A DNA stretch of 64,000 nucleotides from Peptostreptococcus anaerobius VPI 4330 = DSM 2949 (GTDB lineage Bacteria; Bacillota; Clostridia; Peptostreptococcales; Peptostreptococcaceae), in NCBI RefSeq assembly GCF_000381525.1, contig NZ_KB906606.1, positions 71,210 through 135,209 on the forward strand, given 5' to 3'. The position numbers and the translations under genes were made by a program. This document shows positions 1-64,000 of the stretch, in pieces. The first letter of the stretch is position 1, and every line of letters begins with the position of its first letter. Below the pieces are notes generated by a model, which was given only the letters and a program-made list of their open reading frames with translations, ran no database searches and was not told the DNA's origin.

Positions 1-300
1 AATTTGGAAATAGACACTTTTGGTCTGAAGGATATTATGTAAGTACTGTGGGATTAAATGAGGCAACAATAAGGAAATATATTCAGGAACAGGAAAGACA
101 CGATATAGCTTTGGACAAATTAAGTGTCAAGGAGTATGAAGATCCCTTTAGGGATGGCAAGTAATACAAATACCCTTTAAAGGGTAGCGACGAGTCAAAG
201 GCCGAGCTTGAACAGAGTGAAAGCCAGCGCCTTTAGACGCTGGCCGGTAACCCTTGGGCTTATAGCCCGTGTGCAAACCACCCGTTGGACGGGTGGTCAT
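1..300 (+). mobile_element. IS200/IS605-family element, right end (left part outside window)
   Basis: The stretch holds the 3' end of a Y1 transposase gene followed by a short noncoding tail with three hairpins: 223-229/238-244, 256-260/264-268, and a 9-bp stem at 277-285/289-297. A terminal hairpin just inside the right end is the hallmark of IS200/IS605 elements, which move as single strands and leave no target duplication. The exact end is inferred at about 298-305, where the sequence becomes surface-protein coding sequence on the other strand. No tnpB is visible. The left end lies outside the window. Confidence 0.85.
3..164 (+). CDS. tnpA: IS200/IS605 transposase TnpA, C-terminal fragment
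   Basis: An open frame runs in from the left edge and encodes about 53 residues ending at a TAA at 162-164. The peptide begins GNRHFWSEGYYVSTVGLNEA and continues with IRKYIQEQE, the typical C-terminal part of Y1 (HUH) single-strand transposases, where a W-x-x-G-Y-x-V-S-T-V-G segment precedes the last helix. The HUH motif and catalytic tyrosine would lie upstream, outside the window, so whether the enzyme is intact cannot be judged. The gene points toward the element's right end, as in tnpA-only IS200-type elements. Confidence 0.85.
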   Translation, partial: FGNRHFWSEGYYVSTVGLNEATIRKYIQEQERHDIALDKLSVKEYEDPFRDGK

Positions 301-3078
301 GATTTCTACAACTGGTTCTTTAACAACTAGTGTCATTACAAATTTACCTTCTGCTCCAGATTTATCTTTTGCAGTATAAGTTACTTCGTAAGTGCCTGGT
401 GTTTGGTTAATCTTTGCTAGATTTTCTTTAGTTATTTCAGTTCTAGTATCTTTTTCAATCTTTTCAACTTTATAAGTGAAATCTTTATTGTCAACTTGTG
501 CAATATCAGATACTTTTTCAGTTGAATCTTTATCTGTAACTGTAATGCCATCTTCTAAGTTAAGGGTATCACCTTTAAAGATTTCTTTGTGGCTTGTAGT
601 ACCATTAACTATAGGTGCAGAATTTCCTCTTAACTCTTCGATAGCTTTTTTGATAGCTTCATATTGATTATCTAATGATTTTTGTCCATCTGCGTCAACT
701 GTTACAGTTGATTTAGCTTTTTGGTCTTTTTGTTTTTTACCTTGTGGAGCTTTCACAACTAAGTCATCATATGCTTTTTGTATAGCTGCTTTTAGTGTAG
801 CAACTTTTGTTTGGTCAACACCCTTCTTACCTTCAAGATTCTTAACTACTGCTTCACCTGTTGGGATGATTGAGTTAAGTTTGTCTGGGTTTAGCTGTAC
901 TTTTTCAGTAACTGGTGTTGATTCTGTCTTTGACTCTGGTAGAGTTACTACTACGCTGATGTTTTCTCCTGCAACTAGTGGGTCTTTTACCCCTGCTACG
1001 AAGGAACCATCTGCTTTAGCAAGTGTTCTACTTAGGACTGTATCGCCTTTTTTGATAGTTACAAGTGCACCGTCTAAGCTTACTGGGAATTTATCAGAAT
1101 TGGAAGATGCTGAGATTTTACCCTTAACTGTTGTATCTCCATCTCTTAGAGGTTTTTCTGCTCCTTGAGCATCTTTATCAAGTTCTACTTTTACTGTATT
1201 TGGCTTAACAATAAGTTTTTGGTTTGGAACTTCTAGTGTTGAACCGTCTTTGAATGTTACTAGTAGTGTACCTACTTTATCTCCTGCTTCTGCAGTTGTT
1301 CTTGCAGGATTTGTTATATCAGTAACTGTTGCATCTTTAAGAAGTGCTGCAAAGGCATTTTTCTTATCAGCAGGCGTGTTGTCTGCAAGTTCAACACCCT
1401 TGTGCCAGAATTTTTCATCTAGTTCTTGGCCTTGTAGGGCTGTAGTATCTACTGCCTTAAGTCCATCTTTACCAATTTTAGTGGCTGCTTTTTCTGCAGC
1501 TGTTGCCTTGAATGTTGTTGCCTTTGTAATTACCTTTGTCCAAGGTTTTGCAATGTCAACCATACCAGTTGCTGAATCTTCAGCTTCTGTAGTCCACTTT
1601 GGATTTTGGTGACCTTTTTCAGCTACTAGATCTGGGAACTTGTCCCTAGCAAGTTTTGATCCTTGGAAGACTCCGTAGGATTTACCATATAAATCATCTT
1701 TTGCAATGGTATCGTCCTTGATTACCTTAACTTCGAATACTCCATCTGGAAGTTTTTCACCTGGTGTGATTTCTCCACCATCTGCAAGGTAAACTGGTCT
1801 AAACTCTGTGTCTGCTACTGGTCCTTTTGTAGGAAGTTCTGGCTTCCACTTTAAGAACTTTTTGTTGTCGTCTTTCCTTCCATAAATAATAGGAGTTGGT
1901 TGTCCAATTCCTTTTATTTGATTTTGAAGGTCTGTGTCAGTATATTCTGTGCCTTCTAGGACATCTATTACTTTAAGCTTTTCACCATTCTCAAATCTAC
2001 CGTCTTGGGCGTTTGCACTTGTTTCAGCGTGGAAGCTTAGACGTTTGTATCCATCTGGTGTCTTTGGTAGGTTGCCACTATCGTCTGGTGTTGGAACGAT
2101 GATCTTAGGTTGTGTAGCAAATTCAATGTAGCCACCAACTTTTTTCTTTTGACCATTGATTTCAACTTCTTGGCCTAGGGCGTTATAAGTGATTTTGTTT
2201 AGCTTATAAGTCTTGTCGCCAACTTTTAGTTTATTCTTTGCGTCAAGTTGTGTTGTAAGACTTAATGCCAGATTGTCTTCGGCATAGTTTAAGTCCTCAA
2301 TATTATTGTCTGCAAAGTCTGTAAGTGTTCTAATATTTAAAGTCTTTGTATTTGCTGGTAGGTCAAAATCATGCTCTTTTTCTAAAGCAAGCTTTAATCC
2401 TAAGTCTTGATTAATGTTTTCTTTAAGTTCTTTACCATATGGGTCTACAACTTTTAAACCAATGACTGGGTGTATGATTTGAGTTAACTCAAATTTATAA
2501 GTCATGTCTTTACCCAAGTTGAAGTTTGTTGTACCTGTAGCTCCTACATAAACTCTTAGGGCTATATTGTCCTTAAGCACAGGAATTTCTGCTTCAACAT
2601 TTCCATTACCAAAGTCCTTTGGAAGATAAAAAGTTTCAGTCTTTTTAATTTCTCCCGCTTGGAAGGTCATCGTTCTTGTTTCAGTTCTTGTTCCGCCTAA
2701 TTCTTTGAAAGTAATCTTTACATCAAATGAACCTGCTTCAGTTAATGCTGAAGGATCAAATTCATTACCTCCAAGGTTTAGGCCTAGGGTTTCTAGATTA
2801 ATTTCAACTTTTTGGGCTACAGTTTCGCTGGAAGAGCGAGCTTGTGTGGGGGTTGCTCCAAAAAATCTAACACTTCTTGAGAGAAATCTTAGTTGCGGTT
2901 TTTCTCCTCTTACATTACCTAGATTAATAACCTGCTTGTCTCCCACAGTTCTTATATCTGTGATTTCATTCCTAACATTCGTTTCCGTTTGTGCAGCGAA
3001 TGCATTCAGTGGAAAGGATGTTATGATCATGAACAGAGTCAAAAGCATGGTTAGTAATCTTTTGATTTGATTGTTCAT
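148..3078 (-). CDS. Secreted surface protein, 3' end replaced by IS sequence
   Basis: The frame is 976 residues. A signal peptide (residues 1-29, ending NAFAA) is followed by a beta-rich ectodomain, an InlB/SHIRT-like segment near residues 340-430 (GYKRLSFHAETSA to FRPVYL), and an Ig-like domain near residues 815-920 with the typical GDTLNLEDGITVTDKD and GTYEVTYTAKDKSG pattern. After about residue 926 (position 300) the frame reads backwards through the IS right-end hairpins and into tnpA, so the last 50 residues are not native. The original C terminus, probably with the wall anchor, is missing and may lie beyond the element. No LPXTG or CWB2 repeat remains. The RBS AAAGGAGG precedes the ATG. 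The gene follows the next surface protein by 89 bp and is probably cotranscribed. Exact function is unknown; adhesion or matrix binding is a guess. Confidence 0.8.
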   Translation of the reverse strand: MNNQIKRLLTMLLTLFMIITSFPLNAFAAQTETNVRNEITDIRTVGDKQVINLGNVRGEKPQLRFLSRSVRFFGATPTQARSSSETVAQKVEINLETLGLNLGGNEFDPSALTEAGSFDVKITFKELGGTRTETRTMTFQAGEIKKTETFYLPKDFGNGNVEAEIPVLKDNIALRVYVGATGTTNFNLGKDMTYKFELTQIIHPVIGLKVVDPYGKELKENINQDLGLKLALEKEHDFDLPANTKTLNIRTLTDFADNNIEDLNYAEDNLALSLTTQLDAKNKLKVGDKTYKLNKITYNALGQEVEINGQKKKVGGYIEFATQPKIIVPTPDDSGNLPKTPDGYKRLSFHAETSANAQDGRFENGEKLKVIDVLEGTEYTDTDLQNQIKGIGQPTPIIYGRKDDNKKFLKWKPELPTKGPVADTEFRPVYLADGGEITPGEKLPDGVFEVKVIKDDTIAKDDLYGKSYGVFQGSKLARDKFPDLVAEKGHQNPKWTTEAEDSATGMVDIAKPWTKVITKATTFKATAAEKAATKIGKDGLKAVDTTALQGQELDEKFWHKGVELADNTPADKKNAFAALLKDATVTDITNPARTTAEAGDKVGTLLVTFKDGSTLEVPNQKLIVKPNTVKVELDKDAQGAEKPLRDGDTTVKGKISASSNSDKFPVSLDGALVTIKKGDTVLSRTLAKADGSFVAGVKDPLVAGENISVVVTLPESKTESTPVTEKVQLNPDKLNSIIPTGEAVVKNLEGKKGVDQTKVATLKAAIQKAYDDLVVKAPQGKKQKDQKAKSTVTVDADGQKSLDNQYEAIKKAIEELRGNSAPIVNGTTSHKEIFKGDTLNLEDGITVTDKDSTEKVSDIAQVDNKDFTYKVEKIEKDTRTEITKENLAKINQTPGTYEVTYTAKDKSGAEGKFVMTLVVKEPVVEIMTTRPTGGLHTGYKPKGYRPASKGAGFHSVQARPLTRRYPLKGICITCHP

Positions 3079-3102
3079 TTTTCCTCCTTTCAGGTTTAAA
3101 TC

Positions 3103-3130
3103 GGGGAGGGGTTAGCTCCCCTAAATTTAG
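3103..3130. other. Small inverted repeats between the two surface-protein genes
   Basis: GGGGAG at 3103-3108 pairs with CTCCCC at 3116-3121, and a 10-bp palindrome CTAAATTTAG follows at 3121-3130. There is no U-tract on the minus strand, so this looks like an intercistronic hairpin rather than a terminator. Function is not clear. Confidence 0.4.
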
Positions 3131-3167
3131 TGTTTAGTTATATGTTTTGTTAATTGTTGCAAATATA

Positions 3168-6100
3168 TTATTGTCCTAATACTTTTGCATAAGGGTTAGT
3201 ATATGCACCTGTTTTATTAGTACCGATGATTTCAATAATTTCACCGGCTTGTAGTTTGTAAGGTTTACCTTGAGGGTCTTTAAGCATAATCTTTTGATAT
3301 TTCTTACCTACAGTTGCTTGAGTAGTAACCTTAGCCTTTGCTTGGTAGTCATCAGCTTTTGTTCTAACGTCTTCAAGGTCTGCTGCATTGTAAATTCTTA
3401 CAGTAACAGTTACTCCTTCTTCATAGGCTCTTACTTGAACGAAGTCTTTACCGATACGTTCCTTACGAACCATGATGTCGATAATCTTACTTGGATCGTA
3501 TTTAGGATTAAGTGCTGTTGCGTTTCCAAATCTATCTTCTAGTGAAATGTCAGCATCTTTAAAGCCATTTCTATTAAGCATTTCAATTGTAGCTTTTAAT
3601 TCTGCTTCGTTTTGTAGACGTAGGATTTGAGTACCTGCATTGTTCTTGTACTTAACAACGATAACTTTTGTGTCTTCTTTGAAGTTAGATAGGTCTACAT
3701 TTGCCCAACGTCTCCACATGTCTTCTTTAGTTTTTGCATCAGCTGTTGGAGCTGTTAAGTCTAGAGTAAATCCGTCTGAGTAGTTAGGCTTCTTGCCTGC
3801 TTCATCAGATTGGATAACAAGCTCAATTCCTTTTTCTTTCAATTTGTTGATCTCGCCGAATTTACTTTCCGGTATTAAGATTTGCTTCTTAACTTCTGTA
3901 CTGTCGTCAGAAACCATATCTTTGTCTAGAACAACTGGAGCGATATTGCCCTTAGCATCTACTGGTGCCAGTGGAACGAATTTTTTGTTTTCGTCTTCTC
4001 CTTCAAAGTAACCTAAAGTATATTTTGATCCTTCCTTAGGTGGTAGAAGTGGATGGTTTGGTACGTTGAATTCTACAACTGAGTTTCCATCTTTATCTTT
4101 TGGAAGTTGTTCTTTTTCTTCAACTTTATGCGAAACTGGTTGTGCTTCAACTTTGGCCTCTGTTGTTGAAGATGGAGTTTCCGCTTCTCCAATTACTTTA
4201 AATTGTTGAGCCTTAACTATTTGTCCTGCTTGCATTTGGCCAGTTTGAATAGTGATTACGCCGTTAGCGTCTACTTTTACAGTTTCTGTGAAAGTACTGT
4301 TGACTTGGTCAAATACATAGCTACCGTTATCATGCTTAACAACTGTTACTGTTTGACCATTTGGTAGGGTTGTTACAATCTTACTTGGATTTCCAACTTT
4401 TCTAACAACTACTTGTGTAGCATCATACTTAATCGGATCAATTGTAGGTGGTTGAACATCTACCTTAGAGTTCGTAAGTTTGATGGAATAACCGTAAGTG
4501 TCGAAGTATTTCATAGTCTTATCATCATTAGGATTGATAAGTTTTCCATCTTTTGTATAGTGGCTACGCATTGTAGCTGCTGACATGGCGTCTACACCGT
4601 CTGTGTTTACAAGTTGTGCCTTATAGCCGCCTTTACCTTGGTTTTGGTTAGTGTTTACTATAGTTGCACCATAGTCTTTGTAGTTTATGCTACCCTTTTC
4701 AAATAAAGCTTTTGTTGAATCTGTAAGCTCTACTGCGATATATGACATTCTGTGACCTGCTTCGTCATAGGAAGGTAGGTCGTTCCAGTTTATTTTGCCA
4801 GTTTTTGGAGTTGCGCTTGTTAAAGCTTGCACTGATCCCGGTACTGGTCTATAAACTGCATTTTGATCTACAATTTCAAAACCTGCTGCTCCTACTGCTG
4901 GTCTAGCTAAAAGTCCAACTGATAGCTTGCCGATATTCTTGTCTTTGTCTGTTCCTTGGTCCCAAACTTTTTCAACGTCTACGTGGTAGTTCTTCCTCCA
5001 AACTGCATATAGGTCTACACCATCTCTAACTTGGTCGGCTGTTAGTGGGAATTGGTCTCCATCACGTAGGTAGTTGTCAACGTTCACGCCAGTTCCTGTT
5101 TTGTTTTCATCAGGTATATCTGCATTAGGATCTGTTGAATAACCTACTAGTGAGTATCCATCCATCTTGAACTTAGGATCTGACCAGTTCTTTTGTAGAC
5201 GAACTGAACGGTCTGTAAGGTTTTGTTCTGTTAGTGATTGAGTTACAGTTTCGTCAGTTTTACCTTTCAATCCAGCTGGTGGATTTGTGTGGAAATTTAC
5301 AAGTGGTGAACCATAAGCTGCGTAAACAGTCATGTTCTTAGTAATCGGTGAAGTGCTTGTAAAGATTAAGTTGTCTCCACTCAGATACTTGTCTACTGAA
5401 TCTGCTACTTTTAGCTTTGTAAAAGCTTCAGTTACTTCTTGTGGTGTGCCTGTTAAAGGCTTAGTTGTCCAACCTAGGAAGGTCTTACCTGAAACTTTTG
5501 GCGATTCCGCTACAAACTTTCTAAGCTCTAAAGCTTTTTTAGTTCTTTCTAATTCACCTTGAAGTTTTGTCTTCTGTTCACCTGATGCTCTTGCAATTGC
5601 ACTTGATAATGCTACAATATTTTCTTCAAATTTCTTGCCGTTGTGGTCTGCTAACTTAACATTCTCACCTTCAAAACCGTTCGCTACATAGCCTTCTACA
5701 TTGGCAAATTTCACGTTCATCGGTGCTATACGGACAACTTCTTCTTGTTGGTTAGTTCTATCAGTTATATACGCATGTTCTGTACCCACTTTTTGGCCTT
5801 TATCTACACCCTTATAAGATAGAACACTTTGTCCAAGGGTACCACCGTTTAGGTTGAAAGTTACCTTGGCTTGAACTTGTTCCATTACAGGATCTTTACT
5901 TTCAAGAGAGTTGGATAAGACGTCTTGGTTGGTAAAGTAAAGAGGCATGTCCTTAGTTGCCCAATAGTCTGGGTTTATCTTGTGGTCTGCGTCATTTGTT
6001 GCTGATGTCCATTCAAATCCTTGTACATCATCGCCGTTGACATTCATTTCGATTTTTTGGTCTGATGCTTGGATAGTTCCCAGTCTCTTTGCTGTTTTAA

Positions 6101-8081
6101 CTTCCCTCTTGTCTGCATCGTATGGATATACAAAAACCCTGTCGTATTTTGAACGTCCTGTTAGATGTTCTGAGTCTGTAAAGATCTCGTCAATATCCGG
6201 TGCGTCCGCAGTTCTTGTTAAGATACCACCATCAAAGTTTTCTTGACGTGACGACATTAGTGGGTCGTGGTTATCCTTAAATAGGGTGTTTTGTGGATCA
6301 TTAACCTTCTTGCCTTCAAAGAAGACTTCTCCCTTATCATTCATTGTATATCCAGGTTTTGAAAATTCTCTTTCAAATCTGTATGTTTTTTGTTTTGTCA
6401 CTTTACTTCCTGAATCGTCTTGGGCAGAGTAGTTAAATGTAACCGTCATACCAGGTGATACTTCTTGTAACTTAGTCTTTCTTGAGAAGATAGTAAGTGG
6501 AGTATCCTTTTTAATCTTGATATCGAATGGAACCCAGACTGTCATTTTACGCATGTAGTTACCAGTTCCACCAACATACTTAGCCTTATCTTCTGTAGTT
6601 CTAAGACTTATTTTGTATTGGTCGTCTCCGATTTGTATGAATGAACCTTGTGTGTCAAAAGTACCATAAGTGATCAGGTCACGTCTACCATCAAAGCGTA
6701 TATCGATAGTGTCGCCACGCTTTAGGTTGATGTCTTCATTTCTTGTAACTGACTTGAACTCTTCGACACCTGTTTTATTAGTAGCAAATAGTGTGGAGAA
6801 GAATTCGTAAGAAATAATATCGCTGGATCCGAATTTTTCTTTTAGTTTGTCCTTGTCAACAAAGTACCTGACAACGGTAGAGTTTCCGTATCCTGTTAGG
6901 GTAGGTCCTCCAGGTAAGAAAGTTTTATTAGGATCATTGCTTGAATACTTAACAATACCGACGCCATTTCTTCTTTCAATTTGATCTTTTGAGTAGTCTA
7001 TTCTGTTGGCAGGCTTTGGAACTGTCGGGTCTGTAGATGGATAGTGCAAATTGTCATTACTGTCTGCAGAGAATAGTTGAATAACAGTTCCGGACTCATC
7101 TTGAGGTTTGAGGATGTCGATCAGGCTCTCATCAAAGGATTGCATAAAGCCATAGTCGCCCCTATTTTCAGAGCTACCAGAGTTCATAGAACCACCGACG
7201 TCAGCAACAGAACCTACGGTACCTTGCGTTCTTCTCATATAAACATCGAAGTAGCCCTTTTCTTCGTTATATTTGATATAAGAAGAAGATGATTGGAAGA
7301 CATTTTCATAGTTACGTACTACGTCTGTATTTATAATTCCTTGCTTAAGATTCACTCTAACAGGAACAAAAGTAGACATAGTGTAAGACGAATATGGAAC
7401 CTCTGCATTTTCAGATATAGTCGTAGAGTATATACTTTCGTAATTGCTATCCATTAATCGCATTTGGATTAGGGGGTTTTTATCCAGTTTTTTAACCGTT
7501 TGGTCCTTTTTCATTACCAAATCGATGGGTACTTCGTAGTGGGTACCTACAGTTCCTGTATTTACTGTAAATGTTCCGCCACGAGCGATATCCATAACAT
7601 GTAAGTCACCTGAACCGCCTTGTTGGGCAGATACAGGTTGAAACTTAATGAATTCTTCGTTGTAAGCCCAGCCGTCGTGGTTATTCTTACCTTGTGTAGG
7701 TAGTTTTTTACCCATACCAGACTCTGTCCAGTCGATCAACCCTTCTAGATTATGATCCGGTTTTAAAATCATTCTCTCCCAAACAGCAGAAGTTGCTGTT
7801 GAGTAGGCTGAGAAAGCTAGTCTGATGACTTCTCTACCGTCCGGTCTCGTGTACCCCCCGATGTATCTAAGGGATGGGTTTTTTAATGGTTCTGCGTGAG
7901 ATACTTTTACCAGTCTACCTTGGTGAGGAATTGGCCAGTATCTCGCTGTTTCAACGTCTTCTACCCAGTTGGCTGGTTCGACTTCTGCTAAAGCATTTGT
8001 AGGCACAAGGCCTATCATCATTACGATTGCTAGTAGTAAAGATAAAACTCTTTTTAAACTACTATCACTGAATTTCTTCAT
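3168..8081 (-). CDS. Large secreted multidomain surface protein (1637 aa)
   Basis: A signal peptide (residues 1-32, ending TNALA) leads a very large exported protein. The N-terminal 600 residues are an unassigned ectodomain. Residues about 720-960 and 960-1050 hold two Listeria-Bacteroides/InlB-type repeats, each opening with VTFNLNGG or VNFHTNPP and closing with GW or GYST and VYAAYG or LYAVWR. A Cna-B-like segment (YHVDVEKVWDQGT) follows from about residue 1053. The last 500 residues are repeated beta-type modules. The protein ends NPYAKVLGQ with no LPXTG, CWB2 or transmembrane anchor. Such proteins are common adhesin-like surface proteins of oral and gut anaerobic cocci. The RBS AAAGGAG sits before the ATG. 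Role on the surface is inferred; ligand unknown. Confidence 0.85.
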   Translation of the reverse strand: MKKFSDSSLKRVLSLLLAIVMMIGLVPTNALAEVEPANWVEDVETARYWPIPHQGRLVKVSHAEPLKNPSLRYIGGYTRPDGREVIRLAFSAYSTATSAVWERMILKPDHNLEGLIDWTESGMGKKLPTQGKNNHDGWAYNEEFIKFQPVSAQQGGSGDLHVMDIARGGTFTVNTGTVGTHYEVPIDLVMKKDQTVKKLDKNPLIQMRLMDSNYESIYSTTISENAEVPYSSYTMSTFVPVRVNLKQGIINTDVVRNYENVFQSSSSYIKYNEEKGYFDVYMRRTQGTVGSVADVGGSMNSGSSENRGDYGFMQSFDESLIDILKPQDESGTVIQLFSADSNDNLHYPSTDPTVPKPANRIDYSKDQIERRNGVGIVKYSSNDPNKTFLPGGPTLTGYGNSTVVRYFVDKDKLKEKFGSSDIISYEFFSTLFATNKTGVEEFKSVTRNEDINLKRGDTIDIRFDGRRDLITYGTFDTQGSFIQIGDDQYKISLRTTEDKAKYVGGTGNYMRKMTVWVPFDIKIKKDTPLTIFSRKTKLQEVSPGMTVTFNYSAQDDSGSKVTKQKTYRFEREFSKPGYTMNDKGEVFFEGKKVNDPQNTLFKDNHDPLMSSRQENFDGGILTRTADAPDIDEIFTDSEHLTGRSKYDRVFVYPYDADKREVKTAKRLGTIQASDQKIEMNVNGDDVQGFEWTSATNDADHKINPDYWATKDMPLYFTNQDVLSNSLESKDPVMEQVQAKVTFNLNGGTLGQSVLSYKGVDKGQKVGTEHAYITDRTNQQEEVVRIAPMNVKFANVEGYVANGFEGENVKLADHNGKKFEENIVALSSAIARASGEQKTKLQGELERTKKALELRKFVAESPKVSGKTFLGWTTKPLTGTPQEVTEAFTKLKVADSVDKYLSGDNLIFTSTSPITKNMTVYAAYGSPLVNFHTNPPAGLKGKTDETVTQSLTEQNLTDRSVRLQKNWSDPKFKMDGYSLVGYSTDPNADIPDENKTGTGVNVDNYLRDGDQFPLTADQVRDGVDLYAVWRKNYHVDVEKVWDQGTDKDKNIGKLSVGLLARPAVGAAGFEIVDQNAVYRPVPGSVQALTSATPKTGKINWNDLPSYDEAGHRMSYIAVELTDSTKALFEKGSINYKDYGATIVNTNQNQGKGGYKAQLVNTDGVDAMSAATMRSHYTKDGKLINPNDDKTMKYFDTYGYSIKLTNSKVDVQPPTIDPIKYDATQVVVRKVGNPSKIVTTLPNGQTVTVVKHDNGSYVFDQVNSTFTETVKVDANGVITIQTGQMQAGQIVKAQQFKVIGEAETPSSTTEAKVEAQPVSHKVEEKEQLPKDKDGNSVVEFNVPNHPLLPPKEGSKYTLGYFEGEDENKKFVPLAPVDAKGNIAPVVLDKDMVSDDSTEVKKQILIPESKFGEINKLKEKGIELVIQSDEAGKKPNYSDGFTLDLTAPTADAKTKEDMWRRWANVDLSNFKEDTKVIVVKYKNNAGTQILRLQNEAELKATIEMLNRNGFKDADISLEDRFGNATALNPKYDPSKIIDIMVRKERIGKDFVQVRAYEEGVTVTVRIYNAADLEDVRTKADDYQAKAKVTTQATVGKKYQKIMLKDPQGKPYKLQAGEIIEIIGTNKTGAYTNPYAKVLGQ

Positions 8082-8103
8082 AATATCTCCTTTCTTTTTT
8101 GTT

Positions 8104-8227
8104 TGTCCATTTTTATGGTTGGACTTCCATTTTAGTTAAAGTTGTTCTTTAACTAAGACAGTTGAATTACTGCCTTGTAATGTGCTAAAGTGATAGCGTG
8201 TATCTATCTTCAGTACACTACTTTAGC
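8104..8227 (-). promoter_or_regulatory. Structured leader of the large surface-protein gene
   Basis: The 5' region of the 1637-residue gene carries several inverted repeats: a perfect 10-bp repeat with a 5-nt loop at 8132-8141/8147-8156, a nested stem-loop at 8184-8227 (outer 8-bp stem GCTAAAGT, inner stem GTGTA/TACAC), and a short GTCCA/TGGAC pair close to the RBS. These suggest a folded leader RNA. No known riboswitch class is recognised and no good promoter was found, so the transcript start is uncertain. Confidence 0.45.
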
Positions 8228-8423
8228 CGGTGGTTGTTTTAATTGCTTATAAAAAAATTTTGTCACAAGTTAGCCACCTTCTTAATCTTGCATAAGAAGA
8301 AAGAATGTATTATTCATATTGAAAACATATCTTCGCATCTAACTATATTATATCATATTGTTAGTTTATTTCAATTACAAAATTGCAATATAATTTGTAC
8401 AATTTTTGTCCTTCCCATAGCAA
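8228..8423. other. AT-rich intergenic region
   Basis: This is very AT-rich sequence between the leader of the large surface gene and the downstream end of rnpB. A 64-codon plus-strand frame here has no ribosome binding site and no recognisable product. It probably contains the promoter of the surface-protein operon, but I could not assign -35 and -10 boxes with confidence. Confidence 0.4.
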
Positions 8424-8462
8424 AAGTCCTCCTATGATAATAATTTTACCATAGAAGGACTT
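8424..8462 (-). terminator. Second hairpin downstream of rnpB
   Basis: A 13-bp stem with one mismatch (8424-8436/8450-8462) encloses an AT loop; on the minus strand it is followed by TTTT. It may be a back-up terminator for rnpB or a regulatory hairpin upstream of the surface-protein genes. Confidence 0.45.
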
Positions 8463-8490
8463 ATAATTATACAGACCTTTTACATAGACT

Positions 8491-8529
8491 CAAAAAAGGC
8501 TGCTAGCATTTAAACTCACAGCCTTTTCT
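8491..8529 (-). terminator. Terminator of rnpB
   Basis: A 9-bp stem AAAAGGCTG/CAGCCTTTT (8494-8502/8519-8527) is followed on the minus strand by a run of T. It lies about 80 bp past the end of the RNase P RNA. Confidence 0.75.
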
Positions 8530-8609
8530 CTTGCCACCTAAAGACTCTCTAAATCAGTTTTTCTAAAATCCCTAATCAAATGAGCCTTTGACTTCTATTT
8601 TTTAGTATT

Positions 8610-8935
8610 AAGCATAGCTATAAGCGGAGTTCTGTATTAGATGATCATCTTTCTAGACCTATTGTCACCAATAGGTTCAAGCGGCCTACCTACCGGGAGA
8701 TGCGAGCAACATCTCTTGTTCCTAACTTGGCCTTGCACCAGGTGGGGTTTACATAGCCATATAGTCACCTATATGCTGGTGAGCTCTTACCTCGCCTTTC
8801 CATCCTTACCCAATGGGCGGTTTATTTCTGTTGCACTATCCTTAAGATCGCTCTCACTAGGCGTTACCTAGCACCCTGCTCTATGGAGCTCCGACTTTCC
8901 TCACGTATTGCTACCTGCGATCATCTGCTATACTT
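8610..8935 (-). ncRNA. rnpB: RNase P RNA
   Basis: The minus strand reads the conserved bacterial RNase P RNA core in order: GAGGAAAGTCGGAGCTCC, AGAGCAGGGTGCTAGGTAAC, ACAGAAA, GGTAAGGATGGAAAGGC, GAGGTAAGAGCTCACCAG, CAAGGCCAAGTTAGGAAC, CGCTTGA, and the 3' ACAGAACTCCGCTTATAG. The ends are placed by helix P1: AAGTATAGC at the 5' side (8927-8935) pairs with GCTATGCTT at the 3' side (8610-8618), with one G-U pair. It is the catalytic subunit that matures tRNA 5' ends. The length of about 326 nt fits. The terminator follows at 8491-8529. Confidence 0.95.
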
Positions 8936-8939
8936 AACT

Positions 8940-8966
8940 AATATAGTGTAACATATATATGTACAA
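8940..8966 (-). promoter_or_regulatory. Possible rnpB promoter
   Basis: On the minus strand TTGTAC is followed after 15 bp by TATATT, about 6 bp before the inferred 5' end of rnpB. The spacer is shorter than usual, but the position fits well. Confidence 0.45.
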
Positions 8967-8980
8967 AAATAAAGATTTTT

Positions 8981-9757
8981 TTAGTATACTAGCACCTTAT
9001 CATCTAATTTGTATAGATTGTACCTCTCTATAAGTCTTATCAACTTATCTGCATATATCTTGTTACCGTTCTTGTCCTCTGTAGTAGCATAGCCTGCATC
9101 TTCAAGGGCCTGGGCCTGTGACTTATAATCTTTTTTATCAAATATACCTGCCCTTTCGTACCTCTTGTTCTTGACCAAAAAATCCGTATGGTCTTCTATA
9201 GAATGTTTCCATGACCTGTACTTTCTGAACTTGGCATTAACCTTAGAATTATAATATTCTCCCGTAGAAAAGGTCACACTACTTCCCCACCAAGAAGAAT
9301 CCGCCTTGATACCAAATAGGTTGTTTGCATCCTGTGTAAGTTTTGACCTACCCCAATTCGACTCAAGTATTGCCTGAGCTACAGTGATGGATGGTAGGAT
9401 GCCTGATTTTCTATACTCAACTATGGCTATATCATCTACCTTGTCTATAAAGTCTTGACCGGACATTGTATATCCACTTTGACTTGATTGGTATTCAACA
9501 AATTCAAAAACAGACTTGGCTGTGTATAATGTCGATATCAATACTAGCAAGATAATAATCTTCCAAAACCACTTTCTTTTTGGTCTAGTAGTTTTTTTCT
9601 TTTTATATGTATAATTCTTAGTGTACTTCTTTGCCTGTTTTTTTGTTGTTTGCTTATTTGCTGTTTGTTTTTTTGTTGGTTGCTTATTTGCTGTTTGCTT
9701 ATTTCTTGTTCCTTTTTTAGTCCTTGTTCTAGTATTAGACTTGCCTAGTTTGACCAT
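8981..9757 (-). CDS. Membrane-anchored glucosaminidase-domain autolysin
   Basis: The protein is about 258 residues. Residues 1-60 are a basic, Lys/Gln/Asn/Thr-rich tail with short repeats such as NKQTANKQ and KKQTANKQ. A single transmembrane segment follows (about 64-83, WFWKIIILLVLISTLY). The extracellular part from about residue 95 is a mannosyl-glycoprotein endo-N-acetylglucosaminidase (GH73-like) domain with the AQAILESNWG motif containing the probable catalytic Glu, then NNLFGIKA and the YRSWKHSIEDH pattern. It should cut peptidoglycan glycan strands while tethered to the membrane. The ATG at 9757 is preferred; an adjacent GTG at 9760 overlaps the purine-rich RBS region. The charged tail is predicted to be cytoplasmic, which is unusual for a hydrolase of this size. 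Confidence 0.85.
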   Translation of the reverse strand: MVKLGKSNTRTRTKKGTRNKQTANKQPTKKQTANKQTTKKQAKKYTKNYTYKKKKTTRPKRKWFWKIIILLVLISTLYTAKSVFEFVEYQSSQSGYTMSGQDFIDKVDDIAIVEYRKSGILPSITVAQAILESNWGRSKLTQDANNLFGIKADSSWWGSSVTFSTGEYYNSKVNAKFRKYRSWKHSIEDHTDFLVKNKRYERAGIFDKKDYKSQAQALEDAGYATTEDKNGNKIYADKLIRLIERYNLYKLDDKVLVY

Positions 9758-9800
9758 CACACACCCCCTATCCTTTAGAATCTATTATTCAAATTACTAA

Positions 9801-9856
9801 AAATATACCACCCATAAATAACATTCTAAGTAATGCATCCTAGGGTGGTTCTATTT
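9801..9856 (-). terminator. Terminator after potD
   Basis: ACCACCC at 9807-9813 pairs with GGGTGGT at 9843-9849; on the minus strand the stem is followed by ATATTTTT. It lies between potD and the glucosaminidase gene and should end the pot operon. Confidence 0.6.
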
Positions 9857-9876
9857 TTATTATCTCATACTATTCT

Positions 9877-10935
9877 TTAGTTACTCTTTATTTCAATCCA
9901 TGCCTTGTCATATAGCTTGATATTTTTTTCAAGGTCTAAAAAGGCTTCACATTTTTCCAACAACTTCTTATCTGGATAAAGAGTAGGGTCATTTCTCATC
10001 TCTTCAGGCAGTTTTTTCCTAGCTTCTGTTATAGGGGTAGAATATGCTATGTATTCAGTATTTCTGGCTGCTACATCAGGATCACATAAGAAATTTATAA
10101 AGGCCTCTGCCCATTCTTCATTATCAGCAGTCTTCGGTATACATATTCCATCTGTCCATATATTAGATCCTTCTTTAGGTAGGACATATTCTAGGTCAGG
10201 ATTTTCTTCCTTCATCATTCCTACATCTCCTGAGTAGAATATACCTAGGGCAGCTTCTCCAGCAACCATCCTGTCCTTGCCATCATCATTTACATATGCA
10301 AGTAGCTTTGGTTTTTGTTTTATAAGCTCTCTTTTTGCATCCCTCAGCTCCATCCTATTTACGGAGTTCATGGAAAATCCAAGTCTTTTTAAAGACACAC
10401 CGATTGTATCCCTTACTGAATCGAACATCAGTATATTTCTCCTGTATTTGTCATTCCATAGTATGTCCCATGAATCTACAGGATCTTTGACCATAGACTT
10501 GTTGTATACTATGCCTAGAGTTCCCCACATATAAGGCACTGAGTACTCATTTGTAGGATCGTACTTGACATTTCTAAATTCCTTGTCTATGTACTTGTAG
10601 TTGGGTATATTATTGAAGTTTATCTTCTTTAGTAGGCCTTCTCTACTCATCTTCTGGATCATATAGTCTGAAGGAAATACTAGGTCATATTTTGTGCTTC
10701 CACTCTTTACTTTCTGGTACATCATCTCATTAGTGTCATATGTTGAATACTGGACCTTGATACCTGTCTGCTCTTCAAACTCATCAATCAAGGACTCATC
10801 AATATAGTCTCCTACATTATAAACATTTAATACCTTGCTAGAATCCTTGCCAGCCCCACATCCGGTCATGTTAATTCCCATAATCAAAGAAAGGGATAGG
10901 ATAGAAATGCTCTTTATTATCTTTTTAATATTCAT
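9877..10935 (-). CDS. potD: Spermidine/putrescine ABC transporter, substrate-binding lipoprotein
   Basis: The protein is 352 residues with a lipoprotein signal: a hydrophobic stretch ends in MTGC, with the lipidated Cys at residue 26. The mature part has the polyamine-binding PotD fold: VLNVYNVGDYIDESLIDEFE, VFPSDYMIQKM, YSVPYMWGTLGIVYN and the later GDVGMMKEENPDLEYVLPKEG are family landmarks. It captures polyamines outside the membrane and delivers them to PotBC. It is the last gene of the operon, 12 bp after potC, and is followed by a hairpin terminator. Family membership is clear; preference for putrescine versus spermidine cannot be told by eye. Confidence 0.95.
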   Translation of the reverse strand: MNIKKIIKSISILSLSLIMGINMTGCGAGKDSSKVLNVYNVGDYIDESLIDEFEEQTGIKVQYSTYDTNEMMYQKVKSGSTKYDLVFPSDYMIQKMSREGLLKKINFNNIPNYKYIDKEFRNVKYDPTNEYSVPYMWGTLGIVYNKSMVKDPVDSWDILWNDKYRRNILMFDSVRDTIGVSLKRLGFSMNSVNRMELRDAKRELIKQKPKLLAYVNDDGKDRMVAGEAALGIFYSGDVGMMKEENPDLEYVLPKEGSNIWTDGICIPKTADNEEWAEAFINFLCDPDVAARNTEYIAYSTPITEARKKLPEEMRNDPTLYPDKKLLEKCEAFLDLEKNIKLYDKAWIEIKSN

Positions 10936-10947
10936 ATTTACTACCTC

Positions 10948-11727
10948 CTACTTGCCCCTGTTGATTATATTGTTCTTGATAACTGAGTCCTTCTTGTTTG
11001 AAAGTATCAAAAGTATCATAACTGTACCAAACATCAGTGTAGATAGGGCGTTTATTTCTGGCTTTATACCACGCCTTGCCATACCGTATATCTCTATAGA
11101 AAGGTTGCTTACACCGTTGCCTGTATTGAAGAATGATATTATAAAGTCATCTATTGACATTGTAAATGCCATTAGAAATCCTGATATCACTCCTGGTCTT
11201 ATCTGTGGTATGATTATCTTTCTGATAGCATACCAAGGTGTAGCGCCCAAGTCCATGGCTGCATTCTGAGTGTTCTCTGGCAGCTGTCTTAACTTAGGTA
11301 GGACAGACATTATAACATATGGTGTACAGAACATTATGTGAGATATTAACATAGTCTTGTAACCAAAGTTCATATTTAAAAATGTAAACAGGGACATGAT
11401 GGCCACACCTGTTACTATTTCTGTATTTAAAACAGGTAGGTAGTTGATATTCAGTATAGCCTTTTTCATCTTGCCCCTCATCTTGTATATACCTATAGAT
11501 GATATTGTACCGAATATTGTAGATATAACAGATGCAAGTATTGCTATTGTAACTGTATAATATAAGGCACTAAGTATTGAACCATTTTTAAATAATGCCG
11601 CATACCACTTAAGTGTAAATCCATTTAAGTGACCCATAGACTTTGAGTCGTTGAAGGAGAATATTATAAGGGCTGCTATAGGTGCATATAAGAATATAAA
11701 TACAAGCACCAAGTATACATTTTGCAT
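10948..11727 (-). CDS. potC: Spermidine/putrescine ABC transporter permease PotC
   Basis: This 259-residue inner-membrane permease has about six transmembrane segments and the EAA loop that contacts the ATPase (AAMDLGATPWYAIRKIIIPQ, near residue 160). The first segment contains FLYAPIAALIIFSFNDSKS, typical of PotC. It forms the channel with PotB. It starts 46 bp after potB and is followed by potD within 12 bp, so all three are cotranscribed. Confidence 0.95.
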   Translation of the reverse strand: MQNVYLVLVFIFLYAPIAALIIFSFNDSKSMGHLNGFTLKWYAALFKNGSILSALYYTVTIAILASVISTIFGTISSIGIYKMRGKMKKAILNINYLPVLNTEIVTGVAIMSLFTFLNMNFGYKTMLISHIMFCTPYVIMSVLPKLRQLPENTQNAAMDLGATPWYAIRKIIIPQIRPGVISGFLMAFTMSIDDFIISFFNTGNGVSNLSIEIYGMARRGIKPEINALSTLMFGTVMILLILSNKKDSVIKNNIINRGK

Positions 11728-11773
11728 AAATTCCCTACTCTTACTATTTAATCTCGGTAGTTTATTAGTCTTG

Positions 11774-12643
11774 TTAAATATAGTAATCTCCTCCTTCCGA
11801 TCCGTCCTTGTCTACCTTGTTCATGATAGCCATAGACACTAGTATTATTATCATCATAACAATAGAAAGCGATGAGCCGAAGTTCCAATCACCAACTGTT
11901 GTAAACTGCTGTTCTATCAAGTCACCTACTAGCATAGTCTTACCACCACCTAGTAGTCTAGATATTGCAAATGTTGTAACACAAGGCATAAATACCATAG
12001 TTATGCCACTCATAACGCCCGGTATACTAAGTGGGAAAACAACCTTTTTAAATACCGTAAATCCACTCGCTCCTAGGTCCTTGGCTGCATTTATAAGGTC
12101 CTTATCCATCTTCTGTAGTGATGTATATATAGGAAGGACCATAAATGGCAAGAAATTGTATACCATGCCCAACAAAACTGCAGAGCTAGTATATAGTATT
12201 GAGTTTGGATGCACACCAAAGAATGCCAAAACACTATTCAATAGACCATTCTTACCCAATATAGCTATCCATGCATAAGTCCTAAGAAGGAAGTTCATCC
12301 ACATAGGAAGTATAAATAATATAATCAGGTTGGCGCTCTTTGAAGTGCTCATCCTAGATATTATATAGGCAACAGGATAGCCTATTATAATACAGGCAAT
12401 TGTAGCTAGGCCTGATATTACAAAGGACCTAACAAATACCTTGAAAAACAATGGGTCAAATACGTCCCTGTAGTTAGCCAATGTGAATAGTACACCACCA
12501 TCATCTGTTTTTCTAGTAAAAGAATAGTAGACTACCAATATAAGTGGTATTACTATAAATATTGTAGCCCACACTGCATAGGGATATGCTAGCCTAGACT
12601 CCTTTATCTCAAATTCTGTGTTTGTCTTGTTATCGGCCTTCAT
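11774..12643 (-). CDS. potB: Spermidine/putrescine ABC transporter permease PotB
   Basis: The product is a 289-residue permease with six predicted transmembrane segments. The N-terminal hydrophobic segment is followed by VVYYSFTRK, and the EAA loop reads AAKDLGASGFTVFKKVVFPL near residue 190. It pairs with PotC and is energised by PotA. Its start is 2 bp beyond the potA stop, indicating translational coupling. Confidence 0.95.
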   Translation of the reverse strand: MKADNKTNTEFEIKESRLAYPYAVWATIFIVIPLILVVYYSFTRKTDDGGVLFTLANYRDVFDPLFFKVFVRSFVISGLATIACIIIGYPVAYIISRMSTSKSANLIILFILPMWMNFLLRTYAWIAILGKNGLLNSVLAFFGVHPNSILYTSSAVLLGMVYNFLPFMVLPIYTSLQKMDKDLINAAKDLGASGFTVFKKVVFPLSIPGVMSGITMVFMPCVTTFAISRLLGGGKTMLVGDLIEQQFTTVGDWNFGSSLSIVMMIIILVSMAIMNKVDKDGSEGGDYYI

Positions 12644-12645
12644 TA

Positions 12646-13698
12646 CTACACCTCGCTTTTGTGCATGATATGTATATCCTCAGGATTAATTATCATACCT
12701 AACCTAGAACCTATTGGTGCAGTCTTAGTGTTCTGTAAGAGCCACATCCTGCTGTTTTCTTCTACCTCTAGTTCATAATGAACACCCTTAAATGTGGATG
12801 AACGAACTGTACCAGATATCATACCCTCGTCTTCCTTGACCATTATTATATCCTCAGGTCTTACTACAACGTCTACTGCCTGACCCTTTTCAAAGCCCTT
12901 GTCAACACAGACAAACCTAGTATCTGAGAATTCAACGTCGAAGTCATCATGCATAATTCCGTCGATTATATTTGATTCACCTATAAAGTTGGCTACAAAG
13001 GCATTTTCTGGTTCATTGTATATATCAACTGGAGTACCTATCTGCTGGATCACACCCTTGTGAATTACAACCACAGTATCACTCATACTTAGGGCCTCTT
13101 CCTGGTCATGTGTTACGAAAATAAATGTTATACCAAGCTTTTTCTGGATCTTCTTAAGCTCGCTCTGCATTTCCTGTCTTAGCTTTAGGTCAAGGGCTGC
13201 AAGAGGCTCGTCCAAAAGAAGTACCTTAGGTTCGTTTACAAGGGCACGGGCAATAGCAACTCTCTGCTGCTGGCCACCTGAAAGTGAGGCTATAGACCTG
13301 TTCTCAAAGCCAGCTAGGGATACCATGCTAAGCATCTCCTTTACCTTGTCATCTATGGCCTTCTTGTCCATCTTCTTGATCTTAAGACCGAATGCCACAT
13401 TCTCATATACATTCATATGTGGGAACAAGGCATACTTCTGGAATACTGTATTGATGTTTCTCTGGTATGGAGGGGCATTATTCACCCTATAACCACCAAA
13501 ATAAACATCACCTTCATCAGCAAATTCAAAACCACCTATTATCTTTAGTAGTGTAGTCTTTCCACATCCACTTGGTCCAAGTAATGTCAAAAATTCATTT
13601 TCATTTATCGTTAGGTTAAAGTCGTCTAAAACCGTATTGTCATCGTAAGTCTTTGATATATTTTTTAGTTCTATTAGTTTATTATTCAATATATACAC
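12646..13698 (-). CDS. potA: Spermidine/putrescine ABC transporter ATP-binding protein
   Basis: The 350-residue ATPase has, in order, Walker [10 protein letters not shown] (about residues 42-50), the Q-loop region [13 protein letters not shown], the signature [15 protein letters not shown], Walker [13 protein letters not shown] and the H-loop FVTHDQEEA, then a C-terminal TOBE-type regulatory domain from about residue 240. It powers polyamine uptake through PotBC. The gene begins 11 bp after the XRE-cupin regulator and 2 bp before potB. Confidence 0.97.
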
Positions 13699-13709
13699 CT
13701 CTTATCTAT

Positions 13710-14249
13710 TTAAAATGATGGAGGACTGCTGACCCATACCATTGCTACTGGTGTCTTGCCCTCATTTGTAATATAGTGATTAGCCCTTGCCTTATAGTAA
13801 AAGCTCTCACCCTTTTTAACCTTGTATTTTTTGTCTCCCATATATAGGGTCACTGTACCCTTAATGACATATCCAAACTCCTCACCTTCGTGGGGTTTTT
13901 CTTCCTTGTACCTTCCTCCTGGCATTATCTCAACCATTACAGGCTCCATGTCATTCTTCTGTGAATTTGGGACCAACCACCTAAATGTGTAGCCTAGGTC
14001 TTCATCTTCAACCTCAAACATATCATCCTGCTTGAATGTTATTTTTTCATTTAAGTCTTCTGAGAAAAACTCCTTTAAATTAGTTCCAAGTATCTCCAAT
14101 ATATCTATAAGAGTTGCTATGGACGGAGATGTCAGGTTATTTTCTACCTGAGATATAAATCCCTTTGACAGCTCACACCTATTAGCCAACTCCTCCTGGG
14201 TCAGTTGTTTCCCAGTCCTAAGTCTTTTGATTTTTTCACCAATATCCAT
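13710..14249 (-). CDS. XRE-family regulator with C-terminal cupin, probable pot operon repressor
   Basis: The preferred product is 179 residues from the ATG at 14249, starting MDIGEKIKRLR; an upstream ATG at 14357 would add 36 residues unlike the family and has a poor RBS. Residues 5-60 form the HTH (LTQEELANRCELSKGFISQVENN), and residues about 105-175 form a cupin barrel (GGRYKEEKPHEGEEFGYVIK). This architecture is shared with PuuR-like regulators that sense polyamines or small ligands. As first gene of the pot operon, preceded by a promoter and two identical palindromes, it probably represses its own operon when polyamines are plentiful. That role is inferred from context. Confidence 0.85.
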   Translation of the reverse strand: MDIGEKIKRLRTGKQLTQEELANRCELSKGFISQVENNLTSPSIATLIDILEILGTNLKEFFSEDLNEKITFKQDDMFEVEDEDLGYTFRWLVPNSQKNDMEPVMVEIMPGGRYKEEKPHEGEEFGYVIKGTVTLYMGDKKYKVKKGESFYYKARANHYITNEGKTPVAMVWVSSPPSF

Positions 14250-14375
14250 ATTAATCGCCCTTAGAGCCCCTCCTATCCTAGCATAATATAAGTTAATTAC
14301 TATCATAAGCCCTATCATGTAGTCCTTGTTAGACAAGACTTTGTATCTATTTTCCAAAGTAGAGTTTTCATCTAC

Positions 14376-14428
14376 TAAACTTTTAGTTTAATAATGCATT
14401 GGTTACTTTTTACTAAACTATTAGTTTA
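14376..14428 (-). promoter_or_regulatory. Twin palindromic operator of the pot operon
   Basis: Two copies of TAAACT-N3-AGTTTA occur at 14376-14390 and 14414-14428, with centres 38 bp apart. A half site TAAAC lies at 14436-14440, next to the expected transcript start. They sit just downstream of the promoter and upstream of the XRE-cupin gene, the expected place for autorepression. Binding by that regulator is inferred. Confidence 0.65.
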
Positions 14429-14447
14429 TTTTTATTAAACAATATCT

Positions 14448-14476
14448 ATTATAAAGGTTGAGTTAAGATTTTGCAA
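14448..14476 (-). promoter_or_regulatory. Promoter of the regulator-potABCD operon
   Basis: The minus strand has TTGCAA (14471-14476), a 17-bp spacer and a perfect TATAAT (14448-14453). The start point would be near 14441, right before the twin operator. Confidence 0.75.
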
Positions 14477-14533
14477 GACTGAATTTCGTAATTTTTACCT
14501 TGGTATTAACCTTTATTTTTAAGGTGTTCATCA

Positions 14534-14652
14534 TATACTAGCTTTCTTTATATACTAGTTTTCTTTATATACTAGTTTTCTTTATATACTAGCTTTCTTT
14601 ATATACTAGCTTTCTTTATATACTAGCTTTCTTTATATACTAGCTTTCTTTT
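14534..14652. repeat. Seven tandem copies of a 17-bp repeat
   Basis: The unit TATACTAGCTTTCTTTA is repeated seven times without gaps. Units 2 and 3 have T instead of C at position 9, and unit 7 ends in T instead of A. It lies between the pot promoter and the terminator of the downstream CWB2 gene, outside any coding frame. Copy number probably varies between strains. Confidence 0.9.
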
Positions 14653-14673
14653 ATTTTATCTAGCATAAACTTA

Positions 14674-14707
14674 TAAAAAAAGACTGGAAAAAATCCAGTC
14701 TTTTTTA
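14674..14707. terminator. Terminator of the 539-residue CWB2 gene
   Basis: A 13-bp perfect stem AAAAAAGACTGGA/TCCAGTCTTTTTT (14675-14687/14694-14706) with T-runs on both strands lies 20 bp after the stop codon of the minus-strand gene. Confidence 0.85.
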
Positions 14708-14726
14708 TATCTATGTTTCTATAAAA

Positions 14727-16346
14727 TTAATATCCTAATAAGTCTTTTGTTATAGCATTAGTTCCACCTATAATATAGTTCAATTTGCCATTTATAGTAT
14801 TTTTTACCTGATGACTCATAGCATTCTTATCAACTAATAAAAGAGTTTTTCCACCATCATTCAATAAGTTAACTGAGCTTAGTGCATCGGCAAATACCCT
14901 TCCATTGGCAAGTATATGAACATCATATTTTACAATTTCAGCTACAATAGCTGATGTCTGTTCCCTGTTTTTACCAAAGGTTCTGTATAAATTCTTTCCA
15001 GGCATTTTAGACTTGATATTCGCTTCAATAGCTGGACTTACTGAATGGGCTCCACCTACTATATATGCGTCATGGTAGGCAAGAACCTTAGGCACCTTGT
15101 CTTCCTTGTCAACTAATAGTATAGGAGCGTTCAATTTTTTAGCAAGAGGTGTAGCTGAAAGTGCGTCTGCAAAATCTCTACCATCTGCAAAAATTATATG
15201 TTTTGAAGGTCCAAATTCATTTAAAAGCATCTTGGAAGTTAGGTACCTATTAGCTCCTGCTATCCTTCTAACATTCAACCTTGCAAGCTGGTTTTTAACA
15301 AGCTCAGGAACAGAATTTGTACCACCTACTATTATAGCTTCCTTGGCTCCAAGGTCTTTTATAAGTTTGACAGCTTCTGGCTTTAGGCCTGTCTTTGTTG
15401 AAAATACGATCGGAGCATTTTTCTTCATAGCTAATGGTCCTGCTGAAAGTGGATCTGCAAAGTTTTCTCCTGAAGCTATTATAACTGTTTTTGTAAGACC
15501 CATTTTAAAGCTGTTTTTAATGGACTCTAGGTTTGTTTCATACCTATTTGTACCGCTTATTCTCTTTGAATTTGGATCAACTACTGCACTAGTAGAGTCT
15601 GAAACTATAACAGGTATAACGAAGTCTCTTGATAGGCCCTGATATGTAACCCTTATCTTAGCTTCTTTATTACCCTCTGTTGAAGTATCAGCTATAGATA
15701 TATTCTCAATATTAGCATCTTTAGGAAGTCCCACTATTGCATCTTTTGCATTTACCTTTTCTCCAACCTTTGCCTTTATTGAGTTCACGCTAACAAACTC
15801 AGTGTTGACTAAATATGTCTTTGTTTCTATTTTTCCTGTATTATCATATTTAAACCTGTAAGAAATACAAGTGACTAGGTGGTCTCCAGGCTTTAAGTCT
15901 ACATCCTTAAGAGGAATCGTATATGAGCCATCTTCATTACTTATCTTGAACCTACTGTCAGTCACTAATTTATCTGAAGTCAAGACTGCTTTTGATTCAG
16001 CATATTCTTTATCAGTAATACGATATACAGCGAGGTCTACGGCCTTATTTAGCCTACCACTAGTAACTGTATCTGTCCCGCTGATTATATTTTGTATAGA
16101 AACATCTTTCTTAAAATCTTGCTTCAATTTAGCCTCAATATCATTGAACTTTTCTATTGCTATCGGCTTTGTATAATCAGGTTCTTGGTCTTTATTCACA
16201 GCACCTGTTGATTCAACGAGTTTTATAGCTGATGGGTTTAACTCAGGCTCTATCTCCAAGGTAACATCATCTGCAAAAACACTTGAATAACCTAGACCAC
16301 TTAAAAACATTGTAGCTGATAATACTATACTAATATTTTTTTTCAT
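14727..16346 (-). CDS. Secreted protein with three CWB2 cell-wall-binding repeats
   Basis: The protein is 539 residues. A signal peptide (1-25, ending SVFA) is followed by a unique N-terminal domain of about 230 residues and then three CWB2 (PF04122-type) repeats from about residue 262 to the end, each with the pattern RI(S/A)G-NRY, ASGENFADPLSAGPLA or FADALSA, and a closing (I/Y)IVGG. The third is divergent (YRTFGKNREQTSAIVAEI). In C. difficile three such repeats fold as a trimer and attach S-layer proteins to anionic wall polymers; the same attachment is likely here. The role of the N-terminal domain is unknown. It is a single-gene unit with its own promoter (16377-16405) and terminator. 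Confidence 0.93.
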   Translation of the reverse strand: MKKNISIVLSATMFLSGLGYSSVFADDVTLEIEPELNPSAIKLVESTGAVNKDQEPDYTKPIAIEKFNDIEAKLKQDFKKDVSIQNIISGTDTVTSGRLNKAVDLAVYRITDKEYAESKAVLTSDKLVTDSRFKISNEDGSYTIPLKDVDLKPGDHLVTCISYRFKYDNTGKIETKTYLVNTEFVSVNSIKAKVGEKVNAKDAIVGLPKDANIENISIADTSTEGNKEAKIRVTYQGLSRDFVIPVIVSDSTSAVVDPNSKRISGTNRYETNLESIKNSFKMGLTKTVIIASGENFADPLSAGPLAMKKNAPIVFSTKTGLKPEAVKLIKDLGAKEAIIVGGTNSVPELVKNQLARLNVRRIAGANRYLTSKMLLNEFGPSKHIIFADGRDFADALSATPLAKKLNAPILLVDKEDKVPKVLAYHDAYIVGGAHSVSPAIEANIKSKMPGKNLYRTFGKNREQTSAIVAEIVKYDVHILANGRVFADALSSVNLLNDGGKTLLLVDKNAMSHQVKNTINGKLNYIIGGTNAITKDLLGY

Positions 16347-16376
16347 AGTATCCCTCCCCTATATTAATATCTTATT

Positions 16377-16405
16377 ATTATACCACATATTGCAAGTTGT
16401 TTCAA
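16377..16405 (-). promoter_or_regulatory. Promoter of the 539-residue CWB2 gene
   Basis: TTGAAA, a 17-bp spacer and TATAAT read on the minus strand about 30 bp upstream of the start codon. The leader is short and the RBS GGGAGGG is close to the ATG. Confidence 0.7.
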
Positions 16406-16539
16406 AAAAAGATAATTTGAGTTAATTGTTTGAATAATACAATTAAATATAAAGTTAGTATAAAATATTAAATTTTCCTATACATTTTCACCACCTTGTT
16501 GTATGATAGTCTTGGTGAGAATTTTATTTATTATGAAGA

Positions 16540-16625
16540 TAAGTTTTAAAACACAGATTAGAAGATAAAGATTACAAATGGAGGTAAGTTTTGAAAAACA
16601 GATTAGAAGATAAAGATTACAAAAT
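16540..16625 (+). repeat. Imperfect tandem duplication covering the thrE-type gene start
   Basis: About 40 bp (from TAAGTTTT through CAGATTAGAAGATAAAGATT to ACAAATG) occurs at 16540-16580 and again at 16585-16625. The second copy contains the TTG start and first 11 codons of the exporter gene; the first copy lies directly upstream and lacks a usable RBS. Confidence 0.85.
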
Positions 16626-17367
16626 GCAAACCTTAAAACTTGCCCTATTCTTAGGAGAGCTCTTGATTAAAAACGGTGCTGAAACCTACAGGGTTGAGGA
16701 CAGTGTCCTAAGAATATGCAAATCTAGAGGATACAACCATATAAATTGCTTTACTACTCCGACCGTAATAATAGTTTCAGACGACAAATTTGACGGTCTA
16801 TGTTTTATGAAGACAATTGTAACGAGGTCAATAAACCTAAATAAGCTTTCTATTTTAAACAATTTTTCAAGAGAGTTTGTCAATAAGGTAGATCCCGATA
16901 TGGAAGAAGAAATAAAAGAACTCCGTAGAATAGACCAGCTAAAGGCATACCCTACTTCAATGTATTTTTTAGGGACAGGTCTAGGCTCTGCAGGCTTTGC
17001 AGCTACACTAGGTGGTAATCAAATAAATACATTTATTTTAACAGCTATAACTTCAGTAATAGCAACTTATGTATATGACAAAACTCTTAAATACAGTTCT
17101 ATTGTCATGTTCTCAACTATGCTATCTACTATAATAATAACTGTAATGGGTGTTTTGTTCTACCACTTAGGTTTTATAGACCAACCAACAGCTCTAATAG
17201 TTGGTTCTATAATGCCTTTACTTCCAGGTGTTGCCTTTATCAAGTCTATGAGAGATTTGATATCTGGTAATTTAATGTCTGGTACCGCTCGTATATTTGA
17301 GGTTCTTATGATAATAACGGCCATAGCTTCAGGTGTAGCCTTAGTTCTTGGAATAGGAGGTGTGTAA
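16591..17367 (+). CDS. Threonine/serine exporter family, N-terminal-type subunit
   Basis: The product is 258 residues and belongs to the ThrE/YjjP (DUF1212) family. The soluble N-terminal part has the diagnostic GELLIKNGAETYRVEDSV and TPTVIIVS; about five transmembrane segments follow from residue 128. In many bacteria ThrE is split into this part and a smaller membrane subunit, as here, and exports Thr/Ser or related organic acids. The start is TTG at 16591, chosen because GGAGG lies 6 bp upstream; an ATG at 16624 would lack an RBS. The 45-bp tandem repeat covers this start. The stop lies 1 bp before the next gene's ATG. Confidence 0.85.
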   Translation: MKNRLEDKDYKMQTLKLALFLGELLIKNGAETYRVEDSVLRICKSRGYNHINCFTTPTVIIVSDDKFDGLCFMKTIVTRSINLNKLSILNNFSREFVNKVDPDMEEEIKELRRIDQLKAYPTSMYFLGTGLGSAGFAATLGGNQINTFILTAITSVIATYVYDKTLKYSSIVMFSTMLSTIIITVMGVLFYHLGFIDQPTALIVGSIMPLLPGVAFIKSMRDLISGNLMSGTARIFEVLMIITAIASGVALVLGIGGV

Positions 17368-17368
17368 A

Positions 17369-18058
17369 ATGATGGATATACCAATTTGGGAACATTTTCT
17401 ATTTGCTGCTATGGCAACTTGTGGTTTTTCAATATTTTTTAATGCACCTAAAAAACTGCTCCTACCATCATCAGTTGTAGGTGGAGTTGGATGGATAATA
17501 TACCTTGTGATGTCGGTTCATTTCGATAATCCACTAGTATATGCATTTACAGCAGCTATATTTATAGCAGTATCATCAGAGATTTTTGCTAGATTACTAA
17601 AGCAACCTGCTATTGTAATCATTATTCCTGGTATACTACCATTGGTTCCTGGTATCAGTCTATACAATACGGTATTGTACACAATCCAAAAAAAGTACGA
17701 GTTAGCTGCAAGTACTGGAACTAGAGCTATAATCGTCAGTATAGGAATATCACTGGGCATACTTGTAGTCGCATCCTTGTCTAGAATGTTCAATATATAC
17801 AAGCTAAAGAAGGCCTTCTCTAGCAACGATTCTAACAAGTATATCAGTTGGGTAAACATAGGTAAAATAAGAACCAACAACACCTATGTACTCAACAAGG
17901 CTGAGATGAACGACCAGCTCAACAGTATGAATCTGGAGGATATTGAAGAAGATAAATGCAAGTCCAAGCCAGAAAATAGCTTTGTAGAAGAAGAAATCAT
18001 TTGTGATGAATCTGAAAAAACAAGTGATATTAAAAATAAGCAAGATTCAGACTCATAA
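17369..18058 (+). CDS. Threonine/serine exporter family, C-terminal-type subunit
   Basis: This protein of about 229 residues matches the ThrE_2/YjjB (DUF3815) membrane subunit: about five transmembrane segments in residues 10-155 with the family motif IIPGILPLVPGISLYNT. A hydrophilic C-terminal tail of about 70 residues, rich in Asp, Glu and Lys, extends beyond the usual family length. The ATG at 17369 has AGGAGG 8 bp upstream, inside the preceding gene, so the two subunits are translationally coupled. The last codons fall inside a repeat that recurs near 37400. Confidence 0.85.
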   Translation: MMDIPIWEHFLFAAMATCGFSIFFNAPKKLLLPSSVVGGVGWIIYLVMSVHFDNPLVYAFTAAIFIAVSSEIFARLLKQPAIVIIIPGILPLVPGISLYNTVLYTIQKKYELAASTGTRAIIVSIGISLGILVVASLSRMFNIYKLKKAFSSNDSNKYISWVNIGKIRTNNTYVLNKAEMNDQLNSMNLEDIEEDKCKSKPENSFVEEEIICDESEKTSDIKNKQDSDS

Positions 18059-18172
18059 ATCTTATAAAATAAAAAATGCTAAATTCAACAGTATAAAAGG
18101 TTGAAATTTAGCATTTTTGCTTTTGGGTAAAAAATCACTTATGGGTTAAGACTTTTTTAGTTACCCTTTTAA
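18048..18172. repeat. Dispersed repeat copy A with palindromic terminator
   Basis: Starting in the last codons of the exporter gene, GACTCATAAxTCTTAxAAAATA leads into a palindrome (AAAAATGCTAAATTCAA ... TTGAAATTTAGCATTTTT, 18072-18116) and then a looser GGGTAA/TTACCC pair. A clearly related stretch occurs at 37398-37520. Both separate convergent genes, so each can act as a bidirectional terminator. Confidence 0.7.
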
Positions 18173-18185
18173 AATATTATATATT

Positions 18186-19157
18186 TTAGTATCTATCTAT
18201 ATACTTTTTAAGGTCCTTTGCAAAGTAGGTAATTATTATGTCAGCTCCAGCTCTTTTTATAGACTGGACACTCTCATATATTGCTTCTTCATTTAATAAT
18301 CCCTGTCTCACAGCAAATTTAACCATTGAATACTCACCACTTACATTATATGCAACAACTGGAACACCAAATCTTTCTTTTGCCCCCTTTATTACATCCA
18401 AATAAGCAAGGGCTGGTTTTACCATTATCATATCTGCGCCTTCTTCTATATCTAGCTCGCATTCAAGCATCGCTTCCCTATAGTTGGCTGGGTCCATCTG
18501 GTACTGTTTTCTGTCTCCAAATGATGGTGCAGAATCTGCCGCATCCCTAAAAGGTCCATAAAAACTTGATGCATACTTAGCGCTATAGGCCATTATTGGA
18601 ATATTGACAAAGCCATTTTCATCTAGTATTTCCCTAATCGCTGCTACCCTTCCATCCATCATATCAGATGGAGCTACCATATCAGCACCTGCTTGTGCAT
18701 GACTTAGGGCAACTTTCTGAAGATACTTTAGAGTAGCATCATTATTTACATATCCATCCTTGTCAAGAATACCACAGTGACCATGGTCAGTGTACTCACA
18801 CATGCATACGTCAGTTATTACTGTTAATCGATCTGTTATTTCCTTTACCCTTCTAACTGCTCTTTGTACTATACCATCCTCTACAAAAGCTTCTGTAGCA
18901 CATGAATCCTTCTTATCAGTAACACCAAAAATCATAATGTTCTGTATATCGTGATTCAATATATCCTGTATCTCCTCATCTAGTCTGTCTATTGATACAT
19001 GGTAAACATCTGGCATACTAGGTATTTCTCTCCTTATATCCTGACCTTCAATCACAAATATTGGATAGACCAACTCCTTCATGCTAAGTCTAGTTTCTCT
19101 TACTAAATCTCTTATAATCCCTGTTTTTCTTAATCTTCTTGTTCTTTTCATAATCAC
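18186..19157 (-). CDS. hemB: Delta-aminolevulinic acid dehydratase (porphobilinogen synthase)
   Basis: HemB joins two 5-aminolevulinates to porphobilinogen, the first common pyrrole for heme, siroheme and cobamides. The 323-residue product has the two Schiff-base lysines at 194 ([17 protein letters not shown]) and 247 ([12 protein letters not shown]), and the zinc-type cysteine site [14 protein letters not shown] with Cys118, Cys120 and Cys128. The start is GTG at 19157 or ATG at 19151; the AGGA box fits either. It stands alone, with its own promoter and no other tetrapyrrole biosynthesis gene beside it; hemW lies 35 kb away and is not a synthesis gene. Confidence 0.97.
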
Positions 19158-19187
19158 ACTTCTTTCCTTTTATATTATACCTATAAC

Positions 19188-19216
19188 ATTATAACACTTT
19201 AAAATAACATACACAA
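19188..19216 (-). promoter_or_regulatory. Promoter of hemB
   Basis: TTGTGT, a 17-bp spacer and TATAAT read on the minus strand, about 30 bp upstream of the hemB start. Confidence 0.7.
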
Positions 19217-19269
19217 GTTGTCATTTTTTTAATTTAATTAAATAGAGTGTCTCAATAATGAAGATTTTT

Positions 19270-19305
19270 AAGACGAAAAAAACGAGAGCTAAGCCCTCGT
19301 TTAAA
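19270..19305 (-). terminator. Terminator after the Gate-domain permease
   Basis: On the minus strand AACGAG and CTCGTT enclose a short loop and are followed by a run of seven T. It lies about 120 bp past the permease stop codon; the intervening DNA is nearly pure A+T. Confidence 0.6.
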
Positions 19306-19421
19306 TCAAGTAGTTAAATTATCTGCTAATTACCTAATTACTATTATTATTTTTTTATTATATCTTTTTTACTAAATTCTATACTATATTTTTTACTAGT
19401 TTTATAATATTTTTATAGTAT

Positions 19422-20576
19422 TTATACTACCATCATGAATACAAGGTGGGCAAATATACCTGCTGCCAATCCACCAATAGTATGTGATATTATTGCCTTA
19501 CCTGCTAGTTCTCTAGTCCCTAAGGCGTCCATCATACCTATATGAGTACTTAGGTATCCTGACCAACACATACCCATAGCTGTAAATACTGCTATGTCAT
19601 TTGGAGTTATTGCACCACTCTTTATAAACTCTGGTACAAGTGAAATGGCTGCTCCAACTGCACCCAATGCTGTTATTGGGAATGCTATTGCTTCTGGAGA
19701 CTTAAATCCAAATAATGGCTCAATTATAAAACTTATCTTCTGTCCTAGGTAAGGAAGAAACTTTACACCCTCATATGCAGCACCTGTATATCCATTCTTT
19801 CCAGGACCAAATGTTAGCATCATAACGAATGTACAAACTATTAGGACACCTGGTATGATAGCCATACCCATGTCAACACCATTCTTTCCACCCTCTAATA
19901 AGGCATCAAGAATTCTCTGGAACATACTTCCATCTCTGACATATCTAGACTCTACATGATTTTCCATATCTTCAGATGACATAGATTCATCAAATGGATC
20001 GAAGGCCTTGTCCGCATAGAACTTTTTGGTCTGCATCAACATTAGTCTAACACTTATTACAGAACCAACGATAGCACCAAGATTACCAATCAATGCTGGA
20101 GCTATAAACTGGTCTCCCTGTGCAATCATAAATGTTGTTACTATTAAACCCATTCCGAAAGATGTACCAAGGTTACACAATGCTGGAACTTGATATTTCT
20201 TAAAATATTGAGTGAAACTCTGGTCTTTCGCAAAAGGTATAATAGCTGGATTATCTGATAGATATGTTGCTACTACTCCTGTTATACTTGCACCTGGAAG
20301 TCCCCATATAGGCTTCATCAAAGGAGCAAATATCTTATTGATCAGTGATATCGCACCGAACTCTGACAGTAAGCCACTTATAGCTCCTGCTATAACGGCC
20401 ATAGCCATAATAAAGAATACGGTCTGTAATAATAAATCATGAGCTGTTGCCATCATTGTCTTAAACATAAGCCCTACGCCCATAACGTGACCAATCCAAG
20501 CAAAACCACCAATGAATATTGCTAGGAAAACAAACGTCTCTAAACTTATAGCTTTAACTTTTTTCCGTCCGTTCAT
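19422..20576 (-). CDS. Gate (nucleoside-recognition) domain membrane transporter
   Basis: The product is about 384 residues with nine or ten transmembrane segments. Two Gate-type repeats are visible: residues about 55-190 (AISGLLSEFGAISLINKIFA, SDNPAIIPFAKD) and residues about 240-380 (GMAIIPGVLIVCTFVMML, GLAAGIFAHLVF). This family is related to nucleoside and sporulation SpmA/B-like membrane proteins, but the substrate is not known and I do not infer one. The ATG at 20576 is chosen because GGAAGG lies 8 bp upstream; a TTG two codons earlier is too close to the RBS. It is a single-gene unit with its own promoter and terminator. Confidence 0.8.
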   Translation of the reverse strand: MNGRKKVKAISLETFVFLAIFIGGFAWIGHVMGVGLMFKTMMATAHDLLLQTVFFIMAMAVIAGAISGLLSEFGAISLINKIFAPLMKPIWGLPGASITGVVATYLSDNPAIIPFAKDQSFTQYFKKYQVPALCNLGTSFGMGLIVTTFMIAQGDQFIAPALIGNLGAIVGSVISVRLMLMQTKKFYADKAFDPFDESMSSEDMENHVESRYVRDGSMFQRILDALLEGGKNGVDMGMAIIPGVLIVCTFVMMLTFGPGKNGYTGAAYEGVKFLPYLGQKISFIIEPLFGFKSPEAIAFPITALGAVGAAISLVPEFIKSGAITPNDIAVFTAMGMCWSGYLSTHIGMMDALGTRELAGKAIISHTIGGLAAGIFAHLVFMMVV

Positions 20577-20582
20577 AATCAA

Positions 20583-21034
20583 TACCTTCCTTTCATATTA
20601 GGTTATTTTATTAACTTGTCATATTACTACTTGTTCATATTATAACCTAGATTAATAAAAAATGCAATATATTATTTAAAAAACATTGATAAATACTTAA
20701 AATTTAAAGTATATCTTTGTATTTTGCAAGATATTATTCATTTTTCAGACGTATACTTGTTATAAATTATAGACAAGAAAATCTTTTTTAATCACCTCAA
20801 ATATATATATTATCAAATTTTCAAAAAACATTAATCATGATTACTTTAGTTTTTAAAGCAATATTCAATTTTATTCCATATTCTTATAAATAAAATCAAT
20901 ATCTATATCTTGCAATTATAAGTCATAAAATTTCATATTAATTTTATTTTCTAACTCTTATTTAATATATATTCTTTGGCAGAATCATAAAAAATCTACC
21001 ATATAAAACAAAATAAGATTCCATATAAAAAAGA
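20583..21034. other. AT-rich gene-free region with a permease promoter
   Basis: About 450 bp of very AT-rich DNA separate the Gate permease from trmD. Apart from the promoter at 20639-20667 (TTGCAT, 17 bp, TATAAT on the minus strand) I see no coding frame, structured RNA or repeat. Confidence 0.6.
20639..20667 (-). promoter_or_regulatory. Promoter of the Gate-domain permease
   Basis: TTGCAT (20662-20667), 17-bp spacer, TATAAT (20639-20644), minus strand. Confidence 0.7.
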
Positions 21035-21062
21035 AAAAGACCTGTATTGAATACAAGTCTTA
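21035..21062 (-). terminator. Terminator of the rpsP-trmD block
   Basis: A 10-bp stem AAGACCTGTA/TACAAGTCTT (21037-21046/21052-21061, one G-U pair in the RNA) is followed on the minus strand by TTTTTCTTTTTT, directly after the trmD stop codon. Confidence 0.85.
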
Positions 21063-21064
21063 AC

Positions 21065-21832
21065 CTATTTTTTCTTCTTTTTATTTTGGGATGACAATAA
21101 GGCTTCCTGTCTGCAGTACTCCTGCCAAAGATCTTTTCTTCTTTTCTTAGTTATCTTTTTAGACTCCTCTAGTCTCCACTCATCAACTTTTTTATGGTCA
21201 CCTGATATAACTATAGGTGGAACTTCCAATCCCATAAATTCCCTAGGTCTTGTATACTGTGGATATTCCAATAAATTATGTTCAAATGTCTCATCTTCAA
21301 AGGACTCCTGTTTGTTAAGAACACCTGGTATCAATCTTGCAATAGAATCTATCATCACTAGCGCAGGAAGTTCTCCCCCCGTCAAAACATAGTCACCTAT
21401 AGACACCTCGTCTGTCACAATAAGGTCTATTATTCTTTGGTCTACTCCCTCGTAGTGGCCACATAAAAATGTTATACTCTCTTCACTAGCTAGTTCTTTT
21501 GCCATATTCTGATCAAAAGTCCTTCCCTTGGGAGATAGGTATATGAGTCTGCTTTTTTTGTTTGTATCAGAATTTAAACCTAACTCATCCATATCTTCCA
21601 TTATCTTCTCATATGTGGAGTATATTGGCTGAGGAGTCATGACCATACCTGCACCTCCACCAAAGGGATAATCGTCAACTTTTTTATGCTTATTTTCTGA
21701 ATAGTCCCTAATATTATAAGCCTTTATATCCAATATTTCTTTTTCAACGGCTCTTTTTATAATACTTTCACCAACATAAGAGTATATCATATCAGGGAAT
21801 AGTGTCATAACATTTATTCTTATATCCCACAC
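21065..21832 (-). CDS. trmD: tRNA (guanine37-N1)-methyltransferase
   Basis: TrmD methylates G37 next to the anticodon and prevents +1 frameshifting. The 255-residue product shows the SPOUT knot with the family motifs LSPKGRTFDQNMAKELA, CGHYEGVDQR and IGDYVLTGGELP, and a C-terminal helical domain ending in a Lys-rich tail. It is the last gene of the rpsP-khpA-rimM-trmD block; rplS, which often follows, is absent and a strong terminator comes directly after the stop codon. Confidence 0.97.
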   Translation of the reverse strand: MWDIRINVMTLFPDMIYSYVGESIIKRAVEKEILDIKAYNIRDYSENKHKKVDDYPFGGGAGMVMTPQPIYSTYEKIMEDMDELGLNSDTNKKSRLIYLSPKGRTFDQNMAKELASEESITFLCGHYEGVDQRIIDLIVTDEVSIGDYVLTGGELPALVMIDSIARLIPGVLNKQESFEDETFEHNLLEYPQYTRPREFMGLEVPPIVISGDHKKVDEWRLEESKKITKKRRKDLWQEYCRQEALLSSQNKKKKK

Positions 21833-21859
21833 CTCTTTTCTTTTATTTACATAGCTTAA

Positions 21860-22375
21860 TTAATCAAGTAGTCCTGGTATTGGCTTTACCTTGATTATCC
21901 TAGCTTCCTTATCTATTTTCGGCACTATTTCATATGTTGCCGGTATTAAAAACTCCTTGTCGCTTCCTTTTACAATGTATACATCATTTGCTGAATATTG
22001 AAGAACTTCTTTTAACTCACCTATATATTCTCCGTCTACTGTTTCAACCTTCATACCTATCATGTCTACAATCAACATTTCATCATCATCTAGTTCATAA
22101 GTATTTGACCTATCTACATATAAGTCTTTCTGTATAAAGGCCTGGACAGATTCTATGGTGTCATAACTTTTAATCTTTATAACTACCATGTCATTGCTGA
22201 TTTTACTTGTTTTTTCTACCTGGTACTTTTTAGTTCTATCTTTTCCTATATAGAAGTAATCCAATTCTTTGAACCTATCTATATTATCTGTATATGAATA
22301 TACCTTAAGATCACCCTTTAGACCTCTAGTTGTAACAAACTTGCCTATTCTAAAATATTCTATATCTTTACTCAT
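21860..22375 (-). CDS. rimM: 16S rRNA processing protein RimM
   Basis: RimM assists maturation of the 30S head by binding S19. The 171-residue product has the N-terminal RimM fold (FRIGKFVTTRGLKGDLKVYS) and a C-terminal PRC barrel (MIGMKVETVDGEYIGELKEV, NDVYIVKG, FLIPATYEIV). The length is normal. It lies between khpA and trmD in the standard order. Confidence 0.95.
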   Translation of the reverse strand: MSKDIEYFRIGKFVTTRGLKGDLKVYSYTDNIDRFKELDYFYIGKDRTKKYQVEKTSKISNDMVVIKIKSYDTIESVQAFIQKDLYVDRSNTYELDDDEMLIVDMIGMKVETVDGEYIGELKEVLQYSANDVYIVKGSDKEFLIPATYEIVPKIDKEARIIKVKPIPGLLD

Positions 22376-22448
22376 AACTTTTCCTCATTAATTATATAAT
22401 AACCTTTTATAACCTGTAATTGTAATTTAGAAAAAGGATTAGGTAACC

Positions 22449-22682
22449 CTAATCCTCGACAATTTCTAAACTTGCATTTACTTTCTTCTTGTTTGATACT
22501 GACTTTAGTACGGTTCTCATAGATTTAGCAATTCTACCTTTTTTGCCGATTACTTTTCCCATTTCTGAGTCTTCTACCTTCAGCTTTAAAAGTACATCCT
22601 TACCATTCACTATTTCCTCAACTTCGACACTATCAGGGTTATCAACAAGAGCCTTTGCTATTCCTTCAATTAGCTCCTTCAT
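22449..22682 (-). CDS. khpA: KH-domain RNA-binding protein KhpA
   Basis: This 77-residue protein is a single KH domain with the GxxG loop in MGKVIGKKGRIAKSMRTVLK. KhpA pairs with KhpB (Jag) in many Firmicutes and binds many RNAs, influencing cell division and envelope growth. The gene is placed directly after rpsP, the conserved position. Confidence 0.93.
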   Translation of the reverse strand: MKELIEGIAKALVDNPDSVEVEEIVNGKDVLLKLKVEDSEMGKVIGKKGRIAKSMRTVLKSVSNKKKVNASLEIVED

Positions 22683-22703
22683 AATATCAACTCCTAAAAA
22701 GGA

Positions 22704-22955
22704 TTATTTAGATAGTGCTATTCCGTTTGCAGCGAAAAGCTTCTTAACAACTTCTGTTGGCTGTGCACCAGTTGCTAACCACTTTATAGCCTTTTCTTCG
22801 TCAATCTTAACCTGCTTTGGTTCAGTTAGTGGGTTGTAGTATCCTATTTCTTCTATGAATCTACCATTTCTTGGTGATCTAGCATCTGCTACTATTACTC
22901 TGTAAAAAGGTCTCTTATGTGTTCCCATTCTTCTTAATCTGATCTTTACTGCCAT
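22704..22955 (-). CDS. rpsP: 30S ribosomal protein S16
   Basis: S16 is a small 16S rRNA-binding protein needed for 30S assembly. The 83-residue product opens with [20 protein letters not shown] and contains the conserved [20 protein letters not shown]. It has a strong RBS (GGAGG) and lies about 175 bp after ffh, so a separate promoter is possible. Confidence 0.98.
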
Positions 22956-23130
22956 TGTTATTCCTCCAAATTTTATTAATTAATTATTATTTATTTTAGA
23001 TATATTTCTCAATCATGCTATCTAGCCAAGAACTATATCAATTTAACTTATCCTTTATCTCATTCTTTTATTTTTAACTGAGATTTATATGCCTAGCCTC
23101 TAATATATACACTAGCCTACTAACAAGCAC

Positions 23131-24489
23131 CTAAAATGGTAGCTTTGGTAGTTTTGGAAAACCACCTTTTTTCATCTTGCCCATCATATTGCCCGACTGG
23201 AACATCTTCATCATCTTCTTCATTTCGTTGAACTGCTTGATAAGTCTATTTACATCTGCTACTGTTGTAGCACTACCTCTTGCAATTCTCTTTTTTCTTG
23301 AAGCATTTAATATAGATGGGTTCCTACGTTCCTTTACTGTCATGGACTGGATTATCGCCTTTGTCTTTTTTAGCTCTTTCTTGCCCTTTTCCATATCTCC
23401 CATCTGGGCTTTCATTCCACCCATACCAGGAATCATATCCATAATTTTATCTATTGATCCTATCTTCTGGATTTGTTCTAACTGGTTTAGGAAGTCTTCA
23501 AAATCCATTTCGTTCTTTCTCATTTTGGCTTCAAGCTCTTTGGCTTTTTCCATGTCTAGGCTTGACTGTGCCTTTTCAATAAGAGTAAGAACATCTCCCA
23601 TTCCCAGTATCCTAGATGCCATCCTGTCTGGATAGAATGGTTCTATATTGTCTAGTTTTTCTCCCATACCTACAAACTTGATTGGCTTCTTAGTCACAGC
23701 TCTAATAGATAGGGCCGCTCCACCTCTTGTGTCACCATCCATCTTTGTAAGTACAACACCATCAATTCCTAGGGCTGTATCAAAGCTCTCTGCTACGTTT
23801 ACAGCATCCTGTCCTGTCATAGCATCTACAACCAATAGGATCTCTTGTGGTCTAGCCACAGACTTGATATCCTTCAATTCCTGCATCAAGACTTCATCAA
23901 CATGGAGCCTACCAGCAGTATCTATGATTACCAAATCATTCTTGTTCTTGTTGGCGTGCTCTAGAGCAGCCTTTGCTATATCAACTGGAGATACCTTGTC
24001 TCCAAGTGTGAACACTTCTATGTCCAGCTTCTCGCCTACAACCTGCAACTGCTTGATAGCTGCTGGCCTGTATACGTCTCCTGCAACCAATAAAGGATTC
24101 TTACCCTGTCCCTTTAGGTAGCCTGCTAGCTTACCTGAAGTAGTCGTCTTACCAGCACCCTGTAGACCAACCATCATTATTACCGTTGGAGATTTACTTG
24201 AGAAACTGATCTTGGACTGGACATCACCCATCAGTGCTGTCAACTCTTCATTAACTATCTTAACAACCATCTGTCCTGGTGTAAGACTCTTCATTACATC
24301 TTCGCCAATACAACGCTCTTGGACTACCTTTATAAAGTCTTTGACAACCTTGAAGTTTACGTCTGCTTCAAGTAGGGCCATCTTGACCTCTCTCATGGCT
24401 AGCTTTACATCTTCTTCTGTAAGCTTGCCCTTAGATCTCAGCTTGCCAAATGCGTTTTGAAGCTTTTCTGATAGACCTTCAAATATCAT
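23131..24489 (-). CDS. ffh: Signal recognition particle protein Ffh
   Basis: Ffh is the SRP GTPase that binds signal sequences and 4.5S/6S RNA and docks with FtsY. The 452-residue product has an N domain (1-90), a G domain with P-loop GLQGAGKTTTSGKLAG (about 108), DTAGR and TKMDGD, and a C-terminal methionine-rich M domain ending MMKMFQSGNMMGKMKKG. It overlaps the ylxM stop codon (TAATG), so the pair is translationally coupled. Confidence 0.98.
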   Translation of the reverse strand: MIFEGLSEKLQNAFGKLRSKGKLTEEDVKLAMREVKMALLEADVNFKVVKDFIKVVQERCIGEDVMKSLTPGQMVVKIVNEELTALMGDVQSKISFSSKSPTVIMMVGLQGAGKTTTSGKLAGYLKGQGKNPLLVAGDVYRPAAIKQLQVVGEKLDIEVFTLGDKVSPVDIAKAALEHANKNKNDLVIIDTAGRLHVDEVLMQELKDIKSVARPQEILLVVDAMTGQDAVNVAESFDTALGIDGVVLTKMDGDTRGGAALSIRAVTKKPIKFVGMGEKLDNIEPFYPDRMASRILGMGDVLTLIEKAQSSLDMEKAKELEAKMRKNEMDFEDFLNQLEQIQKIGSIDKIMDMIPGMGGMKAQMGDMEKGKKELKKTKAIIQSMTVKERRNPSILNASRKKRIARGSATTVADVNRLIKQFNEMKKMMKMFQSGNMMGKMKKGGFPKLPKLPF

Positions 24490-24842
24490 TATATCAACTC
24501 CCTAATTTCGTCAATTAATACCATCAGCTGACCTCTGTCTCCAAGGCAATCATCACCTTTAGGTTCATTTTGTATGATATCAGCCAACTTATCTATTTTA
24601 TCATCTATTTTACTTAATTTCTTTGCCATACCTAGCTTGTCTTCATAATCTCTAAGAGATTTTTCCGATCTTCTCAAACTGTCAAATATCGACTGCCTAG
24701 AAGTGCCAAGTATATTACTTATCTCACCTAGGGAATAATCCTCTTCATAATACATGGAAAGAATATCTCTTTGTTTTTCAGTTAGTAAAGGACCGTACTG
24801 GGCGTACAATATTTCTATTTCAACCATCTTCTGTATATCCAT
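24489..24842 (-). CDS. ylxM: YlxM-family HTH protein
   Basis: The product is 117 residues. Residues 15-60 form a sigma-70 region-4-like HTH (LTEKQRDILSMYYEEDYSLG followed by EISNILGTSRQSIFDSLRR), and the rest is a helical tail. YlxM is almost always next to ffh and has been linked to SRP function; whether it binds DNA is not settled. Here its promoter region carries three copies of a 9-bp motif that would suit a DNA-binding role. The name is by family and position. Confidence 0.93.
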   Translation of the reverse strand: MDIQKMVEIEILYAQYGPLLTEKQRDILSMYYEEDYSLGEISNILGTSRQSIFDSLRRSEKSLRDYEDKLGMAKKLSKIDDKIDKLADIIQNEPKGDDCLGDRGQLMVLIDEIRELI

Positions 24843-24868
24843 TAGTCCTCCTTCTGTAAAGGTCTTTC

Positions 24869-24992
24869 ACTTTACACAAGTTATATGATACCCCATCAAT
24901 GGATAAAAGTCAATACTTTTAAGCAAAAAGTGTAAAGTATTTAACATTGACACTTCTTGTTGAAAAGCCAATATCAAAAATATACTTTACAC
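24869..24992 (-). promoter_or_regulatory. Three copies of ACTTTACAC around the ylxM-ffh promoter
   Basis: The 9-mer ACTTTACAC occurs at 24869-24877 and 24984-24992, and its complement GTGTAAAGT at 24930-24938. One copy sits at the expected transcript start and the other two upstream of the -35 box. This is a candidate operator; the cognate protein is unknown. Confidence 0.5.
24885..24913 (-). promoter_or_regulatory. Promoter of ylxM-ffh
   Basis: TTGACT (24908-24913), 17-bp spacer, TATCAT (24885-24890), minus strand, about 45 bp upstream of ylxM. Confidence 0.75.
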
Positions 24993-25006
24993 TTAATAAA
25001 TATTCT

Positions 25007-25108
25007 TAGTAATTTCACTTAAACCTATGTTCTATACAAATAGTAATTTCACTTAAACCTATGTTCTATACAAATAGTAATTTCACTTGAATTTACATCC
25101 TATCCAAA
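25007..25108. repeat. Three 34-bp tandem repeats overlapping the ftsY 3' end
   Basis: The unit starting TAGTAATTTCACTTAAACCT is present at 25007-25040 and identically at 25041-25074. A diverged third copy at 25075-25108 contains the ftsY stop codon and last two codons. The array therefore looks like amplification of the gene's 3' end into the spacer before ylxM. Confidence 0.9.
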
Positions 25109-26236
25109 TATAGCATCTGTAAATGACTGGGCATCAAATACCTGTAGGTCTTCTGCCTTTTCACCTACACCTATTAGCTTGACCGGCACATCAACCTCAG
25201 ACTTAACAGCTAATACTACTCCACCCTTGGCAGTACCGTCTAGCTTGGTAAGGACTATGCCTGTTATGTCTGCAACCTCTTTGAATGTCTTGGCCTGGCT
25301 GACAGCATTCTGACCAGTTGTAGCATCTACAACTAATAGTACTTCCTTTTTAGCCTCTGGATATTCCCTATCTATTATCTTAAATATCTTGCCTAGCTCG
25401 TTCATCAAATTGGCCTTGTTGTGGAGTCTTCCTGCAGTGTCACATATAAGTAGGTCTACTTTTCTAGACTGTGATGCCTTTATAGCATCGAATATAACAG
25501 CTCCTGGATCTGCTCCTTCGTGGTGCTTTATTATGTCTACTCCAACCCTTGTAGCCCATATGTCAAGCTGTTCGGTAGCAGCTGCCCTAAATGTATCAGC
25601 AGCAGCAAGCATTACCTTTTTGCCGTCTTTTTTATATTTTTGAGCTAGTTTGCCTATAGTTGTAGTCTTGCCTACACCATTTACTCCTACCATGACTATG
25701 ACTGCGGGACTAGGATCTATCTCTATCTTAGGATTGCCCTCTGTAAGTATGTTAGATATTATCTCCTTTAATAGGTCTCTTACTTCAAGTGGGTCTGTAA
25801 CCCCCCTCTTTTTAATCATGACCCTCAACTGGTCTATGATATCCATAGTAGTTGTAAGCCCAACATCCGCAGTTATTAGGACTTCTTCAAGCTCTTCTAA
25901 AAGATCTTCGTCTATCTTTGTGTAGGAATTTAGTATATCATCTACCCTGCCCATAATATTGGACTTAGTCTTGGATAATCCCTCCATAAGACGAGCAAAA
26001 AGTCCCTTTTTAACCTCTTCTTGCAGTTCTTCTTCTACTTCATCTTGAGCATACTTATCATCCGAATTAAGCTCAGACAACTGGTCAAGTTCTTCGATTA
26101 ACTCTTTCTTTTTCTCCTGCTCTTCCTTGACAATTTCTTCAAGTTCTTCTATTTTTTCTATGGCTTCTTTATGAATTTCTTCTTTTTCTATTTCTTCAAG
26201 CTCTTTGTCTTCAGACTTTTTCCAGAATTTAAACAT
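25100..26236 (-). CDS. ftsY: Signal recognition particle receptor FtsY
   Basis: FtsY is the membrane-associated GTPase that receives SRP-ribosome complexes. The 378-residue product has an acidic A domain (residues 5-75, mostly Glu and Lys), then the NG domains with GVNGVGKTTTIGKLA, DTFRAAA, DTAGRLHNK and TKLDGTAKGG. Its end falls in the third copy of a 34-bp tandem repeat; the last residues (TDAIFG) match the expected end of FtsY, so it appears intact. The RBS AGGAGG precedes the ATG, 8 bp after smc. Confidence 0.98.
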   Translation of the reverse strand: MFKFWKKSEDKELEEIEKEEIHKEAIEKIEELEEIVKEEQEKKKELIEELDQLSELNSDDKYAQDEVEEELQEEVKKGLFARLMEGLSKTKSNIMGRVDDILNSYTKIDEDLLEELEEVLITADVGLTTTMDIIDQLRVMIKKRGVTDPLEVRDLLKEIISNILTEGNPKIEIDPSPAVIVMVGVNGVGKTTTIGKLAQKYKKDGKKVMLAAADTFRAAATEQLDIWATRVGVDIIKHHEGADPGAVIFDAIKASQSRKVDLLICDTAGRLHNKANLMNELGKIFKIIDREYPEAKKEVLLVVDATTGQNAVSQAKTFKEVADITGIVLTKLDGTAKGGVVLAVKSEVDVPVKLIGVGEKAEDLQVFDAQSFTDAIFG

Positions 26237-26244
26237 ATTACCTC

Positions 26245-29200
26245 CTATGACTCTATCATCTTTTCAGCTTCATTTAGCCTAATACTTATTACAGATGATA
26301 CCCCTTTTTCCTGCATTGTAATACCATAAATATAGTCAGCAACCTCCATAGTCCCCCTCCTGTGTGTAACTGCAACAAACTGGGTACCTGAACTTAGGTC
26401 TTTTAAAAACGCTCCAAACCTATACACATTGACATCATCAAGTGGGGCCTCTATTTCATCAAGTATACAGAAAGGTGTCGGCTTTGATATCAGTATTGCA
26501 AATAGGATACAGATAGCTGTCATGGCCTTTTCTCCACCTGATAGTAGGGATAGGTTCTTCATCTTTTTGCCAGGAGGCTGGGCTGTAATCTCTATATCAC
26601 AAGAAAGTACATTTTCATAATCACTGATCTTTAGGTCAGCATTTCCACCTTCAAATAGACTCTTATATACCTTTTTAAAGTTGTCATTTATTATTTTAAA
26701 GCTATCAAGAAATTCCTTCTTCATCTTTTCTACTAGATCATCAATAAGTCCGTTTAGGGATTCTATTGACTCTTCTAGGTCTATCTTCTGACTTGAGTAA
26801 AACTCATGACGTTCCTTTATCTCTTCGTACTCATCTATTGAGTCTAGGTTAACATTTCCTAGGTTTTTGATAGACTTTTTAAGTTTCTCTATCTTTGCAA
26901 GGTCTACTTCTAGTTCCTGGTCCCTGTAGTCCATAGCATGAACATAGGTCAAGTCATACTTTTCATATAGATTTGTAAGTATGTTGTCACTTGCAACCCT
27001 AGCACGATCAAGTTTTGACTCATAGTTGAAGTTTTCTTCCCTATAATTGTTGTATGACCTATCCTTTTCCCTAGCAAGTCTTTTCTTTTCATCATATCCA
27101 ATCCTAAGGTCGTCTTTTTCCAACCTTTTTTCAACCATGGTCTGGGACATTTCTTCCAAGTTAGCTTCCATTTCAACGAGCTCTTTTTCATACTTTTCTA
27201 TCAGCTCGTCTAGGAAGTTTAGCTCATTTTCGTTTTCAGCTATGGAGTCTCCTAGTTTTTTCTGCCTGTCTTTGGATTCATCTATATCATTAGAGATTCT
27301 TGATATTTCTTCTATTAGGTTTTTAAAGGCTTCCTTTTCCCTTACTAGGTCTAGGTTCTTCTCGTTATATACCTTTACCACCTCACCAAATTCTAGGTTA
27401 GCCTTTTTGTGTTCAAGAACAAGGTCTTCTATATTTGATGTATTGTCCTTTGATTCAATGGATATGCTTTCAAGTGTATTTTGGCACTCATCATATATCT
27501 TTTTACTAGATTCAATAGAATCTCTTATTTTACTTGATTCTTCCTTGTATGATTCTATATTCTTTTTCTTATTAGACTTAGATTCAGTCAATATCTTCAA
27601 CTCTGTTTCAAGACCTATCCTTGACCTATCTTTGCCTAATTTTGAATTTCTAAGGACTTCTATCTCTTTTTCTAGGTCCTCTATATACTCATGAGATTCT
27701 CTTATTGTATTTTCAAGGTTCAATTTGTCCTTTTCCTTAGACTTTATTTCTAAGTCTAGTTCATTTATTATCCTCTTCCTGGACAATATATTACTATTGA
27801 CCTTTAGGGATCCACCTGTCAGAGCACCACCTGGATTTACTATATCTCCTTCAAGTGTGACTATCTTAAACCTATGGCCTGCTTCTCTAGCAAGGGCTAC
27901 TGCCCTGTCTATATCCTCTACAAGAACAACCCTACCAAGTAGGTTTTCAACTAGGCTTGTATACTCTTTGCTGTATTGGATAAGGTCTGAGCATATACCT
28001 ATGTAGTCTGTCTTATAGGTCCTATCAAATTTCAACTTATTTGACCTCATAACATTCATAGGCAAAAACGTAACCCTGCCTAAATTGTTCTTTTTAAGGT
28101 AGCTAATAGCTGTCTTTGCTGAGGCCTCATCTTCTACTACTACATTCTGTATTGCAGCACCAAGGGAAGCCTCTATGGCCTTTTCATATTTTTGAGGAAC
28201 ACTTACAAGTTCTCCAAAAGCACCTCTTATACCCTTGATATTCTTGTTTTTAAGGACCTCTTTTACACCCCTGTTAAATCCTTCGTGGTGGTTTTCCATA
28301 TCTACATATGTGTTGTGCTTACTCCTTAAACTTGCTATTGAGTAATTTAGGTCCTGCTGGCTCTTGGTCTTTGCCCTATAATCAGACTCTCTGTCTTTTA
28401 ACTCTAAAGACTTTTCAGATATAGTCTTTGTTATCTTGTCTAGGTCTTTAGATAGGTCTTCAAGCTCTAGATTCTTTGAATCAATGTCCTTGTCATCTAG
28501 TCCTATTTCCTTGTTTAGGTCATCTATTTGGATGCCTATATCCTCAAGCCTAGCCTTCATATTATCAATATTAGCACCAACCCTTGCAAAATCCTGAGAT
28601 ATATTTTCTCTTTTTTCTAACAAGGATATTGATGTTGACTTGTTATCATTTATCTTATTATCAAGGTCTTCTAGCACCTTTTCTAGCCTGATTTTCTGAT
28701 TGAAGATATCTTCCATAGATTCTTCTATAGACTCTATTTCGTATGACTTTTCATCAGCCCTCTTGTGGACCTTGTCAAGCTCTATATTATCTACTTCTAT
28801 TTTTTTATCAGCGAGCTTAATTTCATTTTTCTTTCTTTCAATCTCACCCTCTTGGAATTTGACCTTTTCCTTAGACACCTGAATTTCTGACTTCTTATAT
28901 GAAATTTTTGTTTTCATATCTATGTTGTCTTCACCCATCTTGTCTAACAAGATTTCTAATTCGTCAATCTCCTTAGATAGAGAAACTAGGTCTTCTTCAA
29001 GATCAAATTTTTCCTGACCCAAGATTTCCATCTCTTTTGATATCTCCTGGATCTTAGCTGTATATTGGCTGATTTCTTCTTCTAGTCCCTTGTTTTTGTT
29101 TATAAAGTCATTTATTTCAAGAATTTTTAATTCATCTCTTAGGACTATGTACTTTTTGGCCTTTACCTGCTGTCTCTCAAGAGGTTTCAACTGCTTGTCC

Positions 29201-29793
29201 ACCTCTTCAAATATATCATTTATCCTTTCTAGATTTTCACTAGATTTTTTAAGGTTTCTCTCTGCTTCATTCTTTTTATATCTATACTTGGCTATACCGC
29301 AAGCCTCATCAAATATCTTTCTCCTATTGGCAGGATTGTTGCTTAGTATATCTTCAACCTTACCCTGTTCTATAATAGAGTAGCCATCCTTGCCTATGCC
29401 TGTGTCCATCAAAATTTCCCTGATGTCCTTTAGTCTACATGATTTACCATTTATATAAAAATTAGACTCACCAGTCCTGTAGGCCTTTCTTTTGATGACC
29501 AATTCGTTTGAATCTATGTCTATTTCACCGTTAGAATTATCTAGGGTGATAGCAACTTCACAATAATTCATGGCCTTCTTGGAATCAGTACCTGAAAAGA
29601 TCACGTCTTCCATTTTTTCACCACGAAGACTCTTGATACTCTGCTCACCTAGGACCCACCTTACAGCATCGGATATATTACTCTTACCACTGCCATTAGG
29701 ACCTACTATTGCCGTAACACCCTTATCAAAGAATATATCTGTTTTCATTGGAAAGGACTTAAACCCCTTCAACTCAAGCTTCTTTAAATACAT
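26245..29793 (-). CDS. smc: Chromosome segregation protein SMC
   Basis: SMC is the condensin ATPase that folds and segregates the chromosome with ScpA and ScpB (not in the window). The product is 1182 residues from the ATG at 29793 (RBS AAAGGAG 5 bp upstream). Walker A GPNGSGKSN is at about residues 32-40, coiled coil at 165-500, the hinge at about 510-660, the returning coiled coil to 1010, and the C-terminal head with LSLLSGGEKAMTA and FCILDEIEAPLDD. The length is normal for Firmicutes. Confidence 0.98.
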   Translation of the reverse strand: MYLKKLELKGFKSFPMKTDIFFDKGVTAIVGPNGSGKSNISDAVRWVLGEQSIKSLRGEKMEDVIFSGTDSKKAMNYCEVAITLDNSNGEIDIDSNELVIKRKAYRTGESNFYINGKSCRLKDIREILMDTGIGKDGYSIIEQGKVEDILSNNPANRRKIFDEACGIAKYRYKKNEAERNLKKSSENLERINDIFEEVDKQLKPLERQQVKAKKYIVLRDELKILEINDFINKNKGLEEEISQYTAKIQEISKEMEILGQEKFDLEEDLVSLSKEIDELEILLDKMGEDNIDMKTKISYKKSEIQVSKEKVKFQEGEIERKKNEIKLADKKIEVDNIELDKVHKRADEKSYEIESIEESMEDIFNQKIRLEKVLEDLDNKINDNKSTSISLLEKRENISQDFARVGANIDNMKARLEDIGIQIDDLNKEIGLDDKDIDSKNLELEDLSKDLDKITKTISEKSLELKDRESDYRAKTKSQQDLNYSIASLRSKHNTYVDMENHHEGFNRGVKEVLKNKNIKGIRGAFGELVSVPQKYEKAIEASLGAAIQNVVVEDEASAKTAISYLKKNNLGRVTFLPMNVMRSNKLKFDRTYKTDYIGICSDLIQYSKEYTSLVENLLGRVVLVEDIDRAVALAREAGHRFKIVTLEGDIVNPGGALTGGSLKVNSNILSRKRIINELDLEIKSKEKDKLNLENTIRESHEYIEDLEKEIEVLRNSKLGKDRSRIGLETELKILTESKSNKKKNIESYKEESSKIRDSIESSKKIYDECQNTLESISIESKDNTSNIEDLVLEHKKANLEFGEVVKVYNEKNLDLVREKEAFKNLIEEISRISNDIDESKDRQKKLGDSIAENENELNFLDELIEKYEKELVEMEANLEEMSQTMVEKRLEKDDLRIGYDEKKRLAREKDRSYNNYREENFNYESKLDRARVASDNILTNLYEKYDLTYVHAMDYRDQELEVDLAKIEKLKKSIKNLGNVNLDSIDEYEEIKERHEFYSSQKIDLEESIESLNGLIDDLVEKMKKEFLDSFKIINDNFKKVYKSLFEGGNADLKISDYENVLSCDIEITAQPPGKKMKNLSLLSGGEKAMTAICILFAILISKPTPFCILDEIEAPLDDVNVYRFGAFLKDLSSGTQFVAVTHRRGTMEVADYIYGITMQEKGVSSVISIRLNEAEKMIES

Positions 29794-29807
29794 TCTATCT
29801 CCTTTCA

Positions 29808-30950
29808 CTAGCCCAACTGGTATAGTTTTGCTAGCCTAATATACAAATCTTTATAGGTAATCCTATCAACTAATTTACCATCTATCATCACTACTAATTC
29901 ATCTACTAGGTTCTTGTCTGCCATAATCTTAAACCTAGTCATATATTTAGTGTTTATATATTCTCTATTTGATCTCTTATCTCCTACTATCATGGATATG
30001 TCCCTAGGGTTAGCCTTGATAAGCAGGTCTTTTTTGTCTATTTTAACATAGCCATTTTCAAAACTCTTACAATTATCACCCTTACTAGGATCGTACCCCT
30101 CTTCTTCATATCTTCTAGATATGACATCATCTAAATAATCCCTGACCATCCTTGAACGAACCAGTTCTCTAAATGCTGGATGGTATGGCCCTGCCAGTAC
30201 ATCTAGACCAAGCTGTATATCCTCAGTTGCCTGTAATCCTACCCTTATAACTCCAATATCATTTAGGTAGAATATCACCATCAATCTCTTGGTAATATCT
30301 ATACATTCTTCTATAGTAAATGGTCTATACCTTCCTGATTTTAACTCTTCTTCAAGACCCGTCTCCTTGATAACCAAGGTAGGATAGATCCTGACAAAAT
30401 CTGGCTTAATATCAACAAAGTCCCTAGCAGTGCTTATACACCTGTCCTTTGAATCTCCTGGAAGACCTAGCATCATCTGTAGGCCTAGCTTAAAGCCTGC
30501 AACCTTTATCATCTTGGCACTTGTAAATACCACATCCCTATGGTGGCCTCTGATACTCTTGACAAGTACATCCTCATTCATAGACTGAACACCCAACTCA
30601 ATTATAGTGACACCATACTCTTTTAGTAGGTCAAGTTCCTTGTCATCTATACAGTCTGGTCGTGTAGAAAGTCTTATGTCATCTATCTTGCCCATATCCT
30701 TGAAGTCTTTGGCAACTGACAACAATTTTCTTTGTATGTCTGTATCTATTGCTGTAAAACTTCCACCAAAAAATGCTATCTCAACCTCAGCATCATCTGG
30801 TATAGTCTTTAGACTCTCGATAATTATATCCCTTGCATCCTCATCTGTCATAGAGGTAGACAGACCTGTTATCTTCTTCTGATTACAGAAGATACAGTCA
30901 TGGGGACAGCCTTGGTGGGGTACAAATATGGGTATTATCTTTTTCTTCAT
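29808..30950 (-). CDS. Elp3-like radical SAM protein without GNAT domain
   Basis: The 380-residue protein has the radical SAM cluster motif CPHDCIFCNQKK (CX3CX2C) near residue 16, the GGSFTA and LSTRPD motifs typical of the Elp3 class, and GVQSMNEDVL. The C-terminal acetyltransferase domain of true Elp3 is absent. Members of this COG1243 group are often found between rnc and smc in Clostridia, as here; their substrate is unknown, with tRNA modification a reasonable guess. Its start overlaps the rnc stop (TAATG). Confidence 0.85.
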   Translation of the reverse strand: MKKKIIPIFVPHQGCPHDCIFCNQKKITGLSTSMTDEDARDIIIESLKTIPDDAEVEIAFFGGSFTAIDTDIQRKLLSVAKDFKDMGKIDDIRLSTRPDCIDDKELDLLKEYGVTIIELGVQSMNEDVLVKSIRGHHRDVVFTSAKMIKVAGFKLGLQMMLGLPGDSKDRCISTARDFVDIKPDFVRIYPTLVIKETGLEEELKSGRYRPFTIEECIDITKRLMVIFYLNDIGVIRVGLQATEDIQLGLDVLAGPYHPAFRELVRSRMVRDYLDDVISRRYEEEGYDPSKGDNCKSFENGYVKIDKKDLLIKANPRDISMIVGDKRSNREYINTKYMTRFKIMADKNLVDELVVMIDGKLVDRITYKDLYIRLAKLYQLG

Positions 30951-31660
30951 TATATATCTTCTCCCATATTTTCTAGGGCGTTTTTAGCAGCTTCTTTTTC
31001 TGCATCCTTCTTGTTCTTGCCTAGACCAAAGCCAAGTACCTTATTGCCTGACCTTACTTCCATCTCAAATACCTTATCATGGTCAGGTCCCTTTTCCTGG
31101 ACCAACCTATAAGAAATCCTTCCATTTTTACTCTGGATTACTTCCTGTAATATAGTCTTATAGTCTCTGAAGATATTGCCATCAATAGTCTTTGCTATTA
31201 CATCTCTTAGATTATACATGATAAATTCTTTTGCCTTATCTAAACCACCATCTATATAAATTGCAGCTATAACTGCTTCAGTCGCATCTGCTAATATTGA
31301 ATCTCTGTCGCTACCACCTGATTGTCTTTCTCCATTACCAAGCAATAAGTACTCACCAAGGTTCAACTTTCTAGCTACAACACTAAGGGATTCTTCACAA
31401 ACCACATTTGCCCTAAACTTCGTCAACTGACCTTCTGGCAAATCTGTTCTAACACTGAATAAATAATCACTCACAACTAAACCTAGTACAGAGTCACCCA
31501 AAAATTCAAGTCTTTCATTGTATTTGTATTCCTTGTGCTCATTTGCAAAAGAAGAATGTGTAAGAGCTACCTGTATATTTTCCTTGTCATTAAAAACATA
31601 GCCTATCTTCTTTTCAAAAGAGCTGATTTTTTCTCTTATTTGACCCTTTAGGGACGCCAT
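30950..31660 (-). CDS. rnc: Ribonuclease III
   Basis: RNase III cuts double-stranded RNA in rRNA and mRNA processing. The product is 236 residues from the ATG at 31660 (AGGAG 8 bp upstream); a GTG three codons earlier is less likely. The catalytic domain has the signature NERLEFLGDSVLGLVVSDYL and the second acidic site DSILADATEAVIAAIY; a dsRNA-binding domain fills the last 75 residues (KTILQEVIQ ... KKDAEKEAAKNAL). Confidence 0.97.
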   Translation of the reverse strand: MASLKGQIREKISSFEKKIGYVFNDKENIQVALTHSSFANEHKEYKYNERLEFLGDSVLGLVVSDYLFSVRTDLPEGQLTKFRANVVCEESLSVVARKLNLGEYLLLGNGERQSGGSDRDSILADATEAVIAAIYIDGGLDKAKEFIMYNLRDVIAKTIDGNIFRDYKTILQEVIQSKNGRISYRLVQEKGPDHDKVFEMEVRSGNKVLGFGLGKNKKDAEKEAAKNALENMGEDI

Positions 31661-31700
31661 TTCTACCACTCCTTGTATATTTTATTTCATTTTGTATAAT

Positions 31701-31735
31701 CAAAAATACCTGTAAGTAAATTACAGGTATTTTAA
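31701..31735. terminator. Terminator after efp
   Basis: A perfect 13-bp stem AAAATACCTGTAA/TTACAGGTATTTT (31703-31715/31721-31733) lies 8 bp past the efp stop codon, between efp and rnc. It should limit read-through into rnc. Confidence 0.85.
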
Positions 31736-31740
31736 TTCGA

Positions 31741-32304
31741 TTACTGGTTAACTCTTGATAAGTATTCACTTGTTCTAGTGTCTATCTTTACCTTATCTCC
31801 AACGTTAATAAATAATGGTACCTGTATTACTGCACCTGTTTCAACAGTTGCCGCCTTAGTAACATTACTTGCTGTATCTCCCTTGATACCTGGCTCTGTG
31901 TCAACTATTTCTAACTCAACAAAGTTTGGACCTTCTACCTGGAATGGTGATCCCTGATAGAATCTTATAGTTGCTACTTCATTTTCCTTTAAGAACTTGA
32001 TAGCATCTTCTACCTGCTCATAGTTAAGAGGTATCTGATCATATGTTTCTTCATCCATGAAGTAATATAATTCTCCATCATTGTATAGATACTGCATCTG
32101 CTTTGTTTCTATGTTTGCTTTAGGGAATTTATCACTAGGGTTGAAGGCTTCTTCTCTTATTGCACCTGTTATCAAATTCTTGTACTTAGTTCTAACAAAG
32201 GCTGCTCCCTTTCCTGGCTTAACGTGCTGGAAATCTACAACTAAGCAAGGCTGTCCGTCCTTTTCGAAAGTTACGCCCTTTCTAAAATCACTTGCTGTTA
32301 CCAT
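31741..32304 (-). CDS. efp: Elongation factor P
   Basis: EF-P rescues ribosomes stalled at polyproline. The 187-residue product has three beta-barrel domains; the tip loop reads [12 protein letters not shown] with the lysine that is modified in some species. The last domain ends [17 protein letters not shown], the usual C terminus. It has its own promoter (32346-32374) and terminator. Confidence 0.97.
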
Positions 32305-32345
32305 CTCTTACCCTCCAAAATTAATTATAAATGTTTATCCAATTA

Positions 32346-32374
32346 ATTATACCACTTAAGTATTGAATTGTCTA
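32346..32374 (-). promoter_or_regulatory. Promoter of efp
   Basis: TAGACA (32369-32374), 17-bp spacer, TATAAT (32346-32351), minus strand, about 40 bp before the efp start. Confidence 0.7.
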
Positions 32375-32423
32375 GGATTTGAGGGATTATTAATAAGGTA
32401 TTCGTCTATTAAAGTTATATCTT

Positions 32424-33776
32424 TTATCTTAAAGATCTAACTCTAAACCCATTAAGTCCACTCAAACTATTTGAAATTCTATTTTCAACTTTACATGCTG
32501 CTGTATTTGTAAAATATGGTTTATAGCACGCTCCTATAATGTAGAGCTTTTTACCTTTTTTCTCTACGATTCTAAATAGGTGTGCCCTGTCTCTATACCC
32601 TAATTCCCTATATCCTCTCTCATCGAAAACAGCATATTCGCTAATTTCTTCATTTCCATCTTTTTTCGAATAAAACACTAAATTATTGTATGAATTTATT
32701 TTATAAGATAAGTACTTATCAAAAGTATTTTTATCCAACGACATCTGACATATACCCCTTGGCCAATTGATTACCACTTTTTTAGATACAGGCCTTGTCT
32801 GTGGCTTTGGTTGTGGCTGTGGCTGTGGTTTTGGCTGTGGTTTAATCAATTTTCCTGTTATAGTCACCTGCTCGATTTCCTTTGATATTGTATTATAACC
32901 ACCAACTATTACAACATTTGAGAACTTGTTCAAGTAGCCTAATATACCTATCTTCATATGCTTTGGTGGAGTAATAAGCAATGGTGCATTATTCTTTATC
33001 ATTAGACCTGTAGATGTAAGTGCATCTGGGAATGATTCTCCACTCGCAAGTATTGCTGTTTCTAGGCCACCCTTGAATCTCTCTGCTACTAATGTTGATG
33101 TCTCATACCTATCCTTTCCAGCTATCCTGTTTACTGGTACGCCAGCAAAAGGTAGCGAACTAACTCCACCTATTACAGTAACTTTCATATCTGTTTTTGG
33201 AATATAGTCTCCCCTACTCAATACCATAATGGCACCCCTATTGTATAAGTATGAGTTGGCAGATAGGGCATCAGGGAAGTTTTTTCCATCCGTAACAACC
33301 ATTTCATCGTATTTTATACCCTTGGCTTCTCCTAGTTCCTTAGTCTTGTTAGCAATTATCCTCGATGTCTCATATCTATCTATACCACCTAATCTTTCTG
33401 GATTAAAGTCACCAATACCTTCTAGGACACTATCTGAAATAGATGATGTACCACCTAAAACAAATACTTTTTTAACACCTAGTCTTCTCATCTCGTCGAC
33501 AACACCTTTACTTACCTGATTTTTCTTAGTTAGTAGTATAGGTGCCTGAATCGTAAGAGCCAACTGACCACCTGATAGAGAATCTGGATAATCCCCTTCT
33601 GTAGCAAGTATTGCATATTCAGATGTATCAAATGATTCTTTAGATATTTTTACACTTGTCTCTTCTCGGTTTCCTCCAGCTATTCGATCAACCCTCTTGT
33701 TTGTATCCGCATATGCAGGTACAAGCATGAATATCGAAAGCACAACCGCAAAAATTTTAGATAATAATTTTTTCAT
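32424..33776 (-). CDS. Secreted CWB2 protein with Pro/Gln linker and novel C-terminal domain
   Basis: The product is 450 residues from the ATG at 33776, chosen for AAGGAG 6 bp upstream. A signal peptide (1-24, ending PAYA) is followed by three CWB2 repeats at about residues 30-310 (RIAGGNREETSVKIS, RLGGIDRYETSRIIA, RIAGKDRYETSTLVA, each with an IVGG- or VLGG-type end). A linker of alternating Pro with Lys or Gln (about 318-333) leads to a C-terminal domain of about 110 residues that I do not recognise; it is rich in Tyr and Arg and has a few Cys. The CWB2 part should hold it to the wall. It follows the CWB2-CAP gene by 36 bp, probably in one operon. Confidence 0.9.
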   Translation of the reverse strand: MKKLLSKIFAVVLSIFMLVPAYADTNKRVDRIAGGNREETSVKISKESFDTSEYAILATEGDYPDSLSGGQLALTIQAPILLTKKNQVSKGVVDEMRRLGVKKVFVLGGTSSISDSVLEGIGDFNPERLGGIDRYETSRIIANKTKELGEAKGIKYDEMVVTDGKNFPDALSANSYLYNRGAIMVLSRGDYIPKTDMKVTVIGGVSSLPFAGVPVNRIAGKDRYETSTLVAERFKGGLETAILASGESFPDALTSTGLMIKNNAPLLITPPKHMKIGILGYLNKFSNVVIVGGYNTISKEIEQVTITGKLIKPQPKPQPQPQPKPQTRPVSKKVVINWPRGICQMSLDKNTFDKYLSYKINSYNNLVFYSKKDGNEEISEYAVFDERGYRELGYRDRAHLFRIVEKKGKKLYIIGACYKPYFTNTAACKVENRISNSLSGLNGFRVRSLR

Positions 33777-33812
33777 CGTAATCTCCTTAAAATTAATCAT
33801 AACAAATTATAA

Positions 33813-35366
33813 TTATTCACTGTAATAACCAGCAGGGTCAGTATCTTTTCCAAACCAAATATTTGAATATTCACCATCTATTCCTACGCCCATGGTAGTA
33901 AGCCCTGCCCAAGCGCCTTCGCCTACAATTACTGCATTATGTCCTGAAGAATGCTTCCACAATTCCAATGCTTCTTTAGGTCTAATAAATCCGCCTCCTG
34001 CTGAAATTTCATATCCATAACCTGTATATTCGCTTAGTTCAGATGGCTTACTCCACATCAATTCAGCATAGTGATGATCACCTGTATATATTACCCCCTT
34101 CCAAGGTCCATTATCTGACCAACCATGAAAATTACCACTGATTCCTCTTGAATCAGTTCTAGGCCTATAATTATTGTTTTGGTCCCATACATGTGATCTT
34201 GCAACTTTAGTCAAACTTTTTGAAATAGGTAGTCTAGCTAGTCCCTTTGACTCTCTGTAGTCATTAACCCTTTTTGCAAGTTCTCTTTCTCGGTCAGTCA
34301 GGTCATCTCTAAAAGTTTCCATATATTTATCATAAGAAAGTTTTTTTACTGGCAAATTATTGGTTTCTGACTCAATAATTAATCCACTTTCTTCAATTGG
34401 CTTTGGCTTTGGATTTTTGGATATTTTATCACTTACATTTGTTTTTTCATCTATTTTGTCATTTGATTTAAATACATCTTTTACCCTTCCACCTACCAAA
34501 TACACCTCAGACATCTTAGATAAATATTGTTTGTCATTATTATTTAGGCTTCCTTTTGATAAGACAACTGCAGTAGGTTTCTTGTCATTGCCTTGGTAAT
34601 TTCTAAATATAACATTAAGGGCTGCCATAGCATCCGGGAAATCTTCTCCGTAAACCATAGCTGCTGACTTTGGACTAAACATTGAATTTATTTTTTGGGA
34701 TGTTTCATACCTATTTTTACCAGCTATCCTATGTCCCATAGCATATTTAACAGAGTTTACACCACCAAAAGTACAGATACCTTCATACCTAGAATCTAAG
34801 ACATACTTGTTAGATCCATTAACTAACTTAAGTCCGTATCCATTTTCTCTCAAATATCCACTCGCTGCCAATGCATCTGGATAATTTCTTCCATCAGCAA
34901 TACCAAGCTTAGTAAAGTTACAATCATCAAGTATCAAACTATTGGTAATATACCTATTTGAACCACCATATCTCTTGACCATCTTAAACCTAGACCTAAT
35001 TTTGTTCTCCATTTGACTAGATATTGCCCCTGTACCTCCTACTATATAGGCATTATTGGCACCATTTATGTACTTATCTATATCAGTACTATTGTCAATT
35101 AGGATAAGTCTAGCATTTTTGTCAAACACTAGGTTATATGCACTCAATGCATCTGAAAAATATTTTGAGTTTGCAAATACATAATTGCCCTGGATTTTAC
35201 CATAATCCTCAATCGATGAATCATCTGATAATTTTGCTGCTATTGCAGACGTCTCTGTTCTATTATTTCCCATAATATTCAGTATCCTGCTATCTGCCTT
35301 AGCTCCTGAGGATAAAGTAGAAAATAACATTGTTGCAGTTAAAACTAGTACCATTTGTTTTTTCAT
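33813..35366 (-). CDS. Secreted CWB2 protein with C-terminal CAP/SCP domain
   Basis: The 517-residue product has a signal peptide (1-24, ending AKA), three CWB2-type repeats in residues 28-300 (IMGNNRTETSAIAAKL, RYGGSNRYITNSL, RIAGKNRYETSQKI), a charged linker, and a CAP domain from about residue 360: ERELAKRVNDYRESKGLARL, then RSHVWDQN, HGWSDNGPW, WKHSSGHNAVIV and a closing SNIWFGKDTDPAGYY. CAP proteins are secreted cysteine-rich-family folds of varied function. The three wall-binding repeats should dock it on the cell surface. The RBS AAAGGAG precedes the ATG. Confidence 0.92.
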   Translation of the reverse strand: MKKQMVLVLTATMLFSTLSSGAKADSRILNIMGNNRTETSAIAAKLSDDSSIEDYGKIQGNYVFANSKYFSDALSAYNLVFDKNARLILIDNSTDIDKYINGANNAYIVGGTGAISSQMENKIRSRFKMVKRYGGSNRYITNSLILDDCNFTKLGIADGRNYPDALAASGYLRENGYGLKLVNGSNKYVLDSRYEGICTFGGVNSVKYAMGHRIAGKNRYETSQKINSMFSPKSAAMVYGEDFPDAMAALNVIFRNYQGNDKKPTAVVLSKGSLNNNDKQYLSKMSEVYLVGGRVKDVFKSNDKIDEKTNVSDKISKNPKPKPIEESGLIIESETNNLPVKKLSYDKYMETFRDDLTDRERELAKRVNDYRESKGLARLPISKSLTKVARSHVWDQNNNYRPRTDSRGISGNFHGWSDNGPWKGVIYTGDHHYAELMWSKPSELSEYTGYGYEISAGGGFIRPKEALELWKHSSGHNAVIVGEGAWAGLTTMGVGIDGEYSNIWFGKDTDPAGYYSE

Positions 35367-35606
35367 TCAAACTCTCCTTTCCTCTTAAAACACTTATATA
35401 AATTAATTTAATATTTTTATCACGCCCATATTTAAGTAACTTTGAAATATTTCACAAAATTTATGATATCGTTTTCTTAAAATAAAAATCAAGAGAATCA
35501 TCTCTCTTATTAATTATACAATACTAATATGAAAATTATTTGAAATAATACCACAAATAAAAAATATTTTCTGCTAATGCATATAAATTGAATGAATATT
35601 TTTCCA
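35367..35606. other. Gene-free AT-rich upstream region of the CWB2-CAP operon
   Basis: This presumably holds the promoter of the two CWB2 genes, but several weak boxes are possible and none stands out. No coding frame or structured RNA is seen. Confidence 0.4.
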
Positions 35607-35662
35607 TGAAAAACGACCTCCTAATCGTTATTTTTTATTAATAACTTTTAGGGGTCGATTTA
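35607..35662 (-). terminator. Terminator downstream of the PIG-L gene
   Basis: CGACCTCCTAA pairs with TTAGGGGTCG across an AT loop (one gap); on the minus strand it is followed by TTTTTC. It lies about 120 bp past the PIG-L stop codon. Confidence 0.6.
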
Positions 35663-35783
35663 AATCAAGATATTATATATACTTACAATTTGCATAAGAT
35701 TTCTACACACTAGTAACTCACTTTCAAGTTTGCAAAAAAGCTCTATAAACTAGTAACTAATTTACCTAGCAATTATATACTGA

Positions 35784-36539
35784 CTATCCTTCTTTCTTGT
35801 TATTTTGAATAATTATATATGATTTTTGACTACTATCATACACCAATGAGTCAAAACTCAAAAAGTCAGTCTTGTAACCTATACCTGCTCTTAGCATATC
35901 CGGATTAATATACTTATAAGCCTTACAAGCATCTTTTATTCTTGTATAGTCTTCCTCATTATTTACGCTATATACATTTAATATATTTTTACTGGCATCT
36001 ACATACTTTACCAAAAATGGTTTAAGATAAAACCTCAAATCTCCTATCTTATCTTCTTTCCAAAGTTCATATAGGGTCTGCCCATTTGCTCTATGCATAA
36101 AATGATCATCGTATTTATAGGAGTGAGTTATATGTGTAACGCTTTTGTATTTCTTTTCAATCTCCAAGGCAAATTTTCTTTCAAGTTTGAAGTCAGTTCT
36201 CCAGTCGCCTCTTTCCTTGTATATAAAAAATATATTTTCTTTCGGTATGCCTAGATGATGACAGGACTCCATAAATTCTCTATTTCTATATTCCGCCTTC
36301 TGTCTCTGAGTCATGTTTTTAAACTCATTCTTTTTAAATATCTTGTGACCAGTTCCAGATGACACTAAGGCTATCAAAACGTGATCTGATCCTCTAGCTC
36401 TTATTGCATACCTTATTGCACTTCCTGCCCATAAGACTTCGTCATCTTGATGCTGAGGATAAAAAATAACATAATCCTTATAAGATATCAATGCAGAAAA
36501 CACAAGTATCTTCTTCTTAATGTAATTATTTTTTTTCAT
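35784..36539 (-). CDS. PIG-L family deacetylase
   Basis: The 251-residue product has the metal-binding motif of PIG-L/LmbE zinc deacetylases as HQDDE (residues 30-34; usual form HPDDE) in YPQHQDDEVLWAG, and the second motif region DDHFMHRANG near residue 150. Relatives remove N-acetyl groups from sugars such as GlcNAc conjugates. The N-terminal hydrophobic stretch (residues 10-20) is weak and may be a signal or simply the first strand. It lies between two wall-protein loci, so a role in surface glycan metabolism is plausible but unproven. Confidence 0.82.
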   Translation of the reverse strand: MKKNNYIKKKILVFSALISYKDYVIFYPQHQDDEVLWAGSAIRYAIRARGSDHVLIALVSSGTGHKIFKKNEFKNMTQRQKAEYRNREFMESCHHLGIPKENIFFIYKERGDWRTDFKLERKFALEIEKKYKSVTHITHSYKYDDHFMHRANGQTLYELWKEDKIGDLRFYLKPFLVKYVDASKNILNVYSVNNEEDYTRIKDACKAYKYINPDMLRAGIGYKTDFLSFDSLVYDSSQKSYIIIQNNKKEG

Positions 36540-36781
36540 CTTTACATCCTCATTTGTTAAATATAAAAATCCTCAATCTAAATTTAACATCAAAACCTGT
36601 GTTTTAGCTTTAATTTTTCATTTTATAATATGTGTTGAAAAAAATTCTAAATCAATATATAGAATTGTATTTTTATTAAATTTTTTATGAATATATATAA
36701 TATTTTAGTAGACAAAATTAATTTTAAATGATAATATATATTTGAAAATAATTTTTATTTCTATAAGGGTGGGGATTTATT

Positions 36782-36899
36782 ATGAAAAAAAGTAACTTAA
36801 TACTAGCGGTGGTTCTATCTTGAAAAAGAATCAAATAGAAAATGGTGTAAGTTTGATGCTAATGGGTATTTGTGGAAAAGAGCAGACAGAAAGGAATAA
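36782..36899 (+). pseudogene. Remnant of a secreted cell-wall-binding-repeat protein
   Basis: An ATG at 36782 with a purine-rich upstream box starts MKKSNLILAVVLS and then stops, like a signal peptide cut short. In another frame the following sequence (36807-36899) reads RWFYLEKESNRKWCKFDANG then YLWKRADRKE and a stop, which matches the last copy of a choline-binding-type wall repeat (pattern W-x-Y-L then K-W-x-K-F-D-x-N-G-Y-L). The simplest reading is a gene whose middle has been deleted, leaving its two ends out of frame. No intact copy is in the window. Confidence 0.55.
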
Positions 36900-36932
36900 A
36901 CGTAAGTATTTATTTTGCATAAGGAGATTACA

Positions 36933-37358
36933 ATGATTAATTTAATTAAAAAAATCGATAGTATTTTAAAGAAAAATAATATAGGAAAATCACTTCTCTT
37001 GCTAATACTATTCTTTGTTTCAATATATTTTTGCATAAGATATATAAGCGCAACTTCTTTTTTATATTTAGTACTTCTGGTAGTTATTCTCCTATTAAGT
37101 TCTATCATCATACTATTCACACCAAAACTAGTGAAATATACAATGCTTATCGTATATAATTTGTATGTGATAGCATTTATAGTAAACTTTATTATAACAG
37201 GAAAGTATTTTAATAATAGTCTATTCAGCTTGTACAGCTTGAGAAATAATAATACAACTAATATTATTTTCATTATTTTTCTGATACTTTTATTACTTTT
37301 GTGGCCTGCCATAATATACGAATTTAAAATTAAATTCATACAATATAAACAGGACTAA
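36933..37358 (+). CDS. Small hydrophobic membrane protein of unknown function
   Basis: The product is 141 residues from the ATG at 36933 (AAGGAG 6 bp upstream; a TTG six codons earlier overlaps this RBS). A short basic N terminus (about 20 residues) precedes four predicted transmembrane segments at about 22-40, 44-65, 70-92 and 112-132. I do not recognise the family. It lies directly after the decayed wall-binding gene and could once have been cotranscribed with it. Confidence 0.65.
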   Translation: MINLIKKIDSILKKNNIGKSLLLLILFFVSIYFCIRYISATSFLYLVLLVVILLLSSIIILFTPKLVKYTMLIVYNLYVIAFIVNFIITGKYFNNSLFSLYSLRNNNTTNIIFIIFLILLLLLWPAIIYEFKIKFIQYKQD

Positions 37359-37397
37359 ATTATAAATAGGCTCATCCGTCAAGCATGTCAAAAGAAG

Positions 37398-37520
37398 CTG
37401 ACTCATAATTCTTAGAAAATACAAAAAATGCTAAATTCAACAAAGTAAAACATTGAAATTTAGCATTTTTAATTTTTGTAAAAACTTACTTTTGGGTCAT
37501 CCCCATTACCCTTATTTTTT
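37398..37520. repeat. Dispersed repeat copy B with palindromic terminator
   Basis: This is related to the sequence at 18048-18172: CTGACTCATAATTCTTAGAAAATA, then the palindrome AAAAATGCTAAATTCAA ... TTGAAATTTAGCATTTTT, then a degenerate T/A-rich tail with ACCC. It separates the small membrane protein gene from the convergent DMT gene and can terminate both. Confidence 0.7.
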
Positions 37521-38396
37521 TTATATTTTTTCTTTACCTCTAAAGCTAAAAACCAAAATACTCACAATAATTACCAAGCCACCAACTATAGTAGATGTGT
37601 CTGGTACTTCACCCATCATAAGAGCCGCCAAAATACTGGCAACAAAGGGTGTTGTAAAGCTGTAATTAGCAACCTCACTAGTATAGGTGGCATATGACAT
37701 TGCCAAGCTCCATAAAAAATATGCTATTGCGCTACAGACAGCCCCCAAGACAAGTAGAGTAATTATCTCTTTAGGCTGGGCTAGTGCAACTTCTCTAAAT
37801 CCTCTCACTGAGAATGGACTAAGTATAAGCGCCGATGCAACCATGGAATAAGTAACTATCTCTATAGCCTTATAACCCTGTGATGCAAATCTCCTATTTA
37901 GAAGGTTGTAGATACAGAATAAAACTGCTGAACAAAATACCCACAACATCCCAAAGTTAAAGGATAATATACCATTCCAAAGCATCATAATAAGTACCCC
38001 ACCAAAGGCTGCAGCCATTGAAATCCAACCGACAATATTAATCCTCTCTCTATATATGTGGTGGGCGCCAATGGCTGTCATAACTGGCGTAAGTGCTATT
38101 ATAATGCTACCTGTAGCTGATGTCACAGTCTGCATACCCAAATTAAATAAAAATAAATATATACCAAATCCACAAGCACCAGACAATAAGAACCATACTA
38201 AATCTTCCTTCTTAGGTGGTCTTATTCCAGTAGCTTTACCAATTATAAGGAGTACGCATGATGCTATCGTAACCCTTAAAAATGCTAATGAAAACGGGTT
38301 ATAGTGTTTCATTGCTATCTTACTAGCAGGAAAGGCAAGAGCCCAAAATAATATGGTTGTCATCGCAAGTATGTGCATCTTTTTCTTATTAGTCAT
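37521..38396 (-). CDS. EamA/DMT-family transporter
   Basis: The 291-residue protein has ten predicted transmembrane segments in two EamA repeats (residues about 8-138 and 148-286), with the usual FWALAFPASKIAMKHYNP opening and LRVTIAS. Such drug/metabolite transporters export amino acids, purines or other metabolites; the substrate cannot be read from the sequence. It is a single gene downstream of polC, and ends at the dispersed palindrome that should act as its terminator. Confidence 0.88.
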   Translation of the reverse strand: MTNKKKMHILAMTTILFWALAFPASKIAMKHYNPFSLAFLRVTIASCVLLIIGKATGIRPPKKEDLVWFLLSGACGFGIYLFLFNLGMQTVTSATGSIIIALTPVMTAIGAHHIYRERINIVGWISMAAAFGGVLIMMLWNGILSFNFGMLWVFCSAVLFCIYNLLNRRFASQGYKAIEIVTYSMVASALILSPFSVRGFREVALAQPKEIITLLVLGAVCSAIAYFLWSLAMSYATYTSEVANYSFTTPFVASILAALMMGEVPDTSTIVGGLVIIVSILVFSFRGKEKI

Positions 38397-38422
38397 ATTA
38401 CCTCCAAACTAATCAAATATAG

Positions 38423-38476
38423 ATGATATAGACAAAATAGGGTCTACAATTTATAATAGCATTCTGTCTATATCAT
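38423..38476. terminator. Hairpin between polC and the DMT gene
   Basis: A perfect 12-bp stem ATGATATAGACA/TGTCTATATCAT (38423-38434/38465-38476) with a 30-nt loop follows the polC stop codon. There is no T-run on the minus strand, so termination would be weak. Confidence 0.5.
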
Positions 38477-38502
38477 AATTTTTATCTTTATTATTCTACT
38501 CC

Positions 38503-41500
38503 CTAGAAGAATGACAACTGGTTCTTGTCACTCATCCCATCTAAACTTCCATGTTCAGAAAGCTTTTCAACTACAGTCTTAGATACCTTGGTCCTCTTTA
38601 TCAGGTCTTCTTTGGATAGAAATGCCCCGTTTTCTCTTTCCCTAGCTATACTAAGTGCTGCATTTTCTCCCATTCCCTGTAAAGCTACCATAGGAGGAAG
38701 TATTTTTTTATCTCCATCTAACTGAAAATCTGTAGGATGAGACCTGTATATGTCAACTTTTTCCATCTCAATTCCCCTACAAAGCATTTCTACTACAACC
38801 TCTAAGATTGTATACTGGTTGTTTTCTTTTGCTGTAGCTGAATTTCCTAGTTCTCTGATTCTTTCCATCTTAGCCCTGACTGCATCAAGTCCTCTTGTGA
38901 CTAGGTCAACGTCAAAATCTTCTACCTTGGTTGTAAAATAAGTCGCATAGAAGGCTTCTGGGTAATTGACCTTACAGTAGGCTATCCTAAATGAAGTCAT
39001 TACATAGGCAACTGCATGGGCCTTAGGGAACATATATTTTATCTTTTGGCAAGACCCTATATACCAGTCTGGTACATTATTGGCCTTCATTTCCTCTATA
39101 AATTCTGGCTTTAGACCCCTACCCTTTCTAACATTCTCCATTATCGTAAAGGCAAGCTTTGGTTTTAGTCCCTTGAATATCAAGTAGTTCATAATATCGT
39201 CTCTTGTTGAAATAACGTCTTTTATACCGATTACATTGGCCCTGACTAGGTCTTGGGCATTGTTTACCCAAACGTCTGTACCATGTGATAGACCTGATAT
39301 TCTAACAAGGGCGGCAAAGGTTGTAGGCTTGGTGTCTATTAGCATCTGCCTAGTAAACTTGGTTCCAAACTCAGGTATAGCAAGGGATCCAACTGGCGTT
39401 CCTATATCTTCTTCTGTAACTCCTAGGGCCTTGGTAGATGTAAAAAGTGACATGGTCTCAGGATCATCAAGAGGTATGTCCGTTATCTTGATACCGGTCA
39501 TATCTTCAAGCATCCTGATGATGGTCGGACCGTCGTGTCCTAGTATGTCTAGTTTAAGGATTCTACCACTTATGGAGTGGTAGTCAAAGTGGGTAGTCTT
39601 TACTCCACATTCCTTGTCGTTGGCTGGATATTGGACTGGTGTAAAATCATGTATATCCTTGTAGTCTGGAACTACCATTACACCACCTGGATGCTGGCCA
39701 GATGTCCTCTTGACACCCGTACATCCCTTGGATAACCAGTCCATTTCAGCTGCAGTCATGTCCAAAAACTGCTCTTCAGAATACTTCTTGACATAACCAT
39801 AGGCTGTCTTATCCTTTACCGTACCTATTGTACCTGCCCTAAAAGTGTAGCCTTCTCCAAATAGTTCTTCTGTATACTTATGGATTGTAGGCTGGTAGGT
39901 TCCCGAAAAGTTTAGGTCTATGTCTGGCTCCTTGTCACCCTCGAATCCTAGGAATACTTCAAAAGGTATATCATGGCCATCCTTTATCATCTGAGTACCA
40001 CAATCCGGACACTTTTTAGGAGGAAGGTCAACACCTGAACCCCACTCGCCGATTGCAAAGAACTCACTATGCTTGCAGTCTGGATTAGGACACACATAGT
40101 GGGCTGGTAGGGGATTAACCTCTGTTATATCACTCATTGTCGCAGCAAATGAAGATCCTACCGATCCACGAGACCCAACTAAATAACCATCTGATAGGGA
40201 CTTGGCAACTAGTTTGTTGGCTATGATATACATGACCGCATAACCATTACCAATTATGGAATTTAGCTCTCTTTCAAGTCTCTTAACAACTATGTCTGGA
40301 AGTGGCTCTCCGTATATCCTTCTAGCTTTTTCATAGCACATAGACCTTAGTTCCTTGTCTGATCCTTCAATCCTAGGTGGATAGGTTTCATCTGGTATAG
40401 GCTTTATATCTTCAAATATGTCTGCTATCAAATTTGAGTTAGTAACTACAACCTCATAGGCCTTGTCTTTGCCAAGATAAGAAAACTCCTCCAACATCTC
40501 ATCAGTTGTTCTAAAGTACAATCTTTCTGATTTTGACTTTCTACCATATCCCTGAGAATACTTGATAATGGTCCTATAAATGGCGTCCTTGGCATCCAAC
40601 ATATGGACATCCCCAGTTGCTACAACAGGTTTGTCGTACTGTTCGCCAAGCTTTACAAGTTTTTTATTTATTTCTTTTAATTCTTCTACAGACTTTAACT
40701 CACCACTTTCAACAAGATACATATTGTTTTCTAGTGGCATTATCTCTATAAAGTCATATAATTCCAAAATCTTCTCTATCTCTTTTTCAGACTTGTGTCT
40801 TACAACAGCATTATATAGTTCTCCACTTGAGCAGGCAGAACCAACTATAAGACCCTCTCTTTTTTCTAGGAGTAGGCTCTTAAGTATCCTTGGATTTCCA
40901 TAGAGGTGTTCGATATGGGAATCTGTAATCAACTGGTATAGATGCTTTAAGCCAGTCTGATTTTGTGCATAAATAGTAGCATGGCTAGGCCTTAGCTTTT
41001 CATAATCTACCTTTCCATAGACCCTATTTACATCTGACAGTTTATTTATTCCCTTTTTCTTGAATATCTCGAGGTATTTAATAAATACCTCCGCAGTAGC
41101 CTGGGCATCATTTACAGCCCTATGATGACCAGATAGGACAACTCCCATCTCCTTGCACACCTTATCTAGGGAAAATCTTTTTAAGTTGGTATTTATTATC
41201 CTAGCAAGTGTAAGTGTATCCACCTTCTCAAAGTTGTATTCAAGACCCAACTGCTGACACTTTTGGTATATAAAACCAGTGTCAAAGTCTGCATTGTGGG
41301 CAACCAAGACAGAATCCTTGGCAAACTCTAAAAATTCAGGCAGGGCTTCTTCAAGGCTAGGAGCATCCTTAACCATCTCATTGGTAATCCTAGTCAACTC
41401 CTGGATCTGATAGGATATATCCATCTTTGGGTTTACAAAGGTTGAGAAGCTATCCACTATTTCACAATTTTGTACCTTGACTGCACCTATCTCCGTAAGA

Positions 41501-42825
41501 TTATCACTATGAGGTGATAGACCTGTGGTTTCTATATCGAATACCACGAAAGTCTGGTCAAGGTCTCGGTCATTGGCATTTACGATTGTGTCTGTATCAT
41601 CATCCACTAGGTATGCCTCTACCCCGTATATTATCTTGATTCCATTTTTCTTACCAGCATTCATGGCATCAGGAAAGGCCTGGACTACACCATGGTCTGT
41701 AATGGCGATTGCCTTATGTCCCCATGATGCCGCCCTAGAAACCAATTCACCAACTGGAACCATACCATCCATTGATGACATCTGTGTATGGGCGTGGAGT
41801 TCAACCCTCTTGACCTCTGCTGTATCCTCTACTCTAGGTTCCTGAGCCTTTTCTATGGCTGTTACATTGAGCTCCAAATCAAAGGTCTTGTAGTTGTTTA
41901 TGAGGTCTCCTTGAACCTTGATATAGGTACCTTTTTTGGTAGCTTTGATGACATCATCCTTGTTCATATCATCTAGAAATACTTTACACATCAGGGCCCC
42001 ATTCCCATCAGATACATTCATCATATAGAGTGTCTTACCGTTTCTTAGCTCTTGGTCTTCCGCCTCGATCACCCTTCCCTTGATAGCGACAGTCCTTAGG
42101 CCCTCTTCTATTTCTGATGTAAGGTATAGATTAGCTATTATAGGTCTTCCGTAGATCTGGTCTGGATTGGCTTTTTCTTCAAAATTTATCTTATAGGTCT
42201 CTTCTTTTTCATCCTTATCTTGAGATTGACTAGGGCTAAAATCCATCCTAGATATAATCTTGTCCGTCTTGGCATCAATTTTTTCTAGTATAGACTCATA
42301 GTCATTTTTTTCGTTTTCATTCTTCTTGGCTAACTCAATCTCAACCCTTATATCGATTCCTGTCTGCTCTCTTATCAAACATCTTATCCTGTCAGCCAGG
42401 TTTTTGTCCTTGAATGACTCATATATAAATTCATCAGGAGCCTTGATCTTGAGCCTGTCATCTATATATATGTGTTCTATATCCTTGCCATATATGTAGA
42501 CGAAGGGGGAAGCCTTTCTGACCTCGTCAAATATATTGGGCCAAAGCTTCTTGATCATGTCCTTATTGCCTTTTTTATTTAATCCAATGTACTTAAAAGA
42601 AAACTCAACAGAACTTATATATTGTTTTTTGAGTAGTTTTTCAAGTCCACTTCTCACCTTGTCTATCCTATTTACCGGCAAGACCTCTTTTGAAATGAGG
42701 ACAAACTTGGCTATTTTAGTATCCTTGTTGTATATGCAGTTTTCAATTTCAACCTCATCTAATCCTACTAATAGCTTCTCATTGGCAAAGCCTATATTTC
42801 TTAAAAAGTCAACTAATCTCTCCAT
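38503..42825 (-). CDS. polC: DNA polymerase III PolC-type alpha subunit
   Basis: PolC is the replicative polymerase of low-GC Gram-positives. The 1440-residue product has an N-terminal region and OB fold (about 225-320), a PHP domain split by the exonuclease (VELHAHTQMSSMDGMVP near 340), a DEDD proofreading domain (VVFDIETTGLSPHSDNLTEIG near 425, HNADFDTGF), the Cys-rich zinc site CPNPDCKHSEFF ... KKCPDCGTQM characteristic of PolC, and the palm with EPDIDLNFSGTYQP. Length and order are normal. It is a single gene with AGGAGG before the ATG. Confidence 0.98.
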   Translation of the reverse strand: MERLVDFLRNIGFANEKLLVGLDEVEIENCIYNKDTKIAKFVLISKEVLPVNRIDKVRSGLEKLLKKQYISSVEFSFKYIGLNKKGNKDMIKKLWPNIFDEVRKASPFVYIYGKDIEHIYIDDRLKIKAPDEFIYESFKDKNLADRIRCLIREQTGIDIRVEIELAKKNENEKNDYESILEKIDAKTDKIISRMDFSPSQSQDKDEKEETYKINFEEKANPDQIYGRPIIANLYLTSEIEEGLRTVAIKGRVIEAEDQELRNGKTLYMMNVSDGNGALMCKVFLDDMNKDDVIKATKKGTYIKVQGDLINNYKTFDLELNVTAIEKAQEPRVEDTAEVKRVELHAHTQMSSMDGMVPVGELVSRAASWGHKAIAITDHGVVQAFPDAMNAGKKNGIKIIYGVEAYLVDDDTDTIVNANDRDLDQTFVVFDIETTGLSPHSDNLTEIGAVKVQNCEIVDSFSTFVNPKMDISYQIQELTRITNEMVKDAPSLEEALPEFLEFAKDSVLVAHNADFDTGFIYQKCQQLGLEYNFEKVDTLTLARIINTNLKRFSLDKVCKEMGVVLSGHHRAVNDAQATAEVFIKYLEIFKKKGINKLSDVNRVYGKVDYEKLRPSHATIYAQNQTGLKHLYQLITDSHIEHLYGNPRILKSLLLEKREGLIVGSACSSGELYNAVVRHKSEKEIEKILELYDFIEIMPLENNMYLVESGELKSVEELKEINKKLVKLGEQYDKPVVATGDVHMLDAKDAIYRTIIKYSQGYGRKSKSERLYFRTTDEMLEEFSYLGKDKAYEVVVTNSNLIADIFEDIKPIPDETYPPRIEGSDKELRSMCYEKARRIYGEPLPDIVVKRLERELNSIIGNGYAVMYIIANKLVAKSLSDGYLVGSRGSVGSSFAATMSDITEVNPLPAHYVCPNPDCKHSEFFAIGEWGSGVDLPPKKCPDCGTQMIKDGHDIPFEVFLGFEGDKEPDIDLNFSGTYQPTIHKYTEELFGEGYTFRAGTIGTVKDKTAYGYVKKYSEEQFLDMTAAEMDWLSKGCTGVKRTSGQHPGGVMVVPDYKDIHDFTPVQYPANDKECGVKTTHFDYHSISGRILKLDILGHDGPTIIRMLEDMTGIKITDIPLDDPETMSLFTSTKALGVTEEDIGTPVGSLAIPEFGTKFTRQMLIDTKPTTFAALVRISGLSHGTDVWVNNAQDLVRANVIGIKDVISTRDDIMNYLIFKGLKPKLAFTIMENVRKGRGLKPEFIEEMKANNVPDWYIGSCQKIKYMFPKAHAVAYVMTSFRIAYCKVNYPEAFYATYFTTKVEDFDVDLVTRGLDAVRAKMERIRELGNSATAKENNQYTILEVVVEMLCRGIEMEKVDIYRSHPTDFQLDGDKKILPPMVALQGMGENAALSIARERENGAFLSKEDLIKRTKVSKTVVEKLSEHGSLDGMSDKNQLSFF

Positions 42826-42885
42826 TTTCTCCTCCTTGAATAAATATTTTGCATACTTGGAATATAATTATTCTAGCCTAAACTC

Positions 42886-43584
42886 CTAAAAGTCTAATTC
42901 TATACCCCCACTTGCATCTGGTGTGTTTATAAGGACTATGTCCTTGATCAAGTCAGGGTTATCTTTTTTAAACCTGTCTATCACTTCAAACTTATCCCAA
43001 CAGTGCATAGGAACTAAGTACTTGTTATTAGTCTTTTGAAGATAGTACTTTATTCCCCAATCATATCTTTCTCCCTGTCTAGGGTCGAGTACAACCATGG
43101 CTAGGTCTATATCTTCCCCTTCTAGCTTTGATATTTCCTTTTTAAACCTGTCAGTCATTATCTCATACTCTTCCTCTGTCTCATAGCCATGCCATGTCCA
43201 CCAGTTCAGGTCTCCTGAGTGGTAGATTCTCTTTCCTTCAACCTCTATCAAAAAAGCCAATCCAAGGTCTGTGCTCTCATAGGTCTTGATCCTTAAATCT
43301 CCTATTTGATATTCCTTATTTGGTCCAAGAAAATCAGCCAAGGCTGCATCTGATTCTAGCTTCGGCTCTATATCATCAGACAGGATAAAGCTCACGTTTT
43401 TCCTATCCCTGTACAAATCAAATACCTTATCCCTATAATGGTCAGGATGAGAATGTGTAGATAGAACATAAAGATGCTTATCTGGGTCCATCTCTGGTAT
43501 CTCTCTCTTAAAATAATCAAATAGCAGGTACGACTTGTCCATTTCCAACAAGAAACTGCTATGGTGTATATAATATATTTTCAT
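42886..43584 (-). CDS. MBL-fold metallo-hydrolase
   Basis: The preferred product is 232 residues from the ATG at 43584 (AAGGAGG 6 bp upstream); a longer frame from 43653 adds 23 residues without an RBS. Metal-binding motifs are THSHPDHYRD near residue 57, a later IYHSGDLNWW, and MHCWDKF near the end. It is an UlaG-like metallo-beta-lactamase-fold hydrolase; the substrate is unknown. It is divergent from the flavodoxin-like gene. Confidence 0.85.
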   Translation of the reverse strand: MKIYYIHHSSFLLEMDKSYLLFDYFKREIPEMDPDKHLYVLSTHSHPDHYRDKVFDLYRDRKNVSFILSDDIEPKLESDAALADFLGPNKEYQIGDLRIKTYESTDLGLAFLIEVEGKRIYHSGDLNWWTWHGYETEEEYEIMTDRFKKEISKLEGEDIDLAMVVLDPRQGERYDWGIKYYLQKTNNKYLVPMHCWDKFEVIDRFKKDNPDLIKDIVLINTPDASGGIELDF

Positions 43585-43796
43585 ATTTATCCTCCTTAGG
43601 CATATAGCTATATTATACCCCAAAATGTATAAACCTGTTAAGTAATCTATCAAAAAGACTTTTATTTATATATGTATTACTTTAAATCTACCAGCCTATC
43701 TTGTATAATTAATATATAGACCATTTTTAATGATTGTCTAGCTTTGATTATCCATAAGCTATTGGATAGATTAATAACTTAAAAGAGGTGACTTGT

Positions 43797-45020
43797 ATGG
43801 AACTATTAGTTTTAGAAAACACGGTAGGACTTAAGCTACCAGATGATATAGATATTATAGACACCAGCAATATGAAGCCATGTACTGGTTGTGCTGGTTG
43901 TTGGATAGTCAGCCCCGGCCAATGTGTCACAAAGGATAAGGCGCAAAATTATGCAAAAAACCTTATAAAATATGACACCATAACCATAATAAGCAGGTTG
44001 TCATACGGTGGCTTTTCCTACAAGATAAAACGTTTTCTAGATAGGTGTGTTGGCTATCTAGGAACCTATATGCATATAGTTGACAATGATGTCAGACATA
44101 CTAAAAGGTACGACCATACCTTCAAGTTAAATGTTATATTCTACGGCCAGGCTAGTGAAGATGAAAAAGAGACTGCAAGATCCCTTGTCGATGCTGTCTG
44201 TAAAAACTACTATGTAAGTAATTCTAATGTAGAATTTGTAGCCAGCTTCAAGAATGCCTACACTCTTGTCACAGGCAAAAGAGTTGATGAAGACCTCTTA
44301 GCTTCTACTGACATAACTATACCAAAGCACCAATTGGAGGAAAAACCTAAAAATTCTATAGCCATAATAAATGCAAGTCCCAAAGGCAAAAGAGCTGCTT
44401 CAGAGTTTTACTCCAATAAATTAATAGAAATATGCGAGAAAATATCCTGTCAAGAATTTAATATAGACAAGTTTTATTGGTCTAGTGCAAGACCTATAAA
44501 CAGTGATGAGATCATGAAGTTTACAATGTATGACTCCATAATTCTATGCTTTGGTCTCTATGTAGATGGCATGCCTTCACATATAATAGAAAACCTTCAA
44601 AGAATAGACTACTACCTGTACGAATATATGAGAAACCACACTCTAGGTGAAATAGGTAAAAATATCAAAAATACTAGGCTATATGTTGTTTCAAATAGCG
44701 GCCTTCTACACGGTAACCAATCAAAGCACGCCATAGAGAGCCTTGAGTACTTCTCTAATAAGGTTGGTTTCAAATGGGGTCAAGGAATAGGAATAGGAGC
44801 AGGTCCCCTATACACAAACCCTCATATGGATATGTTTGCTATAGATGAGGCAAGACACGTATACGCAGCCCTTGTAGAATTCTGTAACAATATCCTATCC
44901 CCTGATGACAATAAGGAAATCAAAAACCTATACACTATGGGTCATATGGATGTTGATGACTATATGAATCTTCTCAACTCAATTTGGGAAAAGGGCCTGA
45001 AAAAGCACCAAAAGATATAA
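43797..45020 (+). CDS. Tandem flavodoxin-fold oxidoreductase with CxxCxxC motif
   Basis: The product is about 407 residues from the ATG at 43797 (AGAGGTG upstream). The first half (1-170) resembles NADPH-dependent FMN reductases/iron-sulfur flavoproteins: KPCTGCAGCWIVSPGQC supplies cysteines and TIISRLSYGGFSYKIKRFLD is the FMN-loop region. The second half (from about 185) begins again with SIAIINASPKGKRAASEFYS, the phosphate-binding start of a flavodoxin-like fold. So it appears to be two flavodoxin-like domains fused in one chain. A redox role is likely; partner and substrate are unknown. Confidence 0.75.
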   Translation: MELLVLENTVGLKLPDDIDIIDTSNMKPCTGCAGCWIVSPGQCVTKDKAQNYAKNLIKYDTITIISRLSYGGFSYKIKRFLDRCVGYLGTYMHIVDNDVRHTKRYDHTFKLNVIFYGQASEDEKETARSLVDAVCKNYYVSNSNVEFVASFKNAYTLVTGKRVDEDLLASTDITIPKHQLEEKPKNSIAIINASPKGKRAASEFYSNKLIEICEKISCQEFNIDKFYWSSARPINSDEIMKFTMYDSIILCFGLYVDGMPSHIIENLQRIDYYLYEYMRNHTLGEIGKNIKNTRLYVVSNSGLLHGNQSKHAIESLEYFSNKVGFKWGQGIGIGAGPLYTNPHMDMFAIDEARHVYAALVEFCNNILSPDDNKEIKNLYTMGHMDVDDYMNLLNSIWEKGLKKHQKI

Positions 45021-45052
45021 GATCTATATAAAATTAATATAATAAGTATAAA

Positions 45053-45102
45053 AAATGGAGGTTAGATTCTCGCTTATATAAGCAGGCATCTTACCTCCAT
45101 TT
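45053..45102 (-). terminator. Terminator of the glycine reductase operon
   Basis: AAATGGAGGTTAGAT at the left pairs with ATCTTACCTCCATTT at the right (one mismatch), enclosing a GCTTATATAAGC palindrome. On the minus strand it ends in TTTTTT. It lies about 100 bp past grdD. Confidence 0.75.
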
Positions 45103-45105
45103 GAC

Positions 45106-45151
45106 AAGAAATACATCTATAAATTATTGCTTAGGCCTGTATTTCTTTTAC
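45106..45151 (+). terminator. Terminator of the flavodoxin-like gene
   Basis: AAGAAATACA/TGTATTTCTT (45106-45115/45138-45147) is a perfect 10-bp stem followed by TTTTA on the plus strand. Confidence 0.55.
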
Positions 45152-45202
45152 ATATATTTACATATGTGTATTTATATTTTTCCAAGAATAGTTTTATCTA
45201 TA

Positions 45203-46345
45203 CTACTTAACAAAATCATTCTTCTTTAGTGACTCTATAGCCTTGTCAAGTTTCTCAGGTGAAACCATAACTATCGGTCCTGTACAACCCATACCACTTT
45301 CAGCATAGATGCCATCCTTCCAAAGGGCCTTTACAGCATCTTCTAGGTCTAGGATATCAACTCCAGCTATACCTTCAGTTACAACTTCCTTTGGTGGAGC
45401 TACGACTTCCTCAGATTCAGTCTTTGGAGCCTTCTTAGACTTTAGATCAGCTAATTCCTTGTCAAGACCGCACTTAAGTGCTTTCTTATATTCTTCTCTA
45501 GCCATAACATTTACCTGACCCTTTACTATGTCATAAGCATACCTTAGGGCATTGGCAACAACTGGGCTACCACTTGCACGAGATAGGATTAGGACACGTC
45601 TATCATAGTCTTCACCTATACCAGGTCCATAACCGAATCCCTGGGCCTCAAAGTCTCCACCTGTATTGAATGATGAGAATACCTTCATCAATAAGTTACC
45701 TGTTAGAGTATCAGTTACCATTACATCTGGAACACCTATTAATAGGTCGTTACCCCTCATTACAGATCCACCATCAGCTCTCATAGACTCAGCAAAGTCA
45801 AAATCATATCCCTGGTCTTTGATGCTTAATAGGACTTTTTCAACCTGTCTAGCACCATCTAGGTTTAATATACCTACACTTGGTCTTTCTATACCACAAG
45901 CCTTGGCTGTAGATATACCATATATTGCATTTCTTACCATAGCTTCTACCCTATCAGTAGCTGATGTACCTGTTGTAGTTGCTATAAACATTTCCTTAGC
46001 TCTTGCAGGAGTCACTACCCTACCTACTGTAGATACGCCTATAGGGAAATTGTAGTGCATAGTAACACAAGCATCTATTTCACCAGCGTCAAGTAGTTCT
46101 TCCATTTTTTTGTACATTTCGTCTTCAGTTTCTACTTCATAAGAAGTAAATCCTTCAGCCCCCTTACCTATAAGAACAATCTCAAACATACCCTTGTCTG
46201 CTAGTCTAGCTCCATTAATTAGGTTCTCAGGTCCATGTTCACTACCAAGAGTTGTAAGACCTACTCTTATTTTCTTTCCAAAATTACCACTTTCGATTGC
46301 ATCAGCAACTTCTAGTAGTACGTCAGATATTATTTTATTAGACAT
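45203..46345 (-). CDS. grdD: Glycine/sarcosine/betaine reductase component C, alpha subunit
   Basis: Component C takes the carboxymethyl group from selenoprotein A and releases acetyl phosphate. The 380-residue GrdD resembles PlsX-type phosphotransacylases: VADAIESGNFGKKIRVGLTT, GSEHGPENLINGARLA and GPGIGEDYDRRVLILSRASG. Near the end, Cys354 in ESGMGCTGPIVM is a good candidate for the acetyl-thioester cysteine described for the Eubacterium acidaminophilum enzyme. It starts 11 bp after grdC and is the last gene of the operon. Confidence 0.97.
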   Translation of the reverse strand: MSNKIISDVLLEVADAIESGNFGKKIRVGLTTLGSEHGPENLINGARLADKGMFEIVLIGKGAEGFTSYEVETEDEMYKKMEELLDAGEIDACVTMHYNFPIGVSTVGRVVTPARAKEMFIATTTGTSATDRVEAMVRNAIYGISTAKACGIERPSVGILNLDGARQVEKVLLSIKDQGYDFDFAESMRADGGSVMRGNDLLIGVPDVMVTDTLTGNLLMKVFSSFNTGGDFEAQGFGYGPGIGEDYDRRVLILSRASGSPVVANALRYAYDIVKGQVNVMAREEYKKALKCGLDKELADLKSKKAPKTESEEVVAPPKEVVTEGIAGVDILDLEDAVKALWKDGIYAESGMGCTGPIVMVSPEKLDKAIESLKKNDFVK

Positions 46346-46356
46346 ATTTCTACCCC

Positions 46357-47889
46357 CTACTCTTCTATCATATTTAGGGCTATATTTCTCATAGATTCTG
46401 CAATTATCTTTCTTATTTCATCCTTAGAGATTGAAGAAGCTTCTTCTACCACTCCTGGGTTTCTTTCAGCAACAAATGATACACCATCGAATAGGTTTGT
46501 CATTCTTCCTAGGAATAGACTTCCCTTACCAACGATCATAGCTCTATTCTTGTCTCCACTTGTTAGGTCATCAATTAAAAAACCTATGTATGGTACTCCT
46601 GATGGTATATGCCCCTGAGTTGGAGCCCATCCTGGTAGACCATGACCAGCTATAAAGCTCTTTAATTCCTTCTTTTCTATTTCGCCTCTAGTAGCAGCTA
46701 GGGCACCTATCATCTTATAGTTGGCTTCTGGTACATTACCTGCACCTGCTGGCTTAGTGATGTCTGGGTTCTGCATTTCTACTGAATATACGTCAACATC
46801 TGGTATCTTAAGTCCTAGTCTATCTAGTCCCTGAGTTATTAGGGCTGTCATAACTGCCTGAGGAGCTGAACCAGTACCAACTGTATGCTTACCAACAGAA
46901 TCAGTTCTTATGATTGGGTGTACTCCATCATTTTCTGATATTAGTATTGCAAATCCACCTACAACGTCTTCTAGAACTGGAAGACCCTTCTTAACATGGT
47001 CTTTTGCATTCATTCCTAGTTTTGCAGATGCTCCACCAGCAACAACCATAACGTTCTTGTGGATACCAGCCTTAACTAGAGCTGCTGCATTGATTAGGGC
47101 ATGAGTTGGTCCAGCACAGAAACCTCTTGTGTCAGATCCACTAGCATGAGTCATACCAGCCATTTCAGCTATAGACTTGGCAAAGTTTCCTCCACCTCTC
47201 TGGTTCATATCACCACAAGCCTCTTCTGAACACTCGATTACATAGTCTATCTCGTCCTTGCTTATGCCTGAACTCCTAAGTAATTCAAGAGCTGATACAA
47301 CACCTGATGCCTTAACAACTAGGTTTTCAAACATAGTGTGAGCATTTAAGTTTACATCTACATCATGGGCTCTCTTAACATAACCAACTAACTTGTCTTC
47401 GTGGTATAGACCCTGTGCAGTGTGTGATGCACATAATTCTTCTGCATCTGATATATCTGATCCCTTTAATAGACCAAAGAATGGCTCTAGTTCTGGGTAG
47501 TTTTCTTCTATAGTTGGTCTTACATTAGACACAAATTCTTCTGATAACTTAACTAGTTCAAATGCATCTGATATCTGCATTAATGCTATGAATTCATCCT
47601 GAGGTACTATCTGACCAAATTTACCTCTTCTCTCACCCTTGTGCTCTACTTCACACCAAGGAAGCTTTAAGTCTGCTAGGGCTTCTGGTCTTTCATTTCC
47701 AATATAAACCTGGTTTGGAAGATAGTTAACTACTTCTTCGTAGCTTCTTATCTTACTTCCAACTTCTTTTAAGAATTCTGAATCAGGATTTATTTCCTGT
47801 TCAACTGTACAAGTTGTACCGTTTTTGATTATCATGTCAGGAGTGTGTACTAAAACGTATCCTGCACCTCTAAATACTGGGTATGACAT
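46357..47889 (-). CDS. grdC: Glycine/sarcosine/betaine reductase component C, beta subunit
   Basis: The 510-residue GrdC has a FabH/thiolase-like fold: EAPC-type positions are seen as CSEEACGDMNQRGGGNFAKS and SDTRGFCAGPTHALINAA, with the N-terminal CTVEQEINPDSEFL typical of the family. With GrdD it converts the carboxymethyl-selenoether to an acetyl thioester and acetyl phosphate, which gives ATP through acetate kinase. A 276-bp gap with a strong hairpin separates it from grdB, so GrdCD expression may be tuned separately. Confidence 0.97.
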   Translation of the reverse strand: MSYPVFRGAGYVLVHTPDMIIKNGTTCTVEQEINPDSEFLKEVGSKIRSYEEVVNYLPNQVYIGNERPEALADLKLPWCEVEHKGERRGKFGQIVPQDEFIALMQISDAFELVKLSEEFVSNVRPTIEENYPELEPFFGLLKGSDISDAEELCASHTAQGLYHEDKLVGYVKRAHDVDVNLNAHTMFENLVVKASGVVSALELLRSSGISKDEIDYVIECSEEACGDMNQRGGGNFAKSIAEMAGMTHASGSDTRGFCAGPTHALINAAALVKAGIHKNVMVVAGGASAKLGMNAKDHVKKGLPVLEDVVGGFAILISENDGVHPIIRTDSVGKHTVGTGSAPQAVMTALITQGLDRLGLKIPDVDVYSVEMQNPDITKPAGAGNVPEANYKMIGALAATRGEIEKKELKSFIAGHGLPGWAPTQGHIPSGVPYIGFLIDDLTSGDKNRAMIVGKGSLFLGRMTNLFDGVSFVAERNPGVVEEASSISKDEIRKIIAESMRNIALNMIEE

Positions 47890-48068
47890 AATTTACCTCC
47901 ATTAAATAATAAATTTATATTACTTACTAGCAAACTGATACACTGTATTTGCCACTACAATATACAATCGCCTTTTTATATAATCTAGCCATATAGGACT
48001 AGATATTGATAGATATATGGAATTTATACAACACCAAATATATATTTTTCCAATATACAATATATACC

Positions 48069-48101
48069 AATATTGGTACACCAAAAAGGTGTACCAATAT
48101 T
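48069..48101 (-). other. Strong hairpin between grdB and grdC
   Basis: A perfect 14-bp stem AATATTGGTACACC/GGTGTACCAATATT with a 5-nt loop lies 65 bp past the grdB stop. No T-run follows on the minus strand. It may be an mRNA end-protecting or processing hairpin, or a weak attenuator. Confidence 0.6.
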
Positions 48102-48165
48102 TTAGTTACTATAGTGATATCTTTATAAAACTATAGTCTAGTTAGCTTGAATAACTATAGTCCAA

Positions 48166-49476
48166 TTAGTCTTCAAAAACAGTCTGTCCATCAACTTCAA
48201 CAGTCAATGCCTTTAGAGCCCTTTCAACTAACTTTCTTCTTAGTACCTTTTCTTCAGCAGCATCTAGTGCTGGGTTTCCAAGAGGGTGAGGTATAGCTAT
48301 AGTTGGAACTATTCTGTTCGCACCAACTGTTAGGGAAATAGGAACAACTGTACACATGTGAACTACAGGTAGACCAGCTCTCTCTATTTCTTTTACCATC
48401 GTTGCACCGCAACGAGTACAAGTGCCTCACGTAGAAGTCATGATAACTGCATCCACACCATCAGCTATCATCTTCTGTGCATACTCAGCCGCAAATGCCT
48501 TTGCAGAAGCAACAGCAGTACCATTACCAACAGTTGTATAGAACTTGTCATGTAATGATCCTATAACGCCTTCTTTTTCTAAATCTCTTAATACGTCAAC
48601 AGGAAGAACTCTGTCAGAGTCAGCATTAGCATATGATGGGTCATATCCACCGTGTGCTGTTTCCCATTTATCTTCTGTAAGATCTTCAACTCCTGCTATA
48701 GAATATTCACCATACTTTGTAGCATTTGAAGATTCTATTCTATCAGGGTTAGTCTTTGGAACTATACCACCTGATGTACAAAGAGCTATCTTACACTTAG
48801 ATAGGTCCTTAACTGCTGGGTTTGGATCAACTCTATCGAAGTTTGGCATTGGATATTCTGTTACAAATTCTTCGCCGTTTATCTTCTTGATAAGCATATC
48901 AACTGCTCTCTTTGATCCTCTTTCCTCTGCAAAGAAGTTAACTCTTACACCCTTTTCGATATAGCCTTCTTCAGCTGGAGAACCAATTTCTTCACCCTTA
49001 GCTAGTTTAGCAGCAAGCTTAGCCATCTTTGGAAGAGCCTTTCTCATACCTGCAGCAGAGTTAGCTGTTTCAACTATGTATAATTCCTTCTTATACATAT
49101 CAGCACCTGGGTTTTCTATGTACATACCTGTTAGGCATGGTATTTCTAAAGCATTCTTAACTACGCTAGTGATTGTACCACAAGCAACACCGTATCTACC
49201 AGCGTTGAATGCAGGGCCAGCTATAAATAACTGTGGGTCAAATCCTTTTACCATAGCCAATACTTCTTCGCTTGCTTCATCTATGTTTTCATTGAAGTAA
49301 CCATCACCACAAACTACTGTACCAACTACTTCAAACTCTTCTCCTAGCTTTGCATTTAACTGCACACTCACTGGAGGAAGTTCTTCTAGTACTTTTGGTT
49401 CAACGTCTGCTTTTTCTTCTCCACCTATACCGGCAAAGAACTGGTTCACATAATGAACTACTCTAATCTTTGACAT
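48166..49476 (-). CDS. grdB: Glycine reductase component B, selenocysteine-containing subunit
   Basis: Component B binds glycine as a Schiff base and hands the carboxymethyl group to selenoprotein A. The full product is 436 residues with an in-frame UGA at 48427-48429 read as selenocysteine 350, in VIMTST-U-GTCTRCGATMVK, the conserved GrdB active site. After it the frame continues IERAGLPVVHMCTVVPISLT to the end, as in the family. A hairpin at 48400-48414 places GGU in the loop 18 nt after the UGA, like a bacterial SECIS. The RBS AGGAGG precedes the ATG at 49476; grdA ends 19 bp upstream. Glycine rather than sarcosine or betaine specificity follows from the operon, not from residues I can identify. 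Confidence 0.95.
48400..48414 (-). promoter_or_regulatory. Probable SECIS hairpin of grdB
   Basis: CGTTGC-GGT-GCAACG is a perfect 6-bp stem with a GGU loop, starting 12 nt after the UGA; 18 nt separate the UGA from the GGU, the same distance as in the E. coli fdhF SECIS. It is inside the coding sequence. Confidence 0.7.
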
Positions 49477-49495
49477 TATTATACCTCCTGGATTC

Positions 49496-49972
49496 TTATA
49501 AGTATTTACAGAATTCGTCTCTTATTTCAGCCATTTCTTCAGATATTTCATCACAGTCAAGTACCATTTCCATCATACCTACCTGTTCTTCGTAAACAGC
49601 TTCATCAAACTGTTCTTTCATTTCTTCTTCAACAACATGGAATACGCTTAGTCCTAATTCTACTCCTGCAAGAGGTCCAGCGAATGTAGGGTCACCTGCT
49701 GTTACTGTTTCAGCTGCAAGACCTGCAGCTTCGGCTTCTGCGGCACCTAATAAAACCACAACATTTTCAGCTCCGAACTTGTCGGCAGCATCCTTTACTC
49801 TGTTCTGGTTTTCAAGGTCCATAGCCCCAGCAGCTGTTCAGACGAAGCATTCTGTAGATGAAAATACTACTTCAGCGCCGTCAACAGTTTTAACACATTC
49901 TTCGATAGCAGGACCAGGTATACCGTCTCTGTCACCGATTATTATAACTTTTTTATTATTTAAAGTTGTCAT
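49496..49972 (-). CDS. grdA: Glycine reductase selenoprotein A
   Basis: GrdA is the small selenoprotein common to glycine, sarcosine and betaine reductases; its selenium carries the carboxymethyl group and is re-reduced by thioredoxin. The product is 158 residues from the ATG at 49972 (AAGGAG upstream). An in-frame UGA at 49838-49840 is selenocysteine 45 in [15 protein letters not shown], the family signature. The N-terminal part reads [21 protein letters not shown] standard reading would wrongly call only the last 108 residues. It lies between a 314-bp repeat-rich spacer after grdE and grdB. Confidence 0.97.
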
Positions 49973-50286
49973 AACGATTATCTCCTTCTTTTATTTTTGT
50001 TTTGTCTTTGTCTTCTTATTTTTTGTCTTTTTGTATTTGTCTCTTGTACTAATATCTTTTGTATTTGTCTTTGTCTTTGTCTTCTTATTTTTGTCTTTTT
50101 ATTTGTCTTTACTGCTAATATCTTTTGTATTTGTTTTTAACTAATATCTTTGTATATTTCTTCTCTACTAATATCTTACTAATTTTGTCTTTTTACAAAA
50201 ATAATTTTATCTTTGTACTTACTACTAATATCTCTATTTTTTCACAACTAATATACTTTTACTAATATCTAAAAATTAAGTCTTAC
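49973..50286 (-). repeat. A-rich repeat spacer between grdE and grdA
   Basis: In the mRNA sense this 314-nt spacer is strongly A-rich and poor in G and C. AGATATTAG occurs exactly six times (complement CTAATATCT at 50049, 50115, 50141, 50168, 50225 and 50262) with one variant at 50248. The part next to grdA is dominated by GACAAA and related hexamers. It has no coding frame in the sense direction and little ability to fold. Confidence 0.85.
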
Positions 50287-51573
50287 TTAGAATGTCTTTG
50301 CTGTTAGGAATCCGAATCCTGTTTCATTTGTAGCACCAGTGATTGCCTGGATTTCTATTTCTATTGATCCATCTTCTCTTAGAGAATGTTCGTTACCACC
50401 AGCTATTATGTTTACAAATTCAACATGTCCTATAACTCTATCAAGCTTTGGAAGAACTACATACTGGTTAGCGTTACCACCTGTTACAACTGCGTCTGCC
50501 TTAGCATCTGCATCTGCTAGTGACTGAGATGCACCATCTCTACCAGCATACTCATCTGTTACTATAACAGTCTTAACACCTACAGTTTCTATCTTCTTAC
50601 AGTTCATTATAAGGTCTGTATCTGGGTTACCAAATCCTTCCTGAGATACTATTACAGCATCTAGGCCTAGGTACTTACAAAGCTTAGATGTCCAGTTAGA
50701 AGATCTTTCCTTATCAGCTAGGTATACATTTTCGTTTGTTATAATAACACCTAAGAAGTTGATTGACTTTCCGTGCTGTGCATATAATTCTTCGATTACA
50801 CCATTGTTTAAGTGTACATATGTTGGGTTCTTGTCACAAGCAGATACACAGTTTCCTGATACTATAGCTCCGTCCATTACTTCTGTTGGATATAGTAATG
50901 TTGGAACTATCTGCTTAGCATCTACACCATATACATATGTATCATGTAGTAATCCCTGAGTCTGTAGCATGTATACATATCCTACCTTTGGTAGTTCTGG
51001 ATACTGAGCTATCTGCTCTAATAGAGGCTTTGTTTCAAATGTCTGAACTTCTTCTGCTTGCATATCTCTTGCAAGCTCACCAAGATATCTAGCTGCCTTA
51101 AATCCTAAGAATCTAAGTGATTTTTCATGGTCATGCTGCTTTACACCTTCAGCTGGTTCAGCTATTAAAACTAGGTTTACAGTCTTTGAGAATGGAGTAT
51201 ATTCAGCTCCAAGACCAGTCATGTCTATTATACCTTCCTGGAAACCAACTACCTTACCAGTTGTTACAACAGCCATACCCTTTAATACATGAGTTCTACC
51301 TTCACCAACAGTATCAACTTTTGATAATACTCCTGGGAATATTCCTCCGTTACCTTCTACCTTTACTCTTGGTTCGATAACATCCTTTACAGGTGTGATT
51401 CTAACACTTTCGCCTGGTCTTGCGATATCTAGGTCAACTGAAGCGATATGCTCATCATCCCAAATTGTGTTTATCATTTCTTCCTTGTTTACAAATAAAA
51501 CACCATTTTCTATCTTCGTAACATCTCCAAACTGGATGTCTTTTATGAAGATTTTGCCTATTTCAAGACGCAT
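50287..51573 (-). CDS. grdE: Glycine reductase component B precursor (pyruvoyl) GrdE
   Basis: GrdE is a proprotein cut in two; the new N-terminal cysteine becomes the pyruvoyl group that binds glycine. The 428-residue product has the cleavage site VMDGAIVSGN-CVSACDKNP with Cys242, the position described for this family. Other landmarks are the N-terminal MRLEIGKIFIKDIQFGD and the C-terminal GNEHSLREDGSIEIEIQA. It lies 225 bp after trxA and 314 bp before grdA. The RBS AGGAGG precedes the ATG. Confidence 0.97.
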   Translation of the reverse strand: MRLEIGKIFIKDIQFGDVTKIENGVLFVNKEEMINTIWDDEHIASVDLDIARPGESVRITPVKDVIEPRVKVEGNGGIFPGVLSKVDTVGEGRTHVLKGMAVVTTGKVVGFQEGIIDMTGLGAEYTPFSKTVNLVLIAEPAEGVKQHDHEKSLRFLGFKAARYLGELARDMQAEEVQTFETKPLLEQIAQYPELPKVGYVYMLQTQGLLHDTYVYGVDAKQIVPTLLYPTEVMDGAIVSGNCVSACDKNPTYVHLNNGVIEELYAQHGKSINFLGVIITNENVYLADKERSSNWTSKLCKYLGLDAVIVSQEGFGNPDTDLIMNCKKIETVGVKTVIVTDEYAGRDGASQSLADADAKADAVVTGGNANQYVVLPKLDRVIGHVEFVNIIAGGNEHSLREDGSIEIEIQAITGATNETGFGFLTAKTF

Positions 51574-51798
51574 AGGTTACCTCCTATTAAAATTATATTT
51601 ATTAAATTAACCAATTATACACTTGAATACTTTGGTATATCACATTTTAAATACTAAATATTGTATATTGTATTTCATGCATTCTATACTATATATTCAA
51701 CATTATATAATTGATAAATTTCAACTTATTCAGCCTAGCCAGCCCCTAGCAGGACTGGTTAAACTGAACTTTAAATCGTATTTGCCTAAACGATTATA

Positions 51799-52116
51799 TT
51801 AATAAAACTTCTTGATCATAGCTTCTATCTTAGCTATTTCTGCATCATCCTTAGTTATTTCATCTACCTTTTCTCCACCCTTATAGATAGTCATTGTTGG
51901 TAGTCCAAGAACCTTCTGCTTGATAGCAAGTCTTCTTGCCTTTGTTATATCCATTGAACAGAACTTAATCTTATCTCCATACTGTTCAGCTAACTTATGT
52001 ACATCTGGCATTAAAGCCTTACATGGTTCACATCCCTGAGACCAGAAATCAACGAACACATAACCTTCACCTTCTAATACTTCAGAATCGAAATTGTCTT
52101 TAGTTAATTCTATCAT
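51799..52116 (-). CDS. trxA: Thioredoxin of the glycine reductase system
   Basis: This 105-residue thioredoxin reduces the selenoprotein A site. The start is the ATG at 52116 with AGGAGG 7 bp upstream; a longer frame to 52212 adds 32 unlikely residues. The fold is clear (VFVDFWSQGCEPCKALMPDV, LGLPTMTIYKGG with the cis-proline). The active site is GCEPC instead of the common CGPC, a variant known from thioredoxins of amino-acid-reductase operons. It is preceded by trxB, its electron donor. Confidence 0.95.
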   Translation of the reverse strand: MIELTKDNFDSEVLEGEGYVFVDFWSQGCEPCKALMPDVHKLAEQYGDKIKFCSMDITKARRLAIKQKVLGLPTMTIYKGGEKVDEITKDDAEIAKIEAMIKKFY

Positions 52117-52305
52117 CTTAATACCTCCTGATATGATTTTGACTAGAATACCTAGTCTTATATATAAGTGTGAATTCTTTGTAAAGGCATAGTGAATACC
52201 TTTTTTCTTCACAAATATAGTCTTGGTTTTTAAACAAATTTTAATCTTATCTATACTCTTTTTATTCTATCTGTGTATTTCATATATTTTAGTTAAACTT
52301 GTATA

Positions 52306-53250
52306 CTATTCAAACTTGCTTGCTATATATCTTTCTGCCATTACTGCAGCTGTAGCACCATCGCTTGTTGCTGTTACAACCTGTCTAACAGGCTTTTGTC
52401 TACAGTCACCAGCTACAAATACACCTGGGATATTTGTAGTTGTATCATCAGTTGCTACAAAGTATCCAGCATCGTCACATTCAATTACGTCTCTAAACAT
52501 TTCTGTCTGAGGAACATATCCTATAAATACAAAGCATCCAAATGTACCATCTTCTTCATCAGCAAAGTACTCTGTAATTTCACCAGTTATCTTGTTCTTG
52601 AATACTATAGATTCTAGTATTCCGTCACCCTTTACTTCTTCAACAACTGTGTCTAGTAAGAAATCGATCTTAGGATTGCTTCTAGCCTTGTCTATAGCAG
52701 TTGGAGCACATCTGAATCCCTGTCTTCTATGAACGATTGTAACCTTTCTAGCAAACTTTGTAAGGTACATAGCCTCTTCTATAGCACTGTCTCCACCACC
52801 GATTACGAATACTTCAAAGTCTTCAAAGAAGTCAGCATCACAAGTAGCACAGTAAGAAACACCCTTACCTGTAAGTTCTGCTTCACCTGGACAACCCATC
52901 TTTCTTGGATTAGCTCCTGTTGCTACTACAACAGCCTTAGCCTTGTATTCAACATCAGCAGTCTTAACTATCTTTATATCTCCTGAAAAATCGAAGCTCT
53001 GTACATCTCCTCTTGCTATTTCACAACCAAATGCCTTTGCCTGCTCCACCATTCTTGCAGTTAGAGAAGGTCCTGTAGCATTCTCTACTGATCCTGGATA
53101 GTTGTCTACCTGGTGGGTTATTACTATCTGGCCACCATTTTTCTGCTTTTCAAGAATAAGAGTTTTTAATTTACCTCTTGCTCCATATAATCCAGCTGAT
53201 AATCCTGCAGGACCACCACCAATGATCAATAAATCATATACATTTTCCAT
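52306..53250 (-). CDS. trxB: Thioredoxin reductase
   Basis: The 314-residue flavoprotein passes electrons from NAD(P)H to TrxA. It has the FAD-binding GGGPAGLSAGLYGARG near residue 10, the redox pair CATC (SYCATCDADFFEDFEVFVIG, about 135-138), the second nucleotide-binding GGGDSAIEEAMYL, and the C-terminal PGVFVAGDCRQKPVRQV. Three 25-bp repeats lie upstream. It is the second gene of the operon after grdX. Confidence 0.97.
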   Translation of the reverse strand: MENVYDLLIIGGGPAGLSAGLYGARGKLKTLILEKQKNGGQIVITHQVDNYPGSVENATGPSLTARMVEQAKAFGCEIARGDVQSFDFSGDIKIVKTADVEYKAKAVVVATGANPRKMGCPGEAELTGKGVSYCATCDADFFEDFEVFVIGGGDSAIEEAMYLTKFARKVTIVHRRQGFRCAPTAIDKARSNPKIDFLLDTVVEEVKGDGILESIVFKNKITGEITEYFADEEDGTFGCFVFIGYVPQTEMFRDVIECDDAGYFVATDDTTTNIPGVFVAGDCRQKPVRQVVTATSDGATAAVMAERYIASKFE

Positions 53251-53308
53251 GCTTTTACCTCCGTATTTTTATATATTGTATACTTACACTTAATAAACAT
53301 AAATTGCC

Positions 53309-53387
53309 AGTTTGATATACATCAAGAATTACTAGTCTGAAATATATCAGGAATTACCAGTCTGGCATATATCAAGCAATAATTACC
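53309..53387. repeat. Three imperfect 25-bp repeats upstream of trxB
   Basis: Units start AGTTTGATATACATCAAGAA (53309), AGTCTGAAATATATCAGGAA (53334) and AGTCTGGCATATATCAAGCA (53359, with a 4-bp insertion); each ends AATTAC. They fill the gap between grdX and trxB and could be operator repeats or a simple local duplication. Confidence 0.75.
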
Positions 53388-53398
53388 ACTAGAAAATC

Positions 53399-53782
53399 CT
53401 ATTGGAATATCCTGTCGATCGTCTTTTTAATCAAGTCAAAGTCAATAACCCTAAAGTCGTCTTTTACACTCTCAGTCCAATTAGGAGTCATCTTATTTTT
53501 CTTGAACTTTTCAGCAGTGACTATAGCCTCTTCAATCAGTAGCAAAGACTGGATATCAAATTCTTCTGCTTCTTCTAGAACCACACTCCTATAGAGCGTT
53601 TCGTTTGGTTTGACACTACCATATAGGGGGTGAGTCAAAAGCTTATAACCCTTGTGGATTAGTTCTCTTGCCTTCTCAAGTATCTCAATATATGTTATAT
53701 CTTGATATTCAAGATTCAACTTATTGGAATTGAGTTCATTTTCAATCTGTTTAAATTTTTCGTTATTTGTCAGTAGTAACAT
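53399..53782 (-). CDS. grdX: GrdX family protein
   Basis: The product is 127 residues. The diagnostic GrdX segment LLTHPLYGSVKPNETLYRSV lies near residue 45-65, followed by DIQSLLLIEEAI. GrdX is a small protein of unknown function that is nearly always encoded at the start of glycine reductase operons. Here it is the first gene after the glycine riboswitch. The 5' end reads MLLLTNNEKFKQ, matching family starts. Confidence 0.88.
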   Translation of the reverse strand: MLLLTNNEKFKQIENELNSNKLNLEYQDITYIEILEKARELIHKGYKLLTHPLYGSVKPNETLYRSVVLEEAEEFDIQSLLLIEEAIVTAEKFKKNKMTPNWTESVKDDFRVIDFDLIKKTIDRIFQ

Positions 53783-53949
53783 ACGTCTCCCCCTGATCTT
53801 TTGTTCAATAAACTAATATTATTTCAGTTGTAAACTCTATTGCTAAATTAAGGTCGAATATGATACCACAATTAATTTGGTTATTTATTTAACCTTTATG
53901 AATATAATTGTCTGTTATTTCTTTTTATTCATAATCTTCTAATTACTTA
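53783..53949. other. Leader between the riboswitch terminator and grdX
   Basis: About 165 bp of AT-rich sequence with no clear coding frame or folded element; it is the 5' untranslated region of grdX when the terminator is read through. Confidence 0.5.
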
Positions 53950-53993
53950 TTATAAATAAAAAACAAGGGAGATAAAGTGTCCTTTATCTCCCT
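53950..53993 (-). terminator. Riboswitch-controlled terminator
   Basis: A perfect 12-bp stem AGGGAGATAAAG/CTTTATCTCCCT (53966-53977/53982-53993) is followed on the minus strand by TGTTTTTTATTT. It comes directly after the glycine aptamer, so it is the expression platform. Confidence 0.88.
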
Positions 53994-54110
53994 GTCAGCA
54001 GCTTTCAGAGTCACGTCCAGTCTTATTACTTTTACCTGAGAATTTCATTTTGCGCTTGACGTTCGCAATACTTGTCCCTTCGGTGGCTATTTTTAGCTCT
54101 CTCCTAAGAC
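53992..54110 (-). promoter_or_regulatory. Glycine riboswitch of the grd operon
   Basis: On the minus strand the conserved glycine aptamer core is visible in order: AGGAGAGAGCT, GCCACCGAAGGGACAAG, CTCAGGTAAAAG, AGACTGGACGTGACTCTGAA. Only one full aptamer is seen. An intrinsic terminator follows at once, so glycine binding probably lets transcription run into grdX-trxB-trxA-grdEABCD. This links the fermentative reductase to its substrate, as known for some Clostridia. Confidence 0.88.
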
Positions 54111-54130
54111 CTTCAACCGATATAAATTAT

Positions 54131-54415
54131 CTTTTCATTAGTGATATATGTTTTACATATCTACATGAGTGATTATACATTAAATCTATAGTAGATTGCA
54201 ATAGATTTTTGAAAACTTTTTCTCATTTTTTAAATCGATATTATCTATGTTAATTTTTTATAAAAGTTCACACTGATATTCCATTGATATTGCTTAAAAT
54301 TCATTTCTTTTTAAAATTAAATCCACCTTGAACTTATTAATATATTTACATTGTTTAAATCTATAACCCATATAGCTTTTAAATATTATCCACACTTTTT
54401 GCATTTATAATTATA
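54131..54415. other. Intergenic region with grd promoter
   Basis: About 285 bp between hemW and the riboswitch. It contains the promoter at 54172-54201; the rest is AT-rich without other recognisable elements. Confidence 0.5.
54172..54201 (-). promoter_or_regulatory. Promoter of the grd operon
   Basis: TTGCAA (54196-54201), 18-bp spacer, TATAAT (54172-54177), minus strand. The transcript start would be near 54165, about 55 nt before the aptamer. The -35 box is the same as at the pot operon. Confidence 0.72.
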
Positions 54416-55546
54416 CTAATCTACCATCAAATCAACAAAAATGCTGTTTGAAACTTCCCTACCTTCTTGACCAAGTCTAAGTCTTCCATTATCAACTAAT
54501 AAAAGCCCCTTATCAATATAGTTTTTGACCTTGACCATAAAGTCATTTTCTTCCTTATCAGTTAAATATTTTGTAACCGTATCTAAGAGAATCCCCTCAT
54601 TTTTTCTAAGACCCAATATGATTTTTTCATTAAATCTATCTTTACTAGCTATGACTTCCTTAAATTCAATTGGCTTTTTCTTATTGTCTAAGTCTTCCAT
54701 ATAATCCTTCATATTTTTGGTGTTCGTATACCTTACATCACCAATAAAACCAGATGCACCTAGACCAAATCCATAATAGTTCAAGCAATCCCAGTATAGG
54801 ATATTGTGCTTGCATTCACAGCCTTCCTTGGCATAATTGGATATCTCATACTGATGGTAGCCTGAATCCTTTAATTTCTCGACAGTATACCTATACATAC
54901 TAATATAGGTATCTTCATCAAAGTCATTTAGCCTACCATCTTGGTACATCCTGTAAAATGTAGTCCCTTCTTCAATAATCAAAGAGTAGGCAGATATATG
55001 GTCCGGATTCATTGCCACTACCTTTTCAAGACTTTCTTTCCAGTCTTCAAGGGTCTGGCCCTCAAAGGCAAATATCAAATCCACATTTATATTTTCAAGG
55101 CCCTCCTGTCTAGCAAGCTCAAATGACTCTACAAATTGGTCCATATCGTGGATTCTACCCATGAATTTGAGATGCTTGTCCTGAACAGCCTGAAGTCCCA
55201 TACTCAAACGGTTGACTCCATGCTTTTTCATAGTCCTAAGCTTGTCCCTTGTCAAAGTTCCAGGGTTAGACTCTATAGTATACTCACATAGGCTTTCTAA
55301 ATTGACTTTCTTTTCTATGATCCCAAAAAGCCTGTCTAGTTGGTCTGGACTCAAAAGAGATGGGGTCCCACCGCCTATAAAGATACTATATATGTCTTCT
55401 TTTTTATCCATGTACAAGTCCATTTCCTTCTCTAGACTATCAAGATAGGAATTTATTTCTTCGTCTCTACCTACATACGATGTAAAATCACAGTAGTAGC
55501 ATTTTTTTGCACAAAATGGTATATGTATATATATTGCTTTGTTCAT
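54416..55546 (-). CDS. hemW: Radical SAM heme chaperone HemW
   Basis: The 376-residue product starts at the ATG at 55546 (MNKAIYIHIPFC, GAGG upstream); a longer frame to 55579 adds 11 residues. The cluster motif is CAKKCYYCDF, lacking the fourth cysteine of HemN, which favours HemW over coproporphyrinogen oxidase. GGGTPSLLS, SNPGTL and the HNILYWDCLNYYGFGLGASG region are typical. HemW is a heme-binding insertase in some bacteria; its role in an anaerobe is less clear. Confidence 0.9.
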   Translation of the reverse strand: MNKAIYIHIPFCAKKCYYCDFTSYVGRDEEINSYLDSLEKEMDLYMDKKEDIYSIFIGGGTPSLLSPDQLDRLFGIIEKKVNLESLCEYTIESNPGTLTRDKLRTMKKHGVNRLSMGLQAVQDKHLKFMGRIHDMDQFVESFELARQEGLENINVDLIFAFEGQTLEDWKESLEKVVAMNPDHISAYSLIIEEGTTFYRMYQDGRLNDFDEDTYISMYRYTVEKLKDSGYHQYEISNYAKEGCECKHNILYWDCLNYYGFGLGASGFIGDVRYTNTKNMKDYMEDLDNKKKPIEFKEVIASKDRFNEKIILGLRKNEGILLDTVTKYLTDKEENDFMVKVKNYIDKGLLLVDNGRLRLGQEGREVSNSIFVDLMVD

Positions 55547-55602
55547 TTTCACCTCATTTATCTCCTCAATACTCCTCATATACTATAATAATCTTTTATA
55601 CA

Positions 55603-55640
55603 AAAAAATCTATGCCAAATAGAAAATTGGCATAGATTAG
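55603..55640 (-). terminator. Terminator after the nitroreductase gene
   Basis: A perfect 12-bp stem AATCTATGCCAA/TTGGCATAGATT (55607-55618/55627-55638); on the minus strand it ends in a T-run. Confidence 0.85.
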
Positions 55641-55660
55641 TTTTATAATAAACTTGATAC

Positions 55661-56524
55661 TTATATATTACAATATCCAACAACCTTGTAGTTTGAAGGT
55701 ATCTTGTAATCCTTATCTAAGTTGTCAAATCCCCACTTAGAATCAAACATAGTAACATCTAGGATTACACCAAAGTATAGCATTACTATACCAGCATCAA
55801 TCTTGTTGATGTAGCTTCCTAAGTAGTTCTCACTGTCTATAGCAAGAACAACCTTGCCACCATCAACTATAAATCTCCATGGCTGCTTGTTAAGAGCTGA
55901 TGGAGCTAGTCTAGCATATGAAAATGCATCAAGTAAGGCTCTCTCTTCTAGAACTTCTACTGTAGCATTATTATTCCATTCATCTATAAATACCATTTCT
56001 TCTAGGGCTATTCTAGATGAACCAGTACCTTCAACCTTTATATCTGCCTTAGAGTAGTTATCTCCTGTTTTAACACTTGTTTCTACCTTTACACCACCAT
56101 TAGCTGCATATCCCATAGCTATTAGGGCTACGACTTCCTTGTCAGACTCTATTCCTAGTGCCTTCTTAACTGCATCCTGGTCGTTAAAAGTTACCCAACA
56201 AGAATTAAGACCTAGGTCTCTAGTCTTTAATACTGCTCTTTCGCCAACATATCCGGCATTTTCTATATAGTGGTCCTTATTTTCAGATAGTAATACTAGG
56301 TATGTAGGAGCCTTTACAGCTACTCCGTTATATCCAGCAACTCCATACAATCTCTTGTAGGCTTCTTCACCTTCAATAAATCTTGATTCAACTGCTATGT
56401 CAGCAACCAATTTCTTACATTCTAATATAAACTTTTCTACTTCTAATAGCTTTGCTGTCTCTACTGGCATATCCTTGAAGTCTCTTACAGACCTTCCATT
56501 AGCTATCAATGACTTATAATCCAT
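55661..56524 (-). CDS. Nitroreductase-family flavoprotein
   Basis: The 287-residue product begins MDYKSLIANGRSVRDFKDMP, the FMN-binding start of nitroreductases. It seems to hold two half-domains (about 1-150 and 170-287), the second with ARLAPSALNKQPWRFIV, as in the TM1586-like nitroreductase group. It likely reduces a small substrate with NAD(P)H and FMN; the natural substrate is unknown. It lies between cca and hemW as a separate gene. Confidence 0.85.
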   Translation of the reverse strand: MDYKSLIANGRSVRDFKDMPVETAKLLEVEKFILECKKLVADIAVESRFIEGEEAYKRLYGVAGYNGVAVKAPTYLVLLSENKDHYIENAGYVGERAVLKTRDLGLNSCWVTFNDQDAVKKALGIESDKEVVALIAMGYAANGGVKVETSVKTGDNYSKADIKVEGTGSSRIALEEMVFIDEWNNNATVEVLEERALLDAFSYARLAPSALNKQPWRFIVDGGKVVLAIDSENYLGSYINKIDAGIVMLYFGVILDVTMFDSKWGFDNLDKDYKIPSNYKVVGYCNI

Positions 56525-56547
56525 TACTCTACCTCCAAATGTTGTAA

Positions 56548-57840
56548 TTAATAAATATTTTTTAATATTTCTATTAACCTGTCTTTCTCATTATCAGATG
56601 GATTTTTTATTACGTGCTCTAACATTTCGTTTAAAAGATTACCTATCATAGGTCCCTTAGCCAAGTTATTCTCAACTATAAACCTACCATCTATTTTCAT
56701 CTGAGAAATAGAAAAACATTCTCCTGATTCTATTATATCATTATATACCCGAAAATATACATCAGCTTTCAGATTTTTTTGAATAATTTTTGCTAAAATA
56801 GCATTTTTCGCAAGTGATAAGTCGCCAAATCTGGACATAATTCTCTTAAGTCCTATCCTAAGGTCCCTTTCACCATGGGCAAACCCATCTTTTTCAAATA
56901 GGTATTCAAGGCTAGAATCATTCAAAAATCCATGTATTGCAAGGCTCTTATCTATATCCTTTTTCGAATACCTAAGAGATCTCATGGTCTCTTCTAGGTC
57001 CTGACCTTCCATATCCAAAAATAAGTAGGCTCTTTTAATATCCTGCAATAACAAATTGTCAATATTCCCAAAGTTAACTTCTATAAACTTATCCCCAAAT
57101 ATCTCATATAAGTGGTCAATCTTAGTAGATAAGCCTATATTTTCATCACTAGGTCTGTAGCCAAGAAAAAACTTATCAACAAATCCACCTAAGTTATTCA
57201 GGTTTTTAACCTTATTAGGATCAGATTCTATAATCTTTTCTAACTCATCATGTATCCTTTCTGCAGATATGAGATGGAGCCTTAGGGAGTTTTCTTCTAT
57301 ATATTTCTGCGTGCTTTCTTCTATTTGAAAACCTAGTTGGGCAGAAAACCTAATAGCCCTCATAATCCTCAAGGCATCTTCCTTGAATCTAAGGTCCGGA
57401 TTTCCCACACACCTAATAATCTTATTTTTTATGTCCTCAAGACCAGAAAACCTATCGACAAGTCCCCTGCTTGGACTATAGGCCATGGCATTGATTGTAA
57501 AGTCCCTCCTAGAAAGGTCATCCACAATATTTCTAGTGAACTCTACTGACTCAGGCCTCCTAGAATCAAGGTAATCGCCGTCAATCCTGTAGGTAGTCAC
57601 CTCATAGGCTTGACCACCTACTAGTACTGTAACTGTACCATGCTTTATGCCTGTAGGAATAGTCCTATCAAACATAGCTATAATATCTTCAGGAAGTGCA
57701 TCTGTGGTTATATCCCAGTCTTTTGGAGTCCTAGCCATGATGGAGTCTCTTACACATCCACCTACGACAAAGGCTTCAAAACCACATTCTTCAATTTTAT
57801 CCAAGATAAGGGCTGCTCCCTTATCAATCATAATCTCCAA
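56548..57840 (-). CDS. cca: CCA tRNA nucleotidyltransferase
   Basis: This 430-residue enzyme adds or repairs the tRNA 3' CCA. It has the class II nucleotidyltransferase motifs FVVGGCVRDSIM and DWDITTDA (the metal-binding DxD) and the RRDFTINAMAY and RIMRAIRFSAQLGF segments, then a helical C-terminal domain. The start is uncertain: TTG at 57840 has AGGAG at good spacing, while the ATG at 57831 has a GGAG only 3 bp upstream. The lepA stop lies 14 bp upstream of the TTG. Confidence 0.93.
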   Translation of the reverse strand: MEIMIDKGAALILDKIEECGFEAFVVGGCVRDSIMARTPKDWDITTDALPEDIIAMFDRTIPTGIKHGTVTVLVGGQAYEVTTYRIDGDYLDSRRPESVEFTRNIVDDLSRRDFTINAMAYSPSRGLVDRFSGLEDIKNKIIRCVGNPDLRFKEDALRIMRAIRFSAQLGFQIEESTQKYIEENSLRLHLISAERIHDELEKIIESDPNKVKNLNNLGGFVDKFFLGYRPSDENIGLSTKIDHLYEIFGDKFIEVNFGNIDNLLLQDIKRAYLFLDMEGQDLEETMRSLRYSKKDIDKSLAIHGFLNDSSLEYLFEKDGFAHGERDLRIGLKRIMSRFGDLSLAKNAILAKIIQKNLKADVYFRVYNDIIESGECFSISQMKIDGRFIVENNLAKGPMIGNLLNEMLEHVIKNPSDNEKDRLIEILKNIY

Positions 57841-57854
57841 AAAATCACTCCTAT

Positions 57855-59660
57855 TTACTCATCCAATTTAAGAACAGACATAAAGGCCTTCTGAGGAACT
57901 TCTACGCTACCAATCTGACGCATCCTCTTCTTTCCTTCCTTCTGCTTTTCAAGTAGCTTTCTCTTTCTAGAGATATCCCCTCCGTAACACTTGGCAAGTA
58001 CGTCTTTTCTATAGGCTGCTACAGTCTCCCTAGCTATTATCTTGTTACCTACAGCTGCCTGAATTGGAACTGGGAACTGGTGTCTAGGTATCTCGTCCTT
58101 TAATTTTTCGCACATTGCCTTACCTCTTACAAAGGCTCTTGTCTCATGTATTATAAAGCTTAGGGCATCTACCTGCTCCTTGTTGATAAGTATATCCATC
58201 TTTACAAGGTCAGATACCACATAACCCTTCATTTCGTAGTCTATTGAACCGTAACCCCTTGTTCTAGACTTAAGGGCGTCGAAGAAGTCATATATTACTT
58301 CATTTAGTGGCAATTCATAGTGAAGCATTACCCTTGTATCATCTATATACTCCATATTCTTCATAGTACCACGTCTTTCCTGGCACAGCTCCATTACAAC
58401 TCCTACATAGTCCTTAGGTACTATTATATCTGAATTTACTATTGGTTCTTCTATAGTAGATATCTCAGCAGGGGCTGGTAGGTTGGCTGGGTTCTGTATC
58501 ATCAAGACTTCACCATCTAATTTTGTCACCCTGTATATAACAGATGGAGCTGTTGTGATTATATTTAGGTCAAACTCTCTTTCAAGTCTCTCCTGGATAA
58601 TCTCCATATGAAGTAGTCCTAGGAAGCCACATCTAAAACCAAAGCCAAGTGCTGCTGATGATTCAGATTCAAACTCTAGGGCAGCATCATTTATCTGTAG
58701 TTTTTCTAGGGCATCCCTAACATTTTCATACTTTTCGCCTTCTCCTGGATAGATACCACAGTATACCATAGGTGTAGCCTTCTTGTAGCCTGGTAGAGGG
58801 GCATCCGTCCTATTGTTAGCATCAGTTATAGTATCACCCACACGACAAGACCTGATGTCTTTTATACTGGCCGCTATATATCCAACGTCACCAGCAGTCA
58901 AATCTTCAAGGGCTGTAGCATTAGGTGCCATAACACCAACTTCAGTAACCTCAAACTTCTTCTTACTGTTCATCATCTCTATTGTCATGCCTTTTTTAAC
59001 AGTACCCTCAAATACCCTCACATAGGCTACAACACCCTTGTAGGCATCATAGTATGAGTCGAATATCAAGGCCTTAAGTGGTGCCTCAGAGTCACCTACA
59101 GGGGCTGGTATATCGTTTACTATAGCCTCTAGTACATCTTCTGTATTTATATCGTTCTTGGCAGATACAAGTGGTGCATCTGAACAGTCAAGTCCTATCA
59201 GGTCTTCTATTTCCGTCTTAACATAGTCAGGTCTAGCACTGGGTAGGTCTATCTTGTTTATCACTGGCAGTATCTCAAGGTCCTGTTCTAGGGCTAGGTA
59301 TACATTGGCTAGGGTCTGAGCCTCTACCCCCTGGGCAGCATCTACAACCAGTAGGGCTCCCTCACAGGCAGCTAGAGATCTTGAAACTTCATAGTTAAAG
59401 TCTACATGACCTGGAGTATCTATTAGATTTAGGTGGTATATTTCACCATCCTTGGCCTTATACTTTAGCCTCACATTCTGAAGCTTTATAGTTATTCCTC
59501 TTTCACGTTCGAGGTCCATATTATCTAATAGCTGAGACTTCATATCTCTTTCAGATACTAGTCCAGTCTTTTGGATCAGCCTATCTGCCAAAGTTGATTT
59601 ACCATGATCTATATGAGCAATAATGCTAAAATTTCTAGTTCTACTTTGTCTATTTGTCAA
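57855..59660 (-). CDS. lepA: Elongation factor 4
   Basis: LepA is a ribosomal GTPase related to EF-G that affects initiation and 30S biogenesis. The 601-residue product has the G1 motif [22 protein letters not shown] and NKIDLPSA, and the unique C-terminal domain with [20 protein letters not shown]. The start is TTG, 5 bp after AGGAGGAG. The family length (about 600) fits exactly. Confidence 0.97.
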
Positions 59661-59782
59661 TTGAGCTCCTCCTTTTTCTTAAAATTTACATAAACTATCA
59701 CCTTATATTTTACTTTAATTTGAGTGCAAGGTAAATACAGACTTACAAAAAAATATTTTTTTGTTAAAATTCATTATATAAC

Positions 59783-59811
59783 TTGATTTTTAAGTGAAGT
59801 TCTGTTAAAAT
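59783..59811 (+). promoter_or_regulatory. Promoter of rpsT
   Basis: TTGATT (59783-59788), 17-bp spacer, TAAAAT (59806-59811), about 50 bp before the start codon. Confidence 0.65.
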
Positions 59812-59859
59812 GGTGTATGTTGATTATGAATTTAGAACATATATAGGGAGGTGAAATAT

Positions 59860-60126
59860 ATGGCAAATATTAAGTCTGCTAAGAAGAGAATTAGTGTTAT
59901 CGAAAAGAAGACTGCTCTAAACAGAGTTAGAAAGTCTCAGATAAAGACTGCTATAAAGAGATTTGATGATGCAGTAGTTGCAGGTAACAAGGAAGAAGCT
60001 CAGGCTAAATTCCAGACAGCTCAGAAGAAAATATATCAGGTAGCTTCAAAGGGAACTATCCATAAAAATGCTGCTGATAGAAAGGTTTCTAAGCTAGCTA
60101 ATAGATTAAACGCTATGAACGCTTAA
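59860..60126 (+). CDS. rpsT: 30S ribosomal protein S20
   Basis: S20 binds 16S rRNA early in 30S assembly. The 88-residue helical, Lys-rich product starts at the ATG at 59860 (MANIKSAKKRI) with GGGAGGTG upstream; a GTG at 59851 is part of that RBS. It ends LANRLNAMNA. It is divergent from lepA and has its own promoter. Confidence 0.97.
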   Translation: MANIKSAKKRISVIEKKTALNRVRKSQIKTAIKRFDDAVVAGNKEEAQAKFQTAQKKIYQVASKGTIHKNAADRKVSKLANRLNAMNA

Positions 60127-60317
60127 TTAAGTTAATACTCTAGTATCGACGGGTACTAGTGATAATTGTGACAACGCAATGTATAGATTATTCTTGTGTG
60201 TCAAACGTTTGAAAATACTAAGAATGTTTTTGGTTATATGTTATCTATTTCATAGATATATAGATCGGATTCATACACGGACTATGGTTACCATATGTCC
60301 GTTTTTTCATGCAAATT
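60127..60317 (+). terminator. rpsT 3' region with terminator
   Basis: After rpsT comes about 150 bp with a short CTAGTA/TACTAG stem-loop near 60139-60160, then CGGACTATGG...ATATGTCCG at 60278-60300 followed by TTTTTT, which should end rpsT transcription. The stretch between them (60160-60275) shows no coding frame. Confidence 0.65.
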
Positions 60318-60380
60318 AAGAGGTCTGAGGACTTGATATATACTTGCAAGCAAGTTTATATCAAAATCATCAGACCTCTT
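60318..60380 (-). terminator. Long hairpin after holA
   Basis: About 28 bp of imperfect stem (AAGAGGTCTGAGGACTTGAT at the left, ATCATCAGACCTCTT at the right) form one of the longest hairpins in the window. It follows the holA stop codon by about 60 bp and is a plausible terminator, although the T-run on the minus strand is weak. Confidence 0.6.
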
Positions 60381-60443
60381 TTATTTAATTTTTCATTTTT
60401 ATTTACTAGCTTAGTTACAATACTTGATTATAAATTTACTACT

Positions 60444-61475
60444 TTATTTGCAATACTTGGCTATAAATATCTCCAGTGATAGCCTATCTCCTATCAAACC
60501 CTGTTTTATCATATAGTCAGAGTCAGACAGATAGTTTATCATATCCACAAGAATCTCTTCGCTAAAGTTATTAGCCTGCCTAGATAGCTTATTTACAACA
60601 AAACTCGGCATACCCATATTATCCCTTATAATATTATAGGGCATCCTCTCCTTTTGCATCCTCTTGATTTGTATGATATTGTAGACTTGCCTAGTTATAA
60701 GAAAGATTATACCTAGACCGGACTCTCCCGAATCTATCATATCCTCTAGTAGTTTTAAAGACATCTTTGAGTTTTTTGATGACATATAATCGAGAAACTT
60801 GAATACGTCGTTTTCTACCTTGTCCTTCATCATTTGGTCTATTATAGGCTTGTCTACCCTACCTGCATCTCCAACAAATACGCATAACTTTTTGATTTCA
60901 TTCTCAAGGTCCATAAGGTTCATATCAGACTTCTTGTCACTATAACCAGACATCTCTACCATATAGGCTATGACTGAGTTTTCTATATTGACCCTGTACT
61001 TATTAAATATCTGCCTCGACCAATTGAGCAGCTGAACATCTTCAAGTTTTTTGAGTTCTACCATATTGGCAAACTTTCTTAGCTTCTTGAAAAATGACCT
61101 TCTAGTATCAACTTCTTCATACTGGGCAAATACTATCAAACTGGTCTCAGGGGCAGACCCTAGTATCTCAATCAACTTCTTTTCATCATTGTCGTTAAAG
61201 TTCTTCTTTCTACCCTTAAATAACTCAAAGTCCTTGATTATAATATACCTTCTCTCATCCATAAAAGGAAGAGTCTCAACTGCAGATTGGATCATGTCTA
61301 TATTTGTTTCCTTACCATCTATAATGACCTGGTTAAAATCCAAAGTCGCAGGATTGGCCAAAGCCTTGAACTTATCTTCTAGTTCTTTTATCAGATATAT
61401 CTCTTTTCCATAAAGGACATATATCTTGTCTAAATCATTCTTATCAAGTTGTTGAATCAATTCTTCCCTTTTCAT
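60444..61475 (-). CDS. holA: DNA polymerase III delta subunit
   Basis: HolA is the wrench that opens the sliding clamp in the clamp loader. The 343-residue product has the family start (YVLYGKEIYLIKELEDKFKA), the middle PFMDERRYIIIKDFELF and the helical C-terminal collar (GLGIIFLITRQVYNIIQIKR). The length is normal. It follows comEC, the common arrangement in Firmicutes. Confidence 0.93.
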   Translation of the reverse strand: MKREELIQQLDKNDLDKIYVLYGKEIYLIKELEDKFKALANPATLDFNQVIIDGKETNIDMIQSAVETLPFMDERRYIIIKDFELFKGRKKNFNDNDEKKLIEILGSAPETSLIVFAQYEEVDTRRSFFKKLRKFANMVELKKLEDVQLLNWSRQIFNKYRVNIENSVIAYMVEMSGYSDKKSDMNLMDLENEIKKLCVFVGDAGRVDKPIIDQMMKDKVENDVFKFLDYMSSKNSKMSLKLLEDMIDSGESGLGIIFLITRQVYNIIQIKRMQKERMPYNIIRDNMGMPSFVVNKLSRQANNFSEEILVDMINYLSDSDYMIKQGLIGDRLSLEIFIAKYCK

Positions 61476-61572
61476 ATACGCCCTCCTCTACAAAAAATAC
61501 ACCCTGCTACACAAAAATATACCCTTTAAATATATTTTACCATATACCCACCCTTTATAGTAGTTTATACCT

Positions 61573-63033
61573 TTAAATATGTTCCACAACTTCTTCTTTG
61601 ACCAAATAAAGCTCTCTTGTATACTTGCCCTTTTCTATATAATAATAGTCTAGATAAATGGCTAATCCTACAACTATTATATAGTATGTCAGCAACTTGA
61701 ATAGACTTGGATCCCTAACATCAATATTATTTACCCCATAATCACCAATCCTCTTGAGTAGGACCATGACTAGGTCTATTATACTTGAATTGATATAAGC
61801 CAGTATTGAGTATATGGGTATGTTGATATAGTATGTGATTATAGATAGCATATCAAGGCATATAATAAGGGCCATCATAGGAAGGATGACCAAGTTTCCT
61901 AAGACACCCATTGTAGACACAGTCTCAAATTTATAGAGGACCAGGGGACTAGTAAATATAGCTACAGAGATTGATCCAGCAAGTATATCGGAATATACAT
62001 ACTGCTTGATATACTTTGTAAATATAGCGAGGTACAGCATGGCCAAAAAACTCAGTTCAAATGATATATTATATATGATATATGGATTTTGCAATACCAT
62101 AATACTGGCTATAATAAATAGTATATTTATAAGGTCCACCTGCCTAAAGACAAAAAATCCCAAACAAGATAGGATAGTCATCAAAATAGCCCTACTTATG
62201 GAAGGCCCTCCCCCTACTAGACAATTATAAAATAAGAGAAAGACACAAAGAATAGACAAGCGCTTGATAGAATTGATCTTACCTACAAATATCAAAATTA
62301 TACCGCATATTATACCTACATGGAGTCCTGATACAGCCATGACATGACTTGTACCAGAGTCAGAGAATATATACTTGTCTTCATCTTTAAGGGTAGTCTT
62401 ATCGGCTACCAGGACAGCATTTAGTATATCGGAGTTTTTCTTGTATAAGGTCCTATTGCTATCAATTATATATTTTTTGATTCTCCCTATTAACCTATAA
62501 GCTGGGTTTTCTGACACCTTATTCATATCGCTGATCCTGATATATTTCTTACATCCCTTAGATCTTAGGTGCCTACCATAGTTAAAATCCCCAATGTAAA
62601 AATCATCAAGATCCTCTTCAAGGCCCAAAACTAGAACCCTATCACCTATCTGACAGTCTCTTGACTTGTTCTTATAATTGTTCTTGTACTTCATCTTGAC
62701 AGCTATAAAGTCGTCAAACCAGTACTCTACAGTTTTTTTCTTAATGATTATATTTTTTACCGTACCTCTTGCTTGGACTTTGGGAGAATATCTCTTTTTA
62801 GAATTATTTTTATTATCTCCCCGATAGTTTTCTTTATAATTGTTTTTGTGGTTGTTTTTATAATTGTTTTTATAGTTGCTTTTGTAGTTGATTTTATACC
62901 TATCTTTGTGGACTCCTTCATATCTTGCATCAAAAGCCTCCCTTGCATAAAACTGACTTATATCATCTTTGATAATTGGTCCAGCCTTTACAAATAATAC
63001 CAAACAAAACAGGAATATACCCCATCTTCTCAT
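61573..63033 (-). CDS. comEC: ComEC/Rec2-type competence membrane protein, short form
   Basis: ComEC is the channel for single-stranded DNA during transformation. The 486-residue product has the competence core from about residue 210: NAVLVADKTTLKDEDKYIFS, DSGTSHVMAVSGLHVGIICG and seven to nine transmembrane segments. It stops after the membrane core and lacks the C-terminal metallo-beta-lactamase domain of full-length ComEC (usually 700 to 800 residues). The N-terminal OB-like region is interrupted by a low-complexity stretch (about 47-80) of repeated KNNYK-type units. No separate MBL gene is next to it. Whether it works in DNA uptake is open. Confidence 0.85.
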   Translation of the reverse strand: MRRWGIFLFCLVLFVKAGPIIKDDISQFYAREAFDARYEGVHKDRYKINYKSNYKNNYKNNHKNNYKENYRGDNKNNSKKRYSPKVQARGTVKNIIIKKKTVEYWFDDFIAVKMKYKNNYKNKSRDCQIGDRVLVLGLEEDLDDFYIGDFNYGRHLRSKGCKKYIRISDMNKVSENPAYRLIGRIKKYIIDSNRTLYKKNSDILNAVLVADKTTLKDEDKYIFSDSGTSHVMAVSGLHVGIICGIILIFVGKINSIKRLSILCVFLLFYNCLVGGGPSISRAILMTILSCLGFFVFRQVDLINILFIIASIMVLQNPYIIYNISFELSFLAMLYLAIFTKYIKQYVYSDILAGSISVAIFTSPLVLYKFETVSTMGVLGNLVILPMMALIICLDMLSIITYYINIPIYSILAYINSSIIDLVMVLLKRIGDYGVNNIDVRDPSLFKLLTYYIIVVGLAIYLDYYYIEKGKYTRELYLVKEEVVEHI

Positions 63034-63168
63034 TGCCGCCTCCTATAAAATATTCTTATATTTATATAGGCAGGTTCAAAATATTGTCAACCATTAGCCT
63101 TGTATATTTGCTAAAAATCCCAACAAAAAAAGGACCATGAAATCACTCACAGTCCTACCAATTACTCT

Positions 63169-64000
63169 TTAAACATATTCATTAATATGATTATTTTCAA
63201 CAGCCAAATTCAATATTTTCTTCAAACTATTTAGTGTCTCAACATCCTTTCCACTCAAGAATGCGACTTCTCTTATAGACCTATAAGAAAATATCAAACT
63301 GCCTAGATGGCTAATGTCTATACTCAGGTCATAGCTTTCATCATCATTCAACCTTCTAAGCCTTACATTAGCATCTTCTGTATATATTTCAAAGACCCCC
63401 CTGTTGTTGTCCAGGTAGTCGTCTTCTACTCTCAAATAAAATTTTTCTTGTGAATCCGATTTAATAGCCAGCCTCTCAATCAAGGACTCAAAATCTATAA
63501 TCCTAGCCATCATAAAATTTTTAATCTCACATATGGCGTCCTTCGGATTGTCAAGCATAGACATTATCGGATCTGACATAGCAAGGTAAATAACTACCTT
63601 CTTGGCCTGGGTATTGTGGTTAAATACAAACTTTAGGACGGACTCATAAGCCTGCCTATCCCTATAATAAAGCTCTCTCACCGTAAATACGCCAGAATCT
63701 ATACTATACACTATATATGCAACTGGTGTCAAGCCCCTATATGCTATATATATATGACCACCATCTATATCCATCTCCTCTACTAGGTCCCTAAAGTAGT
63801 CCTCATTCCTAATAGCATAGGCATTTTGCTGACTGCAGAAACCATCGTATATAGACTTTAGTTGACTTGCTTGGTCACTTGTAGCCCTCGAAAACTTGTC
63901 TTGAAGTTTAAATTTCCTAAGGGAGAATATATCCAGTTCTACCTTTTTCATATCATAGGCATTTGTATAGCCAAACTTAGTATAGAGCCTAAAATCTATA
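63169..64000 (-). CDS. GNAT-family acetyltransferase, 5' end outside window
   Basis: The frame runs through the right edge without a stop: upstream of the internal Met at 63951 the codons read RLYTKFGYTNAYD, a typical end of the GNAT fold, so the true start is beyond 64000. The following part (second GNAT-like segment with HIYIAYRGLTPVAYIVYSID) and the C-terminal FEIYTEDANVRLRRLNDDES sterol-carrier-like region match Eis-type acetyltransferases. The substrate is unknown. It stands upstream of comEC with a 135-bp gap. Confidence 0.75.
   Translation of the reverse strand, partial: IDFRLYTKFGYTNAYDMKKVELDIFSLRKFKLQDKFSRATSDQASQLKSIYDGFCSQQNAYAIRNEDYFRDLVEEMDIDGGHIYIAYRGLTPVAYIVYSIDSGVFTVRELYYRDRQAYESVLKFVFNHNTQAKKVVIYLAMSDPIMSMLDNPKDAICEIKNFMMARIIDFESLIERLAIKSDSQEKFYLRVEDDYLDNNRGVFEIYTEDANVRLRRLNDDESYDLSIDISHLGSLIFSYRSIREVAFLSGKDVETLNSLKKILNLAVENNHINEYV

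Follow-up and report, generated by a model that had tools for sequence, protein, structure and literature searches.

Why is grdA, the gene for the selenoprotein carrier of glycine reductase, preceded in this Peptostreptococcus genome by 314 nt of A-rich, repeat-filled DNA? The spacer was analysed within the window (the whole stretch of 64,000 nucleotides), in further parts of the same genome and in the grdA loci of relatives. That the spacer serves grdA as a ribosome-loading leader, rich in A and single-stranded, stands, in our judgement, at about an even chance. As a feature it is striking, though probably an ordinary member of its kind.

Position in the glycine reductase operon

The spacer occupies the exact gap on the minus strand between the stop codon of grdE and the ATG of grdA, at 49972 (Table 1). 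The trx, grdC and grdD names are presumptive and were assigned in part from tblastn comparisons between operons. Two further long spacers in the operon, trxA-grdE (51574-51798, 225 nt, -55 kcal/mol) and grdB-grdC (47890-48165, 276 nt, -72 kcal/mol), were predicted to be strongly structured, and neither gave an Rfam match at gathering scores. In C. difficile, the grd operon has a promoter and a glycine riboswitch upstream (PMC10880999), and a strong rise of GrdA in stationary phase is described (PMC6110889); neither statement bears on a presumed excess of GrdA relative to GrdB or GrdE.

Table 1. Features of the glycine reductase operon and of the grdE-grdA spacer (positions in the window).
Feature	Position	Strand	Remarks
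Glycine riboswitch aptamer	54014-54116		upstream of the operon
trxB	52306-53250	-	
trxA	51799-52212	-	ORF; likely start inside
grdE	50287-51573	-	428 aa
grdE-grdA spacer	49973-50286	-	314 nt; coding strand A57/T22/G15/C7
AGATATTAG copy 1	50262-50270	-	
ATATTAG of variant AGTATATTAG	50248-50254	-	
AGATATTAG copy 2	50225-50233	-	
AGATATTAG copy 3	50168-50176	-	
AGATATTAG copy 4	50141-50149	-	
59-nt segment, first copy	50080-50138	-	duplicated at 66-nt offset, 81% identical
AGATATTAG copy 5	50115-50123	-	
ACAAA-dense start-proximal zone	49996-50106	-	spacer positions 181-291; 13 of 18 ACA and 12 of 17 ACAAA begin there
59-nt segment, second copy	50014-50072	-	TRF
AGATATTAG copy 6	50049-50057	-	
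Shine-Dalgarno-like AAGGAG of grdA	49982-49987	-	from sequence; aligned with congeners
grdA	49496-49972	-	158 residues; in-frame UGA at codon 45, read as selenocysteine
grdB	48166-49476	-	in-frame UGA; SECIS_4 match at 48389-48426
grdC	46357-47889	-	
grdD	45203-46345	-	

Composition and repeats of the spacer

The sequence-only reading had described an A-rich spacer of this length and position with six copies of AGATATTAG, one variant and many GACAAA hexamers, and all of this was reproduced: A makes up 57% of the coding strand, which carries six exact copies, one AGTATATTAG variant and ten GACAAA. Spacer positions 201-300, adjoining the start codon of grdA, consist of 68% A and 8% T; the first part past the grdE stop (positions 1-120) has 47% A and 35% T and holds three of the six AGATATTAG copies. 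The distances from copy to copy are irregular (37, 57, 27, 26 and 66 nt), and no further copy was found outside the spacer on either strand of the whole window. Upon dinucleotide shuffling (1000 shuffles), AGATATTAG appeared 0.016 times on average and at most once, and the spacer has fewer distinct 6-, 8-, 9-, 10- and 12-mers than every one of 1000 such shuffles; the repetition is therefore beyond chance.

The 21 C residues of the spacer are largely confined to one context, with 18 lying within ACA and 17 within ACAAA. ACAAA occurs 17 times versus 4.2 ± 1.7 in dinucleotide shuffles, a count that none of 500 shuffles reached. The 18 ACA are above the mononucleotide expectation (6.6 ± 2.1), but taken alone they represent no excess, because the dinucleotides already dictate their number (17.2 ± 0.4). 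Among the papers listed by a literature search for the repeat, none dealt with it by its title.

The spacer was also considered as coding sequence and rejected, with 7, 9 and 11 stops in the frames of the coding strand and three to five in those of the other strand. An ORF of 121 aa on the other strand (49779-50144) overlaps grdA and was taken as a chance occurrence.

Folding of the spacer

The low folding capacity claimed by the sequence-only reading was confirmed and could be explained by composition. The spacer has an MFE of -19.6 kcal/mol over 314 nt, and folding as weak or weaker was seen in two of the 812 tiles of this size taken from the window every 157 nt on both strands. Still weaker folding was obtained for shuffles that keep the dinucleotides of the spacer (-14.6 ± 3.0, 200 shuffles), so that its weak folding is an effect of composition. 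The folding model gave 98% unpaired nucleotides at positions -70 to -15 of grdA, versus 29-57% for trxB, trxA, grdE, grdB and grdC. The Shine-Dalgarno and start region of grdA was predicted to be 54% unpaired, second to that of grdB with 71%.

Leaders of the same operons

The leader of grdA was compared with other leaders of the same operons, each comparison covering 17 to 59 of 81 loci, with whole spacers taken after removal of the Shine-Dalgarno part. Lineage groups were assigned by hand from the record names and each unassigned locus was its own group. Of 37 groups, 35 had more A in the whole grdA spacers than in those of grdE (p = 7e-8), and 34 had weaker folding per nucleotide; upon comparison with grdC, the corresponding counts, again out of 37, were 34 (p = 5e-10) and 37. 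When leaders of 60 nt were used and the window was removed, grdA was higher in A in all 13 groups available for grdE and in 13 of the 14 for grdC, and its folding was weaker in 11 groups in either comparison. Relative to grdB, A was higher in 20 of 24 groups and whole-spacer folding was weaker in only 10 of 24 (p = 0.37). At fixed length, no significant difference from trxA was found: with leaders of 30 and 60 nt, p was 0.14 and 0.35 for A, and 0.16 and 0.30 for folding. With whole spacers, p was 0.04 for A, and 19 of 24 groups showed weaker folding for grdA (p = 2e-4).

From these comparisons, grdA leans towards an open type of leader and trxA partly so, and grdE and grdC towards a structured type. 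The tie between grdA leaders and predicted openness is a correlation, and the grdE and grdC leaders are not neutral controls, since they possibly hold structures for reasons of their own.

Leaders elsewhere in the genome

For comparison within the genome, 464 kb were sampled (the window and twenty stretches of 20 kb), in which ORFs were called mechanically and are not annotated genes. The 60-nt leader of grdA has an A fraction of 0.72, which none of the 171 scored leaders reached. The next richest (0.67) precedes a protein that we take to be DnaK. Folding as weak as that of the grdA leader was present in three of the 171. Codirectional spacers of at least 150 nt had an A fraction of 0.38 ± 0.04 and at most 0.49 (n = 82); the grdE-grdA spacer, masked by the ORF filter, was compared with this list and is not part of it. 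The spacer is an outlier in A content within the genome sampled. Two congeners were sampled over 400 kb each, and none of the leaders there reached 0.70.

Across nine genomes of the genus, 73 ACAAA triples were counted versus 77 for a control with the reversed pattern, and in the own genome 12 versus 13, five of the 12 being located in the grdE-grdA spacer. These counts show no excess over the reversed pattern, and the idea that leaders of the genus generally carry ACAAA arrays was rejected.

grdA spacers in relatives

The nearest named relatives in a genome scan were P. porci, P. sp. D1, P. russellii, P. canis and P. faecalis. In the seven congeners that possess grdA, the spacer measures from 64 nt, as in P. 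faecalis, to 213 nt and contains neither AGATATTAG nor GACAAA, and in the alignment of the congeners similarity ends at the grdE stop and returns at the Shine-Dalgarno sequence. No match to GrdA was found in one further congener (G003). In the own genome, no second pair or array of AGATATTAG was found, and AGATATTAGT followed by AGATATTAG within 80 nt was found at this site only. A DNA search with the spacer in the nine genus genomes returned, besides itself, ten short matches with E values of 4e-6 or weaker. As far as these sequences go, the repeats are private to the lineage of this genome, the only one of its species in the comparisons.

In a wider survey, 155 of 162 loci were used, seven having no usable grdE-grdA pair, and several loci came from the same genome. 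They gave 107 distinct spacers, 105 of which measured at least 20 nt. A exceeded T in 104 of these 105. Their median length was 64 nt and the shortest had 23 nt, the 314 nt of the window being the longest; many relatives have spacers of 23-40 nt. The sequence-only reading had proposed a comparison of these spacers in relatives, and of the features that it named the composition recurs, but the repeats were in none of the seven congeners.

Repeat-rich spacers of other kinds were encountered. Asaccharospora irregularis (L013/L110) has a repeat-rich, A-rich grdA spacer of 177 nt with a different unit; repeats cover 72% of it versus 29% in shuffles, and none of 200 shuffles reached that coverage. 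In the Lagierella/Mediannikoviicoccus spacers L099, L102 and L107 (81-88 nt), ACAACTAAACT-type units were seen by eye, a weak case because 73, 16 and 37 of 200 shuffles, respectively, reached their coverage. A Paraclostridium spacer of 244 nt (L077) was more repetitive than its shuffles (1 of 200 reached it), and is better folded and less A-rich.

Conservation of the ACA motif was not observed among 64 distinct spacers of at least 50 nt, whose median density was 1.4 per 100 nt versus 5.7 in the window; only L099, L107 and L102 were above the latter value. Of the 80 grdA spacers with a length of at least 30 nt that remained after removal of redundancy, 11 contain AGATAT versus 5.5 expected (z 2.8, uncorrected for the number of 6-mers; 10 of 79 versus 5.2 without the window), and two contain GACAAA versus 3.0 expected, which is no enrichment. 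A motif shared among grdA spacers was dropped on these counts.

Comparison with known systems

By its sequence, the spacer fits two known systems, A-rich initiation contexts and ACA enhancers. In E. coli, enrichment of A is reported to act over the last 15 nt or so before the start codon (PMC7043885). The spacer resembles such contexts in being A-rich upstream of the start and may share their scarcity of structure; it differs from those described there in its tract of 300 nt combined with a good Shine-Dalgarno sequence, its activity being putative. In Salmonella, ACA motifs upstream of the Shine-Dalgarno sequence of yifK and dppA enhance translation without a strict position, and an ACAA repeat that promotes initiation without a Shine-Dalgarno sequence is mentioned as well (PMC3879156). 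The ACA of the spacer are likewise clustered upstream of the Shine-Dalgarno sequence. The Salmonella leaders have two to four motifs and are targets of the sRNA GcvB, whereas the spacer has 18 motifs, is not known to be the target of an sRNA, and its enhancement is putative. Neighbouring genes of one operon also differ in folding in the ORF-centric view of operon mRNA structure (PMC5318159); in contrast to that work, folding is here predicted from sequence, and for leaders rather than whole ORFs.

Proposed role as a ribosome-loading leader

As a ribosome-loading leader, the spacer would remain open while the other long spacers of the operon, trxA-grdE and grdB-grdC, are predicted to fold stably. 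It would offer a long track rich in A and ACAAA ahead of the Shine-Dalgarno sequence of grdA, and the 30S subunit may bind this track, perhaps through a protein of the S1 type. grdA would then be initiated on its own, 314 nt past the end of grdE, with a presumed effect on translation. The functional property would be the composition, with much A, little C and G and no folding; this composition recurs across relatives, and selection would act on it and not on length or repeats. AGATATTAG and the GACAAA repeats would be by-products of nested tandem duplications that lengthened the leader in this lineage; any benefit of the extra length is something that we infer.

The recurrence of A over T among the spacers argues for such a leader, as do the top rank of the start-proximal A content among the scored leaders, the unpaired stretch upstream of the start, the confinement of C to ACAAA, the higher A content and weaker folding relative to grdE and grdC, and the repeat-rich spacer of Asaccharospora together with, on weak statistics, those of Lagierella/Mediannikoviicoccus. 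A 461-aa frame with three S1-domain matches, encoded in the genome, is a further point in its favour. It is weakened by the fixed-length comparison with trxA and the folding comparison with grdB, by spacers as short as 23 nt elsewhere, by the ACAAA triples that are not enriched, by a Shine-Dalgarno and start region less open than that of grdB, by the three leaders that are equally unfolded, and by the reach of the A effect reported in E. coli, 15 nt and not 300 (PMC7043885). To the unstructured leader aiding translation that the sequence-only reading had suggested, the recurrent, open, A-rich composition lends indirect support; the part tied to the repeats found none.

If the leader works as proposed, it would provide a natural experiment on the distance upstream at which a track rich in A and ACA still raises initiation, and on the way in which the level of the selenoprotein carrier is set apart from those of its operon partners. 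Should the repeats be neutral, the case would call for caution, in that conspicuous repeats of a single lineage may accompany a composition that recurs more widely. In both cases, the contrast among the grdA, grdE and grdC leaders yields a simple prediction on operon tuning.

Tandem duplication and possible neutral expansion

TRF reported a repeat in the spacer with score 230, period 66, 2.2 copies and 87% matches. Besides the 59-nt segment listed in Table 1, a segment of 23 nt recurs without a mismatch (23 of 23) at an offset of 69 nt, and a hexamer periodicity (offset 6 nt) extends over 47 nt at 77%. Judged from these alignments, the spacer is lengthened by nested tandem duplication, with offsets of 66 and 69 nt. 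The array could presumably be labelled as a species-specific intergenic tandem repeat of the micro- or minisatellite type. It is like these in its nested units, its drifted copies and its absence from congeners, and unlike them in its strong strand bias (A over T) and its place directly ahead of a catabolic operon gene.

Intergenic arrays were counted at a TRF score of 60 or more and a period of 6 or more after a mechanical ORF filter. The window contains eight, the grdE-grdA spacer and seven others; a 400-kb sample of the own genome has 16, and two congeners have 9 and 15 per 400 kb. The earlier statement that the spacer is unlike any ordinary intergenic region of the window thus applies to its A content, but not to the possession of a tandem array. 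In P. porci, an A-rich ACAAA tandem array with a unit of 83 nt and 2.6 copies is located at L264:620-836 (G002 C7), followed by an ORF (929-1690) that is presumably sortase-like. In G003, a run of ACAAAT hexamers occupies the leader of an ORF (L185, C119 at about 39862-39922) which, read by eye, we take to resemble a Y-family DNA polymerase. Both arrays precede unrelated genes, so that tracts of this type are not tied to glycine reductase.

These arrays make a strong rival of neutral expansion, in which slippage and unequal tandem duplication would have acted on an A-rich gap under low constraint, leaving repeats and length without function. We regard this as a real, if tentative, possibility. 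It accords with the geometry of the nested duplications and the frequency of intergenic arrays, with the absence of the repeats from seven congeners and of a second AGATATTAG pair, with the short, weak matches in the genus and with a length far above the median. It accounts less readily for the start-proximal 60 nt being the A-richest of the leaders scored, for the asymmetry of A and T between the strands and for the near-uniform excess of A over T among the spacers. The A-rich, repeat-rich spacer at the same place in Asaccharospora also speaks against it, although the survey there did not cover other places equally. The two views are compatible: a selected A-rich leader would be a good substrate for slippage, and the extra length may be functionless.

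Three other arrays were noted. At 14533-14651, seven nearly perfect tandem copies of a 17-nt unit, AAAGAAAGCTAGTATAT in the minus-strand sense, are flanked by a terminator-like hairpin and the following gene. A unit of 25 nt is present three times immediately ahead of trxB (53302-53376), in the operon to which the spacer belongs. In G005, a tandem repeat (L244:4120-4655) contains ATCTACACTAAGTAGAAATT, which we take to resemble a CRISPR direct repeat of the Cas12a type.

Other explanations

RNase Y could enter the unfolded AU-rich stretch and split the trxBA-grdE mRNA from that of grdABCD, giving the parts different stabilities. The genome does encode RNase Y, and the A-rich, unfolded RNA is flanked by spacers predicted to be structured; no recognisable site was found in the spacer, however, and many relatives have as few as 23-40 nt at this place. 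An RNase entry site had been suggested by the sequence-only reading; beyond the gene for the enzyme nothing was found in its support, and we consider it improbable.

Even less probable is that the array is a length-tunable translation rheostat, with ACAAA/AGATATTAG units added or removed by slippage from strain to strain, every unit contributing ribosome-recruiting track. If this were true, the dose of GrdA relative to GrdE and GrdB would evolve fast, with the promoter and the glycine riboswitch untouched.

That repeated AGATATTAG or GACAAA is the binding site of an RNA- or DNA-binding regulator is very unlikely. Six exact copies of AGATATTAG, far above expectation, would suit such a site, but the copies are irregularly spaced, with no second pair in the genome and none in congeners, GACAAA is unenriched across grdA spacers and AGATAT is weakly enriched. 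An RNA-binding-protein site, likewise suggested before, gained no ground: no Hfq was matched in the genome at E<=0.001 by a search that found it in five of 14 control genomes, and the spacer (49973-50286) gave no Rfam match at gathering scores nor at E<=5. An internal promoter was considered as well and rejected, since no sigma-70-like site was found on the coding strand of the spacer at a scan threshold of 9 of 12. One such site is located on the other strand (50241-50268), and the scanned region 49400-54000 has 21 versus 17.8 ± 4.9 in shuffles. An assembly artefact in a repeat-rich stretch would be conceivable in a draft of 68 contigs, but is hardly credible for a tract inside a 146-kb contig, with unique coding sequence on both sides and 59-nt copies that differ by 19%.

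Glycine reductase genes in Gemella records

Five records named Gemella (Bacilli; L088, L096, L097, L100 and L103) contain a grdE that is 81-84% identical to the query, with grdA downstream of it wherever the spacer was readable. This suggests horizontal transfer or mislabelled bins.
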